From Haloarcula rara (GTDB lineage: Archaea > Halobacteriota > Halobacteria > Halobacteriales > Haloarculaceae): a DNA stretch of 64,000 nucleotides. A program made the position numbers and the translations under genes. Of the stretch, positions 1 to 64,000 are shown piece after piece. The notes below the pieces were generated by a model. The model searched no databases, was not told the origin of the DNA, and saw only the letters and a list, made by a program, of their open reading frames with translations. The first letter of the stretch is position 1; the number at the start of each line of letters is the position of its first letter. The stretch spans positions 992,001 through 1,056,000 of the forward strand of contig NZ_CP119785.1 of the NCBI RefSeq assembly GCF_029338235.1. The letters are read 5' to 3'.

Positions 1-138
1 TATCGGTCTGGTCGCGTAGTAGCCGAAGAGTCCGAGCGCGAGGAGGTCGATGAACCTGTGTCCGATGAGGGCGGCCAGAACCGCGAGGGCGGCGACGTAG
101 CCCCACCAGCCGAGCCGGTTCCGAGAGAGCGCGTTCAC
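1..138 (-). CDS. Partial membrane protein, possibly AI-2E family transporter (N-terminus)
   Basis: The first 46 residues of a protein that continues beyond the left edge. A GTG start at 138 gives a basic N-terminus, a hydrophobic segment (about residues 12-25) and the stretch LLALGLFGYYATRPI. That pattern resembles the N-terminus of haloarchaeal AI-2E/PerM-type transporters, but so little is visible that this is only a family guess. The 211 bases between this start and the next gene hold no other gene that I can see. Confidence 0.5.
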   Translation of the reverse strand, partial: MNALSRNRLGWWGYVAALAVLAALIGHRFIDLLALGLFGYYATRPI

Positions 139-349
139 GACGCTCTCCGGATGTTGTCACGGCACGGGCACTGGTCGGGCGGCGAGAACGCCGTCGGTAC
201 CACTGTGCGCACAGGTGTGACTGCCACAGAGTAATCCGCCGTGCCTGCCACTGCAAGCCCGTCGACTGCGGACCGCCACGCACCGGCCATGTGTGACCAC
301 CGTGCCCGACAGGCCAACTTCTTTCTCATTTGCTGACATACTGACCGGC

Positions 350-535
350 ATGGCAGACACACTGACCTGCCCGGACTGTGGGAAAGACATCGAGACCACG
401 GACGACCTCGAGGAGGGCGAAGAACTCACGGAGATAGCAACGGAGGAGGGGACCATCTCCCCGTACAGCGATAAGACGGGTAACCTGTTCCTCTGTGGCG
501 GCTGCAAGCGGCCCCTCGGGTTCGAGCGCCACTGA
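350..535 (+). CDS. Small zinc-ribbon protein
   Basis: A 61-residue acidic protein. It has a CPDCG knuckle near the N-terminus (about residues 7-11) and a CGGC knuckle near residues 49-52, which together would bind one zinc ion. The start is the ATG at 350; an upstream in-frame ATG (293) would add a low-complexity, non-acidic extension unlike haloarchaeal proteins. Its function is unknown. Such one-domain zinc fingers are very common in haloarchaea and usually stand alone, as here. It converges with the hydrolase gene that ends at 590. Confidence 0.7.
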   Translation: MADTLTCPDCGKDIETTDDLEEGEELTEIATEEGTISPYSDKTGNLFLCGGCKRPLGFERH

Positions 536-589
536 CCCGCTGGAACGTCGAGCGAAGCCTGTTTTCCGGCCCGCGATGGGGGTGGTCGC

Positions 590-1426
590 TCAGGTGAGAA
601 AGTCGGCCAGCTCCTCGCGGTACCGCTCGGGGCGGTCTTCCATCACCCAGTGGGTAGCGTCGTCTAGACCGGAAAGCGTCGTGTCCTCGATGTCGTCCTC
701 CAGGCGGTGGGCGGTCGCTATCGGCTGGAACTCGTCGTCGGCGCCCCACAGCAACAGCGTCTCCGCAGTGATACTCCCGGGGTCGATCTCGGTCGTGTGG
801 TTGGTGTTGGTCGCGATGGCGTCCCGGACCAGCGACGTCACGCCCTCGTCGGACGCCCACGGTGCTTTCATCCCCTCCAGGAACGCCTCGTCGGGGTCGT
901 CGCCGACGAGCGTGTTCCTGAACATCTTCTCCAGCAGTTGCTGGATATCTTCGACGTCGTTCTCTCTGGCAGTTTCGGGCAGCCCGAGCTGTGTAATCGT
1001 CTCGATGGGCCAGGAGTCGTAGGCGACCCCGTTCGAGATGACGAGCTGGTCGACCAGCTCGGGCGTGTTCGAGGCGTAGCGCAACGCGACGCCCCCGCCG
1101 AGGTCGTGGCCGACGAGCGAGACGGTGCCGAGGTCGAGTGCCGAGACGAGCTCCCTGACCATCTGCTCCTGTATGCGAATCGAGCGGTCGAACGTGTCCG
1201 CCATCGAGGAGTTGCCGTAGCCGAGCATATCCGGCACGATGACTCGCCGCTGGGCGGCTATCGGCTCGACGACGTCCCGCCAGAGAAAGGAGTTGGTCGG
1301 GATGCCGTGGACGAAGACGACGGGGTCGCCCTCGCCCGCGTCGTAGTAGGCGACGTCGAGGGTGTGGCCGTCGACAGTGACGGCGGCGTGGTCCTGCTGG
1401 GACTTCCAGTCGGCGTACGTTGACAC
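590..1426 (-). CDS. Alpha/beta hydrolase, epoxide hydrolase/haloalkane dehalogenase-like
   Basis: A 278-residue alpha/beta-hydrolase. Visible are the oxyanion HG at residues 40-41, the nucleophile elbow GHDLGG with Asp108 in place of Ser, an acidic residue at about 230 (WGADDE) and the catalytic His259 (DATHW). An aspartate nucleophile is typical of epoxide hydrolases, haloacetate dehalogenases and haloalkane dehalogenases, so a hydrolysis through an ester intermediate is likely. The substrate cannot be told from sequence. It is probably cytoplasmic, as there is no signal peptide. Both neighbours are unrelated. Confidence 0.85.
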   Translation of the reverse strand: MSTYADWKSQQDHAAVTVDGHTLDVAYYDAGEGDPVVFVHGIPTNSFLWRDVVEPIAAQRRVIVPDMLGYGNSSMADTFDRSIRIQEQMVRELVSALDLGTVSLVGHDLGGGVALRYASNTPELVDQLVISNGVAYDSWPIETITQLGLPETARENDVEDIQQLLEKMFRNTLVGDDPDEAFLEGMKAPWASDEGVTSLVRDAIATNTNHTTEIDPGSITAETLLLWGADDEFQPIATAHRLEDDIEDTTLSGLDDATHWVMEDRPERYREELADFLT

Positions 1427-1501
1427 AGTGAGTTCCTCCGGGTCGAAGCTGGGTGGCCGGACGGAAAGAAATAGTGCCTGTTAAATACTTTCTCCGGCGC
1501 G

Positions 1502-2953
1502 TCACTCGCGGGACTCCGAGCCCGCCTCGTCAGCGGTCCCGCCGTCCTCGACGCGAACCTGCTCTCGGGCCGCCCCGTCGGGGTCGCGAGCGTCGCCTCG
1601 CGCCCGGTACACCGGCAGTCGCAAGCCGACCGGCAGCGAGCGCCACCGGAGTTCGAGCAGGAGCCACGTGAGGATAGCTGCCAGGCCCAGCACTGTCGCG
1701 ACGGTTTCGGTCACGCCCACCCACACCGGCGCGACGTAGTAGGCCGCGTTAAGCCACCGCGGCGGGACGACCTGCCGGAGGAGCTTCGCGACGGCGACGA
1801 CGGCGTCCCGGTCGCTCTTGGCGTTCGAATCGCTCGCCTGCTGGCCGCCAGTCCGCGAAGTGAGGTTCGCCTGCCGGGCGCTCTCCCCGCCGGAACTCCC
1901 CTCGCCGGTCCCCAGCCGCTCGGCGTCGTAGGGATGGGCAAGGGGGACCGACCAGACGACGCTGCCGTTGGGCGCGACCTCTAGTACGCGGTCTCCGTGG
2001 GTGTCGGTGACGAGCGTGTTGCCGCTGGGCAGTCGGTCGGCGTCCCGGGGCCACTGGAGCTGCCCGTCGGTCCAGGTCCAGGACTGCTCCCAGCTCCCGT
2101 TTGCTCGCTGGTACTCGACGACGCGGCCGTTCTCCGAGTCGGCCACGACCACGGCTGGGCCACCTCGCGCTTCGGGGATGAAATCGGGGTTGTGCTGCTC
2201 GTGGAGGATATCGTGCTGGTCGTCGGCCCCGAGCGTCCAGTTCGACTGGATACCGGTCTCACGCTCGAGAAAGACGACCTGGTCCTGGTTGCGAAGACTG
2301 ACCATGATTCGGCCGTCGTCCAGCAACTCGACGTCGTTGAGATGGGTCCAGTCGCCGGGGTAGGGGCCGCCGCCGGTGACCGGGAACGCGTTCTGGGCGT
2401 CCCAGCGCCACTCGGTCAGTCCCGTCGTCGTGTTCACCAGCAGGACCTCGTCGGCGTTCATATCCGCGACGAGAATCTCGCTCTCGCTGACTCGGACGTG
2501 GTCGTGCCACTCCGCGGCCGTCTCCGTGTCGTCGTATCGGGACCGTATCACCGTCGTCTCGCCGGTCGTGAGGTTCGTCCGCTCGACCAGGTTACGGGCA
2601 CACGGCGGGGCCCGGCAGTCGGGACCCTCGGTGTGAATCGTGTCGGTGGCCGTGTACTCGACGGTCGCCGCCGTCCCCGCGACGGGGTCGACGTCGAAGT
2701 ACTTCGTGTGCTCGTCCTCGTAGTAGAGCCGGCTGCCGTTGGGGTGCCAGGCCATGATGGTGCCGTAGCGGGCGGACTCGGTCGCGACGGTGATGCCGTC
2801 GCTCGGGGGCGCCTCGGGCACGTCCGCAGCGGTCCCGGTCCGCGGGGCCGTCGCCGCGCCCTGGAGGACGACGAGCACCGAGAGCGCGAGCACGGCGAGC
2901 AGCGCCAGCCTGAGTCGGCGGCGGCTCACCCAGTCGGGGACGAAACGGCTCAC
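1502..2953 (-). CDS. Arylsulfotransferase-family membrane protein (copy 1)
   Basis: About 483 residues from a GTG at 2953: a basic N-terminus, a membrane segment, a large extracytoplasmic domain, and a second hydrophobic segment near the C-terminus. The middle domain has the WHD, DWTHLNDV and EQHNPDFIPEARGG motifs of haloarchaeal proteins usually labelled arylsulfotransferase (ASST-type propeller). Real enzymatic activity is unproven. An in-frame ATG at 3058 would add 35 residues rich in Cys, Tyr and Gln, unlike the rest, so I prefer the GTG. A close paralogue lies inverted at 6036-7436. It is divergent from the regulator at 3152. Confidence 0.7.
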   Translation of the reverse strand: MSRFVPDWVSRRRLRLALLAVLALSVLVVLQGAATAPRTGTAADVPEAPPSDGITVATESARYGTIMAWHPNGSRLYYEDEHTKYFDVDPVAGTAATVEYTATDTIHTEGPDCRAPPCARNLVERTNLTTGETTVIRSRYDDTETAAEWHDHVRVSESEILVADMNADEVLLVNTTTGLTEWRWDAQNAFPVTGGGPYPGDWTHLNDVELLDDGRIMVSLRNQDQVVFLERETGIQSNWTLGADDQHDILHEQHNPDFIPEARGGPAVVVADSENGRVVEYQRANGSWEQSWTWTDGQLQWPRDADRLPSGNTLVTDTHGDRVLEVAPNGSVVWSVPLAHPYDAERLGTGEGSSGGESARQANLTSRTGGQQASDSNAKSDRDAVVAVAKLLRQVVPPRWLNAAYYVAPVWVGVTETVATVLGLAAILTWLLLELRWRSLPVGLRLPVYRARGDARDPDGAAREQVRVEDGGTADEAGSESRE

Positions 2954-3151
2954 ACGGACTGGCCTGCGCGGGGCGATATCAGTATTGACGTGTTGTCCCT
3001 GAGTAAGGGTCTGCTGGCGTCGGTAGCAAGTGCTTACCGGGCTATCGCCGTCGGTCACTGCCGCTGGTCACAGGACCGACGTCCCCCTGTGTCACCGGCC
3101 CACACAACCGTACCACTAACAATCCTGGCTCTCGAAAGCCTGCCAACAGCA

Positions 3152-3967
3152 ATGCCACAGGACCAGGCGGTGTACGGGGACATCCAGTTTCTCACCGGGT
3201 CGCCACACCGTCGAGCGGTCCTCGTTGCGCTCTGTGAGGAGCCGGCCCGTCCCCACGAGCTGTGTGCGGATATCGACGCCACGCGGACGACAATTCAACG
3301 CATCCTCGCAGGCTTTCGCGAGCGACAGTGGGTCGTCAAGCACGACGGGGATTACCGGGCGACGGTGACCGGACGGCGCGTCTGTGAGCACTACGAGGCA
3401 CTCCACGAAGAAGTCACGCGAGCCCGCCGTTGCGGCCCCCTGGCGGCGCATCTGGGGCCGGTCGCCGACGACATTCCGGTGGGCGCACTGGAGTCGGGGC
3501 GACTCACGGTCAGCGAAGACGGGAGCCCGCTGGCCGTCCTCAGCCGGTTCACCGGGTGGCTACAGGCGGTCGAGGGGAAGTTTCACGCCATCTCGCCGGT
3601 GGTCGCCCAGCCGTTCAACGAGATCGGCGCCGAGCTGCTGAGCGGGGACATCGACATCGAGTTCGTCATCGACTCGGCGGTGCTGGAACAGTCGAGAGAC
3701 CAGTACGAGGGGGACCTGGAGTTCGGCGCGGACCACGACGGCATAACCATCTACGTCCACGAGACACCCATCTCCCTCGGGGTGGCCTTCGACGACGAAC
3801 GCTGCTGTGTGGTCGCCTACGACGACGGCAACAACCTCAAGGCGATGCTCGAAGCCGGCGAGGGTGACCTGTACGACTGGACCACCGAGGTGTTCGAACG
3901 CCACCGCGAGCGCTCGGTCCCGCTGGCCACGCTGTACGACGCGGAGAACACGGTGGGGGACCGCTGA
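3152..3967 (+). CDS. Winged-helix regulator with FilR1-like middle domain
   Basis: A 271-residue transcription regulator. Residues 10-75 form a winged helix with a probable recognition helix around 44-58, and residues 115-260 match the DUF1724/FilR1-type effector domain common in haloarchaeal regulators. It is divergent from the arylsulfotransferase-family gene and upstream of the carotenoid oxygenase, so either could be its target. A 19-bp palindrome in front of the oxygenase is a candidate binding site. The ATG at 3152 is the first start that gives a typical N-terminus. Confidence 0.8.
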   Translation: MPQDQAVYGDIQFLTGSPHRRAVLVALCEEPARPHELCADIDATRTTIQRILAGFRERQWVVKHDGDYRATVTGRRVCEHYEALHEEVTRARRCGPLAAHLGPVADDIPVGALESGRLTVSEDGSPLAVLSRFTGWLQAVEGKFHAISPVVAQPFNEIGAELLSGDIDIEFVIDSAVLEQSRDQYEGDLEFGADHDGITIYVHETPISLGVAFDDERCCVVAYDDGNNLKAMLEAGEGDLYDWTTEVFERHRERSVPLATLYDAENTVGDR

Positions 3968-4094
3968 GACGGGGACGGGCAGCGCGTCGGTGCGCTGCCA
4001 GCTGTGGAGGGCCGAAGCGGTCGGTGCCGGGACCTGGGCAGGCTCCCCGGTAGGAGGCTCAGACGCTGGCTCCCTATACTTATCCGCTGATGGA

Positions 4095-4113
4095 TGTTAC
4101 AGGAGCTGTAACA
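4095..4113. promoter_or_regulatory. Palindrome in the carotenoid oxygenase promoter
   Basis: Perfect inverted repeat with 8-base arms TGTTACAG and CTGTAACA around GAG. It follows an AT-rich CTATACTTAT stretch at about 4074-4083 that could be the TATA element and precedes the GTG start at 4157. The position between TATA box and start suits a repressor site. The regulator at 3152 is a plausible but unproven ligand. Confidence 0.5.
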
Positions 4114-4156
4114 CCTTCGGCCACAGGTTCTTCCCTCGGGGCCGCCGAGATACTGT

Positions 4157-5581
4157 GTGACAGTCCCGCACCGCCACGGCTTCGAGACACAGCGCGAGGA
4201 AGTCACGAACGAACGGCTCGCCGTCGAGGGCGACCTACCGGCGTGGCTGACCGGCCGCTACGTGAGCAACGGCCCGGGGCAGTTCGAGGTCGGTGACCGG
4301 ACGCTCGGGCACTGGTTCGACCCGCTGGCGCTGGTACGCGGGTTCGCTATCGACGACGGCGTCACCTACACGAACCGGTTCGTCCGCAGCCGGGACTACG
4401 AGTACGCCCGCGAGCGGGGGCGGGTCCGCACGCAGTTTCCCGGGACCGCGCCGGACCGGCCGGTGTGGACACGGATTCGACAGGCCCTGACCGGCGTGTT
4501 CCCCGACAACCCGGTCATCGGTATCGCTCGCATAGACGGGGAGCTGGCCGCTATCACGGAGTCGCCGGTCGCGTTGACGCTCGACCCCGAGACCCTCGAG
4601 ACGACGGGGCGCATCGACCTCACGGCCGGCCTCGACGCCGACCTCACGCTGGGGCATCCCCACTACGACCCGTGGCGGGAATGTCTGGTCAACCTGGGCG
4701 TCGCCTACGGCCGGGAGACGACCTACACCCTCTTTCGTCGGGACGGCGAGTCTGTCACTCCGACGGCGACAGTCGCGTTCGACGACGCCCCCTACGTCCA
4801 CTCCTTCGCGCTGACCGAGCGCTACGCCGTGCTCCCGGCCATGCCCTTCGGGCTCGACCCGACCGCGCTGTTGCTTGGGGCCATCACTCGCAGGACCTTC
4901 GTCGACGCCTTCGAGCGGTTCGACCGGCCGGGCGAGTTCGTCGTCGTCGACCGCGAGACGGGCGAGATTGCGGCCCGCAACCGCGTCGACCCGCTCTTCG
5001 TCTATCATCACGCCAACGCCTTCCCCGACGGCGACGAGCTGGTCGTCGACCTCGTCGGCTACGGGGACCAGCGGGCCGTGACCGACCTCACGCTCGCGAA
5101 CCTCCGGAGCGAGAATCCCTCGGTCCCCCGTGGCGACCTCCAGCGCTACCGGCTGCCACTCGACGGCGGCCGGGCGACCGGCGAGACGGTTCGCGAGGGC
5201 CACATGGAATTTCCCGTCATCGACTATCCGTCGCGGCTCGGCGAGTCCTACGACCGGTGCTACGTCGCCGAGGGCGACGGCCCGTCGGCGCTCCCGACCC
5301 GGCTGGCCCGTGTCAGTGTGCCCGACGGCGAGGCGGTGACCTGGCACGAGTCCAGCACGTTCCCGGGCGAGCCAATCTTCGTCCGCGCGCCAGAGGGTGC
5401 CGACGCCGAGGGCGTCGTCCTCTCGGTCGTGCTGGATACCGAGACCGACGGCTCCGTCCTGCTGGTGCTTGACGCGACGACGATGGACGAGCGGGCGCGG
5501 GCACCCCTGCCCCACCGGCTCCCCTACGGGTTCCACGGGCAGTTCTACGCCGCCGACAACCCAGTCCGAAGTATGGCATGA
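4157..5581 (+). CDS. Carotenoid cleavage oxygenase (RPE65 family)
   Basis: A 474-residue non-haem iron dioxygenase that would cleave carotenoids or apocarotenoids. The four iron-binding histidines of the propeller are visible: GHPHYDP (H167 or H169), YVHSFAL (H215), YHHANAF (H284 or H285) and FHGQFY (H460). Length fits the family. The product could be retinal or an apocarotenal. Haloarchaea usually make retinal with Brp/Blh membrane enzymes, so this soluble enzyme may have another role. It starts with GTG, in frame with the conserved N-terminal LPAWLTGRYVSNGPG segment. Confidence 0.88.
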   Translation: MTVPHRHGFETQREEVTNERLAVEGDLPAWLTGRYVSNGPGQFEVGDRTLGHWFDPLALVRGFAIDDGVTYTNRFVRSRDYEYARERGRVRTQFPGTAPDRPVWTRIRQALTGVFPDNPVIGIARIDGELAAITESPVALTLDPETLETTGRIDLTAGLDADLTLGHPHYDPWRECLVNLGVAYGRETTYTLFRRDGESVTPTATVAFDDAPYVHSFALTERYAVLPAMPFGLDPTALLLGAITRRTFVDAFERFDRPGEFVVVDRETGEIAARNRVDPLFVYHHANAFPDGDELVVDLVGYGDQRAVTDLTLANLRSENPSVPRGDLQRYRLPLDGGRATGETVREGHMEFPVIDYPSRLGESYDRCYVAEGDGPSALPTRLARVSVPDGEAVTWHESSTFPGEPIFVRAPEGADAEGVVLSVVLDTETDGSVLLVLDATTMDERARAPLPHRLPYGFHGQFYAADNPVRSMA

Positions 5582-5702
5582 CGGTGTCGCTGCTGGGCTG
5601 TCAGCGTTGGATCAGGCAGCTCGCATCGGCGACGAGCCCGATTGCCCGCGAGGGAAAAACGCGCGCTTGCTGTGCCTACCTCGGATATTTAACTGGAGGC
5701 TA

Positions 5703-5735
5703 CCGGGTAACACCGGGCGAAAACTAAGTACCCGG
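5703..5735. promoter_or_regulatory. Inverted repeat before the small winged-helix gene
   Basis: Arms CCGGGTA and TACCCGG, 19 bases apart, lie directly upstream of the regulator at 5753. The spacer is A-rich (GAAAACTAAG), so this may be an autoregulatory site placed over the promoter. The evidence is the symmetry alone. Confidence 0.3.
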
Positions 5736-5752
5736 CTCCCGTCGGTCCGGAT

Positions 5753-5986
5753 ATGTCACCGCCCGGGCGCGAAGTCCAGTACACGGAATCGGACGTCATC
5801 GAGGTGTTCAAAGACCGGGGCGACTACGCCGAGCCGCTGACCGCAAAGGAAATCGCGGACCGGCTGGGCTGTTCGCGGCGGACGGCGCTGAACAAGCTCC
5901 ACGACCTCGAAGCGGAGACGGACATCACCAGCAAAAAAGTGGGCGGACGCTCGCGGGTGTGGTGGATTCCGGTCCGGACCGACTGA
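5753..5986 (+). CDS. Small winged-helix DNA-binding protein
   Basis: A 77-residue protein that is a single winged helix-turn-helix: helices around EIADRLGCSRRTALNKLHDL (residues 32-51) and a beta wing ending GRSRVWWIPV. The same fold and ending occur at the N-terminus of the sensor-regulator at 29959-31782. It probably binds DNA without an effector domain. It sits between the carotenoid oxygenase and the second arylsulfotransferase-family gene, both in the same direction. Confidence 0.75.
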   Translation: MSPPGREVQYTESDVIEVFKDRGDYAEPLTAKEIADRLGCSRRTALNKLHDLEAETDITSKKVGGRSRVWWIPVRTD

Positions 5987-6035
5987 CGATGGCCGGACGA
6001 CGGAAACGCCCATCGCTGCCGGGACAGCGACGGCC

Positions 6036-7436
6036 ATGAATCCCGTGACAGTGCTCTCGGGGCATCGGTTCAGGGTCGCCTTCGCGCTGGCGGCTCTGCT
6101 CTGTGTGGCCGTCATCGTCGGCGGCTACGCGACCGCCGAGAGCGACGCGTCGCTGGCCCGGAGCGACTCGGCTGGCGCGGACATCAGCAACGGGACCGGA
6201 GAGCAGGTCGTCCCACCCCGGGACAACGTCACCGTCGTCTCGACCGACTCGACGGCGTTTGTCACCGACGACGGTGACGGCCCGCGAAAGCGCGCGGAGC
6301 TGGTCGCGTTCGCCCCCAACGGAAGCCTCTACTACCGCAACGAGAGCCACACGCGCTACTGGGACGTCGACCCCATCGAGGGGACGAACGCCACCGTCGA
6401 GTACGTCTACGCCGACCACCTCGAGCCCGAGGACTGCAACTCCGAGAGCGTCTGTACGCGCAACGGTATCGAGCGGGTGAACCTGACCACCGGCAACGTG
6501 ACTCACATCTACTCGCGAATCACGCCCGGGAAACACTCGACGCGGTGGCACGACGCCGACCGCATCGGCGAGGACCGGCTGCTGGTGGCCGACATCGCCC
6601 AGGACCGCGCGTTCGTCGTCAACACCACCTCCGAGCAGATAACGTGGTCCTGGGACGCCCAGACGGACTTCAACACGAGCAGCGGCGGCCCCTATCCCGA
6701 GGACTGGACCCACATCAACGACGTCGAGTACGTCGAACTCGAGGGTCGGGAGACGGTGATGGTGAGCGTCCGCAACCACGACCAGGTCGTCTTCGTCGAT
6801 ATGGAGAGCGGGCTGCGTGAGAACTGGACGCTGGGCAGCGACGGCGACCACGAGACGCTGTACGAGCAGCACAACCCCGATTTCATCCCCGAAGCGCGGG
6901 GCGGCCCGGCCGTCCTCGTCGCCGACTCGGAGAACGGCCGCGTCGTCGAGTACCAGCGAGCGAACGGCTCCTGGGAGCAGTCCTGGGAGTGGCGCGACCA
7001 GCGCCTGACGTGGGTTCGCGACGCCGACCGGCTGCCGAACGGCCACACCCTGATAACCGACTCCAACGGCGATCGCGTGCTGGAGATAGACGAGAACAGC
7101 AGCGTCGTCTGGTCGAGTACGATCGGCTTCCCCTACGAGTCCGAACGGCTGGGCACCGGCGACGAGAGCGCGGGCGGGCAGAGTGCGGCGGCACTCGGGC
7201 TCCCCGACAGGACGCCGTCGGCGGAGAACCGCTCGGCGGTGAGCGACGCGGCGACGCTCCTGCCGAAGCCGGTCGTCAACGGCGTCGCCTACCTGCTGCC
7301 GGGGTGGGTCGGCCCGGTCGAGTCCCTGGCCGCGGTCGGACTCCTCGTCGTGCTCGCGCTCTGGGCGGTCCTCGAGTGGCGCCGGCGCTCCTTCGAAGTA
7401 CATTTGCGGTGGCCGGTGCAGATACGTAACAGATGA
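6036..7436 (+). CDS. Arylsulfotransferase-family membrane protein (copy 2)
   Basis: A 466-residue paralogue of the protein at 1502-2953: membrane segment at about 13-30, an extracytoplasmic domain with many N-glycosylation sequons, and a C-terminal hydrophobic segment before a basic tail. RWHDADRI, DWTHINDV and EQHNPDFIPEARGG are shared with copy 1, and about 125 bp around the last motif are nearly identical in DNA. The stop overlaps the ATG of the glycosyltransferase (ATGA at 7433), so the two are probably translationally coupled and may act on the same surface polymer. Confidence 0.72.
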   Translation: MNPVTVLSGHRFRVAFALAALLCVAVIVGGYATAESDASLARSDSAGADISNGTGEQVVPPRDNVTVVSTDSTAFVTDDGDGPRKRAELVAFAPNGSLYYRNESHTRYWDVDPIEGTNATVEYVYADHLEPEDCNSESVCTRNGIERVNLTTGNVTHIYSRITPGKHSTRWHDADRIGEDRLLVADIAQDRAFVVNTTSEQITWSWDAQTDFNTSSGGPYPEDWTHINDVEYVELEGRETVMVSVRNHDQVVFVDMESGLRENWTLGSDGDHETLYEQHNPDFIPEARGGPAVLVADSENGRVVEYQRANGSWEQSWEWRDQRLTWVRDADRLPNGHTLITDSNGDRVLEIDENSSVVWSSTIGFPYESERLGTGDESAGGQSAAALGLPDRTPSAENRSAVSDAATLLPKPVVNGVAYLLPGWVGPVESLAAVGLLVVLALWAVLEWRRRSFEVHLRWPVQIRNR

Positions 7437-9085
7437 CCAGCTCGCACGTAGACGGCGGGGTTCGAGCGGACGTCCGCGGGCGGCTGCCAGCGTCGCCGCT
7501 CTCCGGCGACGACGCCCGGTGGCTCGGCTGGCCGCTGTTGGTCGGGCTGGCCGTCGTGGCCATCTACCTCGGGACGAACGACTACCCGGCCTACGGGGCC
7601 GGGCTGTACGTGGAGACGGCCGACGCCATCCGGGCGAACGGCTACGCGCTCCCCGCGACAGTGCCCCACTACGGCCCCGAGGGCGTCCCCTTCGCGTATC
7701 CCCCGCTCATGTTCTACGTCCTCGCCGTGTTGCGGGACGCCGGCGCCGGGGCCTTTGGGACGTCGCTGTATCTCCCGCCGCTTTTCACCGTCGCGGCGCT
7801 CGTGCCGACGTATCTGCTCGGCCGCGACGTGGTAGGCGACCGCCGGGCCGGGACCGCCGCGGCACTGCTGCTCGTCCTGAACCCGCAGGTCCTGGAGTGG
7901 CATATCAGCGCCGGCGGCCTCGTCCGCGCGCCGGCGTTCGTCTTCGCGCTCTGGGGGAGCTACGCCGCGCTTCGCATCTTCCGGGACGGGGCCCGAGAGT
8001 GGGTGCTGCCAGGGCTAGCCGCGGTCACGCTGGTCGCCCACACCCACCCGACCTACACCATCTTCACCGTGGCCACCTATCTCCTCTTCTGGGTCGGTTA
8101 CGACCGCTCGCCGACCGGATTCGTTCGGGGCGCGGTCGTCGGCTTCGGCGCGCTGGCGCTCGCCCTGCCGTGGCTGGCGACTGTCGTGAGCCACCACGGC
8201 GTCGCGGTCTTTTCCGGCGCCGGGCACGCACGGCGGTCTGTTCGGCGTCGTCTACCGGCTCCGCGAGTGGGGGCCGACCGGCGCCGTCGTGCCGATGGTC
8301 GCCGCCGTCGGCCTGCTGGGGACGCGCCACCGGGTGCTTGGCGCTGGACGGCCGCCGTCTGGCTCCTCTTTGCCCAGCCCCGCTTCGCCTACGCGGTCGG
8401 GGCCATCGCGATGGTCGCCGCCGTCGTCGAACTCGGCGAGCGGGGAGTCACGGACAGGGTCGTCGCGCTCGTCGACCGGGCCCGCGGCCGTCCCACCCCC
8501 GAGACACCCGACCGGCCTGACGGGGGTCGCGAGGCCGACCGGGAGACAGCCCTGGGACACGTGAGCGAGGTCGTCCGACCCGAAACAGTCGTCGCCGCGC
8601 TGGTCGTGCTCTCGCTGGTCGGTCTGGGCGGGGTCGGCTACGAGTTCGCCGGCGCGGACGGGACGACCCCGGAGTTCGTCGACGACGACGACACCGCGGC
8701 GATGGCGTGGGCCGCCGACGAGACCGAGCCGGACGCGACCTTCGTCGTCTTCGGCGACGCCGCCGAGTGGTTCCCGGTCTACGCCGACCGGACCATCCTC
8801 GTCTCGCCGTGGGGGGCCGAGTGGCGCGGGCCGGACACCTACGGGGCACACCTCGACGCCTTCGTCAACGGCTCTGAGTGTGCGAACCGGAGCTGTGCCG
8901 AGGCCGCGATGGCGACCGTCGACGCCGACCCCGACTACGTCTACCTGCCGCAAGGAGCCTACACGGTCCGGGGCGACTACGAGCGGGCCAACGGGACGCT
9001 TGCGGCGTCGTTCGGCGAGCACCCGCGCTACGAGCGAGCGTTCGAGAACGACGGCGTGGTCGTCTTCCGACGGCTCGGCGCCTAG
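7433..9085 (+). CDS. Polytopic membrane glycosyltransferase-like protein (two compensating frameshifts)
   Basis: About 550 residues with many membrane segments. The N-terminal half has YGPEGVPFAYPPLMFYVLAV, like the first loop of GT-C fold (family 39-like) enzymes that use polyprenyl-phosphate sugars. The C-terminus is an extracytoplasmic domain. Between 8222 and about 8321 the reading frame turns into Arg-rich nonsense, while the next frame gives THGGLFGVVYRLREWGPTG. One extra G at 8222-8224 and one missing G at 8318-8321 would explain this. The sugar and acceptor are unknown; coupling to copy 2 upstream suggests envelope glycan modification. Confidence 0.65.
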   Translation: MTSSHVDGGVRADVRGRLPASPLSGDDARWLGWPLLVGLAVVAIYLGTNDYPAYGAGLYVETADAIRANGYALPATVPHYGPEGVPFAYPPLMFYVLAVLRDAGAGAFGTSLYLPPLFTVAALVPTYLLGRDVVGDRRAGTAAALLLVLNPQVLEWHISAGGLVRAPAFVFALWGSYAALRIFRDGAREWVLPGLAAVTLVAHTHPTYTIFTVATYLLFWVGYDRSPTGFVRGAVVGFGALALALPWLATVVSHHGVAVFSGAGHARRSVRRRLPAPRVGADRRRRADGRRRRPAGDAPPGAWRWTAAVWLLFAQPRFAYAVGAIAMVAAVVELGERGVTDRVVALVDRARGRPTPETPDRPDGGREADRETALGHVSEVVRPETVVAALVVLSLVGLGGVGYEFAGADGTTPEFVDDDDTAAMAWAADETEPDATFVVFGDAAEWFPVYADRTILVSPWGAEWRGPDTYGAHLDAFVNGSECANRSCAEAAMATVDADPDYVYLPQGAYTVRGDYERANGTLAASFGEHPRYERAFENDGVVVFRRLGA

Positions 9086-9132
9086 TCTCGTCTCGGTTGG
9101 TCGCTATTCTTCGGAAGCCCGTACTCAGACAA

Positions 9133-9984
9133 CTACCCTCCACGCCAGCGACCGTACAGCGACGTACAGCGACCGTACAGCGACGTACAGCGACCGTACA
9201 GCGACGCCACGCGGGGAGAAGAGACCACCCACACGCTGAAGAGTGCGAGCACCGTCCCCGCGACGACGTCGGTCGCCCAGTGGATGCCAAGAATCATCGT
9301 CGAGAGGACGATACTCACCGCGAGGAAGACGGCGACCGGCGTCCACTTCGGGAACGTCTCGTGGTCCCGTATCGCAAGCAAGGCGACGGTCATCGACAGC
9401 GACGTGTGCAGGGACGGGAAGACGTTCGTGTTGGCGTTGACCTCGCTGGTCAGCAGCTGGAATCTCGGGAGCGTATCGAACAGGAGCGGCTCGACGATAC
9501 CGTAGTTTCGCGGCCCATAGGAGACAAAGAGGAGGTAACAGCACATCCCGATGGTGTAGTTGATGATGTAGGCAAATGCGGTGTGGCGCAGGTAGCGTCG
9601 CTCGGCGGCGACCAGCCCGGCCAGTAACGGGAACACGAGCAAGAAGGCGTAGCCGTAGACGTACACGTAGCCGAAATACAGGGTGAGCCAGCCCGGGACT
9701 GCAGACTGGAGGGTCGCGACGACAGTCCCCTCGATGGAGAACAGCAGCCGCGTGATGTTGAACCCGATGAGCCAGGAGAGGTCGACGCCGGTGGTGCGCA
9801 CGCGGCTGTTTATCGCCAGCACGACCACGAGCAGCCCTATCGGTCTGGCTGCCATCCGGAGCCGCTCCGGGAGTTCGGTCAGTGACGCCCGGAGCCGCTC
9901 CGGGCCGACGACGACGGAGAGCGACACGGTCAGCATGAGCGCGAGGACCGCGACGACTTCCAGAAAGACGGCGACTATCCCCAT
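9133..9984 (-). CDS. PAP2 superfamily membrane phosphatase/transferase
   Basis: A 283-residue protein with about six or seven membrane segments. FPSLHTSL and STMILGIHWATDV carry the PAP2 active-site Ser-His and His-Asp, in the spacing seen in inositol-phosphorylceramide synthase-like members. It would act on a lipid phosphate at the membrane surface. The last 25 residues are a duplicated SLYGRCT repeat encoded by a 21-bp tandem repeat, so the true C-terminus may have been about VASLYGRW. It starts two bases after the substrate-binding protein gene and is probably co-transcribed with it. Confidence 0.8.
   Translation of the reverse strand: MGIVAVFLEVVAVLALMLTVSLSVVVGPERLRASLTELPERLRMAARPIGLLVVVLAINSRVRTTGVDLSWLIGFNITRLLFSIEGTVVATLQSAVPGWLTLYFGYVYVYGYAFLLVFPLLAGLVAAERRYLRHTAFAYIINYTIGMCCYLLFVSYGPRNYGIVEPLLFDTLPRFQLLTSEVNANTNVFPSLHTSLSMTVALLAIRDHETFPKWTPVAVFLAVSIVLSTMILGIHWATDVVAGTVLALFSVWVVSSPRVASLYGRCTSLYGRCTSLYGRWRGG
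9146..9206. repeat. 21-bp tandem repeat at the 3' end of the PAP2 gene
   Basis: Nearly three copies of a 21-bp unit, itself made of two similar 10/11-bp halves containing CGTACAGCGA. The period is a multiple of three, so copy-number change keeps the frame and only adds or removes SLYGRCT residues. Confidence 0.85.
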
Positions 9985-9986
9985 CG

Positions 9987-11768
9987 CTATGACCGAAGCA
10001 ATCGCTGCTGTTCATTGTATCGGTAGCCGACCGCCCGGAACGCCTTGCGAGCGCGCTCCGAGTCGACGGTCCCGCCGGTCCCGAGGAAGTCCGTGACCGG
10101 GTTCGTCGGCTCCCAGGCGAGGTCCGAAGGGAGCCACGCGGTGCCCGAAAGCGGACTCACTGCGGGGTCGACGTAGCCGTCGAACACCGACTCAGACAGC
10201 GCGCCTCGGTCGACCAGTCGGGCGAGCGTGCTCCGGAAACGCGGATTCGTCAGCGGCGAGCGGCGCGTGTTGAACCCGACGAAGTAGAACGCCCCGCTGC
10301 GCTCGAGATTGAGCGAGACGTCGTCTGCGCGCCCGATAGTCGAGGTGAGGTCGGGACCCACGCCGAGTGCGGTCACGTCGGCCTCGTCGTTCGCGACGAG
10401 ATTCACTGCGGAGGCGTCGGAGCCGACGAACTGGAGTTCGAACTCCTCGAAGGGCGGCCCGCCGGACAGCGCGCTCGGCAGTCCGGTCTCCTCCGAGGTC
10501 GAAAGGAAGTGGTCGTCGAACCGCTCGAGCACCAGCGTCTGGCTCTCTGTCACCGACCTGAACTCTAGGGGTCCGCTCCCGACCGGCTCGATGTTCGAGG
10601 TCACCAGAGCGTCAGTCGTCGTGACGCCGACGTCGACGCCGCTGACCGTGGCCTTGTCCGTTCGGTCTTCCCAGACGTGCTCTGGCAACAGCGGCACAGT
10701 GAACACCCGGCGGGCGGTCTGTCGGCTACAGTCATCGAACTGCAACCGTACTGTCGTGTCGTCGACGGCCTCGGCGCTCTCGACGAGCGAGGACCGGCCG
10801 CGAAAGCGGAACGTCGGGACCGACTCGGAGAGCGACCCCAGAGAGGTGTCCTGCAACAGCCGGTAGGTGAAAGCCACGTCCGACGCGGTCAGACGCCGGC
10901 CGTCGTGCCACCTCAGTCCCTCGCGAAGCGTCACCTCGAGTTCGAGCGGCTCCTTGTCGGTCCACTCCCAGTTCGTGGCCGCCCACGGGTAGAGCGTGTC
11001 CCGGTAGCGGTACGCGAGTGTGTCGTACAGCAGGTCGGTGATATCCGACGGCCCGCGGTGGCTCGCCATGAGCGGATTGAGGTTCGCAGTCGGCCGGTCG
11101 TCGGGCGTAGTCGCACGGAGCCGTGTCGCCGACTCGTCGTTGCGGTTCAGTCCCAGCAGGTTCACCGGCGACGGGTCGAACACCCCGTTCCACCCGGTGA
11201 AGCGGTCGGTGCGCGCGGCCCGGATGACGTTGGGAAAGCCAAGCACCAGGAAGGGACACACCTGCACGAGCTGTCGCTGGATACGCGTGACCGTCTCGGT
11301 CCGCTGACGACCGGTCTCCCGGCGCTGTCGCTCCAGCAGGTCGTCCAGCAGGAGGTTCGTGTAGCCAAACGGGTTCTGCATCCCCGACTCGACCGAATAC
11401 GTCGAGTGCAACAGCGGGTAGAACGCGTCCGGGTCCGCGAACGGGCCCGGGAACTGCCCGACGAACACGTCGAATTCGTGGTTGATGAGGGCCTGTCGGT
11501 AGAGCTCCTCGGCGGTGATCGGCTGGATACTCGTCCGGATACCGGCGGCTTCGAACCACTCCGACAGCTGGCGGGCGATGGCAATCGCGTACGGGTCCTG
11601 ATCAACGGGACGTGTTTTGATAGAAAGCGAGACAGTCGTCGGCTGGTTCCGACCGACGAGCGCGCGGATCTTGCCGAGACAGCCGCTCGTCGCAGCCAGT
11701 CCCCCAGTGAGACCAGCCAGTGCGGACCGACGGGTGACCCCCACATCACCACCGGAACGGGACGCCAT
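9987..11768 (-). CDS. Substrate-binding lipoprotein, SBP_bac_5 type, apparently circularly permuted
   Basis: A 593-residue protein with a Tat motif RRSALAGL and lipobox SGC (Cys30), so anchored outside the membrane. In normal SBP_bac_5 proteins the order is N-lobe, mixed domain, C-lobe. Here the C-lobe type sequence (AIARQLSEWFEAAGI, HEFDVFVGQF, FADPDAFYPLLHS) comes at residues 45-200. The usual beginning (LNPLMASHRGPSDITDLLYDTLAYR) starts near 230. The protein ends at the point where the C-lobe would normally begin. No permease or ATPase gene adjoins, so its transporter and ligand are unknown. Confidence 0.75.
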   Translation of the reverse strand: MASRSGGDVGVTRRSALAGLTGGLAATSGCLGKIRALVGRNQPTTVSLSIKTRPVDQDPYAIAIARQLSEWFEAAGIRTSIQPITAEELYRQALINHEFDVFVGQFPGPFADPDAFYPLLHSTYSVESGMQNPFGYTNLLLDDLLERQRRETGRQRTETVTRIQRQLVQVCPFLVLGFPNVIRAARTDRFTGWNGVFDPSPVNLLGLNRNDESATRLRATTPDDRPTANLNPLMASHRGPSDITDLLYDTLAYRYRDTLYPWAATNWEWTDKEPLELEVTLREGLRWHDGRRLTASDVAFTYRLLQDTSLGSLSESVPTFRFRGRSSLVESAEAVDDTTVRLQFDDCSRQTARRVFTVPLLPEHVWEDRTDKATVSGVDVGVTTTDALVTSNIEPVGSGPLEFRSVTESQTLVLERFDDHFLSTSEETGLPSALSGGPPFEEFELQFVGSDASAVNLVANDEADVTALGVGPDLTSTIGRADDVSLNLERSGAFYFVGFNTRRSPLTNPRFRSTLARLVDRGALSESVFDGYVDPAVSPLSGTAWLPSDLAWEPTNPVTDFLGTGGTVDSERARKAFRAVGYRYNEQQRLLRS

Positions 11769-11821
11769 TACTGTAGGTGTTCACCTCATGATATAACAGC
11801 CCTGTGTTTGCGGACGGGCAG

Positions 11822-13000
11822 TCATATAAATCCGAACAGCGGGGCCACGAGCCCCCATATCCACACAGCGCTGCCAGCGAGCGTAAACAGCGAGCGACGG
11901 TCGCCGCCACCCGCCGCCAGCGCCCCGAGTGCGGCCGTCATCAGCAGTCGGTGCTGGAGTATCGTGTCCGGCGGGACCAGTCCCAGCATGGCGAACTCCA
12001 GCGTGAACCCGACCGCGAGCCCGAGGCCCGCCGCCGGCGCGGCCAGCCAGTTGGGCAGGTCGGCCCCGTACCAGGCCACCGCTACCGGCAGCCCGATAGC
12101 GAGAATCGGGTATAACACGAGGACGAACAGCTTCGGCGTGACGAGCGGGACAGCGTCCTCCAGTCCGATACCGAGGGCCCGAACGCCCAGCGGAATCCCG
12201 GCCGCCAGCCCGAAGACGACCAGCGCCTGGTCGCGGATTGTGGGTTTGGAGAGCGCCTCGTCGATACCCGCCCAGTCCCTCCGGGTGGTGATGCCGACGA
12301 GGGCCGGGAGGAGCATGCTCACCACGACGACGATACCGCGGTCGAGCCCTCTGGCGTTTCGCTGGTGTCGCCGTTCGACCGACTCGACGTCGCCGTCCTG
12401 GAACTCCGTCTCCAGCATGTCGGCGGTCCCGCGGATGTCGGTGACGGTGTGGCGCAGTCGGAACCAGTCCCAGTACTCGGAGTGGGCCTGCAGCGCGGTC
12501 CAGGAGGCGTCCTCGGAGGGGGCGAAGGCACGGACGTGGTGGCGCGAGCCCAGATAGGTCCCGACGTGGAGCTGGTACCGCTGTTCGAGCCACTGCCCGT
12601 CACCGGAGCCGGTTTCGACGTAGGTGTACCGCACCGACCCGTGGGCGTGTCGCCAGCTCGACACCGAGTTGCTCTCGGCGAGGTTTATCTGTGCGCCCAG
12701 TGGCTGCCTGGTCGGTTTCGTCCGTTCCCAGCCGTCCTCGACGTTCTCGCCGAGGATGTCTCTGGACGTCTCCGGGTCCTCGATGATAATGGCGTTGATG
12801 ACGAGCGTCCGGTCCGCGAACGTCTCCGAGCGGCTGGTGTATGGCCACAGCCTGTCCCCGGAGTCACCGACCTCAATGATGGTCTGTGAGCCGTCGGCCT
12901 GCTGGCCACGGTCCGGCGCGTGGCCGGCGACCGGTGCCGAGAGCGCCGGGACGAGCGCGAGTGCAAGCACGGCGAGCGTGACGGCGAGATAACGCCCCAT
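11822..13000 (-). CDS. Exported/membrane protein with LssY-like domain
   Basis: A 392-residue protein: signal peptide, an extracytoplasmic domain to about residue 215, then five or six membrane segments. The soluble part has the pattern DRTLVINAIIIED, GWERTKP and HHVRAF, which resembles the LssY C-terminal domain often found next to PAP2 phosphatases. The assignment is by eye and moderate. The PAP2 gene two places downstream supports a shared role in lipid or membrane metabolism. Confidence 0.5.
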   Translation of the reverse strand: MGRYLAVTLAVLALALVPALSAPVAGHAPDRGQQADGSQTIIEVGDSGDRLWPYTSRSETFADRTLVINAIIIEDPETSRDILGENVEDGWERTKPTRQPLGAQINLAESNSVSSWRHAHGSVRYTYVETGSGDGQWLEQRYQLHVGTYLGSRHHVRAFAPSEDASWTALQAHSEYWDWFRLRHTVTDIRGTADMLETEFQDGDVESVERRHQRNARGLDRGIVVVVSMLLPALVGITTRRDWAGIDEALSKPTIRDQALVVFGLAAGIPLGVRALGIGLEDAVPLVTPKLFVLVLYPILAIGLPVAVAWYGADLPNWLAAPAAGLGLAVGFTLEFAMLGLVPPDTILQHRLLMTAALGALAAGGGDRRSLFTLAGSAVWIWGLVAPLFGFI

Positions 13001-13033
13001 TGGTGTGGCGATTACTACAGAGCACAGCGTTAA

Positions 13034-13579
13034 TTACGTGTCGTTCAATCCCCATTCGGCTGCGCGCTGCTTCGCTTCCTGTCGAGCCTGCTCGCGGATG
13101 GCCGATATCTTCTCTTCGTCTTCGAGGAAGGCCTCGACCGCGCCGTGGTCGTCAGCCGACTCGGCCCCCGCGGCGGTCGGCCGTCCGGCGGGCGCGGCCC
13201 GACGGGTGCTGTCGGCCAGCGCGGGGTCACCGGCGAGCCGTTCGGCGGGCATCCCCGGCGGGACACACAGCTCTTCGACGTCGTGGACGGGGGCGAGGTC
13301 CGCCGCGTCGAGTTCGAAGATCGAGACGTGGTAGGGCCCGGGGACGGCGAGGTCGGCCAGTGCCGGCGGCCCGCCCCGGTCGCTGCCGGTGTGATAGGCG
13401 ACCACCGGTACGCCGTCGGTGAACGTGACGACGCCGCGACCGTCGGCATCGAGCAACAGTGAGTCCTGTGGCTCGAACACCGCGTACCCGGTCACCCTGC
13501 GGTCCAGCATCTCCGCGAGCGGCTCGCGCGGGTCCGAGACCACCCGGGACTTCAGCAGTCGGCCCTGGGGGAGCCTCAT
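13034..13579 (-). CDS. Conserved protein of unknown function
   Basis: A 181-residue protein I do not recognise. Residues 1-100 form a compact alpha/beta region (RVTGYAVFEPQDSLLLD, GVVTFTDGVPVVAYHTG); then comes an Ala/Pro-rich linker and a charged helix at the end (EKISAIREQARQEAKQRAAEW). The ATG overlaps the stop of the ParA-like gene by four bases, so both are probably translated together. The partner suggests a role in positioning or regulating something with the ATPase, but nothing in the sequence states what. Confidence 0.6.
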   Translation of the reverse strand: MRLPQGRLLKSRVVSDPREPLAEMLDRRVTGYAVFEPQDSLLLDADGRGVVTFTDGVPVVAYHTGSDRGGPPALADLAVPGPYHVSIFELDAADLAPVHDVEELCVPPGMPAERLAGDPALADSTRRAAPAGRPTAAGAESADDHGAVEAFLEDEEKISAIREQARQEAKQRAAEWGLNDT

Positions 13580-14340
13580 GGTGGCTCCGGGATGACCGCA
13601 CTGCGGAACCGGTCGGCGACGTCGTCCGAGGGCCCGTCCCGAACCGACAGGGAGTCAGCCGCCCGGCGGTAGGCCGCCGCAGCCTCGCAGTCGGGGGCGT
13701 GAGCCAGCAGTGGCCGGCCCGCTCGGCGGGCCTCACGCGCGCGTTCGCTCTCGGGGACAGCCTCGAGCGTCGGCCCATCGAAGTAGCGCTCGGTCTTCTC
13801 GGCGACCGACTCGATACCGTCCTCACGGACCTTGTTGAAGAGGATACCCGCCACGTCGGTGCCGTAGGAGGTGGCGTACTCCTGGACTTTCAGGCCGTCC
13901 GAGATAGCGGGGATGGTCGGCTGGAGCACCACGACAGCCCGGTCGGCGATCACGACCGGGAGCACGGCGGCCCGGCTGTCCAGGGCCGGCGGCGAATCGA
14001 GCAGGATGACGTCGGTGTCAGCGGCCAGCGTCGCTACCACCTCGCGCAAGCGCGACGGGTCGGCGTCGCGAAAGCCCTCGAGACTCGTCCCACACGGGAC
14101 GACCGTCATTCCGAACCGGTCGTAGGTCGCGTCCGCGACCGCCGCCGAGTCGGCGAGCACGTCGTGCAGCGTGGTCTCCACCTCGGAGAGGCCGGCGTGG
14201 AAGAGCAGGTTCGCCATCCCCGTGTCGGCGTCGACCACGGTGACGTCGTAGCGCTCGGCGAGTGCCATCCCCAGGGCGACTGTACTAGTGGTCTTGCCCG
14301 TTCCACCTTTCCCGCTGGCGACGGCGAACACTTCGACCAT
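13576..14340 (-). CDS. ParA/MinD-family ATPase
   Basis: A 254-residue P-loop ATPase with the deviant Walker A motif KGGTGKT at residues 11-17, a switch region VVDADTGMANLLF and Walker B VILLDSPP. This is the MinD/ParA fold that dimerises on ATP and often positions cellular cargo. There is no partner ParB and no C-terminal amphipathic helix typical of bacterial MinD. Haloarchaea carry several MinD homologues. It heads a leftward run with 13034-13579. The start is the ATG at 14340, directly before the P-loop strand. Confidence 0.85.
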   Translation of the reverse strand: MVEVFAVASGKGGTGKTTSTVALGMALAERYDVTVVDADTGMANLLFHAGLSEVETTLHDVLADSAAVADATYDRFGMTVVPCGTSLEGFRDADPSRLREVVATLAADTDVILLDSPPALDSRAAVLPVVIADRAVVVLQPTIPAISDGLKVQEYATSYGTDVAGILFNKVREDGIESVAEKTERYFDGPTLEAVPESERAREARRAGRPLLAHAPDCEAAAAYRRAADSLSVRDGPSDDVADRFRSAVIPEPP

Positions 14341-14398
14341 TATCGGTAGTGGACAACCGATAGCATATAAAGTTCCGGGCAGGTGTCGTAAAATAAAG

Positions 14399-15874
14399 CT
14401 ACCAGTCGACAGGCATGGGTCCCGGGTCGACGTGGTCACCGACCAGTGTGCCAGCGCGGTCGTAGGGGTCGTCCCGTTCACCCTCGTCGGTCAGTAGACG
14501 CTCGACACCGACCGCCTCGAATATATTTTTCACGAAGGCATCAACTACCGTCCGGTTGTTGAAGAGGTCGTGGAGGTAGGTCCCGAAGGCATCCTCGGTC
14601 GCCGCGCCGGCGCCGTCGAAGGGCCTCGCAACGTCCCCGGTCGGTTCCGACTCGCCCATGTGTATCTCGTATCCCGAGACGGTGCCGCTAGCACCCGAAA
14701 GCGGCCCGACACCGTCGACGTGCCGCTCGACGTGTTCGACGGTCTTCGCCGCCGAGAACCGCGTTCGAACCGGGAGCAAGCCGACCCCGTCGACACGCGC
14801 TGCAGTTCCAGTACCTTCGAGAGATGCGTTCGTTATCTCCTCGCCGAGCATCTGATAGCCGCCACAGAGTCCGACGACCGGCCCATCGAACGCCCGAAGT
14901 CGGTCGTCGAAGCCGGCCTCGCGCAGCGCCAGCAGGTCGTCGACGGTGTTCTTGCTCCCCGGGAGCACCACGGCGTCGGCGCCGGCCAGGGAGGCAGACA
15001 GCGGGACGTAGGCGACACGGACGCCGGGTTCGGCAGCCAGCGGCTGGAGGTCGGTGAAATTCGAGATACGCGGGAGCCGCGGGACCGCGACGGTGACACT
15101 GTGCTCGTCGGACACACCGTCGTCATCACCCCGAACAGCCCGCTGGCCGACCGGCGGCAACGCGACGCTGTCCTCCTCGGGGAGGCCGGGGTCGTCGTAC
15201 GGGAGGACGCCCAGCACCGGAACTCCGGTGCGCTCCTCGAACGCCTCCAGCCCGGGAGCAAGCAGCGACTCGTCGCCCCGGAACTTCGTGATGACGACGC
15301 CGACGATTCGCTCGCGGACGTCCTCGGGGACGAGTTCGATAGTCCCCACGAGCGACGCGAAGACGCCGCCGCGCTCGATGTCCGCCACGAGCAGGACGTC
15401 GGCGTCGGCAAAGCGGGCCGTCTCGACGTTCGCGAGGTCGCGGTGGTGGAGGTTGATCTCGGCGATGGAGCCCGCGCCCTCGGCGACGACGACATCGTGG
15501 TCGGCCGCGAGTCTGCCGTGGGCGGCTTCGGCGGCCCCCAGCGCGTCCGCCCAGTGTTCCTCGTAGTAGCTCCCGGCCGCGTAGTTACCCACGGCCTCGC
15601 CGTCGACGACCAGCTGGGACTCGCCGTCGCCGCGTGGCTTGAGCAGGACGGGGTTGTGGTCGGTCGACGGCGAGACCCTCGCCGCGCGGGCCTGGACGTA
15701 CTGCGAGACGCCGATTTCGCCGCCGGGAGTCGCGCGGGCGTTGTTGCTCATGTTCTGGGCCTTAAACGGCGCGACCGAGACGCCGCGGTCGGCGAGCAGT
15801 CGGCACAGCCCCGCCGCTACCGTGCTCTTGCCAACGTGTGAGGCCGTGCCGGCCACCAGTATCGTCTCGGCCAT
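14399..15874 (-). CDS. cbiP: Cobyric acid synthase
   Basis: A 491-residue glutamine-dependent enzyme that amidates four side chains of adenosylcobyrinic acid a,c-diamide. The N-terminal synthetase domain has the P-loop [10 protein letters not shown] (9-18) and [10 protein letters not shown]. The C-terminal class I amidotransferase domain has the nucleophile in [11 protein letters not shown] and the EIHMGE histidine. It is the last gene of the leftward cobalamin cluster, separated from the others by two rightward genes. Confidence 0.95.
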
Positions 15875-15950
15875 CTATCGGGGCTGAGGGCGCCGGCGAC
15901 ATGAGTGATTCGACAGGGGGACTTTTCTCGACGGGCCGTCTGGCTGGCGT

Positions 15951-16220
15951 ATGAACGACGAGCGTCTGCGGGACCTGCACGACCACCTGGCGGCGACCGC
16001 CGAGCGCCCGGTCGAACGCACCGCGAGTCGATGGCTCGGCGAGGCCGAGGCCATCGCCGACGATATCGCCCACGGCGAGATGGACGCGTCGGTCCGACGG
16101 GAGCGACTGGGGAACGTCGAGCATCTACTGGAGAACGTCGAGGAGACGGGCGACGAAACCGCCGACGGTCACGTGGCGGCCGCCGAGGCGATTCTCGACG
16201 AGCTACTCACAGACAGCTGA
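15951..16220 (+). CDS. Conserved haloarchaeal small protein
   Basis: An 89-residue, strongly acidic, all-helical protein (RLRDLHDHLAATAERPVERTAS, later RERLGNVEHLLENVEETGDE). It has no metal site, signal or known motif. It is divergent from cbiP with 76 bases between them. Several haloarchaea have such short helical proteins of unknown role, and I can say no more. Confidence 0.65.
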   Translation: MNDERLRDLHDHLAATAERPVERTASRWLGEAEAIADDIAHGEMDASVRRERLGNVEHLLENVEETGDETADGHVAAAEAILDELLTDS

Positions 16221-16283
16221 CCGGCAGACAGCCACGAGCCGTCGCTATCGACGTTCTGACGGCTCAATTCGAGCGAGTTAGCT

Positions 16284-16305
16284 GTTAAACCGTTATAGGT
16301 TTAAC
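16284..16305. promoter_or_regulatory. Palindrome upstream of the SatD-like gene
   Basis: Perfect arms GTTAAACC and GGTTTAAC with GTTATA between them. It lies just upstream of AT-rich promoter-like sequence (GATTATAAATC, GATTTATAC) and about 40 bases before the ATG at 16343. The downstream protein ends in a helix-turn-helix-like segment, so autoregulation is possible. Confidence 0.45.
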
Positions 16306-16342
16306 CACTGATTATAAATCGTAATGGATTTATACAGAAGAT

Positions 16343-16993
16343 ATGAACGGGCGCCGGTGCGTCGTCGTCGGCGAGGTGCTGGAACCGCGGTCGGTCAACG
16401 ACAGAGAAGCGTTGCGAGCGTCGCTCGAAGCGGGTATCGAGCGGGCGAACGAGGCGCTGCGTGAGCAGCTCGTCGCGCCGTTTTCGGTGTTGCGAGGGGT
16501 CGAAGAGATAGGCGGCGCCCTCACCAATCCCGAGCGGTCCTATCGGGCACTACGGGAAATCACTGAAACGGTCCTCCCGGTCGAGATGCGCTTTGCGGTC
16601 GTCCACGGGGGGATAGACGTAGGGCTGGCGACCGAGGCGGTCTCGCGGATGGACGGCCCGGCGTTCCAGACGGTCGACAGGCTCCTGACGACGCTTGCCA
16701 GCGACGGGCGGGCGGTCGCGTTCGCGGACCCCAACGTCGAGCCGTGGATTCGGACGGTGCTCGCAGACCAGATACAGTTGCTCCAGACGTTGAAACGAGC
16801 GTGGACGGCCCATCAGGCCGAGCTGGTGCGGGCGTACCGGCGCGAGGAGCGCATGCAGGCGATAGCAGACCAGCGGGACGTGTCGGTCCAGACGGTGTCC
16901 CAGACGCTCGCCCGGGCGAACGCGAAGCAGATACTGGCCGTGGAGTCGAACCTCGAGACCGCGCTGTCGGCAGTGTGGGGCTGGACGCCGTAG
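16343..16993 (+). CDS. SatD-family protein
   Basis: A 216-residue protein that resembles SatD-type proteins: VVVGEVLEPRSVNDREALRASL at the start, a central LPVEMRFAVVHGGIDVG strand region and DGPAFQTVDRLL. The C-terminal part (about 165-205, IADQRDVSVQTVSQTLARAN) looks like a helix-turn-helix. SatD was first named in a bacterial signal-recognition/acid-tolerance operon and has no firm biochemical role. It converges with cobO, three bases from its stop. Confidence 0.6.
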   Translation: MNGRRCVVVGEVLEPRSVNDREALRASLEAGIERANEALREQLVAPFSVLRGVEEIGGALTNPERSYRALREITETVLPVEMRFAVVHGGIDVGLATEAVSRMDGPAFQTVDRLLTTLASDGRAVAFADPNVEPWIRTVLADQIQLLQTLKRAWTAHQAELVRAYRREERMQAIADQRDVSVQTVSQTLARANAKQILAVESNLETALSAVWGWTP

Positions 16994-16996
16994 CTG

Positions 16997-17646
16997 TCAG
17001 AACTCCGCCCCCTTCCGCGCCGGGTGTCCCGCGTCGAGGGGATGTTTCACCTTGCCGACTTCCGTCACGAGGTCGGCGTGGTCGAAGACGTACTCCGGCG
17101 GTTCGTGGCCGCCGGTGAGGACGAGTTCGACGTCGTCTGGTTTCGCCTCGACGAGCTCGACCACGTCCGCGGGGTCGATGAGGTCCCGGTTGGCAGCGTA
17201 CAGTATCTCGTCGATGACGAGCATGTTTACGCCGTCCTCGGGCGGCCCGTCGGCGTCGAGCGGCTGGGAAAGGTCCACGTTGCCGCTGGCGGCCAGTATC
17301 TCGTGAGCGCGTTCGAGTGCGCCCTTCGCGCGGGCCGCGTGTTCATCGTCGCTACTCCCGTCCAGAAAGCCGTGCCAGCCGTAGTGGCCCGCGTTCTCGT
17401 AGGAAAAACCCGGCAGCGCCGCGATGGCGTTGTACTCGCCGCGGACGTCTTCTACGGTCCCGGTGCCGCCTTTCATGAACTGGAGCAGGTGGACGCGGTA
17501 GCCGTGGCCGACCGCGCGGGTCGCCATCCCCAGAGCCGCCGTCGTCTTGCCTTTGCCGTCGCCCCACCAGACCTGAACCAGACCGAACTCCTCGGGCGCG
17601 CTGGGCTCGATGGGTTCGGCCGTCGGACCGGCAGTGTTGTCGCTCA
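16997..17646 (-). CDS. cobO: Cob(I)yrinic acid a,c-diamide adenosyltransferase
   Basis: A 216-residue ATP:corrinoid adenosyltransferase that attaches the adenosyl group to reduced corrinoid. The CobA/BtuR P-loop GDGKGKTT is at 29-36, followed by HLLQFMKGG, the Walker B-like MLVIDEILYA and a C-terminal LTGGHEPPEYVFDHADLVTE segment. The first 20 residues are a Pro/Glu-rich haloarchaeal leader. It lies 11 bases after cbiZ in the same direction. Confidence 0.93.
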
Positions 17647-17657
17647 TAGGAGGGTGG

Positions 17658-18368
17658 TTAGGGGGCACGAACATCGCTCTGGCGGTCGGTGACGACGCCG
17701 TGCTCTGCGGTCGCCGGCGCGGGCGGCCCGTCGTCGTAGCGGGCATCCAGACTCGCCAGCACAGCGTCGCGCACGCAAGCCCTCGTTGCCGCCCCCACCT
17801 CGGTCGCGCTACCCGCGAACTCGGCCGGGGCGGCGCTCGGGTCGGTACCGACCAGCACGGCGTCCGAGGTGGTCCCCGGCATCTCGGCGACCGCGAGCAG
17901 CGTCGCCGCCTTCGCTTCGACGGCGGTCCCCAGCAGGGTCGCCAGCGCGCCGTCGGCGAGCGAGCGGGCGACGCCCACGACGAGGTTGACCGTGCCAGGA
18001 CGCCAGGGCTCGCTGTCGTCGCTATCGCGCACATCGCTACCGTCAGCAGTCGCACCGTCGCGGTCAACCGGCAACACCGCCGGGTTCGAGAGCCCCGCCG
18101 TCGCCAGCACCGTCACCGGGCCGCTCGTGGCGACGCGGGCGTGGCACATCTCGACCCCCGTCAACAGCGTCGGCCCGACCGGGAAGCCAGCCTCGGCGAG
18201 GCGCGCCTCGCGATAGGCGTCGAGGTCGGTGCGGGCGAACCCGATCGGGACGGAGACGTTGTAGACAGTGTCCGACTCGCAGTAGCCCCCGTCCCACGCC
18301 GTCGAGAGCCAGCGCGCCCCCTCGTGGCGGACCTGCGCGATGCCGTCCCGGCGGGTCGTCTCAAACAT
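17658..18368 (-). CDS. cbiZ: Adenosylcobinamide amidohydrolase
   Basis: A 236-residue protein of the CbiZ family, which removes the aminopropanol side chain from salvaged adenosylcobinamide and returns adenosylcobyric acid to the pathway. This is the archaeal way to recycle cobinamide. Motifs seen are RWLSTAWDGGY near the start, TGVEMCHAR and the repeated small-residue strands VNLVVGVARSL. Its stop side follows cobD with an 8-base overlap, so the two are translated together. Confidence 0.9.
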   Translation of the reverse strand: MFETTRRDGIAQVRHEGARWLSTAWDGGYCESDTVYNVSVPIGFARTDLDAYREARLAEAGFPVGPTLLTGVEMCHARVATSGPVTVLATAGLSNPAVLPVDRDGATADGSDVRDSDDSEPWRPGTVNLVVGVARSLADGALATLLGTAVEAKAATLLAVAEMPGTTSDAVLVGTDPSAAPAEFAGSATEVGAATRACVRDAVLASLDARYDDGPPAPATAEHGVVTDRQSDVRAP

Positions 18369-19407
18369 CCAGTACCTCCAGCAGCCGGTCGTTTTCCTCC
18401 GGGCGCCGGACGGCCACGCGGACGTGGCTGTCGAGCCGCCGGAAGGTGCGGGCGTCCCGCAGCGCGATACCCGCCTCGCGGGCGGTCGCGAGCAGGTCCT
18501 CGACCCCGGTGTCGCCAGTGTCGAAGCAGAGGAAGGGGGCGTCCGACGGGAACACGTCGAACCGCGTTGCGAGCCGGTCGCGCATACGCTCGCGTTCCTG
18601 GGCGACCCGTTCGCGGGTCTCGGCGACGAACGCGTCGGCCCCGTAGCAGTGCGTGCCGAGAGCCGCAGCTGCCGCGCTCATCGACCAGGCCCGCCGGGCG
18701 GTCGCGAGCCGGTCGAGCGCGTCGTGAGTGGCTACGGCGTAGCCCATGCGGACCCCAGGTAACCCGAACAGCTTGGTGAGCGAGCGCGCGACGACGACGC
18801 CCGCACGACCCGCGAGCGAGGGCTCGTCGGTGAAACCCAGGAAGGCCTCGTCGACGAGCAGGGTCGTCCCGACCTCGCGACAGCGGTCGGCGAAGGCCCG
18901 GAGCGCGTCGGCGTCGTAGCACTCCCCGGTGGGGTTGTTGGGGGTACAGACGACGGCCATGGCGTGGTCGGCCGGGTCCGCGTCGAGAATCTCGTCGTGG
19001 CCGACGAAGGTGGGCTCGCCGCCCTGCAGGCGCACCTCGCGGGCGTACTCGCCGAAGCTCGGGGCCGGGATGAGGACCGACTCGCCCGAACGGACGGTGG
19101 TCTGAATCGACAGTCGGATGGCTTCCAGCCCGCCCGCAGTGGGAACGACCTGAGCCGGGTCACAGCCGACGAACTCGGCCGCCGCCGCGCGAAAATCGGG
19201 GTAACCGTCGTTGGGGTAGGAGCGTGCGGTGTCGAACGCCGCTTCGAACACCTCGCGCGTGCCCGGTGGGACCCGCGGGTTCGTGTTCGCGCTGAAATCG
19301 AGCACGTCGGGGTCGTCGCTGCTCCCGTGTGGGACACGCCCGTCGGTCCCGATGTGTGACTCGCTCTCGCCGGCGGCGCGCAGCGCCGCGACGCTGTCGG
19401 GGTCCAT
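18361..19407 (-). CDS. cobD: Threonine-phosphate decarboxylase
   Basis: A 348-residue PLP enzyme that makes (R)-1-amino-2-propanol phosphate, the linker of the nucleotide loop. It is an aspartate-aminotransferase fold with LDFSANTNPRVPPG, CTPNNPTG, the VDEAF aspartate, and the PLP lysine K212 in SLTKLFGLPGVRMGY. Length is normal. Upstream, between this gene and cobY, sits one copy of the structured repeat family. Confidence 0.93.
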   Translation of the reverse strand: MDPDSVAALRAAGESESHIGTDGRVPHGSSDDPDVLDFSANTNPRVPPGTREVFEAAFDTARSYPNDGYPDFRAAAAEFVGCDPAQVVPTAGGLEAIRLSIQTTVRSGESVLIPAPSFGEYAREVRLQGGEPTFVGHDEILDADPADHAMAVVCTPNNPTGECYDADALRAFADRCREVGTTLLVDEAFLGFTDEPSLAGRAGVVVARSLTKLFGLPGVRMGYAVATHDALDRLATARRAWSMSAAAAALGTHCYGADAFVAETRERVAQERERMRDRLATRFDVFPSDAPFLCFDTGDTGVEDLLATAREAGIALRDARTFRRLDSHVRVAVRRPEENDRLLEVLDV

Positions 19408-19476
19408 GGGAACGACGACGGTGAGCAGTGGGGAGAAACTTTCGTGCGACGCCTCTAGCTGAAAATCGAATACGAA

Positions 19477-19750
19477 CAGCCAGAAAGCCCCGGCATGCTA
19501 CACTCGGGGGACTCGCTGTCGTTCGAAAGATGGCTGCGCCGTCTTTCGTGATGACGAGAGAGCAAAGCTCTCTCGAACCACGCTCCTCGCCTTCGGCTGC
19601 GGTGTCTGCTCACGGGCCGTAGGCCCGTTCGCACGTGCCGAGGCGCGTAGCGCCTCGCGCCTTACGTCGTCCACCGTCGTGTAGCATGCCGCCCCTTTCA
19701 GTCCCACCCGCGCCGGCTGGCCAACCAGCTACGGGCGGGGCATTCTGGCC
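19477..19750 (-). repeat. Structured dispersed repeat, copy A (degenerate)
   Basis: A 274-bp element in the cobD-cobY gap. Read on the minus strand, it has an outer stem (19737-19750 with 19477-19491), a GC-rich core hairpin at 19692-19740, and an inner stem of perfect 12-base arms GGCATGCTACAC/GTGTAGCATGCC (19492-19503 and 19679-19690). Inside the inner stem are short hairpins, several with perfect arms and three-base loops (19555-19575, 19612-19628, 19639-19657). The 5' arm of the core hairpin is partly deleted compared with copies B and C. No protein is encoded. Confidence 0.8.
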
Positions 19751-19782
19751 TTCGAAATCAGCAGCGTTGCAAGATAATTCAG

Positions 19783-20337
19783 CTACAGCAATGCCTCAGC
19801 AATCCGGGCGTCGGCGAGCGTGTTCACGTTGACCGCGACCCGCGCGTCCTCGGTCATCCATGCATCGTCACCATCGTCGCCGACGACGTTGACACCGGTC
19901 GGCGCGACCTCGCGGCCCTCACGCTCGAAGGTGGTGTCGTCGCTGACACCCAGCTCGCGCTTGCGGGCGGCGGGGACGAGTACCGACAGCGACCCGCCCT
20001 CGTGGGCGTCGAGCACGCGGTCGAGAATCGCGCCGTCGAGCAGCGGGAGGTCGGCGGCGACGGTGAGTACGGGCGCCGAGACGCGGTCGTCGGCAAGCGC
20101 CGCGTCGAGGTCCGCGACGTATCCGTCGCCGGGCGTCTCGATACAGGGAACGTCGAGATGCGCCCGTGTCTCGGGCGTCGCGGGCGACGTGACCGCGTAG
20201 GCAGTGTCGACGGCGCTCTCGGAGAGCGCCCCGAACACGCGGCCGACCATCGGCGCGTCGCCGACCCGAAACAGGGGCTTCTCGACGGGGGTATCGAGCC
20301 GAGTGCCGCGGCCGCCACACATCACCAGAGCGTCCAC
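19783..20337 (-). CDS. cobY: Adenosylcobinamide-phosphate guanylyltransferase (archaeal)
   Basis: A 184-residue nucleotidyltransferase that activates adenosylcobinamide phosphate with GTP. CobY replaces bacterial CobU in archaea and lacks the kinase part. Motifs are the MCGGRGTRL loop at 6-14 and a conserved lysine in VEKPLF. The start is a GTG that overlaps the end of the CbiB-CobS gene by 16 bases, typical of the tightly packed cluster. The product feeds CobS. Confidence 0.9.
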   Translation of the reverse strand: MDALVMCGGRGTRLDTPVEKPLFRVGDAPMVGRVFGALSESAVDTAYAVTSPATPETRAHLDVPCIETPGDGYVADLDAALADDRVSAPVLTVAADLPLLDGAILDRVLDAHEGGSLSVLVPAARKRELGVSDDTTFEREGREVAPTGVNVVGDDGDDAWMTEDARVAVNVNTLADARIAEALL

Positions 20338-22019
20338 GCGGACCCCCCCAGGAGGTGCCAGGCGGCGACCGCGCTATGCAGCGCGACGACGCGGGCGAGT
20401 TCGTTCGTGGCACCGAAGACGTCACCGCCGACGCCACCCAGTGAACGCTTTGCCCACCGGCGGACCAGCAGTGTCACGACAAGAGCGGCGGCGAGAGCGA
20501 CGGCGGTGGCCGCCGGGGCGACGGCGGCTATCGGCACGGCAGCCGCGAGCGCGACCAGCAAGTCGACCGGGCCGTTGCCGTCGAGCATCGTCGCACCGAA
20601 CCCCTCGTGACTCGGGGTACCCAGGCAGGCGAGCGTCGCCATGGCGGCTTTCGCACCGACCTCGCTGGCGACGACGGCGGCGACGGCGACGCGGACCGGC
20701 AGGGTCGTCACCGCCAGCAGGCCGAGCGCGAGCCCGACGAGGGCAGTTCCCAGCGCGAGCACCGCGCCGACGCCGACCGTCGTGTCGCGCATCACCTCGC
20801 GGCGCTCTTCTGGGGTGCCGTGGACCGCCGCCGCGTCGCCGAGGTCGGCCAAGCCGTCGGCATGGTTGACGCCGGTGACCGCGACCAGGGCCGCGAGCGC
20901 CGCCGCGGCGACGACCGGGCCGGGAAGCCGGCCGACGGCCAGGAACGGGAGTGCCACCAGCCCGCCGACGACGTAGCCCGCGAGCGGGAACGCCGCCGGC
21001 GTCGCGGTGAAGGCCACCCACGCGCCCTCGTCGTGGCCGACGGGGAGCCGGGAGAGAAAGCCCAGCGCGCCACGCAGTGCACTCAGAACCACGCTGGCAC
21101 CCCCGAGCGCGGCAAGTGCCAGCCCCGCGAGCGCGTAGCTGCAGACGCCGGCGAGCCCGACCGCGCGGACGCCGCGGCGCGACGCCGCCACGTCCGGCAG
21201 GCTGGCCTCGGGGTTGAGGACGTACACGCCCGGCTTCTCCAGGCGCACGTCCAGCCCGGCGGCGGCGACGCCCATCGGCCAGCCGGAGTTCGGCGAGGGG
21301 ACGCCGTCGAGCCACTGTCGCGTGCGCACGAGCGAGCGCAGGTCCGCGAACGCGACCGCGAGTGCGAGCGCGCTCAGGCGGGCCGGGAGCCACATCACCG
21401 CGTCGTCGAGCACGGCGGCGGGGGTGCCGACCCGCTTCGTGCGATAGCCCAGCATCGAGTCCAGCGTGTTGACGGCCTTGACCCACACCGCCGCCGCCGC
21501 GGCGACCGGGAGCGGGGCCACGCCAGCGAGCGCGGCGACCACCGCGGCGAGGACGAACGCCGACAGCGGCGCGACCAGTCCGTCGGCCAGGTTCTCGGCG
21601 GCGCTTTCGACGGCCGCGCTGCGGAGCTGTCCCGGCGAGAGCGCGCTCGCGTCCCGTCCGGCGAGCGCGAGTAGCCCGCCGCGAGCCGCCTCGATATCGG
21701 TGTCAGAGTCGCCGATGACCGACCCGGCCGCGGTGAGCAACCGCCGGAGGCTCGTCGAGAGGAACAGGACCAGCCCCGCGATGGCGACCGCGGCCAGTTC
21801 TGACCGGGTCCCGACGACAGCGACAATCGTCGCGACCGGGACAGCGGCCGCGAGCGGGAGCGCGAGCGCGCCGACACCACCCACGACCAGCGGGTGTCGC
21901 CACTCGCGGTCCAGCGGCGCGACCAGCCGACCGAACCAGGCGACAGGGTGGTACCGCGTCGGCGGTTCGCCGACGAGCGCCTCAAGCCCACCCGCGACGA
22001 GCATCGCGACGACCGGCAT
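20322..22019 (-). CDS. Adenosylcobinamide-phosphate synthase / cobalamin synthase, one fused reading frame (CbiB-CobS)
   Basis: One open frame of 565 residues with two membrane enzymes in a row. Residues 1 to about 308 are CbiB (VGEPPTRYHPVAWFGRLV, DGLVAPLSAF, VKAVNTLDSMLGYR, PNSGWPMG), which attaches aminopropanol phosphate to cobyric acid. From about 310 on it is CobS (GALGFLSRLPVG, NHADGLADLGDA, GTPEERREVMRDTTVG), which joins GDP-cobinamide to alpha-ribazole. In relatives these are usually two adjacent genes. A GTG at 21092 would be the natural CobS start, but no stop separates them. It is either a true fusion or a lost stop. ATGA overlap with the HAD gene upstream. Confidence 0.85.
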   Translation of the reverse strand: MPVVAMLVAGGLEALVGEPPTRYHPVAWFGRLVAPLDREWRHPLVVGGVGALALPLAAAVPVATIVAVVGTRSELAAVAIAGLVLFLSTSLRRLLTAAGSVIGDSDTDIEAARGGLLALAGRDASALSPGQLRSAAVESAAENLADGLVAPLSAFVLAAVVAALAGVAPLPVAAAAAVWVKAVNTLDSMLGYRTKRVGTPAAVLDDAVMWLPARLSALALAVAFADLRSLVRTRQWLDGVPSPNSGWPMGVAAAGLDVRLEKPGVYVLNPEASLPDVAASRRGVRAVGLAGVCSYALAGLALAALGGASVVLSALRGALGFLSRLPVGHDEGAWVAFTATPAAFPLAGYVVGGLVALPFLAVGRLPGPVVAAAALAALVAVTGVNHADGLADLGDAAAVHGTPEERREVMRDTTVGVGAVLALGTALVGLALGLLAVTTLPVRVAVAAVVASEVGAKAAMATLACLGTPSHEGFGATMLDGNGPVDLLVALAAAVPIAAVAPAATAVALAAALVVTLLVRRWAKRSLGGVGGDVFGATNELARVVALHSAVAAWHLLGGSAWTLW

Positions 22020-22644
22020 CACAGCCGACCCTCCCGGAGCCGCGTCGCGACGGTCGAAAGCGGCGTGTCGGCCAGCAGGACCGACCGTGCGCCGGCCCGC
22101 TCCGCGCCGCCGTCGGTGCGAGCGTCGTCGCCGACGTGGACCAGCGCGGGGAGCGGGACATCGAGCGCGTCGACAGTCGCCTCGAAGATGCGGGGGTGGG
22201 GCTTGCGCCAGCCCACGTCTACGCTGGTCACGACGACATCGAGCACGTCGCCGGCGAGGTCGGTGCGGTCGAGCGTTCGTTCGACCAGCCCGGGAACGCT
22301 GCAGTTCGAGCAAATGGCGACCTGACCGCTGTCGGCCGCCGCAGCGAGCGCGTCGCGAGCGCCCTCGCGTCGGGACACTGGCCCGTCGAAGGCAGCCAGG
22401 ACGGCCTCGCGAGCGGTCGCCGCCGTGACCTCGACGCCGCGGCTGGCCAGGGCGAGTCGAACGTGTTCGTCGAGGGCGCCTCCCGGCCGCGGTCGTACTC
22501 GCGATGGGCGGACCGATAGGCGGCCTCCCAGTCGTCGGGCACGGAGACACCGCGCTCGGCGAGGCTGTCGGCGACGGCGTCCCAGGGCTGGTCGGGCCGG
22601 TCGGTCGCGACGAGGGTCCCGAACAGGTCGAACGAAACTACCAC
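22019..22644 (-). CDS. HAD-family phosphatase of the cobalamin cluster (frameshifted)
   Basis: About 208 residues if one base is restored. The GTG at 22644 starts VVVSFDLFGTLVATDRP with the catalytic DxxxT motif, and the end has SVDVGWRKPHPRIFEA and VHVGDDARTDG, motifs III and IV of HAD hydrolases. Near 22474-22479 the frame is lost: the sequence GCGCCC needs one more C to continue as PLDEHVRLALASRGVEV. Its place directly before cbiB suggests a phosphatase step of corrinoid metabolism, for example on alpha-ribazole phosphate, but this is inference. Confidence 0.75.
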
Positions 22645-23041
22645 GTCCGTGTGGTTACTGCAATCGCACTTGAACTGTGTGGTCAGCACGGCCCGTGGCC
22701 GTCGCCGTCATACGGACGTCTTTCACCAGTACTAATTCTGATAGTAATATCAGCTATTTCTATTAGAACTCTTATATTTGAGGTGGCGTTTACAGTTAGA
22801 TTTGATATATTAATTGGCAGACTGAGATGGTATGAGACCCTACATTTATTCGACAGGTCTCCCCTTCGGAATCTCATCGAACACGCAGCAATAATCATTT
22901 GTATACCGATATATTCCGGTACTGCGTGGTCGTCACACCCGTCAGCACTGCCGACAGCGCTGGCCACCCGGTGTGTGGGTGTGTACAAAAATGGGCGAAG
23001 GCCCGATAGCGAAGCGGACGTGCCAGTGTGGACGCCGACGG
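22645..23041. other. AT-rich intergenic stretch, no gene seen
   Basis: Roughly 22720-22920 is strikingly AT-rich for this genome, with runs such as TATTAGAACTCTTATATTTG and GATATATTAATTGG. No reading frame in it has haloarchaeal composition or a recognisable motif. It could be a promoter region for unknown RNA, or leftover foreign DNA next to the tRNA-Tyr region. Confidence 0.5.
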
Positions 23042-23200
23042 TTACTCGACCCATTTCGCGCGGCGGATATCGTACCCGCCACAGTCTGGACAGGAGTGGT
23101 GCTGGAGGTCGAACGACGCATCGCATGCTAGACAGATGTACGGGCGTCCCGTGGGCTCCCCGAGGTGGGAAACGCTGCGTGCTTTGTCAAAGACTCCCAT
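23042..23200 (-). CDS. Small zinc-ribbon protein
   Basis: A 52-residue protein starting MGVFDKARSV, with PYICLACDASFD and HHSCPDCGGYDIRRAKW: two CxxC knuckles that form one zinc ribbon. This N-terminus and C-terminus pattern is common to a family of very small haloarchaeal zinc proteins. I choose the ATG at 23200; longer starts at 23212 or 23236 add hydrophobic residues not expected in the family. Function unknown. Confidence 0.72.
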   Translation of the reverse strand: MGVFDKARSVSHLGEPTGRPYICLACDASFDLQHHSCPDCGGYDIRRAKWVE

Positions 23201-23540
23201 CGACGACCACATCGAGTAATCGGTCCATACTACCAAAAAGAGCGCTGATAGTTCACGTTATTTTATCCGACGCCGTCTTGCGGTTTGTTCGAAGAGTACG
23301 ATACGGGCGGTCGGCCGGTTGTGTCGACCGGAGGACCCGCCAGTGGCGGCGCGAGAGCCACTGACCGGTGACCGGAAGACTGGGTCTGTGACAGAACGAT
23401 TACTATGTCAGACACCCACCAGTTAGGCTGGAAGTACGGCACGCCGATCACTCATCGACGGTTCCGGACGTCGCCTGTGTCAGCGAACGGGACACATACT
23501 AATATCGGTGTTTGGCGAGTCCAACATACGACCGAACGGC
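23201..23540. other. Intergenic region, no convincing gene
   Basis: The stretch between the zinc-ribbon gene and the ATP-grasp gene. A short frame starting at 23406 (MSDTHQLGWKYG) overlaps the next gene out of frame and lacks acidic composition, so I do not call it. A TACTAATAT segment at about 23500 may be the promoter of the ATP-grasp gene. Confidence 0.45.
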
Positions 23541-24713
23541 ATGGCCGAGGCACTCATTCCGACGGGACACGAGGCACAGAGCTACGTCTGTCTCCGATCG
23601 CTATCCGGCCACGGTGTCGGTTCGATAATCGCATCGGAGAAACCGAAGGTCCCGGCGGCGAGGTCACGCTACTGCTCGGCGTCGGTCCGCGTCGCGGACC
23701 CCCGCGAAGACCTGCTGGCGTACCGCGACGACCTGCTCGCGGTTGCCCGCCGACCGACAGTCGAGACGGTGATTCCGATACGACCGGAAGACAGCTACGT
23801 CCTCTCGCGGTACCGCGAGCAGTTCGAGTCGGTGACAAACGTCGTCGTCCCGACGTTCGAACAGCTCCAGGCCGTCATCGATAGACAGCGTCTCATCGAG
23901 GTCGCGGCGACTGCCGGCGTCCCGGCCCCCCGGACGACGAGACTCGACGCCGTCGACGACTGGACGCCCCAGCAACTCGTCAAGTCACGATACAACGTGC
24001 TTGCGGAGGGTGTCCTGCCGGGGATGGACGCCTCGGAGATAGCGGTCGAAAAATCGCTGACCCATCTCGCCGCTGGTGAGCAGCCCGACCGGCGGGCACT
24101 GCGGGAGGCGATGGGACACGAGCCAATCGTTCAGGAGTATATCCCGTCAGACGCGGAGTATCTGGTCGGCGCGCTGTACGCCCACGGCGACCCACTGGCG
24201 CTCTTTCAGCACCGACAGGTCCGTGGCGACAGCTACACCGGCGGCGGCGGTGTCTACCGGAAATCCGTGGCCATCCCTGAACTGGAAGCGGTCGCACGCG
24301 ACCTGCTCGGCGAGCTCGACTGGCACGGGCTGGCCTGTATCGAGTACATGCGCCACGAGGAGACAGGCGAGTTCGTCCTGACGGAAATTAACCCCCGAAT
24401 GTGGCAATCGCTCCCGTCGGCGGTCAGGGCCGGCGCCGACTTTCCGGGCTATTACTGGCTCGCGGCGACCGACCGACGCGATGCCATCAGCTGTGACTAC
24501 GACGTCGGTGTGGGCACGCATCTGCTACACGGCGAGCTGGGCCACCTGCTGAGCATCATCCGGGAAGACTCCCCGCTCGTGGCGAAACCGTCGGTCGCGA
24601 AGCGTGCCACGGAAATCGTCGCGTCCTGTCTGGGCGACCCGAACTTCGACTACCTCGCGATGGACGACCCGCGACCGTTTCTCCGGGGCGTCCTGAACAA
24701 GGTCTCGAACTGA
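23541..24713 (+). CDS. ATP-grasp carboxylate-amine ligase-like protein
   Basis: A 390-residue protein of the ATP-grasp fold: N-terminal Rossmann-like region, an ATP-binding core (VEKSLTHL, IVQEYIPSDAEYLVG) and the metal-binding ending TEINPRMWQSL. Such enzymes couple a carboxylate to an amine or other nucleophile through an acyl phosphate; the substrates here cannot be told. It stands alone between AT-rich DNA and the tRNA-Tyr region. The ATG at 23541 gives MAEALIPTG; an upstream ATG at 23508 adds a doubtful 11 residues. Confidence 0.8.
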   Translation: MAEALIPTGHEAQSYVCLRSLSGHGVGSIIASEKPKVPAARSRYCSASVRVADPREDLLAYRDDLLAVARRPTVETVIPIRPEDSYVLSRYREQFESVTNVVVPTFEQLQAVIDRQRLIEVAATAGVPAPRTTRLDAVDDWTPQQLVKSRYNVLAEGVLPGMDASEIAVEKSLTHLAAGEQPDRRALREAMGHEPIVQEYIPSDAEYLVGALYAHGDPLALFQHRQVRGDSYTGGGGVYRKSVAIPELEAVARDLLGELDWHGLACIEYMRHEETGEFVLTEINPRMWQSLPSAVRAGADFPGYYWLAATDRRDAISCDYDVGVGTHLLHGELGHLLSIIREDSPLVAKPSVAKRATEIVASCLGDPNFDYLAMDDPRPFLRGVLNKVSN

Positions 24714-24748
24714 CTGCCCCGAGCTGAACAAAAGAAGACGATCAGTAA

Positions 24749-24778
24749 CAAAACGAGTCCGCCCTCTCCGATTTGAAC
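24749..24778. repeat. Partial copy of the tRNA-Tyr 3' end (attachment-site-like)
   Basis: Thirty bases match the 3' part of the tRNA-Tyr gene and flanking bases (24899-24928) with one mismatch, in direct orientation 150 bp away. The copy covers the acceptor 3' strand, the T stem and part of the T loop. Such a duplicate is what integration into a tRNA 3' end leaves behind. There is no integrase beside it, so this would be a remnant. Confidence 0.75.
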
Positions 24779-24907
24779 AGGTGAGAGACGTTCCTGCTCG
24801 GTCGCTTCGCTCCCTTCGCGGGCTGCGGCTCTCGTGTTCAAACCGTGTCGTGGGTGACTCGATAGACGCCGCTGGCTCACTACGTTCGCAGGCGGCGTCA
24901 AAACGAG

Positions 24908-24981
24908 TCCGCCCTCCCCGATTTGAACGGGGGACAAGTCGATCTACAGTCGACTGCTCTACCAGTCTGAGCTAAGGGCGG
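24908..24981 (-). tRNA. tRNA-Tyr (GTA)
   Basis: A 74-base cloverleaf without intron: acceptor CCGCCCT/AGGGCGG, D arm GCTC/GAGC, anticodon stem GTCGA/TCGAC with loop CTGTAGA (anticodon GTA), T stem CCCCG/CGGGG with loop TTCAAAT, discriminator A. The first pair is C1-G72, the identity element of archaeal tRNA-Tyr. CCA is not encoded. Its 3' end is duplicated at 24749-24778. Confidence 0.97.
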
Positions 24982-25104
24982 TCTGCAGTCGAAAGTAGCC
25001 CGTGGTCGAGACTTAAGGATTGTTATTCGCGAAGCGTGCGGGGTCCCGTAACATATGCGCATTCGCACACAATATGTAAATCAGAGGTAAGCGTAGGGAG
25101 GGGT

Positions 25105-25320
25105 GTGCTTGGAGACTGTGACTACTGTGGTGACCCGCTCACCAACGAACTCCAGTCGGTAACCTGTGACCACTGTGGGGAAGGGTTCCACGTCGAATGC
25201 GCTCGCGAGGCGGGCGAGTTCTCGGTCACGGTCGAGTCGAAACTGCTCGGTTCGGATAACTACCGTATCGAGTGCCCCTTCTGTGACCTCTCCTGGAGTG
25301 CCGGCTACGACCCGCGCTGA
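25105..25320 (+). CDS. Small treble-clef/RING-like zinc protein
   Basis: A 71-residue protein with the cysteine pattern CDYCGD, CDHCGEGFHVEC and CPFCDLSW, enough ligands for two zinc ions in a RING- or treble-clef-like arrangement. The GTG at 25105 is chosen because a strong GGGAGGGG ribosome-binding sequence sits directly before it; a longer frame from an ATG at 25036 would run through the promoter-like AATATGTAAAT. It lies upstream of cdrL. Function unknown. Confidence 0.65.
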   Translation: MLGDCDYCGDPLTNELQSVTCDHCGEGFHVECAREAGEFSVTVESKLLGSDNYRIECPFCDLSWSAGYDPR

Positions 25321-25380
25321 CGCGACGACGACGAGCGTCAGACACAGCGGGAAGATTGAAATACCCGGGAGACAACCTGT

Positions 25381-26019
25381 ATGACGAGTCGGATGAGCAA
25401 GATAACGTTCCGCGCTGACGACGACCTCGTCGACCGCCTCGAGGAGTTCGACGCCTCGAAGAGTCAGGTCATGCGCGAGGCACTCCGTGCGTATCTCGAT
25501 GGCGAGGGGTCATCGGAGAGCGCGTCGGACGCGGACGAGGCAGTCACCGACACGGAGAGCATCGACGCGCTCATCGCCGACCGCGTCGACGCGCTCGTCG
25601 CCGACCGACTGGAGACACCGACGACGCCGCGCCAGCCACAGGACGTGAATGTAAACATCACGCTCGACGCCGATAGCGGGGCTGTAACAGAGGAACGGGC
25701 CGGCAGCAGACGCGCGTCAGACACAGAGACCGACACTGCGACGACGGGTGTATCACACGACCGCGAGGGCCGTAAGACAGCACCCGAGAGCCGTGAAGAC
25801 GCGGAGGCCAGCGGGCAGTCCGCCTGTGCCCAGTGTGGCGAGAACCTGGCGTCCTCGCACGTTTACTGCCCGAACTGCGGGGAGAAAGCCTCCCGACGCG
25901 TGTTCTGTGACTGCGGTGACGAGCTCCGGTCGGACTGGGGATTCTGCCCCGGTTGCGGGCGACGAACCCCCGCTGCGGACGTGCTCGAACAGACCAGAAG
26001 TGGCGCAAACAGGGAGTAA
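25381..26019 (+). CDS. cdrL: CdrL-like RHH and zinc-ribbon regulator
   Basis: A 212-residue protein: an N-terminal ribbon-helix-helix (KITFRADDDLVDRLEEFD, then SQVMREALRAYL), a long acidic linker, and a C-terminal double zinc ribbon (CAQCG, CPNCG, CDCGDE, CPGCG). The same architecture is found in CdrL, encoded beside the cdrS-ftsZ2 operon of other haloarchaea and thought to regulate it. The start may also be the ATG at 25393. The AT-rich patch around 25354 suggests a nearly leaderless transcript. Confidence 0.75.
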   Translation: MTSRMSKITFRADDDLVDRLEEFDASKSQVMREALRAYLDGEGSSESASDADEAVTDTESIDALIADRVDALVADRLETPTTPRQPQDVNVNITLDADSGAVTEERAGSRRASDTETDTATTGVSHDREGRKTAPESREDAEASGQSACAQCGENLASSHVYCPNCGEKASRRVFCDCGDELRSDWGFCPGCGRRTPAADVLEQTRSGANRE

Positions 26020-26100
26020 GAGCCCCTTACCGCCGTAAACGCACAATTGTCATACACTCAGCGATACTTTTATTATCCCATAGTCTGTGGTACATCGTGC

Positions 26101-26118
26101 GTAAGACGGTCGTCTTAC
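26101..26118. promoter_or_regulatory. Palindromic operator candidate upstream of cdrS-ftsZ2
   Basis: Arms GTAAGACG and CGTCTTAC around GT form an 18-base palindrome. The half-site CGTCTTAC occurs again at 26210-26217, seventeen bases before the cdrS ATG. A full site plus a half-site in the control region fits binding by dimeric ribbon-helix-helix proteins such as CdrS or CdrL; this is inference from symmetry and position. Confidence 0.5.
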
Positions 26119-26233
26119 ACAGCCGGGGTCGCGGTGGCGTACCCGCCGCCGTCGGTCGATTTCGCTGTGTAAAACAGTCAGGCGGGCCGTAAACACGGCT
26201 CGTTTGGATCGTCTTACCCAAAGGGAAACAACC

Positions 26234-26416
26234 ATGGAGCGTGTGACACTACGGATTCCGAAGCAGCAGATAGAAGAGGTCGAACAGATGGTCGATACGG
26301 GGGAATACCCCAACCGGAGTGAGGCTATCCGGTCGGCCGTCCGGGAGATGCTGTCCGAGCAAGAGGGCTCGGAACGTGCCTCCGAGAAAGACAAACGAAC
26401 GTGGGCGAGGGTGTAA
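26234..26416 (+). CDS. cdrS: CdrS, ribbon-helix-helix cell-division regulator
   Basis: A 60-residue CopG-type protein: beta strand ERVTLRIPK, helix [12 protein letters not shown], helix [12 protein letters not shown]. It ends two bases before the ftsZ2 start, so the two genes are co-transcribed. CdrS was shown in Halobacterium to activate ftsZ2 and coordinate division. The start at 26234 gives the exact family N-terminus; a longer frame from 26204 does not. Confidence 0.9.
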
Positions 26417-26418
26417 CG

Positions 26419-27630
26419 ATGCAGGACATCGTCAACGAAGCCCTCGAACGCGACGAGCAGGAACAGCAGAAGCTGTCCGACGAGGACGTCGACGGGTTCG
26501 GTGACCCCCGCATCGTCATCGTCGGCTGCGGTGGCGCCGGCAACAACACGGTCAACCGGCTCTACAACATCGGCGTCGAGGGCGCCGACACCGTGGCCAT
26601 CAACACGGACAAACAGCACCTCAAGATGATCGAGGCCGACACGAAGATACTGGTCGGCAAGTCCCTCACCAACGGTCTCGGCGCGGGTGGCGACCCCTCG
26701 ATGGGCGAGCGCGCGACCGAGATGGCACAGGGGACCATCAAGGAGGTCCTGGGCGATGCGGACCTGGTCTTCGTCACCGCCGGTATGGGTGGCGGGACCG
26801 GGACCGGCGCGGCGCCGGTCGTCTCGAAGATCGCCAAAGAGCAGGGCGCCATCGTGGTCGGCATGGTGTCGACGCCGTTCAACGTCGAGCGCGCCCGCAC
26901 GGTGAAAGCCGAGGAAGGCCTGGAGAAGCTTCGCAACGAAGCCGACTCCATCATCGTGCTGGACAACAACCGCCTGCTCGATTACGTCCCGAACCTGCCC
27001 ATCGGCAAGGCGTTCTCGGTGATGGACCAGATCATCGCCGAGACCGTCAAGGGCATCTCGGAGACCATCACCCAGCCCAGCCTCATCAACCTCGACTACG
27101 CCGACATGACCTCGATCATGAACCAGGGCGGCGTCGCGGTGATGCTGGTGGGTGAGACCCAGGACAAGAACAAGACCGAAGAAGTGGTCAAGGACGCGAT
27201 GAACCACCCCCTGCTGGACGTGGACTACCGCGGCGCGAGCGGCGGGCTCGTCCACATCACCGGCGGCCCGGACCTCACGCTGAAGGAGGCCGAGGGCATC
27301 GCTCAGAACATCACCGAGCGACTGGAGGCCAACGCCAACGTCATCTGGGGCGCCCGCATCCAGGAGGAGTACAAGGGCAAGGTCCGAGTCATGGCCATCA
27401 TGACCGGCGTCCAGTCCGCACAGGTCCTGGGGCCGTCCACCCAAAAGCAGGCCAACAAGTCCCGCGAGGCGATTCAGGAGGTCGACGACGGCACCTCCTT
27501 CGACGCCTCCGAGAACTTCGAGAGCGCCGGCGGCGCCGGCGGCAGCAGTGCCGGCTACGGCGAGACGGACGGCGGCCGCAGCACGAAAGAGAAGAACAAC
27601 GGCCTCGACGTCATCCGGACGAGCGAGTAG
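26419..27630 (+). CDS. ftsZ2: Cell division protein FtsZ2
   Basis: A 403-residue tubulin-family GTPase. The signature GGGTGTGA is at 124-131, the nucleotide-binding [10 protein letters not shown] at 34-43, and the catalytic T7 loop NLDYAD at 224-229. The C-terminal tail is Gly/Ser-rich with a charged end. The linkage to cdrS identifies it as FtsZ2, which drives ring constriction, rather than FtsZ1. The stop is followed by a GC-rich gap that holds repeat copy B. Confidence 0.95.
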
Positions 27631-27734
27631 CGGTCGACCTCGTTCTCCGAGGGACAGGACCCCTCTTTTTGTGCGTGCTGAGCTAGAAGCGGAAGCCGGA
27701 TAGCCGACAGCTACTGCGTCGAAACCATTGTTAA

Positions 27735-28222
27735 CAGCCAGAAAGTCCCTGGAGACGCTTCGCGTCTCCCGACCCTCGCGGAGCCTTCGGCTCCGCTCAG
27801 TCCCACCCGTAGCTGTTTGACCAGCCAGCTTGGGCGGGACTGAGAGGGGCACTGCTCTCAGCGAACCCCGGCGAAGTAAGCACTGGAGCGAACGCAGTGA
27901 GCGAAGGGCGTCGTTCGAGAGAGCGAAGTCGTCCGAGAGAGCAAAGCTCTCTCGTGATGGCGAAAATCTTCGATTTTCGGACGACTCTCTCGTGATGCTG
28001 CAAGACCGAAGGTCTTGCACAGATCGCGAATCTCCGATTCGCTCACTCACGAAAGGCGCTACGCGCCTTTCGGGCGACAGCGAGCCGCGGGTCGCGAGGG
28101 ACCGAAGGTCCCTCGTCTTGGCGAGCGGGCCTTGCGCGGCGCTACGCGCCGCGAAGTCGAGGCGGTGGAACCGCCTCGCACGGCCCGCGAGCCAAAGCTG
28201 AGAGCAGTGGGACTTTCTGGCT
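27735..28222 (+). repeat. Structured dispersed repeat, copy B (long hairpin array)
   Basis: A 488-bp element filling the ftsZ2-ncsA gap. The outer stem has perfect 14-base arms (27736-27749 and 28209-28222), the core hairpin has 9-base arms CTCAGTCCC/GGGACTGAG (27796-27844), and the inner stem has perfect 13-base arms (27850-27862 and 28197-28209). Ten further hairpins have perfect 7-10-base arms and loops of exactly three bases: 27751-27769, 27778-27796, 27934-27954, 27961-27979, 27999-28019, 28026-28042, 28050-28072, 28095-28115, 28135-28153 and 28158-28178. No protein is encoded. Confidence 0.88.
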
Positions 28223-28258
28223 CTCTGTACGGTCTACAGCTAACAGAAAAGCAACTAG

Positions 28259-29251
28259 TCAGACTGCTTCCAGCGCCTCGAGCAGGTTGCACTTCCGACA
28301 GATGTCGCGAGCGGTGGGCGCACCGCAGTTGTCACACTCGCCGAAGTCCCTATCGCTACTCTCGCCGCCGAAGGCGTCGGCCGCCAGCGCGGCGAGTTTC
28401 TCGTAGCCCGCCATGATCGAGTGGCGGGTCCCGGGATGGTTCTCCTCCAGCCCGAGCATCAGCTCCTGAATCTCGCCGCGGTAGGCCTCGGAGGCGTGGG
28501 GACACTCGGTGATGTGAGCCGGGAGGTCGCGAAAGCGAGCGTAGAGCGCGATTTCCTTCTCGGGCACGTCACGCAGGGGCTTGGCCCTGGGGACGTGGTG
28601 GTCCTGTGGCTCGCGTGTCTGCTCCGTGGGCGCGTCGCCGCCCTCGAACGGGCCCAGCGAGGCGTCGAAGTGCTTGGCGATCTGGTCGACGTCGCCCTCC
28701 AGGAAGTTCATCAGCGCCGTCTCGGCCTCGTCGTCTAAGTTGTGGCCCGTCAGCAGTTTGTCCGCGCCCAGTTTCTCGGCGTAGCGCGAGAGGATATCGC
28801 GGCGGAAGACCCCGCAGTACGCACAGGCGGCCATCCCCTCGGGGTCGTCCTCGACGACGTCGTCCATCTGGACGCCGAATTCGGACTCGTAGGAGACGAC
28901 CTCGTGGCGGATGCCCAGCTCCTCGGTGAGTTCCTCGCAGGCGTCGAGGCTCTTGTCGCGGTACCCCTCGATACCCTCGTGAATGGAGAGGGCGACGAGT
29001 TCGATTCTGGGGTCGCGTTCGAAGATGTCGTACAAGATGTGTGTGAGGACGACGCTGTCCTTGCCCCCGGAGAGACCGATGACCCAGGTCTCCGGGTCCT
29101 CGGGCGTCGCGTCGTCGGGAACGAGGCCGTCCTCGCGCACCCGGCGGCGCAGGCGTTTCTCGACGGCCCGACAGAGGTGGTCCTCACAGAGATAGAGGCC
29201 GGAGTAGGCCGCGTGCAACACCGCGTCGGACCCGCACTTGTCACACTCCAT
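28259..29251 (-). CDS. ncsA: tRNA 2-thiolation enzyme NcsA
   Basis: A 330-residue PP-loop ATPase that adenylates uridine 34 of tRNAs for thiolation, using a SAMP ubiquitin-like sulfur carrier in haloarchaea. SGGKDS is at 61-66. An N-terminal zinc site (CDKCGSDAVLH, CEDHLC) and a C-terminal one (CDNCGAP, CRKCN) frame the catalytic core, which includes CAYCGVFRR with active-site cysteines and TGHNLDDEAET. It converges on ftsZ2. Confidence 0.93.
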   Translation of the reverse strand: MECDKCGSDAVLHAAYSGLYLCEDHLCRAVEKRLRRRVREDGLVPDDATPEDPETWVIGLSGGKDSVVLTHILYDIFERDPRIELVALSIHEGIEGYRDKSLDACEELTEELGIRHEVVSYESEFGVQMDDVVEDDPEGMAACAYCGVFRRDILSRYAEKLGADKLLTGHNLDDEAETALMNFLEGDVDQIAKHFDASLGPFEGGDAPTEQTREPQDHHVPRAKPLRDVPEKEIALYARFRDLPAHITECPHASEAYRGEIQELMLGLEENHPGTRHSIMAGYEKLAALAADAFGGESSDRDFGECDNCGAPTARDICRKCNLLEALEAV

Positions 29252-29296
29252 TAGTTCAGGGTACGTCCGGGTCGTCCTGAGGGTTTCGTCTCGTGC

Positions 29297-29896
29297 CTAC
29301 AGCACCGCCTCGATGGCGGGCCCGCTCGTGACGGTTCGGGTGTCGGCGTCGTAGGTGAGCAGGTCGACCGACGCCAGTTTCGGGAGGTCGACGTGGTGGC
29401 AGGCGATAGCGAGTTCGCGCGGCGTCGCGGTGAACCCGTCGGTGTCCGCCAGTCGGTCGGCGAGCCGCGACAGGGAGAGCGACTCCTCCTCAGCGAGGGC
29501 GGCGACGAGTGAGTACCGGTATGGCCGCCTGAGCACCGCCGCGGCGGCGGGCCACGAGGGGTCAGTCGGCTCCGCCAGCGACGGGAACCGGACGTCGAAG
29601 CGCGCCAGCGTTTCGGGGACGTATCGGACGAAGCCGTCGGGGGACCGCTCGAGGAGCCCGGTGTCGGTCAGCCGCGGCAGGTAGTGCTGGTCAAGTTGCC
29701 GGCGGTACTGCCGTCGGTCGGCCGATGTCAGGGCCGAACGTGCACAGCCGAGCTCCGTCGCCGCGAGGGCGACGGCCAGGTCCCGGACGGTCGCCGGGCT
29801 GTCCTGGAGACAGCTGAGGAGGTGCCTCGACCGCTGGTCGGCCAGGGCGGCGGACAGCTGACGGCGGTTGGGTCGCGAACACTGTGCGGTTTTCAT
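29297..29896 (-). CDS. Regulator-like protein with two DUF7344-type helical repeats
   Basis: A 199-residue protein built of two similar winged-helix-like units: RSRHLLSCLQDSPATVRDLA near the start and RPYRYSLVAALAEEESLSLS in the second half, each followed by a strand region. This resembles the haloarchaeal DUF7344 transcription-factor-like proteins. The ATG at 29896 is preferred to 29950 because the extra residues look non-coding. It stands between ncsA and the sensor-regulator, transcribed leftward. Confidence 0.65.
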   Translation of the reverse strand: MKTAQCSRPNRRQLSAALADQRSRHLLSCLQDSPATVRDLAVALAATELGCARSALTSADRRQYRRQLDQHYLPRLTDTGLLERSPDGFVRYVPETLARFDVRFPSLAEPTDPSWPAAAAVLRRPYRYSLVAALAEEESLSLSRLADRLADTDGFTATPRELAIACHHVDLPKLASVDLLTYDADTRTVTSGPAIEAVL

Positions 29897-29958
29897 TGGG
29901 AGGTGTACACTCGGTCTGAGGATACGTTGCCTGCCGGAAATATGTGACACTCGGAGAA

Positions 29959-31782
29959 CTATTCGAAGACGGCGTCGAGTAGCTTCGCCTCGGCCTTCCG
30001 GAGATGCTGGTGGAAGGTCGAGGAACTCACGCCGAGGCGCTCGGCCACCTCCGGCCCGGAGCTGTCACGCGGCCAGTCGAAGTACCCCATGAAGTACGCT
30101 GCATCCAGCGACGCTCGCTGGCGCTCGGTCAGCGAGTCCGGGAGCCGCTTGAAGAGTCGGTCCAGCGAGCGAGCGGGACGAGTCATCTGTCGGCGCCGGA
30201 GCATCTCTGCGTCGGGTTCGGCGCTCGTGATGCGGTCGATGGCCCCGGAGACGTCCTGGTCGGCCGCGAGGTTGACGGTCATCGTCGTGCTGGTGCCGGT
30301 GATGGTCACGTTCGAGACTGACCCACCGAGGTTCGCGACTGTCGAGAGAACCGGCGGGTCGACCATCTCGACCTCGAGTTCGTACCCGTCGTTTGTCTCC
30401 CCGAGAATCGTGAGACGCTCGATATACTGGAGTTCCTCGGTGTCGGCGAGCGAGGCTATCGGGGCCCGTTCGACGTCCGTCGCCGTACAGTACACCAGGA
30501 ACGTCCCGTCGCCAAGCGACAGCGTGCTGTCGAACTCGAAGGAGGCCTCAAACGACGGCGGGATACCGATTTGGCTGTCGGTGTTGTCAATCCGGAACGA
30601 CAGTTCGACAATCTCGTCAGAGAGCAGGGCCTGTTTGCGCTCGACGGCCGCGATAGCGTGGCCGACTATCTCGCCGATACCCGCGAGCACCTCCCGCTCG
30701 GCCGCCCCGAAGGCGCCCACCCGCTCGGAGTAGATGCCGAGCACGCCGTACAGCGTCTCCCCGAAGACGATCGGGATGACGGCCATCGAGCGGTAACCGT
30801 AGCGCTCGGCCAGGTCCAGCCAGGGCTCGAAATCGGGGTCGGCGTAGACGTCCCGCGAGAACTGCATCTCCTGGGTCCGGACAGCTCGGCCGGCGGGACC
30901 CCGTCCGCCGGGCTCGGTCGGGTTCGACGTGAGTTTGGCGTCGGTCAGATAGCCCTCACAGCCGTGTCCCACGCGCGGGACGAGTTCCAGCGTGACAGGG
31001 TCTACCGTGGCAATCCACGCGAATCGATAGGGCTCGGCGCCGGCGAGCCGTTCGCAGGTCGTCGCCTCTATCTCGGCCCGCGTCGACTGGTCGATGACGG
31101 CGTCGGTGAGCTGTCGGACGACGGCGTTGAGACTGTTCAACACCTCCAGGTCAGCGCGCTGGGTTTCGAGCAGTCGCTCGTGTTGCTTCTGGGCGGTGAT
31201 GTCCTGGAGGTAGCCCCGGACCGTCGCATAGCCGTTCTCGGAAATGGCTTCCCCCGAGACACTGACCCAGCGTTCCTCGTCGGCCGCCGTGATCAGGCGA
31301 GCCTCCGTGCTGTAGGGGGTGGCCGTCTCGACGCAGGTCTCGAACAGCCGGCGAATGGCCGGCCGGTCGTCGGGGTGGTAGAACGCCAGTGCCGCTTCCA
31401 GCTCCGGCTCGTAGTCGCTGTCGACGCCGTGTATCCGACAGGTCCCGTCGGTCCAGAACAGCTCCTCGTCGTCGATGTCGTACTCCCAGGCGCCGACGTC
31501 GCCCAGCCGCTCGGTGTTGGTCAGTAACTCCCTGAGTCGGCGGCGGTCACGCGAGTCGGTGTCGGCCGGGGGCCACCAGACCCGGGCGCCCGCGCCGACT
31601 TTCTTCGTGCGGAGCTCGCCCACCTCGACCAGCTGTTGCAGCCGCTTGTGGGTGGCGCGGCGACCACACTCCAGTTCCGCGGCGACCTCCGGTGTGGTTC
31701 GAGGGGCCGTCGGCTCGTCGCTGTCGGTGAACACCCGCAGCGTCGCGACGTAGATATCGTCGAGCACCGAACGGTCCTCCAT
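29959..31782 (-). CDS. Bacterio-opsin-activator-type regulator with winged helix, PAS and GAF domains
   Basis: A 607-residue soluble sensor-regulator. In order: winged helix (about 1-75, ending ARVWWPP), PAS/PAC (about 88-200, GAWEYDIDDEELFWTDGTC to GYLQDITAQK), GAF (about 215-370, GYRSMAVIPIVFGETLYGVLGIYSE), a bacterio-opsin-activator domain (380-520), and the C-terminal HTH-10 (LTERQRASLDAAYFMGYFDWPR, then VSSSTFHQHLRKAEAKLL). It would sense a small molecule, light or redox state and bind DNA directly. Having a second DNA-binding domain at the N-terminus is less common. Confidence 0.87.
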   Translation of the reverse strand: MEDRSVLDDIYVATLRVFTDSDEPTAPRTTPEVAAELECGRRATHKRLQQLVEVGELRTKKVGAGARVWWPPADTDSRDRRRLRELLTNTERLGDVGAWEYDIDDEELFWTDGTCRIHGVDSDYEPELEAALAFYHPDDRPAIRRLFETCVETATPYSTEARLITAADEERWVSVSGEAISENGYATVRGYLQDITAQKQHERLLETQRADLEVLNSLNAVVRQLTDAVIDQSTRAEIEATTCERLAGAEPYRFAWIATVDPVTLELVPRVGHGCEGYLTDAKLTSNPTEPGGRGPAGRAVRTQEMQFSRDVYADPDFEPWLDLAERYGYRSMAVIPIVFGETLYGVLGIYSERVGAFGAAEREVLAGIGEIVGHAIAAVERKQALLSDEIVELSFRIDNTDSQIGIPPSFEASFEFDSTLSLGDGTFLVYCTATDVERAPIASLADTEELQYIERLTILGETNDGYELEVEMVDPPVLSTVANLGGSVSNVTITGTSTTMTVNLAADQDVSGAIDRITSAEPDAEMLRRRQMTRPARSLDRLFKRLPDSLTERQRASLDAAYFMGYFDWPRDSSGPEVAERLGVSSSTFHQHLRKAEAKLLDAVFE

Positions 31783-31842
31783 GTGGTGTCAACTATCCTG
31801 AAAGATATAACTGTTCCGCCGGTGGAACCGGTGTCGCGAACG

Positions 31843-32586
31843 CTACAGCGTCTCACGAGCGTCGGCGGCCAGAAGTCCCCCGGGCCCCCGTTCAAGCGTC
31901 TCGAGGACCGTCTCGGTGAGCCGCTCCCTGACAGTCGAGGAGAACAGCTCGTGGCCCCCGTCGTACAGCCGGATGCGGTCGGCCGGGAGCCGGTGGCCGA
32001 CCGCCCGCGGGTCGACGATGGCGTCCGTGAGCGTACAGAAGGCCACGGCGTCCTCGCGACCAGGTGGGAGTCGTCGCTGTGCGCGGTCGATAGCCCCGAG
32101 GAAGGCCGGCGACGCGGCCGTGGGGGCGTCCGCGACCTGCTGGTCGGTCGCGAGCGCGCCCAGCGCGTCGCCCTCGAGGTCGCTGAACGGGACGATAGGC
32201 CTCGATATCGGAAGCGAGGTGAGGGCGCCGAAGACGAAGCCGGGCAGCGGGTAGTCGCTGCCCCACCAGGGGCTGAGATAGACGCGGTTGCCAAGCCCCT
32301 CGGCCTCGAGGTGGGCGGTCGCCAGCCCGCCGGCGCTGTGACTCAGGACGTGAAAGCGCTCGAGGTCGGCCGCGTACTCCGCCAGCGGCGCGACCCACTC
32401 GCGCTCGACGTCCGTGATGTGTGTCGGCAACTCGGCGACGTGGACGCGGTAGCGCTCGGCGAGCCGGTCGACGAGCCACTGGACGTTCTCGTGACGACAG
32501 CGGTTCCCCCAGCCCAGCACGAACAGGCAGTCCCGGACCGCGTCGTCAGCACCAGCGGCGCCGTCGTCGTAAACCCGAATCTGCAT
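31843..32586 (-). CDS. Alpha/beta hydrolase
   Basis: A 247-residue serine hydrolase. The nucleophile elbow is HSAGG, preceded by the strand FHVLS; an acid (LTDAIVDPRAVG) and a late histidine (YDGGHELF) complete a triad. The start is the ATG at 32586 (MQIRVYDDGA). The N-terminal LFVLGWGNRC region stands where the oxyanion loop is expected. No signal peptide. Substrate unknown. Confidence 0.72.
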   Translation of the reverse strand: MQIRVYDDGAAGADDAVRDCLFVLGWGNRCRHENVQWLVDRLAERYRVHVAELPTHITDVEREWVAPLAEYAADLERFHVLSHSAGGLATAHLEAEGLGNRVYLSPWWGSDYPLPGFVFGALTSLPISRPIVPFSDLEGDALGALATDQQVADAPTAASPAFLGAIDRAQRRLPPGREDAVAFCTLTDAIVDPRAVGHRLPADRIRLYDGGHELFSSTVRERLTETVLETLERGPGGLLAADARETL

Positions 32587-32674
32587 ACTCCCGGCTTGGC
32601 CTGTGGGCGTGAAAAAACCGCGTTCCACGGCCCGCTTCGCTCACGGGTCGCTGCGCTCCCCGTTCGCGACCTCG

Positions 32675-33697
32675 CTATCCCCATTCGAGCCACTTACCGT
32701 GGGGGTCGTGTGTGAGGAGGCGGTCTCGGCGGACCGCACCGGCCTCGCGACGGACCCAGTCGAGGTCGACCGACTCGCCCCCCGAAAGTTCCGGCGCGCC
32801 GGTGAGCCAGTGGAGCGGTCGCTCGGCCATCCGCTCGTGTAGCGTGGCTTCGAGGGCGCCACAGACCGCGTCGGGAACCTGGTACAGCACGAGCGTGTTG
32901 ACCACGCAGACGGGCACGTCGTCGGGAATCCCGGAAAGCACGGCTGGCAAATCCTCGAGGAGGTCACCCTCGACGAGCCGGGGCGGGTCCGCCCTTGCGA
33001 CCTGGAGCGCACCCTCCAGTAGCTCGCGCCGCTCGGTGTGGGCCGGCCAGACGAGCGCGCGGAGCCAGTCGGTATCAGCAGGGTCGGTCACGGCAAGCGG
33101 GTTCAGGTCGACGCCGACCCGCGAGTGGACGGCCGGCGGTGACTCGGGCAGCGGCGGGTCACCGCCGCGAATCTCGCTCTCGATGGTGACCGGCGACTCG
33201 GTCTCGCCGACCACCTGGCCGTCGTAGTCGTAGCAGTAGCGGTCAAAGCGGAGGTTCAGCCCGGCGCCCGGCCCGAGTTCGACCAGCGCGAGCGGGCCGT
33301 CGGTCCGGGCCGCGACGTGCGCGATGGCGGGATAGAGCACGGCCGACCGGCGCACCGAGTTGGTCTGGGTCCGCCGGGTCGCAAGCAGCGGGCGGAGCGC
33401 GTCGGCGTTGTCGAGACAGAACTCCCGAAAAGCCGGATAGCACTCCGCGTCCGGTGAGCGTGGGTCCGCGGTCAGGCTCGGATAGTACCGGGCCAGGCGG
33501 TGGTCACCGTCGCGCTCGAGCCGGTACTGTACCGCCGCGAGCAGGAGATTCGGCATCTGTCGGCCCTCTGGGGCCGTCTCGGCCAGCGCCAGCACGTCGG
33601 GGTCGTCGGCGACGCGCCGGCAGAGATGGGCGTACAGCGGGTCCGACCCCTCGGCCCACGCGGCCAGGTCTCGGAACTGGTCGGCATGTCCGTCCAT
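32675..33697 (-). CDS. DUF2332 family protein
   Basis: A 340-residue protein of the DUF2332 type: N-terminal helical part (ADQFRDLAAWAEGSDPLYAHL), then a methyltransferase-like Rossmann region (LALVELGPGAGLNLRFDRYCYDY), RVGVDLNPLAV, and VCVVNTLVLYQVP. The glycine-rich strand-loop suggests SAM binding, though activity is not known for the family. The ATG at 33697 is chosen because it opens with the typical MDGHADQFR; the ATG at 33724 gives ten more residues. Confidence 0.75.
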   Translation of the reverse strand: MDGHADQFRDLAAWAEGSDPLYAHLCRRVADDPDVLALAETAPEGRQMPNLLLAAVQYRLERDGDHRLARYYPSLTADPRSPDAECYPAFREFCLDNADALRPLLATRRTQTNSVRRSAVLYPAIAHVAARTDGPLALVELGPGAGLNLRFDRYCYDYDGQVVGETESPVTIESEIRGGDPPLPESPPAVHSRVGVDLNPLAVTDPADTDWLRALVWPAHTERRELLEGALQVARADPPRLVEGDLLEDLPAVLSGIPDDVPVCVVNTLVLYQVPDAVCGALEATLHERMAERPLHWLTGAPELSGGESVDLDWVRREAGAVRRDRLLTHDPHGKWLEWG

Positions 33698-33808
33698 ACG
33701 ACCGCCGACTGCCGTCGGCGACAAAACGCTATCGCCTGTGTGGGAAGTCGTGTCACGCCCTGGCGGCGGAGAGTCAGCGTTTTGGCCGCCGACCTACAAC
33801 GACGGACA

Positions 33809-34465
33809 ATGAGTATGGACCGCGCGGCCGCCGTCGCCCGCGTCGAGGACATCGTCGAGACGGTCGAGTCCGAGACCATGCCGGTGCCGGTCCGGGAGGT
33901 CTGGGTGTACGGCGACGTGGCGCTCGGGCTCGACCCCCTCGAGCGCCTTGACGTCTACGTCACCAAGGACATCCTGTTCAAGGACGCCCCGGAGCGCAGC
34001 GAGGAGTTCAGGAAGCGTCACGGCGTCGACGGCGTGGGCAAGACGGTCCGGGCCGAGTGGGCCGACGAGCATCCCGACTACCTGCGGGCCAACGCGAGCG
34101 GCCACGCCGCCCCGGAGAAATGTCTGGCCGCCCACCTCCTGCCCGACGACACGGACGAGCCCATCCACCTGGAAGTGTGTAACGCCTCCTTCGACGACAA
34201 CGTCACCCAGCGGTTGAAGGGCGCGATGGCTCGCGAGAACTACGAGCAGATTCTGGACCCCCGCGGTGCGTGTCTGTGGGTAGAGGGGCAGCGGTCCGAG
34301 GAAGCGTTCCGGAAGCTCCGCGAGGGCGAGTTCGTCCTGCCGACGCTGTCGGGTGCGCTGGAGATGCTGGGGATGGCGGCCGAGGAGGCCGACGAAGCCG
34401 CCGACGCGGTGCGGGCCTACCGTGACCGGCAGGAGGGGGCGACGGTCCGCGGGGATGTGGTGTAG
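33809..34465 (+). CDS. Conserved haloarchaeal protein, nucleotidyltransferase-like (DUF7095-like)
   Basis: A 218-residue protein with REVWVYGDVALGLDPLERLDVYVTKDILF, a glycine followed by spaced acidic residues that recalls the nucleotidyltransferase core, although the usual GSxARG loop is missing. This family is widespread in haloarchaea without assigned function. The start could also be the ATG at 33815. Directly at its stop begins a hairpin (34465-34493). Confidence 0.65.
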   Translation: MSMDRAAAVARVEDIVETVESETMPVPVREVWVYGDVALGLDPLERLDVYVTKDILFKDAPERSEEFRKRHGVDGVGKTVRAEWADEHPDYLRANASGHAAPEKCLAAHLLPDDTDEPIHLEVCNASFDDNVTQRLKGAMARENYEQILDPRGACLWVEGQRSEEAFRKLREGEFVLPTLSGALEMLGMAAEEADEAADAVRAYRDRQEGATVRGDVV

Positions 34466-34493
34466 GAGACGCTGACCGTAAGGAAGCGTCTCC
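34465..34493. terminator. Hairpin at the end of 33809-34465
   Basis: Nine-base arms GGAGACGCT and AGCGTCTCC with an 11-base loop begin at the last base of the stop codon. It could end or stabilise the transcript. The following 190 bases carry further short inverted repeats (for example GCGGT-GGA-ACCGC near 34504) similar in style to the hairpins of repeat copies A and B, and no gene. Confidence 0.35.
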
Positions 34494-34683
34494 GGACAGG
34501 CGAGCGGTGGAACCGCGAGCAATAGCGAGGGAGTGAGCGAAGCGAACTACCTCGAAGCGGGACGGTGACCGCAGGGAGCCACATAGCAGTAGCGAGGGAG
34601 TGAGGAGTATCCCAGTCGAGTATCGCTCAAATCCTCGTTTGAGCCACTACAAGAGCTTTACTTGCACCGAATCACCTCCCAGT

Positions 34684-35466
34684 ATGGCACGAACCCGACG
34701 CGACGCCCTCCGACTGGCCGGCGTCTCGGTAGCGACGCTGGCCGCTGGCTGTCTGGACGACACCGCCGACGAGCCCGCCGGGACGACGGGTGACAGGACC
34801 GAGACGACCACGGACCCAGGAACGCCGACCGACGGGACTGAGAAACCCCCGGAGCCGGGAACGCCGACCGACGGCGAGCTCCCCTCGGACCTGGCGCGTG
34901 TCGACGAGCCACCCTACGAGATATCCGTCCCCCAGTGCGACGAAACCGATTCCGACGAAGGGGGCAGGGACCCGCTGTATCTCTGTGCGGACATGGCCAG
35001 CGAGCCGTCGCTGTCGTTCGAACAGGCGAGTGCCCGCGGCTCGGTGTTCCCCGACGCGGGACTCGAGAACACGAAAGACAACGCGAACGAGCAGGTGTTC
35101 GCAACGCTGTTGACCGAGGACTCCGACAGGACGCGGGTAGACGGGGACGCGGACGACGGGCCGGTCGAGCTCATCGAGGGGACGGAGTTCGATACCCACG
35201 CCGTCCTCGTGGTCGAGACCGGGTGGGGGTCGGGTTCGGTGGTGCCACACATCAAGCGCGTCGAGGCCACCGACGACGGCGTCCGCGCCTTCGGCTGTCA
35301 CAGCGACCCGTGTATCCAGACGGACGACTACACCTCACGGACGGTCGCCGTCCGCTTCGAGCGGCCCGAGACGCTGTCCGCTGCGGTTGCGAGCCTGACC
35401 GTCGCGTCGGACGAACGCTGGAACGTCGCCGCCGGCGAGGGGGTCGTGTCGATTCCGGATAGCTAG
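34684..35466 (+). CDS. Tat-exported lipoprotein of unknown function
   Basis: A 260-residue lipoprotein: twin-arginine motif RRDALRLAG, hydrophobic core, lipobox AAGC (Cys23), a Thr/Pro linker with a repeated GTPTDG, then a domain from about 70. The mature domain contains four cysteines (PQCDE, LYLCAD, FGCHSDPCI) that may form disulphides outside the cell, and an EISVP start. I do not recognise the fold. The last four bases overlap the convergent methyltransferase gene. Confidence 0.75.
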   Translation: MARTRRDALRLAGVSVATLAAGCLDDTADEPAGTTGDRTETTTDPGTPTDGTEKPPEPGTPTDGELPSDLARVDEPPYEISVPQCDETDSDEGGRDPLYLCADMASEPSLSFEQASARGSVFPDAGLENTKDNANEQVFATLLTEDSDRTRVDGDADDGPVELIEGTEFDTHAVLVVETGWGSGSVVPHIKRVEATDDGVRAFGCHSDPCIQTDDYTSRTVAVRFERPETLSAAVASLTVASDERWNVAAGEGVVSIPDS

Positions 35467-36278
35467 ACCCGACCGACGGTGACGAAGAAGGGGACCGTCT
35501 CCCGGCGCTCGTAGTCGCCGGTCCCCATCTGGTCGACAACTGTCCGCCCCATCTCGCGCCACTGCTCTCGCAGGGCGTCGTACTCCTCGGGCGTGGTCTC
35601 GCCGTCGAGAATCGTCTCCCGGTCGGTCGCCAGCCCCTCGCCGGTGGCCTTCCGCCGGGCGGCCCGCACGGCCCGCTCGCCATACGGTGGCTCGACGCAC
35701 AGTTCCTGGTCGTAGCGGCGGGTCGAGACGACGTCGAGGCCGGCCGCCTCGAAGACGTCGGCGGCGTCGGCCCCCAGTTCGACGTCGGTGTCGACCCCGT
35801 CGAGAAAGAACTGACGGGCGCGCCGCGCTGGCTGGGGCTCGCTGTCGACCGTGGACTGGACCGTGACCGCGCCGTTGTTGGGCTCGACGGCCGCGACGCG
35901 GTCGCTGGCCACGCGTTTGAACTCCCGGACCGCGGCGACGGGGTCGGGGAGGTTGATGAGCAGTGCCTGACAGACCACGAGGTCAAAACTGTCGTCGGCG
36001 ACGGGCAGCCGGGTGGCGTCGCCCCTGACGGTCGGCCCGGGCACCGAGGCCAGCAGGCCCGCGTCGGCGTCGAGGGCCACCACGTCGCCGTCGCTCTCTT
36101 CGCGGAGCACGCGGGTGAGTTCCCCGGTGCCACAGCCGACATCGAGCACGCGGTCCGACTCCGCGAGCGCGAGGTCAGACAGGGCCTCGCGGGAGTCGGC
36201 CCACATCCCTGAGCGGGTGTCCGAGAGATAGTCGGCGGAGAAGCGTCGCACGCGAGAGCAAAGTCGGGACAGCAGCAA
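35463..36278 (-). CDS. Class I SAM-dependent methyltransferase
   Basis: A 271-residue Rossmann methyltransferase of the methyltransferase-11 type: motif I VLDVGCGTGELTRVL, the acidic end of strand 2 VVALDADAG, and motif post-I SFDLVVCQALLINLPDP. The residues before (SADYLSDTRSGMW) are usual for haloarchaeal members. The acceptor is unknown. It lies 18 bases after the nfo gene, in the same direction. Confidence 0.82.
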   Translation of the reverse strand: MLLSRLCSRVRRFSADYLSDTRSGMWADSREALSDLALAESDRVLDVGCGTGELTRVLREESDGDVVALDADAGLLASVPGPTVRGDATRLPVADDSFDLVVCQALLINLPDPVAAVREFKRVASDRVAAVEPNNGAVTVQSTVDSEPQPARRARQFFLDGVDTDVELGADAADVFEAAGLDVVSTRRYDQELCVEPPYGERAVRAARRKATGEGLATDRETILDGETTPEEYDALREQWREMGRTVVDQMGTGDYERRETVPFFVTVGRV

Positions 36279-36296
36279 AAAGTCCGCGGTCGGCGG

Positions 36297-37130
36297 TCAG
36301 TCCTCGCGCAGTTCGCGCACCCGCTCGATGTTCCACGCGAAGCTCTTGCCGTTCTCGGTCGGTGTCTCGAGGACGAACGGAACATCCGCGACGGCGTCGT
36401 GGTTGACGAACGCACGCATTCCGGCTTCGCCGATCTCGCCCTCGCCGATGTGGGCGTGTTCGTCCTTGTTGGTCCCGCAGGCGTGTTTCGAGTCGTTGAG
36501 GTGGATGCAGGCGAGGTCGTCGAAGCCGACCACGTCGTCGAACTCGGCGAAGGTCTCTGCGACCCCGTCGGGCGTCGAGAGGTCATAGCCCGCCGCGAAC
36601 ATGTGGGCGGTGTCGAGACAGAACTCGATGTCCAGACTGGTGCGCTCGCGGACCGTCGCCAGGTGGTCGAACTGCCCGCCGAGCTTCGTCCCGCTGCCGG
36701 CGTCGGACTCGATGAGGACGGTGACGCCGTCGGGGACATCCAGCTCGTCCAGCACGCTCGCGGCGTTGTCGAGGCCACCGTCGACGCCCGCGCCCGTGTG
36801 GGCGCCCAGGTGGACGTTGACGTACTCGACACCGAGCTTGGCTGCGGCGTCGACCTCCTTTTGCATCGAGTCCAGCGATTTCTCGCGGAGGTCGTCTTTG
36901 GGCGTACAGAGATTGACGAGATAGGAGGAGTGGATGACCCACGGACCGACGCCGTTGTCCTCGGTCAACTCGCGGAACTTCGCTGCTTCCTCGTCCTCGA
37001 TGTTGGGGTCCTGCCAGACCTGCGGGGAGTGGGAGAATATCTGGCCACAGTTGCCGCCGTACTCGACCTGCTCGTCGACGGCGTTGTACGCGCCGCCGGC
37101 GATAGAGGTGTGTGCACCGACTTGTACCAT
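36297..37130 (-). CDS. nfo: Deoxyribonuclease IV (endonuclease IV)
   Basis: A 277-residue TIM-barrel AP endonuclease that cuts 5' of abasic sites in base-excision repair. The metal-site segments are visible: [23 protein letters not shown], the hallmark [20 protein letters not shown] and LETPTENG at the end. Length is normal. The downstream methyltransferase is close enough to be co-transcribed but is not known to be linked in function. Upstream is a 218-base gap with only imperfect inverted repeats. Confidence 0.93.
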
Positions 37131-37348
37131 GGACAGCGGTGTGTGCCGTTGGATAAAATGGGTTCCGACATCTCGTGGAGCAAATGTTCACAGTGCCTTC
37201 GCGGCTCACCTGGCTCACAGCTGCGCCGTTCGCTCTCGAGGCGTCTCCGAGTCGACGCCTCGCTCTCCCCGCTTCGGTCAGAGACGCGGTGGGCCTCGTT
37301 GCCCCGCGCTCGTTCGGCAGTGTCTCCCTGTGGTCGAGACCGCCCGAC

Positions 37349-38143
37349 TCAGGGTGACTTCCGGACCCACTCGTCAGTGTCGTACTTTGATCCCGCGCGC
37401 TCGCGGGCGCGATATCGCTCGTCGTCGGTCCAAGTGCCTTCGTCGGCATCGACCCACGCCGAAAGCGTCTCCCGGAGCGCCGCGACCACGTCGCCCCGTT
37501 CGAGGTCAACGTACTCGTCGATAGCACCGACTCGCTCACGGAACGCCTCGGGGTCCGGCTTTTCGGTGAAACAGCCGCAGTGTCGCTCAGGCCGCAGGGA
37601 CACCGACAACGAACCGTGCTGGACGACGGCGTCCTTCCGCCGGTACTGGGCGTTGCCACCTATCTTCCGGCCGTCCGGACCGACGATGTCGTGGGCGGGG
37701 TGCAGGGCCCGTAGGTAGCAGGCCGGCTGGTGGACGGCCTCGTACGTTCGGTCGACGAAGCCGGCGTCGACGCCTATTCCTTCGAAGGTGTCGAGGATGG
37801 GCCCACAGAACAGCTCGTAACACTCCATAAGGTCGCCCGGCACCGCGTCGGCGGGCGCGACGATGCTGTAGGAGAGGTCCGCGTCGTGGTCGTGGTAGAT
37901 AGCGCCGCCGCCGGTCGGCCGGCGGGTGACGCCGATGTCCGCCCGTTCGCAAAAGTCCCAGTCGACGCTGTCGGGGTCCTGGTTGTACCCCAGCGAGAGC
38001 ACGTCGGGCCAGGTGTAGACCCGCACGGTGGCCGGCCCGCCCGCTGCCGCGGTCTCGGCGGCTATCTCCTCGAGTGCCATCGTCATCGGGCCGTCGTCGG
38101 TGGCCGCCCCGATGACCCGCCAGTCAAGCTCCGCGAGTGTCAT
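37349..38143 (-). CDS. Lipoate-protein ligase A family protein
   Basis: A 264-residue LplA/LipB-fold protein. RRPTGGGAIYHD (about 73-84) is the lipoate/AMP-binding loop and GRKIGGNAQYRR holds the catalytic lysine. It would attach lipoate to the E2 or GcvH domain, or act as an octanoyl- or biotin-type transferase. The C-terminal part (WVDADEGTWTDDERYRARERA) resembles the accessory domain of LplA, shortened. It stands alone. Confidence 0.85.
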   Translation of the reverse strand: MTLAELDWRVIGAATDDGPMTMALEEIAAETAAAGGPATVRVYTWPDVLSLGYNQDPDSVDWDFCERADIGVTRRPTGGGAIYHDHDADLSYSIVAPADAVPGDLMECYELFCGPILDTFEGIGVDAGFVDRTYEAVHQPACYLRALHPAHDIVGPDGRKIGGNAQYRRKDAVVQHGSLSVSLRPERHCGCFTEKPDPEAFRERVGAIDEYVDLERGDVVAALRETLSAWVDADEGTWTDDERYRARERAGSKYDTDEWVRKSP

Positions 38144-38198
38144 TGCGAGCGGTAGGTCGCCGCCGGCGTTAGGGGTTGCGAATATCGGCGCGAGCGGT

Positions 38199-38870
38199 TC
38201 AGACCGGTCCGTCGCCGTCCACGAGCCGTCCCATCACCCGCGATTCGGCCTTCCGGAGGTGTTCGGCGGCGGTGCCCGGTGAGCAGCCCAGCGCCTCGGC
38301 CACCTCCGCCGTAGAGCCCTTGCGGGGCTCGTCGTAGTAGCCACAGTCGACGGCGGCGGCGACGGCCTCGAACTGGCGGTCGGTCAGCGCCGCCGTCGGC
38401 TCGAAGCGGTGGCTCGCGTACTCGCCGACCTCGCGGACGTCGACGCCGATGCCGTCCGGGACGGCCTCGAGCGCTCGCTGGACGGTCTCGCCCGGACCGA
38501 CCAGCGTGAGTGCCATCGTCCCGTCGGCGCGGAACGCGACCGGCGATACGCCTACTAGCCCGGCGGCGGTGACCGCGTCGACGATACCCCGCCCCGTCTC
38601 CGAGAACCGGTCTCGAACGTAGAGGTAGAACGACTCGTCCGGACACCGCGAGATGGCGTACTCGATGACGTTCGCGGTCGCCTCCAGGGCCTCGCGATAG
38701 GGGGCAATCGGGTGACCGTCGACGTAGAACAGCATCGTGTGGACGTCGTCGTCGATGTTGTTCCCCCGGAGGAGATAGGACGCCTCGTAGCCGTCGTGGT
38801 CGACGACGAACTGGTGCATGGGGTTGCGCGCGTCGGGCGGCAGCGACAGCGAGAGCCTGACGTACTTCAC
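38199..38870 (-). CDS. HTH-10 (bacterio-opsin-activator-like) regulator
   Basis: A 223-residue regulator: an N-terminal bacterio-opsin-activator-type domain (VKYVRLSLSLPPDARNPMHQF) and the C-terminal HTH-10 (LTDRQFEAVAAAVDCGYYDEPR, then CSPGTAAEHLRKAESRVMG). The GTG at 38870 is the start because the TATA element at 38891-38898 lies about 25 bases before it, giving a leaderless transcript. It is divergent from nuoCD, 82 bases apart, so may control it. Confidence 0.83.
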   Translation of the reverse strand: MKYVRLSLSLPPDARNPMHQFVVDHDGYEASYLLRGNNIDDDVHTMLFYVDGHPIAPYREALEATANVIEYAISRCPDESFYLYVRDRFSETGRGIVDAVTAAGLVGVSPVAFRADGTMALTLVGPGETVQRALEAVPDGIGVDVREVGEYASHRFEPTAALTDRQFEAVAAAVDCGYYDEPRKGSTAEVAEALGCSPGTAAEHLRKAESRVMGRLVDGDGPV

Positions 38871-38890
38871 ACCGGGTAACGGGGCGCCGA

Positions 38891-38898
38891 ATATAAAT
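38891..38898 (-). promoter_or_regulatory. TATA element of the HTH-10 gene
   Basis: On the minus strand the sequence ATTTATAT stands in otherwise GC-rich DNA, 21-28 bases before the GTG at 38870. This is the archaeal TATA-box distance to the transcription start, so start and transcript end probably coincide (leaderless). Confidence 0.65.
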
Positions 38899-38952
38899 TC
38901 GCCTCGCCGCTGGGGCACCACGGCGAGGGTCGCTGCGGGCGACACCGCACGT

Positions 38953-40593
38953 ATGTCACAGTCCGTCACCAGGCCGGCCGCTGCGGCCGGCGACGCCATC
39001 GAGTCGATACGCGAGCACGTCGTCCGCGAAGAGCGCCACGAGAACGCGCCGGCGGTCGTGATACGCGCCGACGAGGTCCAGCAGGTGCTCTCGACGTTGA
39101 AGGCCGAGGCGGGCCTCGACCACTGCGCCTGTGTCACCGCACAGGAGTACGCCGACCGTTTCGAGACAATCTATCACCTGCGCAGCTACGACGACCCGAC
39201 TCGGGAGCTGTCCGTCGTGGTGCCCACCGCACACGACGACCCCCACAGCGAGTCGGCGGCGCCGGTCTACCGGACCGCCGAGTGGCACGAACGGGAGGCC
39301 TACGACCTGCTGGGTATCGACTACGACGACCACCCCGACCCCCGCCGGATTCTGTTGCCCGAGACCTGGCAGGGCCACCCGTTGCGCCGGGAGTACGACC
39401 AGTCCCAGCCCCAGATTGTGACGTTCCGCGAACACCAGAAACTGCTGGAAGACGAGCGTACCGGCCCCGACACGATGCACCTCAACGTCGGGCCCCACCA
39501 CCCCTCCACGCACGGCGTGCTCCACCTGAACGTCGAACTCGACGGGGAGCAGGTCGCCGCCGTCGACCCCGACATCGGCTACATCCACCGCTGCGAGGAG
39601 CAGATGTGCCAGCAGGGCACCTACCGGCACCAGATTATGCCCTATCCCGACCGCTGGGACTGGGGCGGGGCCGGACTGTTGAACGAGTGGGCCTACGCCC
39701 GGACGGCGGAGGCCCTGGCCGACATCGAGGTTCCCGAGTACGCCCAGGTCATCCGGACGATGTGTGGCGAACTCGCGCGCGTCCTCTCGCATATGCTCGC
39801 CGTGGCAACCTACGCGCTGGACGTGGTCGGTGAGTTCACCGCCGTCTTCCAGTGGGGCATCCGGGACAGGGAGGTCGTCCAGGACATCCTGGAGGACCTG
39901 ACTGGACAGCGGCTGATGTTCAACTACCTCCGGCTTGGCGGGGTCGCATGGGATCTTCCCGAGCCCCGCGAGGCGTTCTTCGAGACGATTCAAGAGTTCC
40001 TTGACGGCCTCCCCCGCAAGCTCGCCGAGTACCACGACATGCTCACCACCAACGAGATTCTCCAGATGCGCACGGTCGACACTGGGTATCTCGACCCCGA
40101 GACGGCGAAGGCCTACGGCTGTACCGGGCCCGTCACACGGGCCTCCGGCGTCGACTACGACCTCCGGCGGGACGACCCCTACGGCTACTACGACGAACTC
40201 GACTGGTCGGTGGTCACGGCGGACGGCGGCGACAACTTTGCGCGCCTGCTCGTGCGCCTGCGCGAGGTCGAGGAATCAGCGAAGATAGTACAGCAGTGTG
40301 TCGACCTGCTCCGAGAGTGGCCCGAGAGCGACCGCGAGATACAGGCTAACGTCCCCCGGACGCTGCGACCCGAGCCCGACACAGAGATCTATCGGGCGGT
40401 CGAGGCCGCCAAGGGGGAACTGGGTATCTACATCCGGTCCGACGGGACGGAGACGCCCGCCCGGTTCAAGATTCGCGGCCCCTCCTTCTCGCACGTCCAG
40501 GCACTCTCCGAGATGGCCGAGGGCGAGTACGTCCCGGACCTCGTGGCCACGCTTGGCAGCCTAGACACGATTATGGGCGAGGTCGACCGGTAG
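38953..40593 (+). CDS. nuoCD: NADH dehydrogenase-like subunit C/D fusion (NuoCD)
   Basis: A 546-residue fusion. The C part covers 1 to about 165 (EWHEREAYDLLGIDYDDHPDPRRIL); the D part starts with HLNVGPHHPSTHGVLHL and contains IHRCEEQM, TGEL-like CGELARVLSHML, LPRKLAEYHDML and the C-terminal PRGELG-like KGELGIYIRSDG. It is a quinone-site subunit of complex I. In haloarchaea nuoCD is normally inside the nuo operon; here no nuoB, nuoH or other subunit is next to it. The end overlaps the convergent 40561-41139 gene by 33 bases. Confidence 0.9.
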   Translation: MSQSVTRPAAAAGDAIESIREHVVREERHENAPAVVIRADEVQQVLSTLKAEAGLDHCACVTAQEYADRFETIYHLRSYDDPTRELSVVVPTAHDDPHSESAAPVYRTAEWHEREAYDLLGIDYDDHPDPRRILLPETWQGHPLRREYDQSQPQIVTFREHQKLLEDERTGPDTMHLNVGPHHPSTHGVLHLNVELDGEQVAAVDPDIGYIHRCEEQMCQQGTYRHQIMPYPDRWDWGGAGLLNEWAYARTAEALADIEVPEYAQVIRTMCGELARVLSHMLAVATYALDVVGEFTAVFQWGIRDREVVQDILEDLTGQRLMFNYLRLGGVAWDLPEPREAFFETIQEFLDGLPRKLAEYHDMLTTNEILQMRTVDTGYLDPETAKAYGCTGPVTRASGVDYDLRRDDPYGYYDELDWSVVTADGGDNFARLLVRLREVEESAKIVQQCVDLLREWPESDREIQANVPRTLRPEPDTEIYRAVEAAKGELGIYIRSDGTETPARFKIRGPSFSHVQALSEMAEGEYVPDLVATLGSLDTIMGEVDR

Positions 40594-41139
40594 TGACGGC
40601 CCCTTGCCCGACAGGTCGCCGAAGTCGACGGTGTACTCGTGGGGCGTCGGCGTGTCGTTGCCCGGCGCCGAGACGACCGTGACCGTGAGTGTGTCCGGCT
40701 GGTCGCCGTCGGGGAGCTGCCAGGTGCCGGTGACCAGGCCGTCCGCGCCGGCGTCGAGCCGACCGGTCGTCGCTCCAGACCCTTCGACGGTCCGGCCCGA
40801 CCGCGTCGTGACCGCCCCGAGCCGGAGCTCGTAGCCGTCGAGCGGGTCGGTGACGGTCACCGTGAGGACGAACCGCGTCGCGTTGTCCGCCTCGGTGAGC
40901 GTCGCCGCGTCGAGACGCTCGGTGGCCGCGGTGGCCGTGAGTATCTCGTCGCCGACGGTCGCCCCGCCGGTCTCGGCCGTCGCGGTCGGCGTCGCCGCCG
41001 GCCCGGCGCCGCCACCGCCCAGGTAGTGACCGAAGAGACCGGCGAAGGTCACCACCTCGATGACGATTGGGATGGCGATGGCGAGCACGATGAGCACCCG
41101 GACCATGCTCACCTCCGGCGGGTCGACGTCCTCGAGCAT
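40561..41139 (-). CDS. Single-span membrane protein of the oxidase operon
   Basis: A 192-residue protein with one N-terminal membrane helix (VRVLIVLAIAIPIVIEVVTF), a Thr/Ala-rich linker and an extracytoplasmic beta-rich domain (FVLTVTVTDPLDGYELRLGAV, GTWQLPDGDQPDTLTVTV). The ATG overlaps the stop of the oxidase subunit I gene (ATGA), so it is part of the operon. Its place is that of the small cbaC-type gene of Natronomonas, but similarity to it cannot be shown here. Confidence 0.65.
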   Translation of the reverse strand: MLEDVDPPEVSMVRVLIVLAIAIPIVIEVVTFAGLFGHYLGGGGAGPAATPTATAETGGATVGDEILTATAATERLDAATLTEADNATRFVLTVTVTDPLDGYELRLGAVTTRSGRTVEGSGATTGRLDAGADGLVTGTWQLPDGDQPDTLTVTVVSAPGNDTPTPHEYTVDFGDLSGKGPSLPVDLAHNRV

Positions 41140-42827
41140 CAGACCGGAATGGGCGGGCTGCCTGGTGCGAAGATGCCGTCAGCGACCATACTCCAGAGCG
41201 GCGGCCCGTAGGCGATGACGATGAGCACCAGGGCGATGGCAGTCCAGAGCTTGTAGTTGTCGAGCACCCGCGGGCTGTGGTCCGCCCCCGACAGCGGCTC
41301 GGGGATGTGGCCGTTGACCGAGAGGGTCCCGCCACGGTGGGCGAGCCACGTCTCGGCCATCACGAACAGGAACATCGCCGCGCCGACGAACAGCAGCGTG
41401 CCGCCGATGGCGATCTGGATTCGCATCTCGCCGATGCCCCCGGCGACGCCGCTGAAGGCGAACTCGTCGTAGGTCGGGTCGGCGGTCCGGCGCGGGACGC
41501 CCGCCAGCCCGGCCCGGTGCATCGCGTTGGACATCAGCGCCATGCCGATAAACCAGACGTAGGGCTGGGCGACCGCCACCGACCGGCGCTTGAGTTGCTT
41601 GCCGGTGAGCTGGGGGACGAGCCAGTAGCTGATGGCCATCGCCGTCAGGGCGAAGGCCGTCCCCACGGTCAGGTGGAAGTGGCCGGGCACCCACAGCGTG
41701 TTGTGGATGAGGTAGTTGATGTTCATCCCGGCGTTTATCATCCCGCTGAATCCGCCGGCGGCGAACATCAGTCCGGCCAGCATACAGCCCGTAAAGGCCG
41801 GCTTGTCCCACGGCAGGTCACGAATCCAGCTGACATAGCCCGTCGCACCGCGCTGTCGGGCGCCGTGTTCGACGCTCGCGACCACCGTGAAGGCGGTCAA
41901 CAGCGACGGCAACAGCAGGAACATCGTGTTCGTCATCGCGATGGCCTTGAACCCCTCCGGGATGCCCGGGTCGACGTACTGGTGGTGGAACCCGACCGGC
42001 GTCGACAGCAGCAGGAAGAGGACGAAGACGACGCGAGCGAGCGGGTCGCTGAACAGCCGTCCGCCGGCCAGTTTCGGCAGGATGGTGTACCACACGAGGT
42101 AGGCCGGCATCAACCAGAAGTAGACGACGGGGTGACCGAAGTACCAGAACAGCGTCCTGGTCAGCAGTGGGTCGACCTGGCTGATGAGCCCCAGCGACCA
42201 CGGGATGAGGAAGACGACCACCTCGACGGCGACGCCGATGGTGGAGATGTACCACATCAGCATCGTCGTCAGCACCATGAACGTCTGCAGCGGGATACGC
42301 TCGTCGGGGTTGTCCTTGCGCCACGCCCACAGCGACTTGAAGTAGGCGAGGCCGGCGAACCAGGAGCCGACGATGAGCAGCGCCGCGCCGACGTAGAACA
42401 TCGGGTGAGCCTGCATCGGCGCGTAGAACGTAAAGAGCACGTCCGCGCTCAGGTCCTGGCCGAGGATCGACGGCGCGCCCATGATCCCGCCGAGGATGGC
42501 GACGGTCGCGAGCACGGTCCCGACGAGCATCAGCCAGAACGCCCCCCAGGCGATTCGCTGTGGGAGCTCACGCTCCAAGGTGTTGCTCACCGCCCAGCCG
42601 AAGAGGCCGGCGATGAAGAAGGTGGTAAACACCAGCGCCAGCAGGACGCCGTGGCCCGTCAGGAGGGTGTAGTAGTCCGAGGAGCTGACGAGCCCGTCGA
42701 AGACGCCGGTTCGATGCAGCGCCTGGACGATGCCAAACAGCGCGCCGATACCCAGCGCGACAAAGGAAACGATGAACTGGCTCCGAACGAGCTTCGCCGT
42801 CTTGGGATAGCTATCGATGTAGACCAT
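41139..42827 (-). CDS. cbaA: Haem-copper oxidase subunit I (ba3/B-type)
   Basis: A 562-residue subunit with about 13 membrane segments. Copper B and haem sites are visible: GHPVVYFWLMPAYLV, which contains the His and the crosslinked Tyr in the B-type spacing, the HH pair in VGFHHQYVDPG, and the VPGHFHLTVG histidines of the high-spin haem and copper site. The N-terminal HGVLLALVFTTFF carries a low-spin haem ligand. This fits the ba3 oxidase described in Natronomonas. It is translationally coupled on both sides. Confidence 0.93.
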   Translation of the reverse strand: MVYIDSYPKTAKLVRSQFIVSFVALGIGALFGIVQALHRTGVFDGLVSSSDYYTLLTGHGVLLALVFTTFFIAGLFGWAVSNTLERELPQRIAWGAFWLMLVGTVLATVAILGGIMGAPSILGQDLSADVLFTFYAPMQAHPMFYVGAALLIVGSWFAGLAYFKSLWAWRKDNPDERIPLQTFMVLTTMLMWYISTIGVAVEVVVFLIPWSLGLISQVDPLLTRTLFWYFGHPVVYFWLMPAYLVWYTILPKLAGGRLFSDPLARVVFVLFLLLSTPVGFHHQYVDPGIPEGFKAIAMTNTMFLLLPSLLTAFTVVASVEHGARQRGATGYVSWIRDLPWDKPAFTGCMLAGLMFAAGGFSGMINAGMNINYLIHNTLWVPGHFHLTVGTAFALTAMAISYWLVPQLTGKQLKRRSVAVAQPYVWFIGMALMSNAMHRAGLAGVPRRTADPTYDEFAFSGVAGGIGEMRIQIAIGGTLLFVGAAMFLFVMAETWLAHRGGTLSVNGHIPEPLSGADHSPRVLDNYKLWTAIALVLIVIAYGPPLWSMVADGIFAPGSPPIPV

Positions 42828-43360
42828 CAGTTTTGCACCTCCGTTTCGTTGGTCCCGTACTCGTCCTGGGGGACCACCTCGATGGACCCGCCCATCTCGT
42901 GGTGGGCGGCCCCGCAGTACTCGTGACAGACCAGCCCGTAGGTCCCCGGCTCGTCGAAGCTGGCGGTGACCTCCGACACCTGCCCGGGGATGACCATCGT
43001 GTTGACGTTGGTCTCGACGATGGAGAACCCGTGGACCACGTCAGCACTGGTCACGCGGAACGTGACCCGCGTGTCGGCGGGGACGCGGATGGGGTTGTCA
43101 CCGGTGCCGGGCGCAAACTGGAACTGCTGGGCCACCACGTGGACGACGTAGTGGCTGTCGTTCCGTTTGGTGACACCCGGGTCGTCGAACCCGGTCCCGG
43201 TCGAACCCTGCTGGACTGCCTTCGGGTCTATCTCGCCGCCCGAGTCGTCGACCATCTGGACGCCGGCACCGACGGTGCCGTAGGCGACTGTGGCGATGAA
43301 GCCGACGATGAGCAGGAGCGCTGCGCCGAGCCATATCTTCTCGAAGTTATGAACCTGCAT
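42827..43360 (-). CDS. cbaB: Cytochrome c oxidase-like subunit II (CuA)
   Basis: A 177-residue subunit: one N-terminal membrane helix and an extracytoplasmic cupredoxin domain. The binuclear CuA site is in CHEYCGAAHHEMGG, and the upstream ligand is the histidine in SADVVHGFSI. It takes electrons from a halocyanin and passes them to subunit I. The stop overlaps the start of cbaA (ATGA) and its start lies four bases after the halocyanin gene. Confidence 0.93.
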   Translation of the reverse strand: MQVHNFEKIWLGAALLLIVGFIATVAYGTVGAGVQMVDDSGGEIDPKAVQQGSTGTGFDDPGVTKRNDSHYVVHVVAQQFQFAPGTGDNPIRVPADTRVTFRVTSADVVHGFSIVETNVNTMVIPGQVSEVTASFDEPGTYGLVCHEYCGAAHHEMGGSIEVVPQDEYGTNETEVQN

Positions 43361-43364
43361 TGTA

Positions 43365-44549
43365 TCACCCGATCACCGAGACGCGGCCGAGGAACTCCAC
43401 GAAGTACATGAACACCCACAGCAGGGCGATGAGCACGAAGTACGCCGCTACCAGCGAGGCCGTCCCCCACGGGTCGAACTCGTCGTGGCCGACCTCGACG
43501 GCCGGCTCCGGCTCCGGGGCCTCCTCGACCGGCGTGGGACCGCTCGCCCGTTCGAGGTCCGAACCCGTCGGCTCCGGCGGCCGCTCGCGGTAGCGCCGGC
43601 GCATCACCGCGGCCAGAAGCAGCGGTGAGAAGAAGGCCGCAAGCACCGACCCCGCAAGCAGCCATCCCGGCCCCGAGAGCTCGATGTCGCCGCCCTCGCC
43701 ACCGCCGTCCCCGTCCGAAAGCGGGCCGCCGACGACGACAGCGCCTTTCATCCCGAGGCTCTCGTGGGGGGTACAGACGTACTTGTAGATGCCGTACTCC
43801 TCGAAGGTGTGGCTGAAGGTGGTCCCGCTGTCCGAGACCGGGTCACCCGAGTCCAGCGGCCCGTCACCGTCCGAGACGACGTTGTGGCCGCCGCCCTCGC
43901 CAGTCCACGTCCAGGTGACCTCCGTCCCGGGCGTGACCCGGACCGCCGGCGGGTCGAAGGCGTACGCGCCGTCGTTGCCCTCGGCGCCGACGCTTATCTC
44001 GACGCTGTCCGAGCCCGTCTCGTCGACCGTGTTCCCGTCGTAGTTGCCGACGTCGTCGAACCACCCCTCGTAGTCGGGGTCGGCCGGCGGCCCTTCCGGG
44101 CCGGACGTGCCTTCTTCGACGACGACGGCGCCTTTCATCCCGAGGCTCTCGTGGGGGGTACAGACGTACTTGTAGGTACCCGTCTCCTCGAACGTGTAGC
44201 TGTAGGTCGTCCCGCTGTCCGAGACCGGGTCACCCGAGTCAAGCGGCCCGTCGCCGTCCGAGACGACGTTGTGGCCGCCGCCGTTCCCGGTCCACTTCCA
44301 GACGACTTCCGTACCGGGGTTGACCTTGACGGCGGCCGGCCCGAAGGCGTAGGCACCGTCGTTCCCCTCCGCGCCGACGGTTATCTCGACGGTGTCCTGG
44401 CCGCGCTTGTCGACAGTCTCGTCGTAGTTGCCGACGTCGTCGAACCAGCCGCCGTAGTCCGGTTCGCTCTGTGCGCTGGCAGTCCCGGCCACACCGAGGG
44501 CCGCTGCCCCGGCGGTCGCCGTCAGGAACTGCCGCCGTCCGACAGTCAT
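43365..44549 (-). CDS. Tandem halocyanin with membrane anchor, oxidase-linked
   Basis: A 394-residue exported blue-copper protein. A Tat motif GRRQFLTATAG starts it; two near-identical halocyanin domains follow (about 20-140 and 150-265). Each has a type I copper site: His in GGGHNVVSDGD, and YKYVCTPHESLGMKG with Cys, His and Met. Then come a Gly-rich linker, a membrane helix and a C-terminal helix (DEFDPWGTASLVAAYFVLIAL) like small oxidase subunits. It probably delivers electrons to CuA. The start is the ATG at 44549. Confidence 0.9.
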   Translation of the reverse strand: MTVGRRQFLTATAGAAALGVAGTASAQSEPDYGGWFDDVGNYDETVDKRGQDTVEITVGAEGNDGAYAFGPAAVKVNPGTEVVWKWTGNGGGHNVVSDGDGPLDSGDPVSDSGTTYSYTFEETGTYKYVCTPHESLGMKGAVVVEEGTSGPEGPPADPDYEGWFDDVGNYDGNTVDETGSDSVEISVGAEGNDGAYAFDPPAVRVTPGTEVTWTWTGEGGGHNVVSDGDGPLDSGDPVSDSGTTFSHTFEEYGIYKYVCTPHESLGMKGAVVVGGPLSDGDGGGEGGDIELSGPGWLLAGSVLAAFFSPLLLAAVMRRRYRERPPEPTGSDLERASGPTPVEEAPEPEPAVEVGHDEFDPWGTASLVAAYFVLIALLWVFMYFVEFLGRVSVIG

Positions 44550-44675
44550 CGGCCACCTCCCGGCACACTGGTCGTCCACACGCTACCGCTACTGAACCAT
44601 ACCATGTTCGACGCGTATCACCGTCACCAGAAAAAGGGATTACGACGTTCTTACCAACTTGGAATACGCCAACCG

Positions 44676-44686
44676 TTTTTATATAA
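44676..44686 (+). promoter_or_regulatory. TATA element of the copper-delivery operon
   Basis: TTTTTATATAA lies 21-31 bases before the ATG at 44707, the distance for a leaderless archaeal transcript. It stands in the gap between the divergent oxidase operon and the small-membrane-protein/TauE/ATPase genes. Confidence 0.65.
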
Positions 44687-44706
44687 TGTCCGTCTAACCC
44701 TCGGTC

Positions 44707-44883
44707 ATGTCGACGTCCAGCCCGCGACTCGTCACGCTGCTCGCACTGCTGGGTCTGGCACCCGTTGCCTACTACATCCTCGGCACCGGCCGGACCATCG
44801 TCACGCTCTCGCTGGTCAGTGTCTGTATCATCGCGGCGAGCCTCTACCTGATGACCGGCGACCACGAGGGTCAGGCCACCTGA
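44707..44883 (+). CDS. Small membrane protein, first gene of the copper operon
   Basis: A 58-residue protein, MSTSSPRLVTLLALLG..., with two membrane segments (about 7-24 and 29-49) and a short acidic tail ending GHEGQAT-like. The stop is followed one base later by the ATG of the next gene. The length, the TATA element and the position at the head of a three-gene run support a real gene. By position it may be an oxidase-assembly or tiny oxidase subunit comparable to CcoS or CbaE; this is inference. Confidence 0.7.
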   Translation: MSTSSPRLVTLLALLGLAPVAYYILGTGRTIVTLSLVSVCIIAASLYLMTGDHEGQAT

Positions 44884-44884
44884 G

Positions 44885-52519: not shown

Positions 52520-53997
52520 ATGGCAGACGAAACACAGCGCACGACGGTCGGACCGCTTCCGAGCGGCATAGGGCAGCAAGCACCGAGTACGCCGGCGGCC
52601 CTGACCCGAGCCGTCTGGCTGCTGTGGGGCCTGAGTCTGGCGGCCCTGGCCGGCCACGCGGTGACCGGCTGGGCCCCGCGCTCGGCGACCTGGTCGCCGT
52701 CGACGGGCTGACGGTCCTGATGTGGACGGTCGTGACCTTCTTTTCGGGTATCGTCCACAGCTACTCGCGCCGCTACATGGCCGGAAGCGCCCACCAGACC
52801 CGGTTTTTCGCCGTCGTCTTCGGCTTTACTGTGGTGGTGATGGGACTTGTCGCAGCCAACCACATCGCCCTGTTCGGGGCGCTGTGGCTGGCGATGGGAC
52901 TGCTGATGGCACAGCTCATCGGCGTCATCAGCGGGTGGGAACAGGCGCGAGCGGCCGCCTCCGTCGCCCGCAGGTACTTCCTCGCGAGTAGCGCGCTGCT
53001 TGCCGTCGCACTGACGGCGCTGTGGTGGACGACCGGCGCGACGACGATATCGGGCATCGCCGCTGCTTCCGACACGCTCGGCGGCCCGGTGTGGTTGCTA
53101 GCTGCGGGCGCGCTCGTGCTCGCGGCGATGATACAGTCCGCGCTCATCCCCTTCCAGGGCTGGCTGCTCTCCTCGATGACCGCGCCGACGCCGGCCTCGG
53201 CGCTGATGCACGCCGGCTTCGTCAACGCCGGCGGCATCCTGCTGACCCGTTTTGCCCCGGTCATCACCGTCGACCCCACGCTCATGCTCGCGGTGGTCGG
53301 CGTCGGCGCGGCCAGCGCGCTGGGCGGGAAGCTCCTGAAGTCGGTCCAGACGGACGTCAAGAGCAAACTTGGCTGCTCGACGGTCGGCCAGATGGGCTTT
53401 ATGATAATGCAGGCCGGCCTGGGCTTTTTCGGGGCCGCCATCACCCACCTCATCCTGCACGGCTGCTACAAGGCCTACCAGTTCCTGAGTTCGGGCGACA
53501 GCGTCGAACACAACAGCCCGACCGGGGAAATCGGGCGCAGAGAAAGCATCGTCGGCGTCGTCGTGACGCTGCTGACGGCCCTGGCCGGCGGGTGGCTGTT
53601 CGCGACGCTGACCGGCAAGGGGGCGAAAGTCGACAGCGGCCTCCTGCTTACCTTCTTCGTCGTCTTCACCACGCTGCACGCGGCCCGCAACGCGGTCACG
53701 CACACCGAGCTGCCGGCGACGGCCCGCTACGGTGCGGTCCCGCTGGTGTTCTTCCCGGCTATCGTCATCTACGCCGTGGTGTACGAGGGCATCGCCGGGC
53801 TCCTGGCCGTCGGGACGGCCACGACCGAGTTGACCCTGCTCCACGGCGCCGTCGCCGTCTTCTTCGTCGGCGTCTACCTCGCCATCGAGACCGGCATCCA
53901 CGAACACAGCCAGCGCCTCTACGTGGCGCTGTTGAACGCCAGCCAGCCGCCGACCGAGACGCTGGTGACCGCTCCGGAGGACTACAATGAGTACTGA
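52520..53997 (+). CDS. dabB: DabB-type membrane subunit (NuoL-like), frameshifted
   Basis: About 492 residues if one base is restored. It is a proton-pumping-subunit (NuoL/MrpA) homologue with about 13 membrane segments; AGALVLAAMIQSALIPFQGW, TAPTPASALMHAGFVNAGGI and KLLKSVQTDVKSKLGCSTVGQMGF hold the key charged residues. The N-terminus (from ATG 52520, TRAVWLLWGLSLAALAGHAV) is in another frame than the rest: in the run at 52674-52677 one C is missing. DabB and DabA together import inorganic carbon. Its stop overlaps the dabA start. Confidence 0.85.
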
Positions 53998-56346
53998 ACA
54001 GGACATCCACGACAGCATCGACGACGCGGCCGAGACCGTCGGCTCGGTCTGGCCCATCCACTCGTTCGTGACCGCCAACCCCCTCTCGGGGTTCGAGGAC
54101 CAGCCCTTCACCGAGGCGGTCGCTCAGGCCTCGGAGTTGCTTGGCGGCCGGGGCTACCCTAGCCCGGAGACGTTCCGCCAGGCGCTCGAACGCGGCCAGA
54201 TAGACCGCGACGTCCTCGAAGCGGAACTGGCCGACGCCGGCTACGAGGCCGACCCCGAGACGGCACTTTCCCGCATGGAGACCGCGGCCGAAACCGACAC
54301 CGACGAGCCGGAGACGGCCGTCGACCGCGTCGACCACGTGCTGACGAAGTGGCTGTCGGCCTTCCTCGACGAGGGGCGTGCCCACTGGGCGCTGCCGGAC
54401 CGCGACCTCGGCTTCTACGGCGTCTTCCGCAACGTGGCCACCTACGACGGCCAGATACCCGACAGGGGCGTCGTGGCGGACCTACCGGCGACGCCGACCG
54501 AGACCATCGAGACGGTGCTCGAAGACTACCCGGAAGAGCAGTGGTCGGCTATCTTCGAGACGCAACTGGCCGCGCTCCCGGGCTGGACCGGCTTCATCAA
54601 ACAGCGCGCCGCCGACGAGAGCGAGTGGCAGTCCCGGTACCCGATAACGGTCGCGGGATATCTCGCGGCGCGACTGGCGCTGCTCGATGCCGTCGACGCC
54701 GACCTCGCGCCGGACGACACCGCGACCGACGGACCGACGGCGGCCGACGAACTCGCGGCGGCGTTCCTGAGCGCGTGGGAAGGGACCTACCGCGAGGACC
54801 TCGTCGACGCCGTCAGCGCCGAGAGTGAGACCCGCGCCGAGGCCGAGCCGTCGGGCCGCCCGGACGCCCAGCTCGTCTTCTGTATCGACACGCGCTCGGA
54901 AGTCCTGCGCCGCCACCTGGAGGACACGGGCGACTACGAGACTCACGGCTACGCCGGCTTCTTCGGCGTCCCCATGGAGTACGGGGGGTACGACGCCGAG
55001 GTGTCCGTCGAGGCGTGCCCCCCGATTCTCGACGCACACCACACCATCACCGAGGAGCCGACAGACCCCGAGACGCGGGCCGACCACGACCACCTGGCGG
55101 GCATCCGCGAGGCCGCCGCCGAAATCGTCGAGACCATCGAGGCCAACGCCGCGACGGCTTACGGCTTCGTCGAGAGCGCCGGGAGCGGCTACGGGCTCGC
55201 ACTGGCGAGTCGCACGCTGGTGCCCGGGCGCGTCCACGACGTCTTCGACAGCGTCGACGAGACGATTCCGGACGACCACGACTTCTGCAGCCCGTCCGTC
55301 GATACTCTCACCCTGGAAGAGAAGGTCGGATACGCCGAGACCGCCTTCGACCTGATGGGGTGGGACCACTTCGCCCGTCTCGTCGTCTTCACCGGCCACG
55401 CCAGCGAGACCGCGAACAACCCGTTCGATTCGAGTCTGGACTGTGGGGCCTGTGCCGGCAACCCCGGCGGCCCGAGCGCCCGCGTGCTCGCGAAAATCTG
55501 CAACGCCGACGCCGTCCGGGCCGAGCTCCGCGAGCGCGGCTTCGACGTCCCCGAGGACACCGTCTTCCTCGCCGGCGAGCACAACACCACGACCGACGAG
55601 GTCGAGGTCTACGACGGTGCCGTCCCCGAGAGCCACGCAGACGACCTCGCGGCGCTCCGCGCCGACCTCGAAACCGCCCGCAAGGGGCGGCTGCCGAACG
55701 CGTGGGCGGGAGCGACGCCGTCCGCGAGACCGAGCGCAAGGCGGCAGACTGGGCCGAGACCCGCCCCGAGTGGGGGCTGGCCGGCAACGCCGGCTTCGTC
55801 GTCGGGCCGGGAGAGCTGACCGCCAACATCGACTTCGACGGCCGCTCGTTCCTCCACTCCTACGACTGGACGACCGACCCCGACGGCACGGCCCTCGAAG
55901 CCATCATCGCGGGGCCGATGGTCGTCACCCAGTGGATTAACTGCCAGTACTACTTCTCGACGGTCGACACCGCCGCCTACGGGAGCGGGTCGAAGATAAC
56001 CCACAACCCCGTCGGCAACGTCGGCGTCTACCAGGGTAACGGCGGCGACCTGATGACCGGGCTGCCCCTCCAGTCGCTTATGGCGGCCGACGACGAACCC
56101 TACCACCAGCCGCTGCGCCTCTCGACGGTCATCCACGCGCCCGTCGACACCGTCACCGACATCCTCGCCGACCACGAGAACGTGGCCGGGCTGCTCGACA
56201 ACGGGTGGCTCTCCCTGACCGTCGTCGACCCGACCCGGGACCACACCGCCTTCAACTACGCCGGCGAACTGTCCTGGCGTCCGGCCGACGAGGCGACGAC
56301 CGTCGAACCGCTGGCAGAAGCGACGGCGACCGTGGCCGACGACTGA
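53987..56346 (+). CDS. dabA: DabA inorganic carbon uptake protein (DUF2309), frameshifted
   Basis: About 786 residues if one base is restored. DabA is a zinc protein with a beta-carbonic-anhydrase-like site that, with DabB, captures CO2 or bicarbonate at the membrane. Ligands by position: C299 and D301 in [10 protein letters not shown]471 in [10 protein letters not shown] and C486 in [28 protein letters not shown] opens the protein. Near 55684-55690 one base appears missing; the other frame continues [21 protein letters not shown] and ends [15 protein letters not shown]..., a normal DabA end. Confidence 0.87.
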
Positions 56347-56417
56347 TACTGGGGGCTGTACGTTCGGAAAGAGATTCGCAGTGGCGAATTGCGCCAGTTT
56401 GTTACAGCCACCAGTAT
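56346..56417. terminator. 72-bp palindrome after dabA
   Basis: Arms ATACTGGGGGCTGTA (56346-56360) and TACAGCCACCAGTAT (56403-56417) pair at 14 of 15 positions, with an inner hairpin ATTCGC/GCGAAT at 56372-56387. The first base is the last base of the dabA stop codon. It may end or protect the transcript, or be a small palindromic insertion; the following 200 bases to 56626 hold no gene that I can see. Confidence 0.4.
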
Positions 56418-56626
56418 GAGCGCCCCACCGGCCCGCTTTCTGGCGATAGGGGGATGAGAGTCCACACCGTGACCGGCCGATTCAGCCAGAAGTTGAGACC
56501 GGGCCTCTCAATGCATAAGATTGGATTCGACGGTTGAACGCCAATCGTTTTCCCTGCTACCTCCGTCGGTTGAGTCGTCTCGCGCGTCGAGTACCTCGCA
56601 CCGGCCACGTGTACAGAAAGTAACGT

Positions 56627-56914
56627 ATGCCACTCGCTCAACTGCTTGAACAATACGTCAGTCTCGGTATCTTCGTTCTCGCTGCAGGGCTGAGTGTTCT
56701 CAGCTTCCTCGCATGGCGGCGGGAACGTGATGACCGTATGCGGATCGTCACGCTCGGGTACGCGATGTTCGCCGTCTACGGACTCATCGTGTTTCTCGAG
56801 TATCCACTGCTTCCGTATTTCCCGTACGCCACGCTCGAACTCCTCGAACACGGGAGTGCAATCCTCATCCTCGGTGGCCTCCTGGCGTTCTTCGCCGCTT
56901 TGACGCGGGACTGA
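56627..56914 (+). CDS. Small membrane protein (DUF7521-like)
   Basis: A 95-residue protein with three membrane helices (about 10-28, 40-60, 72-92) and little else. Such proteins are often encoded directly before a winged-helix protein in haloarchaea, as here (five bases to the next start), suggesting that the pair acts together, for instance as membrane partner of the regulator. The surrounding DNA is less GC-rich than the first 50 kb. Confidence 0.68.
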   Translation: MPLAQLLEQYVSLGIFVLAAGLSVLSFLAWRRERDDRMRIVTLGYAMFAVYGLIVFLEYPLLPYFPYATLELLEHGSAILILGGLLAFFAALTRD

Positions 56915-56919
56915 GAGCA

Positions 56920-57441
56920 ATGTCGGACCCGGATCTCGAACTGGCCTCTCGACGGGAAATCTACCAGCGGATAGCCGATACGCCGGGCGTTCACTTTCGC
57001 TCGCTCCTCGACGATCTCGAGTACGCACAGGGGACGCTCCAGTACCAGCTCAGGTGGCTCGCCGACGAGGGCCTGATCGACATCTCGGACGACGGTAAGT
57101 ACACGCGGTACTATCCAGCTGCCGAGTTCGATGAATCCGACCGGACAGTGATGAACGCGTTGCGCCGAGAGTACAGTCGCCGCATCCTCGCACATCTTCT
57201 CACGGACGGGCCGCTCTCGACGAGCGAACTCAGCGACCGCCTCGACAAGGCGCAATCGACTGTCTCGTGGCACCTCTCGAAGCTCGCTGAGGCCGACCTC
57301 GTCACGAAGGAGCGTGACGGCCGGAGCGTCGTCTACGAGGTCAGCGACCCCGACCGAGTCAAGTACCTCTATACAGTTCACCGGCGCTCGTTCACTGACA
57401 AAGTCGTCGACCGTCTCCTGGGCCTCTGGGACAGCTACTAG
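56920..57441 (+). CDS. Regulator with two winged-helix domains
   Basis: A 173-residue protein with two helix-turn-helix units in a row: REIYQRIADTPGVHFRSLL with DLEYAQGTLQYQLRWLADEG (about 10-65) and RRILAHLLTDGPLSTSEL with KAQSTVSWHLSKLAEADLV (about 87-150). The second is ArsR/MarR-like. It is paired with the small membrane protein upstream. It converges, with a few shared bases, on the cytochrome operon and could regulate it, since no other target is near. Confidence 0.8.
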   Translation: MSDPDLELASRREIYQRIADTPGVHFRSLLDDLEYAQGTLQYQLRWLADEGLIDISDDGKYTRYYPAAEFDESDRTVMNALRREYSRRILAHLLTDGPLSTSELSDRLDKAQSTVSWHLSKLAEADLVTKERDGRSVVYEVSDPDRVKYLYTVHRRSFTDKVVDRLLGLWDSY

Positions 57442-57980
57442 CTTGCCGTCGCGTTCGAGAGTATCCCGTGAAACACTAGCAACCGCAACAGGAGCACGTA
57501 CACGAGAAATGCAACCGAGGGCCCCAGCAGGGGACGGACGAGTCCCGTCATATCAGTCCCGATTGCGGCTGCGTGGATTGTCCCGAACGCGAACCCAGCG
57601 TACGCGAACGAGTGGACGACGCGTGGCCCCCACGGCCGCTGGAAGCGTTTCGCGTCGGTAAAGCCCAAGACCGCGACGACCAGCATAAGTAGCGCCCCCG
57701 AACCCACGGCGACGCCGCCGAGAAAGTACGGTATCGAGTATGCGGGTGCCGGGACCTGTCCGGTGACGACGAACCACGCATCAACTACACCGAGTCCCGC
57801 GTGTAGCAACGTGACGGTCATCGCGAACACGGACAGTTCGATATGGACACGTCGAGCAGCCTCGTGGAGCACGCCGAACGACTCCGTGTTATAGAGAACG
57901 CCCGTCAGAACCGCCAGATATAACGCCGGATACGTCACGAGTGCGGCACCTCGGTCGAGGAGCCAGACGAGTTGTGACAT
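57438..57980 (-). CDS. Bis-haem membrane cytochrome (ferric reductase-like)
   Basis: A 180-residue protein with five or six membrane helices. Two pairs of histidines, H46/H60 (VHIELSVFAMTVTLLHAG) and H123/H136 (VVHSFAYAGFAFGTIHAA), lie 13-14 residues apart on two helices, the pattern for two b haems stacked across the membrane. It ends in VFHGILSNATAS; the last LSNATAS is reminiscent of the SGAT-type sites flavinylated by ApbE, but with Asn for Gly and no preceding Asp. The ATG shares one base with the stop of the TSP3 gene. Confidence 0.75.
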   Translation of the reverse strand: MSQLVWLLDRGAALVTYPALYLAVLTGVLYNTESFGVLHEAARRVHIELSVFAMTVTLLHAGLGVVDAWFVVTGQVPAPAYSIPYFLGGVAVGSGALLMLVVAVLGFTDAKRFQRPWGPRVVHSFAYAGFAFGTIHAAAIGTDMTGLVRPLLGPSVAFLVYVLLLRLLVFHGILSNATAS

Positions 57981-58267
57981 TACGATGCCCCCGTCGTTTC
58001 GACGACGTCGGGACAGCCGTCCGCGTCCTGGAACCCATTTTTCGTTTCCGGTCGTGTCGGACACTTATCGGCGGAGTCATTGATACCATCTCCGTCGTAA
58101 TCGGCAGGTGCCTGTCGTGTCGAAACGGTCTGGTCGACGAGGTCGCTTTGCTTCTCTTCGGTCGCCTGGGCGGCGCGCACGTCTCCGATCTGCCAGAGAG
58201 CAGGGACAGCCACCGCTAAGACGATGATCGCCACGACGGTGATTCGTTGCTTATGTGTCCAGGACAT
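57980..58267 (-). CDS. Membrane-anchored protein with thrombospondin type 3 calcium repeat
   Basis: A 95-residue protein: short basic start MSWTHKQR, one membrane helix (about 9-27), a linker and an extracytoplasmic DYDGDGINDSADKCP calcium-binding motif, ending NGFQDADGCPD with the second Cys of a likely disulphide. It may be a calcium-stabilised spacer or docking module in the electron-transfer operon. The start at 58267 overlaps apbE by 17 bases; upstream ATGs at 58282 and 58306 are possible. Confidence 0.68.
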   Translation of the reverse strand: MSWTHKQRITVVAIIVLAVAVPALWQIGDVRAAQATEEKQSDLVDQTVSTRQAPADYDGDGINDSADKCPTRPETKNGFQDADGCPDVVETTGAS

Positions 58268-59129
58268 GTGTCTCAAAGCCATTTGTCGTATGAAAGACGC
58301 CGTCATGGATGACGAGTGCCTCCAGGCCCTCCCATGCCGATGCTAGTTCGCGTGCCTCGGCAAGAGGGAGCGCCGCAAGCGTCGTCGCCAGGGCGTCAGC
58401 CTCCATACAGTCTCGGCGCGCCACGACGGTAACGGACTCGTGACGAGAGCCGAGCGATGCGGTGGTCGGATCGTAGACGTGGTCAGTACCGTTTCGCGAC
58501 CGCCGGTATCCGCCGGATGTTGCGACGTACCAGTCCGTGTCGAGGATCTTCAGCGCGGTGTCGTCGCCGTACGGGCTCTCGATGGCGACGGGGCCCGTCG
58601 GTGGAGACATATCTCCGCCACCACTGACGAACCCGCATCGCCCGAGTCCCGCGAGCGTCTCGGCGGTTCGATCGACGATGTATCCCTTGGCAAGGCCGTT
58701 CAGGTCGAGTTCGACGTCGGTCGTGACGTGAGACCCGTTGGTTTCCACAGTTCCGGTATCGAACTCCGTCGGTGGTGTTTCACTGTCACCACGCAGGAAC
58801 GTTTTGAGGGCTTGTTCGACGCGGCCCTGGCGAATATCAAACACCCCCTCGGTCCGGTCGTTGTATTCGAGCCCACGGCTGACGATGCGGGCGACGTGTT
58901 CGTTCGCAACCTCCCCTTCACGGTTAATCTGGCTGACGGCACTCGCCTCATCGAAGGCGTTCAGCTGTGCTTCGAGTGATTCAGCCGTTTCTCGGGCCGC
59001 GGTAGCCGCAGTCTCGACCCGAACGCCCGTCGCCTGAATCCGAAACGTCGTATCACAACACTCGAACACGCGGTGTGAGTTCCCGAACCGTTCGTAGACC
59101 GCTGCGAGCGATCCCATCATCTCGGTCAC
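58251..59129 (-). CDS. apbE: FAD:protein FMN transferase
   Basis: A 292-residue ApbE-family enzyme that attaches FMN covalently to Thr or Ser of extracytoplasmic proteins. The motifs are DLNGLAKGYIVDR, SGGGDM, SGGYRR, HVYDPTTA and MEADALATTLAALP; the metal-binding Asp of ADALAT is present. There is no clear lipoprotein signal at the N-terminus, which is unusual since many ApbEs are exported. The GTG start overlaps the stop of the Glu-rich gene. Two short genes downstream and one upstream form its operon. Confidence 0.87.
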   Translation of the reverse strand: MTEMMGSLAAVYERFGNSHRVFECCDTTFRIQATGVRVETAATAARETAESLEAQLNAFDEASAVSQINREGEVANEHVARIVSRGLEYNDRTEGVFDIRQGRVEQALKTFLRGDSETPPTEFDTGTVETNGSHVTTDVELDLNGLAKGYIVDRTAETLAGLGRCGFVSGGGDMSPPTGPVAIESPYGDDTALKILDTDWYVATSGGYRRSRNGTDHVYDPTTASLGSRHESVTVVARRDCMEADALATTLAALPLAEARELASAWEGLEALVIHDGVFHTTNGFETHVLDT

Positions 59130-59449
59130 TCGTCCTCCTCGTGTTCTTCCTCGTCCTCCTCGTGTTCTTCCTCGTCCTCCTCGTGTTCTTCCTCGTCCTC
59201 CTCGTGTTCTTTATCTTCGTAGCCAGACTGCGTCTGAACTTCGGGGGTGAAGTTTTGGTTTGGCGTCGGAGCATCGGCAGCGACCTGTTGTGAGGGGTCT
59301 GACTCGGACGTGTCTGGTGAGTTAGGTTGCTCGCCCGCCTGCGCGAGGCCGCCACCGGGCAGCGCAAGGGCGCCGGCGACACCGGCTGTGAGGAGCGCAC
59401 CGACGAGCGTGAAGGTGACGAGTTTGTTTTTCGGGACTGGAACGCGCAT
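59126..59449 (-). CDS. Exported Glu/His-rich repeat protein
   Basis: A 107-residue protein: basic start RVPVPKNK, hydrophobic signal segment (about 10-32), a Gln/Pro/Ser-rich middle, and a tail of four 7-residue repeats rich in Glu, Asp and His (EEHEEDE type), encoded by a 21-bp tandem repeat at about 59127-59216. The tail is so acidic and His-bearing that metal binding (iron or other cations) is a fair guess. It is the first gene of the apbE operon. Confidence 0.72.
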   Translation of the reverse strand: MRVPVPKNKLVTFTLVGALLTAGVAGALALPGGGLAQAGEQPNSPDTSESDPSQQVAADAPTPNQNFTPEVQTQSGYEDKEHEEDEEEHEEDEEEHEEDEEEHEEDE

Positions 59450-60076
59450 GATTAGCTGCCCCTCGGTTCAGAACCGCTATCATCGACGTGTCGGTCGTTG
59501 CGTTCTGCCATTGCAAATAGAGGGTTGAGACAGCCGTAATAAGTCGTTCGCGTCCAACCCTCGAATCGTCGTACAGCTATCGAATCGATTCCGAGCGTGA
59601 GGTCGTCCCGGATATGTCTGTGACTTCGTTATTGAGCAGCTGGCATACCGAGTTCTCTCCGTTTGCCCCCGCGTCCGAAACGATTCGAGGAATGGACGCG
59701 AACGAACTCTTCGGGAGTGTATCTACGTGGTTCTATGCAGACTCGTTTGCGGCGAGCAAATCTGGTCGCTGTACTCCCTGTGGTTGCTAGTGGCGTCAGC
59801 ACTGTTCACGCGGGAGCGTCCCCAGCCGGTGAAAATTACTGCTGACTGTCTTGAAACTTCGCCCACACATTATCAGTATGACAATGGTGGCCGTTGGGAG
59901 AGCGCTCTGAGGCAGTTTCTGGTGGCTGGTTCGGTCAAATTCACGTATCACACCCTCGCTAACCCCACTGTAGCCGCAACTCCCAGCCCAGCTATTCTGT
60001 ATAGCGCTATCTGATTTATCACACTCACACCGCCGACGCGTCGAACTTTTAGGAGTCGGGCGTCTAGGCGCCGCTA
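59450..60076. other. AT-richer gap without a convincing gene
   Basis: About 630 bases between the divergent Glu-rich protein and RIO2 genes. Reading frames exist (for example 59663-59845 and 59727-60014 on the plus strand) but their products are rich in Cys, Trp and Ser and not acidic, unlike real genes here. It could contain decayed foreign DNA at the edge of the lower-GC module. The promoter of rio2 is probably near 60020-60050. Confidence 0.45.
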
Positions 60077-60985
60077 ATGGTCCAGAACGTGGCGTCCGTG
60101 ATGGGCGAACTGGAGCCGGAGGATTTCCACCTGCTGTCGGGGGTCGAACAGGGGATGCGCTTCTCGGAGTACGTCAACCGCGACAAGCTGACGGAGTTCT
60201 CCCGGCTGAGCGAGGAAAACGTCGACTACCGGCTGGACCGCTGTGAGGACCGCGGGCTGGTCGAACGCAAGACCATCCAGTACGAGGGGTTCAAGCTCAC
60301 CTTCGAGGGGTACGACGCGCTGGCGCTTCACACCTTCGTCGAACGGGACACCTTAGAGGGCTTTGGCGCGCCGCTGGGTGTCGGCAAAGAGAGCGACGTC
60401 TACGAAGTCCAGTCGTACAAGCCGCTCGCGCTCAAGTACCACCGCGAGGGGTACACCAACTTCCGCGAGGTGATGCGCGACCGGGATTACACCTCCGACC
60501 GTGACCACGTCTCCTGGCTCTACACCGCCCGGAAGGCCGCCGAGCGGGAGTACGAGGCCCTGGAGACGCTGTATCCCGACGTCTCGGTCCCCCAGCCCAT
60601 CGATACGAACCGCCACGCCATCGTCATGGAGAAAGTCGACGGCGTCGAGCTCTCCCGGACCGGGCTCGAACCCGAGCAGGTCGTGCCCGTACTCGATCTC
60701 GTCTTAGCGGAGATGCAGACGGCCTACGACGCCGGCTTCGTCCACGCGGACATGAGCGAGTACAACGTCTTCGTCACGACCCAGGGGGTCGTCGTCTTCG
60801 ACTGGCCCCAGGCAGTGCCGACCGACCACGAGAACGCCGAAGAACTGCTGACCCGGGACGTCGAGAACATCGTGAGCTACTTCCAGCGCAAATACCCCGC
60901 CCACGTCGACGAGGTCGATACCGACGCTGTCGCGTCGGCGCTGACCGCCGGCAGCTTCGAGACGGTCACCGACGACACCGTCTGA
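60077..60985 (+). CDS. rio2: RIO2-type serine/threonine kinase
   Basis: A 302-residue atypical kinase/ATPase needed for small-subunit ribosome maturation in archaea and eukaryotes. An N-terminal winged helix (about 10-90) is specific to RIO2. Kinase part: P-loop GVGKESDVYE (101-110), Lys120 in LALKYHREG, catalytic HADMSEYN (Asp225, Asn230) and metal-binding FDWPQ (Asp242). The length is right for archaeal RIO2. Confidence 0.95.
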   Translation: MVQNVASVMGELEPEDFHLLSGVEQGMRFSEYVNRDKLTEFSRLSEENVDYRLDRCEDRGLVERKTIQYEGFKLTFEGYDALALHTFVERDTLEGFGAPLGVGKESDVYEVQSYKPLALKYHREGYTNFREVMRDRDYTSDRDHVSWLYTARKAAEREYEALETLYPDVSVPQPIDTNRHAIVMEKVDGVELSRTGLEPEQVVPVLDLVLAEMQTAYDAGFVHADMSEYNVFVTTQGVVVFDWPQAVPTDHENAEELLTRDVENIVSYFQRKYPAHVDEVDTDAVASALTAGSFETVTDDTV

Positions 60986-61174
60986 GGGCGCTACCGCCCG
61001 ATTTCTGGGTATCCAGCCGCGAGCGGCGCCGCTCGCGAGCCCACTGATAAACTCCATAATGCTATATTAAATCGGCTTTTGCGGTGAGAGAGCAGACACA
61101 GATGGCAAGGGCGGCTGCGCTCCAGTACTGCTGTATCTCCCAGAATCCGGAACAGAGACCGTCGTCGGTGCTAC

Positions 61175-62089
61175 TCAGTTGAGGTAGTCGTGCAGGCCGT
61201 CCGCGAGCGAGATGGTCGGCTCGAAGCCCAGCTGCTCGCGGGCCTTCGAGATGTCGGCGGCCGAGTGCCGGATATCCCCCTCGCGGGCGTCGACGTGCGC
61301 TATCTCGGCGGTCGGGTCGATTTCGTCTCTGATTAGCTCGGCGAGCTCGCGGACCGAGGTGCGCGAGCCGGTACCGACGTTGAACGCCTCGCCGGTCGCG
61401 TCGGTGGTAGCTGCGAGGCAGTTCGCCTGCACCACGTCGGCGACGTTGACGAAGTCCCGCGTCTGCTCGCCGTCGCCGTGGACCGTCAGCGGGCCGCCGT
61501 CGCGGGCCTGTTCGGTGAAGGCCTTGATGACGCCAGCGTAGTCCCCACCCGACTGGCGCGGGCCGTATATGTTGAAGTAGCGCAGGGCTACCGTCGGGAG
61601 GTCGTAGAGGTCGGCGTACAATCGACAGTAGTGGTCACTGGTCAGTTTCTCCAGCCCGTATGGCGAGGAGGGATCTTTAGATTCGGTCTCCATGACGGGC
61701 AAGCTGTCGGGTGCGCCGTAGATGGCCGCGCTGGAAGCAAAGACGACGCGGGCGTCCTGCCGGCGGGCCGCTTCCAGAACCGCGAGAGTCCCGGTGGCGT
61801 TGACCGCGTTGCTCGTCGTCGGCTCCTCGACCGAGCGGGCGACACTGACGATAGCCGCCTGGTGGAAGACGAGGTCGACGCCGTCCATCGCCTCGGCGAG
61901 TGCTGCGTCGTCGCGGATATCCCCCTCGATGAGCGCCGCGCCGTCAGGGACGTTCTCGCGCTTGCCGCTGGCGAAGTTATCGAGAATTCGGACCTCGTTG
62001 TCCGGGAGGTGGGCATCGGCGATGTGACTCCCAACGAAGCCAGCACCGCCAGTGACGAGAACCGTCTTGTCGGTCACAGTGGCCGTCAT
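61175..62089 (-). CDS. NAD-dependent sugar epimerase/dehydratase
   Basis: A 304-residue extended short-chain dehydrogenase. NAD-binding GGAGFVG at 14-20, active-site SSAAIYG with Ser120 region, and Tyr144-x-x-x-Lys148 in SPYGLEKL. RYFNIYGPRQ is the pattern of UDP-glucose 4-epimerase and related enzymes. It probably makes nucleotide-sugar precursors for surface glycans. No other glycosylation gene adjoins it in the window. Confidence 0.88.
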   Translation of the reverse strand: MTATVTDKTVLVTGGAGFVGSHIADAHLPDNEVRILDNFASGKRENVPDGAALIEGDIRDDAALAEAMDGVDLVFHQAAIVSVARSVEEPTTSNAVNATGTLAVLEAARRQDARVVFASSAAIYGAPDSLPVMETESKDPSSPYGLEKLTSDHYCRLYADLYDLPTVALRYFNIYGPRQSGGDYAGVIKAFTEQARDGGPLTVHGDGEQTRDFVNVADVVQANCLAATTDATGEAFNVGTGSRTSVRELAELIRDEIDPTAEIAHVDAREGDIRHSAADISKAREQLGFEPTISLADGLHDYLN

Positions 62090-62188
62090 ACCCGGGAGTG
62101 GGCGGAGCGGAAGTAAATAGGTCAGGTCGGTCCAACATTTAAGTAGTTCGAGTGGTTCGGCCGGTGCGACGGCCGCTCGCGGCTCCCC

Positions 62189-63184
62189 CTACGCGCTTGC
62201 GTTTGAACCGCCCGTCGCGCCGGTGGTGTCGCGGGCGGACTCGGCTTCGAGCAGTTCGCGATAGCGGTCTCGGATAGTGACCGTGCTCACGTCGGTCGCG
62301 TCGCTCACCGTCTCCTGGGTGAGTTCCTCGTTGACCAGCAGGCCGGCGGCGTAGATAGCCGCGGCGGCCAGGCCGACGGGGCTCTTGCCGCTGTGGACAT
62401 TTGCGGCCTTGCCGGTCTCGAGCAGGTCGCGGGCCCGACGCACAAGCTCGTCGCTGGCGTCGAGCTGAGAGGCGAACTTCGTTAGGTAGTCGGCCGGGTC
62501 CGGCGGGCCGATCTCCAGGGCGAGCTCGCGGTTGATGTAGCGGTAGGCCCGCGTGAACTCTTGCTCGTCGACGCGGCTCACGAGCACCATGTCGCCGATG
62601 GTCTGTGGGAGGTTCGCCTGCCGGACGGCGGCGTACAGCGCGGCCGTGGCGATACCTTCGATGGAGCGGCCCGGGAGCAGTCCCTCGTCCAGCGCCCGAC
62701 GATAGACGACGCTTGCGGTCTCGCGGGCGCTCTCGGGGACGCCGAGCGCGGAGCCCATGCGGTCGATTTCGCCAAGGGCCTGCTTGAGGTTGCGCTCGCT
62801 GTGGTCACGGGTGCGAAAGCGCTCGTTCCACGTTCGCAGGCGCTGCATCTTCTCGCGCTGGCTCGAGGACAGCGCGTTGCCGTTGGCGTCTTTGTCCTGC
62901 CAGCCGATGTTGGTCGAGAGCCCCTCGTCGTGCATCATCTTGGTCGTGGGGGCGCCGACGCGGGACTTCTGGTCGCGTTCGGCCGAGTCGAAGGCGCGCC
63001 ACTCCGGACCGTGGTCGATTTCGTCCTCTTCGACCACCAGTCCGCAGTCCCCACAGACCGTCTCGCCGCGGGACGCATCGCTGGTGAGCGACCCGCCACA
63101 GTCCGGACAGCGCTGTTCGTCAGCGACCGCTTCCTCCTCGTCGATATCGCGCTCGTGGGCGTCGTAGGTGCTGAGTGTAGTCAT
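62189..63184 (-). CDS. tfb: Transcription initiation factor B (TFB)
   Basis: A 331-residue archaeal TFIIB homologue that bridges TBP-bound promoter and RNA polymerase. N-terminal zinc ribbon CPDCGG and CGDCGL (about 24-46), B-finger region PEWRAFDSAERDQKSRVGAP, then two cyclin repeats (about 125-225 and 235-315) with the recognition helix QETVSDATDVSTVTIRDRYR. Haloarchaea have several TFBs that combine with different TBPs. The ATG at 63184 gives the typical acidic start. A 16-base palindrome lies 37 bases upstream. Confidence 0.95.
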   Translation of the reverse strand: MTTLSTYDAHERDIDEEEAVADEQRCPDCGGSLTSDASRGETVCGDCGLVVEEDEIDHGPEWRAFDSAERDQKSRVGAPTTKMMHDEGLSTNIGWQDKDANGNALSSSQREKMQRLRTWNERFRTRDHSERNLKQALGEIDRMGSALGVPESARETASVVYRRALDEGLLPGRSIEGIATAALYAAVRQANLPQTIGDMVLVSRVDEQEFTRAYRYINRELALEIGPPDPADYLTKFASQLDASDELVRRARDLLETGKAANVHSGKSPVGLAAAAIYAAGLLVNEELTQETVSDATDVSTVTIRDRYRELLEAESARDTTGATGGSNASA

Positions 63185-63220
63185 AATGGGGGGGATGCGA
63201 GGGAACCGCGACTCGCGTAC

Positions 63221-63236
63221 GTGTTCGTACGAACAC
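63221..63236. promoter_or_regulatory. 16-base perfect palindrome in the tfb promoter
   Basis: GTGTTCGTACGAACAC is its own reverse complement. It stands 37 bases before the TFB start, a fitting place for a repressor or activator dimer. The half ACGAACA also occurs in the dab inverted repeat at 52404. Confidence 0.5.
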
Positions 63237-63290
63237 ACGCATCCTGTATCAGGACTCGGTTGGCATATGCCGAACTGCCGTGTCAGCGCC

Positions 63291-64000
63291 TCACACGCCC
63301 GAGCGGCCGACCCGGAGCCGGCTCCCCTCCGCGACGGCCTCGTCGGCCTCGACGGGGCCCATCGAGCGGGTGACAAAGGAGCGGACGATCCACGCCTCGG
63401 CGCGCTGGAGGCGGTACTGCAGCGTCGACCGAGAGACGTCGAGCCGGTCGGCGAGTTCGGTCAGCGAGACGTCCCGTGGCGTGCGGTAGTAGCCGTAGTC
63501 GACGGCGGCCTCCACGGCGGCCTGCTGTTCGGGGGGTAACTCGGCGAGCGTGACGGCCTCGTCGGCCCAGTAGGCCGGCTCGCCGAGCTGACGGAACTCG
63601 ACGGTGAGCCCGGGGCGAAGCTCCGCTTCGAGCGCCGAGAAGAGGTCGTCGACGCCGTCGTCCGAGCAAAGCAGGAGCCGCCACTCACAGCGGCTGCCCC
63701 GGCGCTCGGTTTCACAGAGGACGCCCTGACCGACGTGTTCGATGGCGAGTCGAGGGATGGAGTGACAGTCACCGGCTTCCGAGCGGTAGCTGTACACCGT
63801 CCGGCGCCCCGCCTCGCGCGAGATGACCTCGTAGTGCCAGTCGGTCACGCAGTCGCGGGTCCCGATACACTCGGTACACTGGACCGGGCTGTCGAAGACG
63901 TCGTCCAGCCGATCGAGCGCCGCTTCGGGCCCGGCGACCCGTTCGAGGCGCCACATCCCGTCGTCGGTGACGTTGCAGGCGATAGAGCGGGAGTGGGTCT
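63291..64000 (-). CDS. HTH-10 (bacterio-opsin-activator-like) regulator, cut by the right edge
   Basis: A partial regulator that continues beyond the window. The visible part is an N-terminal sensor region with several cysteines (VQCTECIGTRDC) and the C-terminal HTH-10 (LPPEQQAAVEAAVDYGYYRTPR, then DVSRSTLQYRLQRAEAWIV). An ATG at 63956 is not the true start: the upstream in-frame codons read HSRSIACNVTDDG, the conserved region that precedes WRLERV in this family, so the gene reaches the edge. The divergent TFB gene lies 106 bases away. Confidence 0.82.
   Translation of the reverse strand, partial: THSRSIACNVTDDGMWRLERVAGPEAALDRLDDVFDSPVQCTECIGTRDCVTDWHYEVISREAGRRTVYSYRSEAGDCHSIPRLAIEHVGQGVLCETERRGSRCEWRLLLCSDDGVDDLFSALEAELRPGLTVEFRQLGEPAYWADEAVTLAELPPEQQAAVEAAVDYGYYRTPRDVSLTELADRLDVSRSTLQYRLQRAEAWIVRSFVTRSMGPVEADEAVAEGSRLRVGRSGV

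Follow-up and report, generated by a model that had tools for sequence, protein, structure and literature searches.

Triloop hairpin array of a Haloarcula intergenic repeat as a nest of small palindromic units that may move as folded single-stranded DNA

Introduction

REPINs and IS200/IS605 elements move as folded single-stranded DNA, and MITEs have inverted ends related to those of a resident transposon and are accompanied by a target duplication. In haloarchaea, the SMR-A elements of Haloquadratum walsbyi were reported in 2011 from one species; they are about 110 bp long and very uniform within a type, and their movement was called enigmatic (PMC3119063). Here, a 64,000-nt stretch of the Haloarcula rara genome (the window) was analyzed, for which a preliminary description had pointed to an array of perfect hairpins inside an intergenic repeat. 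We compared the array with these systems and with the same kinds of hairpins in other haloarchaea.

Results

The repeat belongs to a type of intergenic element that ends in AGCCAGAAAGYCCC and is found in Haloarcula-type genomes. The end pattern has 121 matches in the 3.28-Mb genome; congeners contain 0 to 149 matches to the end motif per genome, and in the same sample the motif is nearly absent from other families. Named records with the motif come from Haloarcula/Halomicroarcula and also from Haloarchaeobius, Halorussus, Halovenus, and Halosegnis. About 50 elements were examined, and one plan was observed throughout: an end, a left module, a core hairpin, a right module, and an end. Tandem half repeats of 45 to 48 bp, consisting of AACAGCCAGAAAGCCCC plus unique filler, lie beside several elements (L070, 17498-17691; L086; L087), and five viral contigs (L242-L246) carry the 17-base end motif AACAGCCAGAAAGCCCC. 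A search of the 64,000-nt window with Rfam at gathering scores gave tRNA as the sole match and no curated structured-RNA family. One end of the tRNA-Tyr gene is copied 150 bp away (36 nt, 92%; 24749-24784 and 24899-24934), which resembles a remnant attachment site. The copies of the repeat in the window and the parts of copy B are as follows.

19478-19755, no strand: copy A, with three triloop hairpins and a U1 unit at 19518-19581
26401-27630, plus: ftsZ, one flank of copy B
27736-28222, no strand: copy B, intergenic repeat between ftsZ and the TtuA/NcsA-like gene
27736-27749, plus: left end of copy B, AGCCAGAAAGTCCC
27750-27796, plus: U2, two hairpins (GGAGACGC-TTC and CGGAGCC-TTC), adjoining the core stem
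27797-27850, plus: conserved core hairpin, TCAGTCCCACCC...GGGCGGGACTGAGAGGGGC
27851-27862, plus: 5′ arm of the 12-bp right-module stem, paired with 28197-28208
27911-28077, plus: long unit TCGTTCG...GGGCGA, with hairpins in the order CGAGAGAG (split), TGCAAGACC, GCGAATC, CGAAAGGCGC
27929-27984, plus: U1, TCGTCC-hairpin-TGATGG-hairpin-GGACGA (R1 model match at 27928-27985, E = 5e-15)
28091-28197 (end approximate), plus: U6, GAGGGACC-N3 plus CTTGGCGAGCGGGC..GCCCGCGAGCCAAAG; unsplit form in L045
28131-28182, plus: two-hairpin unit (CGCGGCGC-TAC and CGAGGCGGT-GGA) that splits the second hairpin of U6
28197-28208, plus: 3′ arm of the 12-bp right-module stem, paired with 27851-27862
28209-28222, minus: right end of copy B, inverted repeat of the left end
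28259-29251, minus: TtuA/NcsA-like tRNA-thiolation gene, the other flank of copy B
51477-51629, no strand: copy C, short, without a triloop array

The preliminary description had counted eight consecutive perfect hairpins at 27934-28178, with arms of 7 to 10 bases and loops of exactly three bases, all of which were recovered by our scan:

start 27934: arm 9, loop AAA
start 27961: arm 8, loop TTC
start 27999: arm 9, loop GAA
start 28026: arm 7, loop TCC
start 28050: arm 10, loop TAC
start 28095: arm 9, loop GAA
start 28135: arm 8, loop TAC
start 28158: arm 9, loop GGA

Two further hairpins claimed to precede the core are present at 27751 and 27778, both with the loop TTC, and the contrast drawn between copy A (several such hairpins) and copy C (none) is correct. 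In 1,000 dinucleotide shuffles of the array, a mean of 0.051 and a maximum of 2 hairpins were found, compared with the 8 observed. Triloop hairpins with arms of at least 7 bases occur at 6.3/kb in the elements, a density not approached in other intergenic DNA (0.57/kb) or in coding DNA (0.21/kb). The arms had been regarded as unrelated in sequence, which is wrong as a general statement: they recur across the genome (AGAGAGC occurs 17 times, with 9 different loops) and share one pattern, in which a purine-rich 5′ arm ends in C (119/123) to give a C-N3-G tip. Copy B as a whole is predicted to fold into a single nested tree on either strand (−182.9 and −180.4 kcal/mol; z of about −16 with DNA parameters).

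All ten hairpins of copy B parse into recurring multi-hairpin units that have a fixed order and fixed linkers and are nested. The array is therefore best read as a nest of mobile units, usually of two triloop hairpins each, inserted inside one another. Each unit recurs elsewhere with its order and linkers kept and its loops different. U2 occupies the equivalent place, with other loops, at L059 in the same genome and at L134 and L145 in the relative G009, while the hairpin order and linkers of the long unit are also found in L082, L059, and Natronococcus occultus plasmid 2 (L257). U1 lies inside the long unit and splits its first hairpin, GAGAGAGCGAAG^CTCTCTC, at 27928/27985; a mirrored case of nesting occurs in L082. 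That small palindromes are captured within the repeat, one of two origins proposed in the preliminary description, thus stands in part, as the captured object is a multi-hairpin unit and not a single hairpin; clean sites reveal whole-unit insertion. We saw no sign of hairpins arising de novo one at a time, since all hairpins of the array belong to unit types seen elsewhere. Away from the AGCCAGAAAG ends, the triloop pair GTCGGGCGGC-N3 and GAGGGACC-N3 was seen at L038 (12892), L039 (7482), L050 (17565), L079 (10162), L089 (13280), and other loci, also as triplets with CCGGAATCGCCGC-N3.

U1, the unit studied in most detail, is approximately 56 to 66 bp long, with the consensus TCGTY-hairpin-TGATSA-hairpin-RACNA; its statistics are based on an alignment of 24 real copies (A2) or on direct scans. 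In the alignment, the hairpins are two in number and inverted, and each comprises two outer pairs, a foot with a 3x1 internal loop, a stem, and a tip of 3 bases; 98.2% of the cells form pairs. Covariation is 0.199, compared with 0.074 in shuffled alignments and at most 0.108 in slid versions, and linker base 36 covaries with outer base 67 (GC 13, CG 9). A covariance model of U1 (R1) was used to scan genomes and matched 185/194 Halobacteria genomes in 64 of 65 genera; the number of candidates scored per genome had an upper limit, and both strands of one copy may match, so that these counts are not copy numbers. In a sample of the phylum, R1 matched 19/19 Halobacteria and 0/101 other genomes. 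No published description of U1 was found in the literature. Spread of U1 by phages was set aside, as the phage collection searched for U1 gave no match. In Haloferacaceae-like genomes, a structure that contains U1, an outer stem GAANTTTTGC/GCAAAANTTC, and a third triloop hairpin begins directly after stop codons, with U1 itself some 16 nt downstream and always in gene sense, at L259, L260, L261, L262, L264, L266, L268, L289, L298, and L303.

Filled and empty sites could be compared in one TnpB transposon aligned across seven haloarchaea, where two copies contain a U1-type unit and five do not. In the five U1-free copies, GGATGGGG is joined directly to the downstream sequence, which is CCTCTTTGA in four; in Halovenus salina and Natrarchaeobaculum, the unit lies exactly between the G and the C of this junction (G^C), with no target duplication. 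Each of these two copies also contains one other two-hairpin unit, inserted elsewhere in the alignment. The Haloprofundus site is not an empty one, as a diverged U1 is present there. Units are thus inserted whole and precisely, without target duplication, and they nest. No clean empty site was found for an entire AGCCAGAAAG repeat. Several U1 copies lie in TnpB transposons, and many lie in other repeats.

Turnover is evident between the source genome and G009, in which a neighboring gene is 93% identical and the elements are mostly at matching intergenic sites. Of 58 hairpins compared at 14 syntenic loci, not one is common to both genomes. A G009 element at a different locus (locus C) matches the right part of copy B over 127 bp with 94% identity. 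Within this match, a GAA tip in one genome corresponds to TTC in the other, a single case that resembles the flipping of a hairpin.

The tips follow a strict rule. Element hairpins have a loop of 3 bases in 123 instances and of 4 in one. In units selected solely by their flank and linker letters, hairpin length was odd in 134/136; 121 were perfect down to a 3-base loop, and 11 had one mismatch. Perfect hairpins differ per site by approximately 0.05 in the arms and 0.65 in the loops. Among 132 tips, 46 are GNA and 45 are TNC (69% together), compared with a genomic C-N3-G expectation of 5.2% each. On the opposite strand, TNC tips read as GNA, and neither form is preferred relative to the orientation of the element (29:29). 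GNA loops on G-C stems form exceptionally stable DNA mini-hairpins (PMC4686876). Given this stability and the lack of strand preference, what constrains the tips is likely how stable a hairpin the DNA of either strand can form.

The modules begin with a stem that is exactly 12 bp long in most copies and differs in sequence in nearly every copy. Stems of at least 7 bp are present in 68/79 modules, with 59 distinct sequences among the 68, and 97.9% of 864 pairs are Watson-Crick, compared with 4% paired when partners are swapped. The rare mismatches in the 12-bp stems of G000 and G009, read towards the core, are A.C in 8 cases, G.T in 1, and other in 9, the counts being non-independent; the skew may reflect a strand asymmetry.

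Discussion

The reading we favor, with a probability of roughly 0.6, is that the array consists of REPIN/SMR-like non-autonomous palindromic units whose mobile form would be a pair of hairpins folded from single-stranded DNA. A unit would contain mostly two hairpins (about four in one long version) with exactly three-base, C-G-closed tips, and would be excised and inserted as folded single-stranded DNA, each time as an entire unit at a single position in an older palindromic repeat or in a different unit. Recognition would depend on a fold made up of base-paired arms and a tight tip, and the letters of the tip would be irrelevant beyond stability. The stems would stay perfect through selection at the folded stage or because one arm is copied from the other. 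We infer the single-stranded intermediate, a moving protein, and the reason for the perfect stems; movement as folded DNA is suggested by how the units fold, by the stability of their tips, and by insertion without target duplication.

Several observations count against this reading. In a general test of U1 insertion into hairpin tips, a stem of at least 5 bp spanned the insertion point in 3/64 cases, compared with 9.5 in shuffled sequence, and clear tip splits are few, so that insertion always into tips is unsupported. Across the genus, the number of IS200-type TnpA (Y1_Tnp) genes does not follow the copy number of the repeat (Spearman 0.06), so TnpA copy number was rejected as the driver, and several U1-bearing genomes lack any Y1_Tnp match. 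The known recognition by bacterial TnpA-REP is strand-specific (PMC8266576), whereas the tips here are strand-symmetric.

Alternatively, the elements could be structured RNAs, 3′-end or terminator-like, with hairpins kept by selection on RNA folding. The covarying stems and conserved linkers are consistent with this view, as are the Haloferax hairpins that have been reported upstream of termination sites (PMC7237163) and about a dozen Haloferacaceae U1 copies located 10 to 20 nt, mostly 16, past a stop codon in gene sense; these copies also weigh against the mobile-unit reading. However, loops are exactly 3 bases and not 4, and the oriented strand carries GNA and TNC tips at equal frequency, which points to a constraint on DNA hairpins and not on one RNA. 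Because the left module is the reverse complement of the right, no single transcript displays the same unpaired letters in both. G.T mismatches in U1 are not in excess over A.C (2 versus 4); the counts in the 12-bp stems, too small to weigh either way, give a G.T:A.C ratio of 1:8 towards the core and 8:1 on the other strand. The elements also lie in every gene context, divergent pairs included. We consider this structured-RNA reading unlikely, while a function in RNA is possible, above all in Haloferacaceae. A bidirectional terminator for convergent genes was rejected on account of the mixed gene contexts.

It is still less probable that the hairpins arise or are perfected singly in place, through fold-back template switching (quasipalindrome correction), and build up in the loop. 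If an arm were copied in one step, the stems would be diverse yet perfectly paired, as the 12-bp stems nearly are, but hairpin order and linkers are conserved across families and insertions at clean empty sites are unit sized, which indicates that arrays grow by whole units. Templated correction could nonetheless maintain perfect arms with free loops. A by-product of base composition, conceivable in a G+C-rich genome where triloop hairpins exceed expectation outside the elements too, is rejected by the shuffle test and the density contrast.

A broader version of the mobile-unit reading is tentative and itself rather doubtful: a class-wide archaeal system of hairpin units, spreading as folded single-stranded DNA and inserting into one another, whose stems diversify fast yet are kept paired by arm copying, so that DNA shape and not sequence is inherited. 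The inherited trait would then be the 3-base, C-G-closed, GNA-type tip together with fixed stem lengths.

The present data supply a minimal unit together with its fold and the exact product of its insertion, as well as a covariance model that matches almost every haloarchaeon sampled; copy B serves as a native array in which nested insertions are recorded. The spread of transposase-free palindromes, and perfect stems with drifting tips, are now open to testing.

Among known systems, the AGCCAGAAAG repeat shares with MITEs its short length, its inverted ends, and its numerous copies between genes. It differs in its modular interior, swapped between loci, and in that no parent transposase was identified among short end-to-end pairs in the 1.2 Mb read; U1, for its part, lacks a target duplication. 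The near-terminal palindromes of haloarchaeal PATE and IS200/IS605 elements (PMC3119063) are likewise hairpin based, and U1 is found in TnpB transposons and PATE-like hairpins, but those hairpins mark transposon ends, whereas U1 has been inserted into such elements as an entity of its own. REPINs and REP-BIMEs share with the units two inverted hairpins, an extragenic location, an irregularity low in the stem, and non-autonomy (PMC3116915, PMC8266576). U1 has two inverted REP-like hairpins with covarying feet (TCGTY/TGA and TSA/RACNA), both of which contain an asymmetric internal loop that is conserved. The units differ from REPINs in their free, strand-symmetric tips, mutual nesting, and archaeal hosts; a GTAG tetranucleotide is absent from the foot in the 24 copies of A2, where GTY is followed by CG, and Y1_Tnp counts and presence revealed no RAYT/TnpA-REP link. 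SMR-A is the closest published kind, likened by description and not by the sequences of HqIRS42/43/55: it is small, has inverted ends, lacks a target duplication and a matching transposase, and often lies within PATE or IS605-type elements (PMC3119063). U1 agrees in its inverted ends and in the G^C site, where nothing is duplicated; by description, the units here differ from SMR-A in being 56 to 66 bp long, with two hairpins, free triloops, a class-wide distribution, and mutual nesting.
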